Positions 1-11,421 of a stretch of 11,421 bases of DNA are shown here, piece after piece. The notes beneath the pieces were generated by a model, which was given only the letters and a program-made list of their open reading frames with translations, searched no databases and was not told the DNA's origin. The translations under genes and the position numbers were made by a program. The stretch is taken from the NCBI GenBank assembly GCA_003224135.1, contig QHYO01000460.1:1-11421 (forward strand), in the 5' to 3' direction. Every line of letters begins with the position of its first letter. The first letter of the stretch is position 1. Source of the DNA: Acidobacteriota bacterium (GTDB lineage Bacteria; Acidobacteriota; Terriglobia; Acidiferrales; UBA7541).

Positions 1-1
1 A

Positions 2-1063
2 GTCGAAATCAAGCTCCGACATGGGATGAACGCGAAAGGGATCACTGGAGAAACACAGAACAAAATCATTCAAGCCATCACTTCGTTCGCACTGTATGGA
101 TTCCCCGAATCGCACGCGGCAAGTTTTGCTCTGATCGCGTATGCAAGCGCTTTTCTGAAGTGCCACTATCTCGCGGCATTTACTACCGCCATGCTGAACA
201 ATCAGCCCATGGGGTTCTACCAGCCAGCTACCTTAATTAAGGACGCCCAGCGCCATGGCCTGAAGTTCAAGCCAATTGATGTCACGCGCTCACAATGGGA
301 ATGCACGATCGAAGAAACTTCCGAGGACTTGGTTGTGCGCATTGGGCTGCGTTATGTAAAAGGACTGCGCAAAGAAACTGCGCAGCAGATTCTGGAGCAG
401 CGCATAATTCAGCCATTTGTTTCAATTGAGGACTTAAAACAGCGTGTGCCTCACATTCAGAAAGATGAGTTGCGCGTTCTCGCCAGCATAGGCGCTATGA
501 ATTTCATCTCCAGTAAGACGCGCATTCATCGTCGAAGCGCTTTATGGCAGGTTGAACGTTCAGGTCGCCCGGCGGGCGCTCTCTTTGAAGCACAACTCAG
601 AGCCGACGATTCCGAGTCATCCTCGCTTTTTTCGCCGCTCGATCCCATGGATGACGAGGAGCGGCTCGTTGCCGATTTTCGCGGCACCGGCCTCACTGTG
701 GGCCATCATCCAATGGCGCGTCATCGTGCGAACCTCAACCGAAACGGCGTTTCACCGGCATCGCGTCTCGCTTCTCTTCGCGATGGCTCAGTTGTTTGCG
801 TGGCTGGAGCCGTGATCGTTCGTCAACGCCCTGGAACGGCCAAAGGATTCGTATTTCTTAGTCTCGAAGATGAAACTGGCGTCGCCAACATCATCATCAC
901 ACCGCAACTCTTTGAAAGGGATCACACCACAGTGGTCCACAATTCATTTCTCATCATCGAAGGCGTGCTGCAAAACCAGGACGGCGTCATCTCGGTAAAG
1001 GCCGGAAACATCAAGCCATTTCATCTTTCCCGCGCCGCCGCCCCAGCCCACGATTTTTATTAA
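2..1063 (+). CDS. dnaE2: Error-prone DNA polymerase DnaE2, C-terminal part (5' cut by window edge)
   Basis: The frame is open from base 2, so the gene starts outside the window; the ATG at 26 is internal. What remains is about 353 residues, roughly the last third of a family of about 1050-1100 aa. It begins in the strongly conserved C-family polymerase stretch ITSFALYGFPESHAASFALI, followed by LKCHYLAAF and QPMGFYQPATL. Next comes a helix-hairpin-helix region (around GLRYVKGLR, local residues 115-180), then an OB-fold (about 245-340, with VCVAGAVIVRQRPGTAKG and FLSLEDETGVANIII). It ends in HDFY, like other DnaE2 proteins. The catalytic palm residues lie upstream of the window. DnaE2 is the translesion C-family polymerase that in many bacteria works with ImuB in a damage-inducible imuA-imuB-dnaE2 cassette. 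The upstream part is not visible, so that context cannot be checked. DnaE1 is less likely because of the short C-terminus and the QPMGFY signature. Confidence 0.95.
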   Translation, partial: VEIKLRHGMNAKGITGETQNKIIQAITSFALYGFPESHAASFALIAYASAFLKCHYLAAFTTAMLNNQPMGFYQPATLIKDAQRHGLKFKPIDVTRSQWECTIEETSEDLVVRIGLRYVKGLRKETAQQILEQRIIQPFVSIEDLKQRVPHIQKDELRVLASIGAMNFISSKTRIHRRSALWQVERSGRPAGALFEAQLRADDSESSSLFSPLDPMDDEERLVADFRGTGLTVGHHPMARHRANLNRNGVSPASRLASLRDGSVVCVAGAVIVRQRPGTAKGFVFLSLEDETGVANIIITPQLFERDHTTVVHNSFLIIEGVLQNQDGVISVKAGNIKPFHLSRAAAPAHDFY

Positions 1064-1083
1064 AGCTCGGCTAATGAATTGTC

Positions 1084-1627
1084 TCAGAGCGGCGCTTGCA
1101 CGGTGGTCTGCGCTGTAGTGCTCCCGCCATGATGGTCCGCGCAGGTGACGCTAACGATGTACGTCAGAGCGTGCCCGCCATTTCCAGCGGCTCTCAACTT
1201 CAGGTTGAACGGCCCGGTAATTACATAGTCCGTTCCAGCAATGGCTGGTCCCGAATAGTGGCCACAGCACTAATGCTGCAAACCGGATTGGGTCACAGAC
1301 ATCGGTGTCCTTAACAAGCATAGTCACTGGATCGAGTTTCTTGTTTGGCGGCCGCACTACGTTTGGAGATGCCACGACCGAGGAAATGACCGGGGGCAGG
1401 TCGACGACCGTGACTGACGTAGGACAATTTGAGCTGTTGCCTGACGCGTCCGTCGCGGTACACGTCAAAGATGTTGTGCCGAATCCGACGTGGAGCCCGA
1501 CGGAGGAAGGCAACTTGCCGTGACGGCCGGACAATTGTCAAACACCGTGGGATGCAGGTCCGCTGCAGCGCCGCTCGCGCTCGTAGAAAGAATCGTTTGG
1601 CGCCGGGCAAGAGATAGTTGGCGAATC
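1084..1627 (-). pseudogene. Decayed 3' end of an extracellular HYR/Ig-like repeat protein gene
   Basis: No single frame is open, but joining frames on the minus strand gives a continuous, family-like C-terminus. Piece 1 (about 1627-1586) reads DSPTISCPAPNDSF. Piece 2 (1584-1489) reads TSASGAAADLHPTVFDNCP, then AVTASCLPPSGST. Piece 3 (1486-1292) contains GFGTTSLTCTATDASGNSS, VDLPPVISSVVASPNVV and DTDVCD. Piece 4 (1289-1245) reads NPVCSISAVATIRDQ. Piece 5 (1242-1084) contains IAGTDYVITGPFNLKLRA and ends VQAPL-stop at 1086-1084. This matches a HYR module (CP...DNCP...PSGSTF..GTT..CTATDASGN) followed by the related terminal module (PPVIS.V.ASP...PPN.K..PVT). Junctions lie near 1585, 1488, 1290 and 1243; the last three each fit loss of one base. 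Such modules belong to large secreted or adhesin-like proteins. No in-frame stops occur inside the joined pieces, so decay looks recent. The 5' part is not recognisable upstream of about 1628. Assembly error is an alternative, but the neighbouring long genes are intact. Confidence 0.75.
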
Positions 1628-1889
1628 GTTTCATTACGCAGGGAAAAATTCCTGAAGAATCGGACGAACATTTCGTCCCCAGGAGCTCGGCGATCATAGA
1701 GGAACTTCGTTGCGGACTCAGAGCAGCGATCCAACTCATCGACGTCCAGCGAGTGTCCGGGGCGATGCGCGCATTGAATTCGATTCCAGCGCACCCATTC
1801 GTGAGGTAGAATCCCTGCTCGCCACGCTACCTAAATCCGATCGCCATCGAGCAGCGACGGCGCCTTGCCTCCTGGCGCCGAGGTGCATC
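1628..1889. other. Unassigned stretch between the pseudogene and the STAS gene
   Basis: I could not identify a gene here. Short open frames exist on both strands, but none shows a recognisable motif or a convincing ribosome binding site. The plus-strand frame ending at 1809 contains a helix-like segment (IEELRCGLRAAIQLIDVQR) that could be a relic, but I cannot assign it. The start of the broken HYR gene may once have extended through this stretch. The only feature I would assign is the Shine-Dalgarno-like GAGGTG at 1880-1885, which serves the GTG start at 1890. Confidence 0.4.
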
Positions 1890-2234
1890 GTGATCCTGAC
1901 TATCGAACGAAAGAAGATCCCTCCCGACATCGAGGTCCTCGAAATGAACGGCCGTATCATCCTGGGCAATAGCTCGCGCGACGTGGAATTGAAACTGGCG
2001 GAAATTCTCAGTGAGCATGCCAAGAAAATCATCTTCGATCTCAGTGGAGTCACGATACTGGACAGCACAGGCATCGGAATTTTGGTGGTGTGCCAGGGAA
2101 AGATTCACAAGGCAGGAGGGCGCTTGCACATCGCGGGCGCCTCTGGTTTCGTGGAAGAGACATTGAAGATCACAAGCGTGGACAAACTTCTCCAATTGTT
2201 CCCTTCGATCGCCGAAGCCGCCGCCGGCTTCTAG
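1890..2234 (+). CDS. STAS-domain anti-sigma factor antagonist (anti-anti-sigma) protein
   Basis: I chose GTG 1890, giving 114 aa, because GAGGTG lies 4 bases upstream and the STAS fold begins at once (ILTIERKKIPPDIEVLEMNG). The open frame runs back to 1710, but those extra 60 residues are rich in R, S and P and unlike the domain. The protein is a single STAS domain: a beta strand with the usual L-x-G-x-I/L turn (GRIILGNSSRDVELKLAEIL), the strand KKIIFDLSGV, then LDSTGIGILV, where Ser59 of D58-S59 is the position phosphorylated in SpoIIAA/RsbV-type antagonists. A C-terminal helix follows (SVDKLLQLFPSIAEAA). In this family the unphosphorylated form binds an anti-sigma kinase and frees a sigma factor. 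No RsbW-like kinase or PP2C phosphatase is in the window, so the partner is unknown. It lies 144 bases upstream of the receiver-kinase gene on the same strand and may belong to the same signalling group. Confidence 0.9.
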   Translation: MILTIERKKIPPDIEVLEMNGRIILGNSSRDVELKLAEILSEHAKKIIFDLSGVTILDSTGIGILVVCQGKIHKAGGRLHIAGASGFVEETLKITSVDKLLQLFPSIAEAAAGF

Positions 2235-2292
2235 ACAGGGTTCCCCCCGATTCTGCGGCTGCAATTAAGGCGATTCCTGTATAGCTCTCACA

Positions 2293-2320
2293 TTGTCCGG
2301 TTCACTAGACTGAATATCCC
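2293..2320 (+). promoter_or_regulatory. Possible sigma-70-type promoter for the receiver-kinase gene
   Basis: TTGTCC (2293-2298) and TATCCC (2315-2320) are separated by 16 bases in the gap between the STAS gene and the kinase gene. Both hexamers deviate from consensus. This is only a weak candidate, and the two genes could instead be cotranscribed. Confidence 0.22.
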
Positions 2321-2378
2321 TTGCTGACTGCGAGCATTCTCTCCAGGTCAGACAATCATTCGGAGGCGGTCAGGGCCG

Positions 2379-3995
2379 TTGGATTCATTGCGTATTCTGC
2401 TCGTTGACGATCACGAACCTGTCCGCCGCGGGGTCCGATCCTTGCTATCGTCGCATAGCGACTGGCTTGTATGCGGCGAGGCGGTCGATGGCCTCGATGC
2501 GATTGAGAAAGCAAAAGCGCTTCGCCCAAACGTCGTCTTGATGGACATTTCGATGCCCCGGATGAACGGGCTCGATGCAACGCAGATCTTGCGGCGGGAC
2601 ATGCCAGACTCAAAAATCGTCATCGTCAGCCAGAACGATCCGGCAATGGCTTGTCGCCAAGCAACTGAAGTGGACGCGGCTGGCTACGTCGCGAAGAGTT
2701 CTCTTTCAGATGATTTAGTCCCAACGATCGAGAAGGTGATCAGCCGCGAACCGAAAAACGGGAGCCATCCGATGAGCGCGACCGCATCAAGTTGGCTGCC
2801 AGGTGAAGCCGAGGATCGCCTCCAGCACCTGGCCGCGATCGTGGATTCCTCGGACGACGGGATCATCAGCAAGAATCTCGACGGCGTCATTACCAGTTGG
2901 AATAAAGCTGCGGAACGACTCTTCGGCTACTCCGCCGAAGAAGCCGTCGGACGCCACATCACGCTCATTATTCCTTCCGACCGCCGACACGAAGAGGCGA
3001 TGATTCTTGACCGGCTCAAACGAGGCGAACGCGTGGAGCATTTCGAAACGGTACGCGTGCGCAAAGACGGCGGTATGCTGGATGTTTCCCTGACCATATC
3101 GCCGGTAAAAGACTCGCAAGGCCGCTTCATCGGGGCTTCGAAGATAGCGCGGGACATCACCGCTCAAAAACGCGCCGAACAAACGCTTCGGGAAAACGAG
3201 CAGCGGCTTCGCGCGTTGACCGACGCATTGGAAGCCCAGGTTCGCGCCAGGACCATGGAACTTGAACGCCGAAATAGAGAAGTGCTCCACCAATCCCAAA
3301 AACTCAGAGAGTTGTCGCACCGGTTGATCCGAATCCAGGATGACGAAAGGCGCCATATTGCGCGGGAACTTCATGACAGCGCAGGACAAATCCTCGCTGC
3401 GCTTGGAATGAATCTCGCAACCGTCGTGCGAAACGCGAAATTAGATGCGCCGGAGCTCGCCAGACTGGCCGAGGAAAGCGAACAGATGGTTCGAGAATTG
3501 AGCCAGGAGATACGGACAACATCTTACTTGTTGCATCCGCCGCTTCTGGATGAGTGTGGACTATCTGAATCGCTTCTCTGGTATATTCGCGGACTGAAAG
3601 AACGCAGCGGGCTTGAGGTCACACTAGCTATTCCAGATGACTTCGGACGTCTCACACCCGAGATGGAATTGGTGATATTTCGAATTGTGCAAGAGTGTCT
3701 GACAAATGTGCATCGCCATTCGGGCAGCAGAGTTGCAGCGATTGAGATTAAGCGCGGTTCCGGGAACATAACACTCAGCGTTCAGGATGAGGGCAGCGGC
3801 ATACCTTCGGCAAAACTTCTCGAAATTGAGTCGCAAGGCGGAGGAGTGGGAATTCGCGGAATGCGTGAGCGTGTGCTCCAATGCGGCGGTAAGATGGCCC
3901 TCCAGTCCGGCGCTAGAGGCACGAAAATTTCAGTCAGTTTTCCAGCTGCCGATCTGAGACCGGCCGAAGAAGTTCCCGGCGCGGCGCTCGCTTGA
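2379..3995 (+). CDS. Receiver-PAS-histidine kinase fusion (NarL/HisKA_3-type kinase)
   Basis: A 538-aa cytoplasmic signalling protein without membrane segments. Residues 4-122 form a CheY-like receiver: acidic pair D10/D11, phosphoacceptor D56 in VVLMDISMPRMNGL, switch residue S84 and conserved K106. Residues 145-265 form a PAS domain (VDSSDDGIISKNLDGVITSW, FGYSAEEAVGRH) that ends in the usual SKIARDITAQKRAE linker. A coiled coil (268-318) leads into a HisKA_3 dimerisation domain with phosphoacceptor H332 in RHIARELHDSAGQ. The ATPase domain (about 428-522) has N-box N443 in QECLTNVHRHSG, DEGSGIP and GGGVGIRGMRERV. The receiver is N-terminal, before the sensor, so it may modulate the kinase or be its output. 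I chose TTG 2379 because the receiver begins there (DSLRILLVDDH); GGAGG at 2362-2366 is 12 bases away, so the start is only fairly certain. The kinase belongs to the class that usually partners LuxR/NarL regulators, but none is adjacent. Confidence 0.92.
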   Translation: MDSLRILLVDDHEPVRRGVRSLLSSHSDWLVCGEAVDGLDAIEKAKALRPNVVLMDISMPRMNGLDATQILRRDMPDSKIVIVSQNDPAMACRQATEVDAAGYVAKSSLSDDLVPTIEKVISREPKNGSHPMSATASSWLPGEAEDRLQHLAAIVDSSDDGIISKNLDGVITSWNKAAERLFGYSAEEAVGRHITLIIPSDRRHEEAMILDRLKRGERVEHFETVRVRKDGGMLDVSLTISPVKDSQGRFIGASKIARDITAQKRAEQTLRENEQRLRALTDALEAQVRARTMELERRNREVLHQSQKLRELSHRLIRIQDDERRHIARELHDSAGQILAALGMNLATVVRNAKLDAPELARLAEESEQMVRELSQEIRTTSYLLHPPLLDECGLSESLLWYIRGLKERSGLEVTLAIPDDFGRLTPEMELVIFRIVQECLTNVHRHSGSRVAAIEIKRGSGNITLSVQDEGSGIPSAKLLEIESQGGGVGIRGMRERVLQCGGKMALQSGARGTKISVSFPAADLRPAEEVPGAALA

Positions 3996-4015
3996 AATAG
4001 GCAAGGGTCGCTATC

Positions 4016-4041
4016 AGGCGCGTCGCAGAGTTAGGGCGCCT
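4016..4041 (+). terminator. Weak hairpin between convergent genes
   Basis: AGGCGC (4016-4021) can pair with GCGCCT (4036-4041) across a 14-base loop, followed by only TTTCC. It sits where the kinase gene and the XRE-S24 gene converge and overlaps the stop of the latter (4031-4033). The stem is short and the U-tract poor, so it is at best a weak terminator. Confidence 0.18.
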
Positions 4042-4819
4042 TTCCAATCCACCACAAAACCTTTGCCACAATCTTCCATTTCTGTTTTCCGCTCAAGGTA
4101 ATCGATTCGTAGCTGGCATTTTCCGATTGCAGCACAACCGTGTGGTCATAGCGTTTCAGTCTAGAAACGGTCAGCCCTTTGTCCTGATGCGAGGCAATCA
4201 CGATTTTGCCGTTCAAATCGCCGACATTGGACTGCGAAAAATCGACAACGAGAATGTAGCCGTCGTGAATCAGGGGCGACATCGAGTTGCGACGAACACG
4301 CAGACAACTTGTCGTTGATGGATGGGGGCACCAATCTTTGGGCGCCGCGATCATGCCCTCAATCGGAGCGTCCTGCAGCAGCTCATGATCGTCACCCTTT
4401 TCGCCGTGTGATGCTGCTACGGTTTTCAGCAGGGGGATAGCCACGAGTTGAAGCTTTTCATCCGGCTTTGGCTTTCTCGCACCTCCGCCAGCACCTGCGA
4501 TTTCAAGTTTGGGGATCTGTGCCTGCCGCAAGCGTTTTTGCAAGCGCGGTACGACGCGTAGCAAGTCTTCCTTGCTAAGACCCGCTTGTCCCCAAAAGTA
4601 CCAGCACACTGGATCGCCCGCAAGATTTCCCATCTCGATGTAGATGTGCGACGGCGGTTCCGAAATTCCCCGCTCCCATCGCGACACCGCCATGGCGGAG
4701 CAATGGAATGCATCACCAAAGGCGACTTGATTTAGTCCAACTCTGTTGCGTAGGCGGACAATCGCCTTCGCCCACTCCGGCTGGAAAGAAGCACTCGATT
4801 TGTGCCTCGATTTCGCCAT
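4031..4819 (-). CDS. XRE-type HTH / S24 (CI/LexA-like) transcriptional regulator
   Basis: I chose ATG 4819 (262 aa) because GAGG lies 5 bases upstream (GAGGAAGTGATG) and because the longer frame back to 4930 would run through the apparent promoter and operator. Residues about 19-70 form an XRE helix-turn-helix (AIVRLRNRVGLNQVAFGDAF, then AMAVSRWERGISEPP). A linker rich in K, G and Q follows. The C-terminal S24 domain (about 160-255) has RVRRNSMSPLIHDGYILVVD, placing the conserved Ser at residue 179, and GDLNGKIVIASHQDKGLTVSRLKRY. In LexA the catalytic Lys lies in VTVKRLK; the equivalent here appears to be S219 in LTVSRLK. It may therefore not self-cleave and could respond to a ligand or partner instead; K222 is nearby but shifted. 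The gene converges with the kinase gene and diverges from the Crp-like gene. A perfect palindrome overlaps its own apparent promoter, which suggests autorepression. Confidence 0.9.
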   Translation of the reverse strand: MAKSRHKSSASFQPEWAKAIVRLRNRVGLNQVAFGDAFHCSAMAVSRWERGISEPPSHIYIEMGNLAGDPVCWYFWGQAGLSKEDLLRVVPRLQKRLRQAQIPKLEIAGAGGGARKPKPDEKLQLVAIPLLKTVAASHGEKGDDHELLQDAPIEGMIAAPKDWCPHPSTTSCLRVRRNSMSPLIHDGYILVVDFSQSNVGDLNGKIVIASHQDKGLTVSRLKRYDHTVVLQSENASYESITLSGKQKWKIVAKVLWWIGKAP

Positions 4820-4866
4820 CACTTCCTCATTCTCCCGCTCCCGGCCGTGCGACGCCACGATTATTG

Positions 4867-4896
4867 AATGTACGCCAGCGTACCCAACCTTGGCAA
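4867..4896 (-). promoter_or_regulatory. Apparent promoter of the XRE-S24 gene
   Basis: On the minus strand TTGCCA (4896-4891) is followed after 18 bases by TACATT (4872-4867), 47 bases before the chosen ATG. The palindrome at 4870-4883 fills the downstream half of the spacer and the first three bases of the -10 hexamer. A repressor bound there should block transcription. This is motif reading, not an experimentally known start. Confidence 0.45.
4870..4883. promoter_or_regulatory. Palindromic operator candidate 1 (GTACGC-CA-GCGTAC)
   Basis: A perfect 6-2-6 inverted repeat, GTACGCCAGCGTAC, in the divergent gap between the XRE-S24 gene and the Crp-like gene. The same two half-sites recur at 6084-6097 upstream of the receiver gene. 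It is closer to the XRE-S24 gene (50 bases) than to the Crp-like gene (157 bases) and overlaps the -10 candidate of the former. HTH-S24 dimers bind this kind of symmetric site, so the adjacent regulator is the most likely reader; that is an inference. Confidence 0.7.
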
Positions 4897-5040
4897 GGGG
4901 GAGGCAGGTGGCTTCTTGGCAATCTATCATTCCCTACTAGTCATGGGCGTTAGTCAGGAGTATGGTTAGGTTGTCCCCTCGCATGACGCCACTACGACGT
5001 CCTGCGAACAGACGGTTTTCGCCTCGCAAGGAGCCGCGGT

Positions 5041-5811
5041 TTGCCGAATGAGAAATCCGATATTCGACGTAATAAAGCCGCTGTCCCAATCGGTTCCGAT
5101 GGCAATGGCAGCCAGTCGATACAGAATCATATTCTGCTGGCCCTTCCGCGCAGCGTTCGCAGTGCCATGCTCGCGAAATCGCAATTTATCCAATTGCCTA
5201 CTCCCTATGTTCTGAATGAGGTAGGCGCGCCGATTCAGCACGCGTATTTCCTTGAAAGCGGGCTTTCTTCGATTCTGAACGTATTGCAAAACGGAAAAAG
5301 TGTTGAAGTCGGGCTCACCGGCAAGGAAGGTTTTGTCGGCGTACCTCTCATCGCCGGTTTCAAAACAAGTCCCACGCGCGTCATCATGCAAGTCGGAGGA
5401 ACAGCGTTCCGGATCGCCGCCAAAGACATTAAGGTGTTCTTAAAAGACTATCCAGCGCTCGATAGAAGCTTGCAAAGGTACTCGCAGGAAATTTCCTTGC
5501 AGGCTGCTCAGACTGCGGTATGCAACCGAGTGCACGAAATCGATCAGCGGCTGGCCCGATGGCTGCTGATGAGCCAGGATCGAATCGATAACGAATTGGT
5601 TCCATTAACACAAGAATTTTTGGCGCACATGCTCGGCACCCGACGGGCAAGCGTGACCGTTGCGGCCGGAATGTTGCAAAGGGCGGGCCTAATCAGCTAT
5701 GTACGCGGCCAATTGAAGATTGAAGACCGTGCCCGCCTGGAGAGCACGGTTTGCGAGTGCTACGGAACCTTGAAACAGAGACTGGACACGTGGAAATCGG
5801 AGTCTCTGTAG
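5041..5811 (+). CDS. Crp/Fnr-family transcriptional regulator
   Basis: A 256-aa protein. TTG 5041 is supported by AAGGAG at 5028-5033, 7 bases upstream, and by the absence of a better start before the domain. Residues about 29-145 form a cNMP-binding-like beta barrel (HILLALPRSVRSAML, QHAYFLESGLSSIL, VEVGLTGKEGFVGVP). A long dimerisation helix follows (SLQAAQTAVCNRVHEIDQRL), then a Crp-type winged helix at about 187-230 (LTQEFLAHMLGTRRASVTVA, LQRAGLISYVRGQLKI). The canonical Arg-Ser pair that contacts the cAMP phosphate in E. coli CRP is not evident in the GVPLIAGFKTSPTRV segment. There is no N-terminal Cys cluster as in FNR, so the signal is unknown. The 57-aa gene follows after 37 bases and is probably cotranscribed. 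It diverges from the XRE-S24 gene, so operator 1 might influence it too. Confidence 0.93.
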   Translation: MPNEKSDIRRNKAAVPIGSDGNGSQSIQNHILLALPRSVRSAMLAKSQFIQLPTPYVLNEVGAPIQHAYFLESGLSSILNVLQNGKSVEVGLTGKEGFVGVPLIAGFKTSPTRVIMQVGGTAFRIAAKDIKVFLKDYPALDRSLQRYSQEISLQAAQTAVCNRVHEIDQRLARWLLMSQDRIDNELVPLTQEFLAHMLGTRRASVTVAAGMLQRAGLISYVRGQLKIEDRARLESTVCECYGTLKQRLDTWKSESL

Positions 5812-5832
5812 CTGACCGAATATTTGATTGCA

Positions 5833-5850
5833 ACGGAGGAGGTGCTCCGT
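5833..5850 (+). promoter_or_regulatory. Hairpin covering the ribosome binding site and start of the 57-aa gene
   Basis: ACGGAG (5833-5838) pairs perfectly with CTCCGT (5845-5850) across a 6-base loop, GAGGTG. The hairpin includes most of the strong Shine-Dalgarno stretch GGAGGAGG (5835-5842) and the first two bases of the GTG start at 5849. Folding in the mRNA should reduce initiation unless translation of the upstream Crp-like gene opens it. The pairing is seen; the effect is inferred. Confidence 0.4.
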
Positions 5851-6022
5851 GAACGAGCGAATGTGGCGAAAGTTGTACGAATTGGCCCTATCGGAACGTG
5901 ACCCGCAGAAATTAAGCGATCGCATTTACGAAACCGAAGCGGCAATTTTCCTGCGTCTGCAAACTTTGGAGAAAGGGCCGGTTTCTCAAGCTGAGCTTGA
6001 CGAAAGAAGTTCGGTGTACTAG
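5849..6022 (+). CDS. Small protein of unknown function (57 aa)
   Basis: I chose GTG 5849 because GGAGGAGG lies 6 bases upstream; the open frame also has an earlier TTG at 5828, but that has no ribosome binding site. The product is a soluble, charged, mostly helical protein: NERMWRKLYELALSERDPQK, then LSDRIYETEAAIFLRLQTLE, then a polar tail ending SSVY. It has no Cys, signal peptide or membrane segment. The pattern W-x-x-L...A..E.DP.KL...I resembles, from memory, small hypothetical proteins common near regulators in Acidobacteriota, but I know of no established function. It follows the Crp-like gene by 37 bases and precedes the receiver gene, suggesting a role as a partner or small adaptor. 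A hairpin over its start hints at coupled or regulated translation. Confidence 0.7.
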   Translation: MNERMWRKLYELALSERDPQKLSDRIYETEAAIFLRLQTLEKGPVSQAELDERSSVY

Positions 6023-6083
6023 GACTCTAGCGCCGCTTCTTCACATACGGCAAAACCCTCATTGCGCGTCCAATCGCAAATTC

Positions 6084-6097
6084 GTACGCTAGCGTAC
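6084..6097. promoter_or_regulatory. Palindromic operator candidate 2 (GTACGC-TA-GCGTAC)
   Basis: A perfect 14-bp palindrome, GTACGCTAGCGTAC, 67 bases before the receiver gene. It shares both 6-base half-sites and the 2-base spacing with 4870-4883. Its last three bases begin the hexamer TACTAT (6095-6100), a good -10 candidate; no good -35 is visible, with 6071-6077 being poor. The positioning is the same as at the XRE-S24 promoter. Other half-sites in the window, such as 3051, 5339 and 5701, lie inside genes and are not paired. Confidence 0.7.
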
Positions 6098-6143
6098 TAT
6101 TGAGGTTCCCCGTTCCGGGTGCTCTCCAGCGTTTTGGCTGTCA

Positions 6144-6158
6144 CCTCCAGCAGGGAGG
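6144..6158 (+). promoter_or_regulatory. Hairpin sequestering the ribosome binding site of the receiver gene
   Basis: CCTCC (6144-6148) is complementary to GGAGG (6154-6158) with a 5-base loop, AGCAG. GGAGG is the core of the Shine-Dalgarno site, 6 bases upstream of ATG 6165. A stem of only 5 bp with a tight loop could hide the site in the mRNA. It could also be chance, since any anti-SD-like CCTCC near an SD would do this. Confidence 0.3.
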
Positions 6159-6164
6159 CTGAAC

Positions 6165-6536
6165 ATGCCAAAGTCTATTCTCATTGTCGATGACAGCCCT
6201 CAGATTCGAAAACTCATTCGCAGTTATTTTGATTGTGAAACGGAGTTCGAAGTTTGCGGTGAAGCGGTCGACGGATTGGATGCGGTTGAAAAATTCACAC
6301 TGCTGAATCCCGACCTGATCATTTTGGATGCGTCCATGCCGCGTATGAACGGCCTGCAGGCAGCGCGCATCCTGCGATCCATGGGGAGTGAACTTCCGAT
6401 AATTTTATTTACGATGCATGCGGAAGCGATTTCAGACTCCGACGCTTCCGCTGCCGGGATTACCTCAGTCGTTTCCAAGATGGCGAGCATCTCCGAACTT
6501 TCGAAATGCGTGGAAGGTCTGCTGCGATACGCATAG
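6165..6536 (+). CDS. Stand-alone CheY-like response regulator receiver
   Basis: A 123-aa single receiver domain with a GGGAGG site 6 bases before its ATG. Acidic pair D9/D10 (ILIVDDSPQIRKLIRS), phosphoacceptor D55 in LIILDASMPRMNGL, switch T83 (IILFTMHAEA) and conserved K105 (SVVSKMASISEL) are all present, so it should be phosphorylatable. There is no output domain, so it must act by protein contact or in a phosphorelay. It resembles the N-terminal receiver of the kinase at 2379-3995, sharing CGEAVDGLDA and SMPRMNGL plus the following A..ILR. That makes the kinase a reasonable cognate candidate. A perfect palindrome lies across its apparent -10, suggesting control by the nearby XRE-S24 protein. 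The 157 bases after its stop, up to the convergent ribokinase gene, hold no clear terminator; TGCTGC/GCAGCA (6520-6525/6536-6541) pair around the stop but lack a U-tract. Confidence 0.93.
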   Translation: MPKSILIVDDSPQIRKLIRSYFDCETEFEVCGEAVDGLDAVEKFTLLNPDLIILDASMPRMNGLQAARILRSMGSELPIILFTMHAEAISDSDASAAGITSVVSKMASISELSKCVEGLLRYA

Positions 6537-6693
6537 CAGCATCAGCGAACCCGACGATTTCGCCGCGCCGGTTCACAGCCCTGAAGAGCAAGGCCCAGCC
6601 CACCTAAGCCGCCAAGACCCAGCCCCTCGAAATTACGCCCCACTTAGCTCCGCTTGATTACCTTCAAATTTTCCCGGGGCATCGCTTTCGTTT

Positions 6694-7641
6694 CTAATCT
6701 GCGCGAGCGCTGCGAGTAAGCATGATGTTCACTTCCTCCATCGTCGGCATCGACGGCTGAGCACCGGCCCGCGTGACAGACACTGCACCGGCCGCGGCTG
6801 CGAACTGTGCACTCTCGAGGGGCGATCTTCCGAGCATCAGTGCAACGGCAAACGCACCGTTGAAAGCATCCCCTGCCGCTGTGGTGTCAACGGCGGATAC
6901 AGGGAAGGCGTTCACGTGCTGGCGAAAGCCGTCCTTCGTAGCGAGATACGAGCCCCGCGAACCCATCTTCAGCACTACGCCATTGCGGCACTGCTCCAGC
7001 AAAACATCGATAATTTCGGAGGTTTCCCGCCGATTCGAAGAATGCCTCATTTCGGTGACGCAGCAACCAATTTCCGTTTCGTTTGGTGTGAGCCAGCTGA
7101 CACTATGAAGCAGGTCCGCGGGCAGCACCTTTGCCGGAGCGGGATCCAGAATCAGCGGAATTTCCAGACGGGCGCAAAGTGTCCCCAAATACTCTACCGT
7201 CTCCAGGGGGATCTCGAGCTGAGTGAGCACCACGCCTGCTTCGCCGATCGCGTCAGCATGGTCGTCAACGTCTCTCGGGGAGACGAAGGCATTCGCGCCT
7301 GGCGTCACGACAATTGCGTTATTCCCGTTCGGAGCGACTGCTATCATCGCAACGCCTGAGGGACCTTTCGAAGTCTGAACGCTACTGGCATCAACGCCGC
7401 TGCGGACCAACTGCGCCCGCAGCTCCTCACCAAACGCATCGGACCCTACATGCCCGATCATGCGAACCGGATAGCCAAGTCGGGCCACAGCAACGGCCTG
7501 ATTCGCGCCCTTCCCGCCTGGATGCATTTGGAAATCGCTGCTGTGAACGGTCTCTCCCGCAACAGGAACGCGCTCCGCACGCGCGACGAGGTCGATGTTG
7601 ATACTACCAACCACGACAATCGGTTTAGCGTTGCTATCCAT
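6694..7641 (-). CDS. rbsK: Ribokinase (PfkB family)
   Basis: I chose ATG 7641 (315 aa). It overlaps the stop of the nucleoside hydrolase gene by 8 bases (ATGGATAG), as in coupled operons, and gives a normal ribokinase length. Earlier ATGs at 7659 and 7698 lack ribosome binding sites. Motifs in order: VVVGSINIDLV at the N-terminus, the PfkB signature GGKGANQA at 42-49 with preceding sugar-binding residues, LDPAPAK, TPNETE at about 185-190, KMGSRGS, and DTTAAGDAFNGAFA at 252-265. The catalytic base is D258 in AAGDAF. Ribokinase uses ATP to make ribose 5-phosphate from ribose in the cytoplasm. Its partner gene releases ribose from nucleosides, so the pair is a salvage operon. No rbs transporter or LacI regulator is adjacent. 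A related PfkB sugar kinase is possible, but NIDLV, GGKGANQA and the neighbour support ribokinase. Confidence 0.92.
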   Translation of the reverse strand: MDSNAKPIVVVGSINIDLVARAERVPVAGETVHSSDFQMHPGGKGANQAVAVARLGYPVRMIGHVGSDAFGEELRAQLVRSGVDASSVQTSKGPSGVAMIAVAPNGNNAIVVTPGANAFVSPRDVDDHADAIGEAGVVLTQLEIPLETVEYLGTLCARLEIPLILDPAPAKVLPADLLHSVSWLTPNETEIGCCVTEMRHSSNRRETSEIIDVLLEQCRNGVVLKMGSRGSYLATKDGFRQHVNAFPVSAVDTTAAGDAFNGAFAVALMLGRSPLESAQFAAAAGAVSVTRAGAQPSMPTMEEVNIMLTRSARAD

Positions 7642-8620
7642 GCGCGCTATCTTGGCCATGCAAGAGAGCGTAAAGCGCCGCCTTCCAGCCCGTGACATCC
7701 AGGGTCCAGCAGACTCGCGTCCTCACTTGTCCCTTCCAGGCCCATTCCCAGAGGCCCCTGTTTCGCTCGTCCTCTGCTACAACCAAGCGGTCCACAACCG
7801 TCATACCCCGCGTCAGATCACTCATCGTTTCAACGTCGACGTAATGCATGCTCGAAGCCGTGCACAGTTCCGGCTGGAGTGCGATCGCCATAGCTACTGG
7901 ATCCGGCAGCGAAATGCCGTAGTCTCCGGTTTGTGCATGATAAGCATCTGCCGCAAGACTGTTGGAGTGGATCACGAATTCGGCCACTGGCGTTCCGAGT
8001 GCCAGAATTTTAGAAATGTCCTCCTGGTTCAGCGCCGCCGAACCGCGACAGAGATGCCACCCGACCATCTCCAGCGGCAAGCCCGCTCGGAAGACAATTT
8101 TTGCCGCTTCCGGATCCACCCAAATGTTGAATTCAGCGGCAGGCGTGACGTTCCCCTCGCAACACGGAGCGCCGCCCATTACGACGCAACGCCCAATCGC
8201 ATTGATGATCCTTGGCTCCCGGCTCATCGCCAAAGCAAGATTCGTCAATGGCCCCAAGGTAACGACCTCGATTCCTGGATTCAGAAGGACGGTCTCGATA
8301 ATCGCGTCTACGGCGTGCCGTGAGTCCGCCTGTCTCGACGCTGGAGCGTATCCGTGATCTCCCAGGCCGTCCTTACCGTGGAACCACTGGGCAGTCACAA
8401 GCTCTCGCAGAAGCGGCCTCTCGGCGCCGGCGCAAACAGGAGTCTGAGCCCCACACAATTCCGCTGCGCACAGCACGTTGCGAGTCGCCTGCTCGACCGG
8501 AATGTTGCCGGCAACGACGGTAATCGCCGATACACGAACATCCGAAGACCGCAGCGCCATGATCAGAGCGACTACGTCGTCGGAACCGCCATCGGTATCA
8601 ATCAAAAGTGTTCGAGTCAT
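7634..8620 (-). CDS. Nucleoside hydrolase (inosine/uridine-preferring family)
   Basis: A 328-aa protein of normal family length. GGAG lies 6 bases before ATG 8620. The N-terminus carries the calcium-binding signature DTDGGSDDVVALIMAL (D10, D14, D15). Further motifs are FHGKDGLGDHG (80-90), TLGPLTNLALAM (121-132), VVMGGAP (146-152) and NVTPAAEFNIWVDPEAA (157-173), which line the ribose pocket. D240 in LPDPVAMAI matches the last calcium-binding Asp. In many family members a catalytic His precedes this Asp; here it is Pro239, so the leaving group may be activated differently or substrate preference changed. The enzyme splits nucleosides into base and ribose. Ribokinase follows with an 8-base overlap, completing a ribose recovery route. 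Exact base preference (purine or pyrimidine) cannot be read from sequence. Confidence 0.92.
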   Translation of the reverse strand: MTRTLLIDTDGGSDDVVALIMALRSSDVRVSAITVVAGNIPVEQATRNVLCAAELCGAQTPVCAGAERPLLRELVTAQWFHGKDGLGDHGYAPASRQADSRHAVDAIIETVLLNPGIEVVTLGPLTNLALAMSREPRIINAIGRCVVMGGAPCCEGNVTPAAEFNIWVDPEAAKIVFRAGLPLEMVGWHLCRGSAALNQEDISKILALGTPVAEFVIHSNSLAADAYHAQTGDYGISLPDPVAMAIALQPELCTASSMHYVDVETMSDLTRGMTVVDRLVVAEDERNRGLWEWAWKGQVRTRVCWTLDVTGWKAALYALLHGQDSAHG

Positions 8621-8757
8621 CGAAAGCTCCGCTCAAGTTCGGCCAACTCCGCCGCTCGCTTCGCCCAATTCTCGCAGAACTGCAAGCAGAGAAGACCGGG
8701 GTTTATGCGATGCGGCGGTTCCCTGCCACTTGGCTTCGAAAGTAAAGGGTTACTGAG
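8617..8757 (-). other. Short open frame in the leader of the nucleoside hydrolase gene
   Basis: The 137 bases between the Asp-box gene and the hydrolase gene are open on the minus strand for 46 codons directly after the Asp-box gene's TAA, in the same frame. The end reads LQFCENWAKRAAELAELERS-F-R, and its TGA overlaps the hydrolase ATG as ATGA. There is no ATG; the TTG before QFCEN lacks a ribosome binding site. It could be a small coupled leader peptide or plain chance. No terminator was seen in this gap. Confidence 0.2.
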
Positions 8758-11421
8758 TTACGGCTCATCGTCTCCGTCTGTATCGGCTGAAGGACCTTCG
8801 CCCTGTTGGCGTTCAGGATCGATCTTCGCGACTTTTTCTTCCTCCAAGAGTCGATTCAGAGCAGCCATGTCCGTCTTTTTGATTTCTTTCCAGCGGGCAG
8901 AAGTTTCCCTGAGCGAGCTTCCTAATTCCATCGCGACGGTTTCCGTCTGCGTCGTGGGCGCGCCATCGGCAGAATCCGCGATTGCAAGGATCCGTCCGAA
9001 ACGCTGGTTGAGGGTTGAGAAATTCTCCGGTTGTTTCCCCGTCAGCGGAGTGCCAAAAAATCCGGGAACAACGGTGCCCTCGAGTCCAGACGCCTTTTTA
9101 TCAAAGTCCGCCAGCTTCTGCTTGGCTTCTGCGGAAGAAACTTTTTCCATAGCTATCTTCACTTGCGCTCGCGAGGTTTGCACCTCTGCCAGAGCTTCAA
9201 AACTCTCGTTCATTCCTCCGGCAGCCGCCTGTTGCATCGCGAATTGTTTCGCAAGATCCGCGGCCGAAATCTTCACGCGCGGATCCATCTTCAAGACCAA
9301 TGGTCGCGTGTACGATTTTCCATCAACAGTCAGCTTCGCGGTGTAGCGTCCAGGCAGTGCCCACGGACCGCGCGGCTCGAGCGGAGTATCGTGAAGAATT
9401 GCCGAGATCGGATAACTATGTCCTAATGATTTCGGCGCAGGGTAGCGAACATCCCAAACAAAACGGTGCATTCCGCCTTCGGCCGACAAAATCTTTTCCT
9501 CTCGTGCCCAATACATGGGAATCGGATGCTTCGGCGCAATCTTATCGAGGGGTTCGATGATGTCCGCACTGGAGTATTTGCGCACCAATCTTCCGCTGGT
9601 ATCCAGAATTTCGAGCGTCACGGGTCCGGAGGAATCTTGCGCAAGAAAATAATCGACGATCGCGCCATCCGGTGGATTTTTCCCCGCCGGTATTTCCGGC
9701 GGCAGCGGAGTGTCTGGATTTCTGTTCCATCGCACACGCACTGCTTCCTGCGGAGCGTACAAATGCGCGCGCGAATTTGCGACTTCATCTTTCAGCTGTC
9801 GCAGAGGCGTAATGTCATCGAGAATCCAGAATGACCTGCCGTGCGTACCGACTATCAGATCATCGCCATGAATTACTAAGTCGCGCATCGACGTGTGCGG
9901 TAAATTTAATTGCAATGGCTGCCAATGATCGCCTGAGTCGAATGACACGTACACGCTCGTTTCCGTGCCCGCGAACAGCAAGCCCTTCCGTGCCGGATCC
10001 TCGCGTATCACGTTCACCGGAGCGCTTTCCGGCAGGCCGTTCACGATCTCTTGCCAGTTTTTCCCAAAATCCCGTGTGCGATAAACGTGTGGTTTCAAAT
10101 CGTCAAGACGGAACCGATTTACGGCTGCATATATCGTGCCAGGCTCGGTGCGCGACGGCTCGAGAATGGAAACTTTGCTCCACGGCGTCAGGGAGGGCGG
10201 CGTGACATTGGTCCAGTTTTTGCCGCCATCCCGCGTCAGTTGAATCAGCCCATCATCCGTGCCAGCCCAGATTGTTGTCTTTTCCAGATACGAAGGCGCG
10301 AGCGCATACACTACACCGCGATGCTTGCCTTTTTCCGGATCGCCTGCCGCAAACACACCAAGATTCGCGGGCGTTTCGTGCGAATCGCGTGTCAGGTCCG
10401 GGCTGATTACTTTCCAGCTCTTGCCGCCATCAATCGTTTCGAACACGACGTTTGCGGCGAAAAACAATTTGTGCGGGTCCGTCGGAGAAAACACCAGCGG
10501 CAGAGTGCGATCGTAGCGATACTCGCCGCGCCGCACGGGCTCCGGCGCAACGTCCTGCACTTCACCAACTTCCAGGTTCGTGCGCGTTACGCGCGCGCCG
10601 TAAACCAAATTTTGATTGAGTGGATCGATGGCGATCGTGCCGTACTCTTCCACTCCGAGCAATCGCCAGTCGCGAAATGTGATTTCTCCGTAGTCGCTGC
10701 GGCTGGCTGTCGCTGCAGATCCGCTCTCCTGCTGTGCGCCATAAACCCAGTAGGGAAAACGGTTGTCCGTCGTAACGTGATAAAACTGCGCCGTGGGTTG
10801 GTTATACCAACTGCTCCACGACGCGCCGCCGTTTACGCTAATCACCGCGCCCTGGTCGCTCGACAGAGCGATGATCTGTCCGTTGGTGCGATTGATCCAG
10901 ATTCGCTGGTAATCGTCGCCGCCCGGTGCGCCCTTCCATCCCACAAACGTTTTCCCACTATCGTTCGATTTCCACGTGGTTGTGTTCGCCACATAAATCT
11001 CATCCGGATTGTCCGGCGCCACGGCAATTCCCATTGCACCCGGGCCACGTCCGCCGATCCGGCGATCGTCATTGACGAGCGTCCATGTTTCGCCCGCGTC
11101 ATCCGAGCGATATACTCCCGCTTTTTTGTCCGCTTCCACTGACGCGTAAACTCGTTTTGGATCGCTCGGGGCAACCGCCAATCCAATCCGCGCTGCGCCC
11201 TCCTCCGCGCCGGGCAAGCCTTTGCTCAAAGCCTTCCAGTTCGTTCCCCCATCGGTGGACTTGTACAGCCCGCTTCCAGCAATCTCAATCGATGCTCCAT
11301 TTCGCACTTCCCATGGCGCGACGCGTGCCGCCCACAGAGCCGCGTAGAGCACCTGCGGATTCGCAGGATCCATTACTAATTCTGCCGCGCCTGTGTTTTC
11401 GTCTTTATATAGGACCTTCTC
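8758..11421 (-). CDS. Large Asp-box repeat (VPS10/sortilin-like, BNR) protein, C-terminal part
   Basis: The frame stays open to the window edge (EKVLYKDENTGAAELV precedes the Met at 11373), so the start is outside. 887 residues are visible of a family usually near 1000-1100 aa. The first about 550 residues form beta-propeller blades with repeated Asp-boxes (S/T-x-D-x-G-x-x-W/F): STDGGTNW, SDDAGETW, SNDSGKTF, TIDGGKSW, TRDGGKNW, TRDFGKNW and SFDSGDHW, with SVNGGASW degenerate. Blades carry AVAPSDPKRVYASVE-type strands. After SFWILDDITPLRQL comes a beta-sandwich region (VTLEILDTSGRLVRKYSS; PGRYTAKLTVDGKSYTRPLV), then a helical tail (about 725-880) ending DGDDEP. Proteins of this type are usually annotated as glycosyl hydrolases or sialidase-like, but activity is mostly unproven and I see no catalytic signature. 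A signal peptide would lie outside the window. Probably extracytoplasmic. It is on the same strand as the nucleoside salvage pair but shows no functional link. Confidence 0.88.
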   Translation of the reverse strand, partial: EKVLYKDENTGAAELVMDPANPQVLYAALWAARVAPWEVRNGASIEIAGSGLYKSTDGGTNWKALSKGLPGAEEGAARIGLAVAPSDPKRVYASVEADKKAGVYRSDDAGETWTLVNDDRRIGGRGPGAMGIAVAPDNPDEIYVANTTTWKSNDSGKTFVGWKGAPGGDDYQRIWINRTNGQIIALSSDQGAVISVNGGASWSSWYNQPTAQFYHVTTDNRFPYWVYGAQQESGSAATASRSDYGEITFRDWRLLGVEEYGTIAIDPLNQNLVYGARVTRTNLEVGEVQDVAPEPVRRGEYRYDRTLPLVFSPTDPHKLFFAANVVFETIDGGKSWKVISPDLTRDSHETPANLGVFAAGDPEKGKHRGVVYALAPSYLEKTTIWAGTDDGLIQLTRDGGKNWTNVTPPSLTPWSKVSILEPSRTEPGTIYAAVNRFRLDDLKPHVYRTRDFGKNWQEIVNGLPESAPVNVIREDPARKGLLFAGTETSVYVSFDSGDHWQPLQLNLPHTSMRDLVIHGDDLIVGTHGRSFWILDDITPLRQLKDEVANSRAHLYAPQEAVRVRWNRNPDTPLPPEIPAGKNPPDGAIVDYFLAQDSSGPVTLEILDTSGRLVRKYSSADIIEPLDKIAPKHPIPMYWAREEKILSAEGGMHRFVWDVRYPAPKSLGHSYPISAILHDTPLEPRGPWALPGRYTAKLTVDGKSYTRPLVLKMDPRVKISAADLAKQFAMQQAAAGGMNESFEALAEVQTSRAQVKIAMEKVSSAEAKQKLADFDKKASGLEGTVVPGFFGTPLTGKQPENFSTLNQRFGRILAIADSADGAPTTQTETVAMELGSSLRETSARWKEIKKTDMAALNRLLEEEKVAKIDPERQQGEGPSADTDGDDEP

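Follow-up and report, generated by a model that had tools for sequence, protein, structure and literature searches.

Paired palindromes at two promoters of an Acidobacteriota regulatory locus as probable operators of a CRP/FNR-type protein

Two perfect palindromes in an 11,421-nucleotide stretch of Acidobacteriota DNA (the window, i.e., the whole stretch that was analyzed) are, judging from sequence comparison, probably operators read by the product of the CRP/FNR-type gene at 5041-5811. This protein would repress the promoters of an XRE-S24 gene and a receiver gene, and the XRE-S24 protein would read another palindrome. The features of the window were as follows:

1890-2234, STAS gene, upstream
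2379-3995, receiver-PAS-histidine kinase gene, upstream
4031-4819, minus strand, XRE-S24 gene (262 aa) with HTH and S24 domain, catalytic lysine absent
4867-4872, minus strand, candidate -10 (TACATT) of the XRE-S24 gene, from the sequence; TACNNT in all six motif-carrying XRE-S24 promoters
4870-4883, palindrome 1, GTACGCTGGCGTAC read towards XRE-S24, lying in the XRE-S24 promoter, within the spacer and over the first half of the -10
4891-4896, minus strand, candidate -35 (TTGCCA) of the XRE-S24 gene, 18 bp from the -10, 5 of 6 bases
4925-4952, minus strand, TAAC-N8-CTAG-N8-GNTA, proposed XRE-S24 operator, with exact copies in 9 of the 11 close XRE-S24 loci and in none of six CRP-only ones
5041-5811, plus strand, CRP/FNR-type regulator (256 aa), recognition helix TRRASVT, divergent from XRE-S24, candidate reader of palindromes 1 and 2
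5849-6022, plus strand, small ORF (57 aa); tblastn showed relatives close to XRE-S24 in G469, G444, and G464
6084-6097, palindrome 2, GTACGCTAGCGTAC, 67 bp upstream of the receiver gene
6095-6100, plus strand, candidate -10 (TACTAT) of the receiver gene, overlapping palindrome 2
6165-6536, plus strand, single-domain receiver (PF00072), DNA-binding domain absent

Exact matching confirmed that GTACGCNNGCGTAC (the strict motif) is perfect at both places reported by the sequence-only reading, and none of 200 dinucleotide shuffles of the window contained two copies. In the genome of the window (G000; 4.54 Mb, 804 contigs, 85% complete), the strict motif occurred exactly twice, both times in the window (backwards control, 0), and the relaxed motif GTACG-N4-CGTAC was found at the same two places only (control, 3). 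When up to two mismatches were allowed, 164 places were found genome-wide against 229 for the control, and thus only the perfect form stands out. The earlier judgment that the pair is unlikely by chance was borne out, as two strict copies in 4.54 Mb lie 1.2 kb apart and both at promoters, and the motif was not spread through the genome. That both copies are intergenic holds if XRE-S24 starts at 4819, which was assumed because that is where the alignment with its relatives begins; palindrome 1 would fall inside a longer 299-aa frame from 4930, and 299 aa is the listed length of the closest homologue, P0001 (98%). The observation of the pair is stronger than first claimed. In a phylum sample of 396 genomes, 36 had the strict motif (counting that of the window), apparently as background, and 27 of the 29 sites examined from the other genomes lay in an open frame of at least 200 codons by a crude test. 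The window matched no Rfam family, and none of the papers searched contained any of four exact 14-mers.

XRE-S24 relatives were sought in 95 genomes of the order, of which 21 matched; the close clade comprised 11 loci at 57% identity or more, window included (G464/G467, near-identical, and G484/G485 are close pairs, and L075/L076, judged by length to be the same contigs as those of G467/G469, were counted once). Alignment of the upstream regions, proposed earlier as a check, gave a divided answer: six of the 11 promoters keep exact GTACG-N4-CGTAC (G000, G423, G482, G484, G485, and G487) and five do not (G464, G467, G469, G444, and the second G487 locus). In the positive loci, 18-68 bp separate the motif from the aligned start downstream of it (in G423, the first ATG is 26 bp away). 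Two copies with one mismatch each were seen in G469, one between the CRP stop and a small ORF and one before the receiver gene. Exact second copies precede receiver genes in G000 and G482, and the G482 receiver is PF00072 alone (75.9 bits). The six positive genomes contain 16 distinct relaxed sites (overlapping G487 contig ends merged): six at XRE-S24, four as second sites at the same locus, five in open frames of at least 500 codons, and one where a sigma-54-type response regulator frame begins in G484. A small conserved regulon at the XRE-S24 and receiver promoters is thus well supported. Of the original regulon proposal, the local operator pair was retained and the assignment of XRE-S24 as its reader was not. 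In G484 and G485, the exact second copy is flanked by a helicase-like gene on one side and a small conserved ORF on the other (L113 7430-7443 and L114 7815-7828).

The register at the two promoters was as described earlier, with TACATT and TACTAT following the palindromes. In the other five positive relatives, the -35 elements of the XRE-S24 promoters were TTGACA, TTTAAA, TTTGCA, TTTGCA, and TTGCGC, with spacings of 16-17 bp. The sixth -10 base was T in all six XRE promoters; at 14 related sites, T occupied it 10 times on the gene side and 5 times on the opposite one (Fisher P 0.13), and a -10 register conserved over all sites was set aside as not significant. A CRP-type dimer would bind GTACG-N4-CGTAC as a GTA-N8-TAC site. 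At the XRE-S24 promoter, where the site lies between the -35 and -10 and overlaps the latter, binding would block polymerase and repress XRE-S24; at the receiver promoter, where the site runs into the -10, the receiver gene would likewise be repressed. A convincing -35 was sought at the receiver promoter and not found (best, 3 of 6 bases), so repression there is less certain, which counts against the CRP assignment.

The protein encoded at 5041-5811 has a Crp-type HTH (PF13545, 60.3 bits; cut-off 27) and a cNMP-type sensor region scoring below its cut-off (PF00027, 24.4 against 27.5 bits), with a fold match over residues 24-240 that places it in the CRP/FNR fold; it may answer to an effector. 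A profile search of PDB sequences at a cut-off of E 0.001 retrieved only 3dv8 and no NtcA chain. It shares its fold and palindromic half-site logic with E. coli FNR and CRP, whose half-sites are TGTGA or TTGAT, whereas the half-site in the window is GTACG. At the position of Glu181 in CRP, the residue of NtcA is not acidic. The base contacts of CRP, given in an excerpt of PMC12531629 as Arg180-Glu181-Arg185, are replaced in the window by the helix TRRASVT. According to an excerpt of PMC3898017, the operator of NtcA, a CRP-family protein of cyanobacteria, is GTAN8TAC, and NtcA represses where its box lies downstream of the -35. The CRP/FNR fold and the 14-bp GTA-N8-TAC palindrome are common to both systems, and both window copies have this form. 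The differences are that the window protein shows 17-19% identity to NtcA chains in structural alignments, that its site also fixes CG beside each arm, and that 1-6 relaxed sites occur per genome here, compared with the 2,424 NtcA sites given for Anabaena in the same excerpt. Among the papers listed by a literature search on Acidobacteria Crp regulons, none dealt with this motif.

Co-occurrence was counted over 17 loci in which XRE-S24 had at least 57% identity or CRP at least 51% (the G084 locus was added, and its shorter tandem CRP copy, at 49%, was left out). The two genes adjoin in nine loci, and therefore co-occurrence cannot fully separate the two proteins. CRP orthologues (at least 51%) without an adjoining XRE-S24 were found in G468, G461 (two copies, the second split by a stop or frame change), G457, the second G423 copy, and G084. 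Around the CRP-type orthologue, two exact relaxed copies each were seen in G468 and at one G461 locus; of the G461 pair, one stands just after CRP and the other between it and a divergent 299-aa frame. This frame (L232 5644-6543) fuses a receiver remnant to a second protein of the CRP/FNR type. The XRE-S24 search had no match in G468 and G461. The reverse situation, XRE-S24 without visible CRP, was found at two loci, G444 (97% complete, no close CRP) and a contig-end G487 locus; neither had a copy with one mismatch or fewer, and the stretch for one of the two ends 486 bp upstream. An exact relaxed copy was thus present in 8 of 15 CRP loci against 0 of 2 XRE-S24 loci without visible CRP.

The claim that XRE-S24 is the natural reader, and with it autorepression through the reported site, was weakened by these results, as the motif persists in G468 and G461 without detected XRE-S24, is absent at G444, and has the CRP-family GTA-N8-TAC form, and as a different palindrome tracks XRE-S24. 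We set this reader aside and kept it as a rival. The evidence against the CRP-type protein was also considered. In G464, G467, G457, and the second G461 copy, whose helices are TRRASVT or VRRASVT, no motif with one mismatch or fewer was seen in the stretches examined, and the second G423 copy and G084 (helix TRRSSVT) have one-mismatch copies only, that of G084 about 700 bp upstream. Helix and site are therefore not always found together. At 55% and 85% completeness, the G468 and G461 assemblies may have missed an XRE-S24 gene, and only two loci test XRE-S24 without CRP.

The palindrome that tracks XRE-S24, TAAC-N8-CTAG-N8-GNTA, was drawn by eye from the very loci that were afterwards used for the count (shuffles expect 0.2 in 387 kb). 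Reading towards XRE-S24, it was exact in G000, G467, G469, G444, G482, G423, G484, G485, and G464, one base off in the second G487 locus, and missing from the other one; in G444, it occurs where no CRP gene is seen. It was absent from all six CRP-only loci, and its exact form was absent from the 17 more distant XRE-S24 stretches examined. In a second XRE-S24 group (42-48% identity), most loci of which have no CRP gene in the stretch examined, CTAACATAAATGTTAG-like palindromes lie about 45-75 bp upstream in 4 of 10 loci examined, a pattern derived from those four loci. On these sequence comparisons, XRE-S24 most likely reads the TAAC/GTTA-armed palindrome, leaving GTACG-N4-CGTAC to the CRP-type protein; bound in the shared gap, it would act on CRP and/or itself. 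Another exact copy was seen in G423 (L112 9260-9287), about 30 bp before a small uncharacterized ORF downstream of XRE-S24.

Like LexA/S24 and P22 C2-type repressors, the XRE-S24 protein combines an XRE HTH (profile match to P22 C2, E 4.2e-5) with an S24 domain (PF00717, 70.5 bits) carrying the Ser-Met that aligns to LexA, and thus the nucleophile Ser. It differs in having Ser at the catalytic Lys position of LexA (chain 1jhf), as do 109 of 120 homologues (9 unreadable), whereas the LexA of G000 keeps the Lys. The cleavage-site region reads AAS in the window where LexA has AAG (VAAG in 25 of 120 homologues, the alignment being loose there). Because the lysine is missing, XRE-S24 is probably not self-cleaving, and its SOS control by self-cleavage was set aside as unlikely. 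The structure model was too poor for use (pLDDT 51), and a literature search on S24 domains without the catalytic dyad listed no paper on such proteins.

Taken together, the CRP-type neighbor is the more probable reader of palindromes 1 and 2, and XRE-S24 is a rather unlikely one, although the likeliest of the rivals. XRE-S24 reading both palindromes, with autorepression and repression of the receiver gene, would fit the placement of the motif over the spacer and -10 in 6 of 11 close loci, most with TTG-like -35 elements; this position in the core promoter of all six positive loci, the classical place of an autorepressor, argues against the CRP-type protein. The upstream palindromes of the second group make self-regulation from there plausible; the palindrome tracking XRE-S24 in the close clade, however, resembles those. 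Joint or competing use of the sites by both proteins, or their recognition by a third regulator, is improbable: the adjoining genes and the second CRP-type protein beside the G461 site are in keeping with it, but no DNA-binding gene beyond the two was common to the motif loci (genes partly annotated), and the receiver lacks a DNA-binding domain. That the repeats are functionless and due to chance, as could be argued from the relaxed motif being no commoner genome-wide than its control, is very improbable, given the close promoter placement of the only two strict copies, and is already contradicted by conservation in the same kind of place in five more genomes.

Background frequency was estimated from 24 family genomes with neither gene, chosen by us, which held 38 relaxed sites in 104 Mb against 80 for the backwards control. 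Against this background, 16 sites were observed and 9.6 expected in the six XRE-S24 genomes (P 0.04), 14 and 3.9 in G457, G468, and G461, and 15 and 6.0 when G084 was included (P 0.0014). Enrichment by count alone was nevertheless rejected, since the relaxed motif is genome-wide not above its control and only location is informative. By a crude measure, open frames of at least 200 codons contained 25 of the 27 background sites examined (of 38), 6 of 10 sites outside the CRP locus in CRP-only genomes, and 7 of 14 XRE/CRP-locus sites.

Several further observations were made on relatives. The leaders of CRP-type genes (window 4999-5032) can form a hairpin hiding the ribosome site, with CCTTGC paired to GCAAGG around a AAATCTGACA-like loop; it folds so in G485, G468, and G084 and was seen by eye, with paired changes, in G464/G467, and the window's own hairpin is imperfect and was not predicted to fold this way. 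In the CRP-only genome G457 (L286 3374-3387), GTACGCCGCCGTAC lies about 58 bp before an HU-type DNA-binding-like gene (by eye). In G411 and G421 (L295 and L304), where close CRP is absent, GTACG-N4-CGTAC variants with A/T centers adjoin a similar membrane-protein-like gene (by eye) and perhaps belong to another regulator.

We tentatively propose a two-repressor module, in which the CRP/FNR-type protein, specific for GTACG-N4-CGTAC, and an XRE-S24 protein no longer capable of self-cleavage read two different palindromes in one gap, cross-regulate as a switch, and determine the amount of a phosphorelay single-domain receiver; the arrangement has so far been seen in one Acidobacteriota order. The case shows that a repressor adjoining a palindrome can be wrongly credited with it. 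If the preferred reading is true, a large CRP/FNR group that has been little studied (7245 of the 8000 candidates scored matched) would gain an operator, and a CRP-type sensor would be tied, together with an S24 repressor that probably does not cleave itself, to the supply of a receiver in a lineage whose regulation has received little study.
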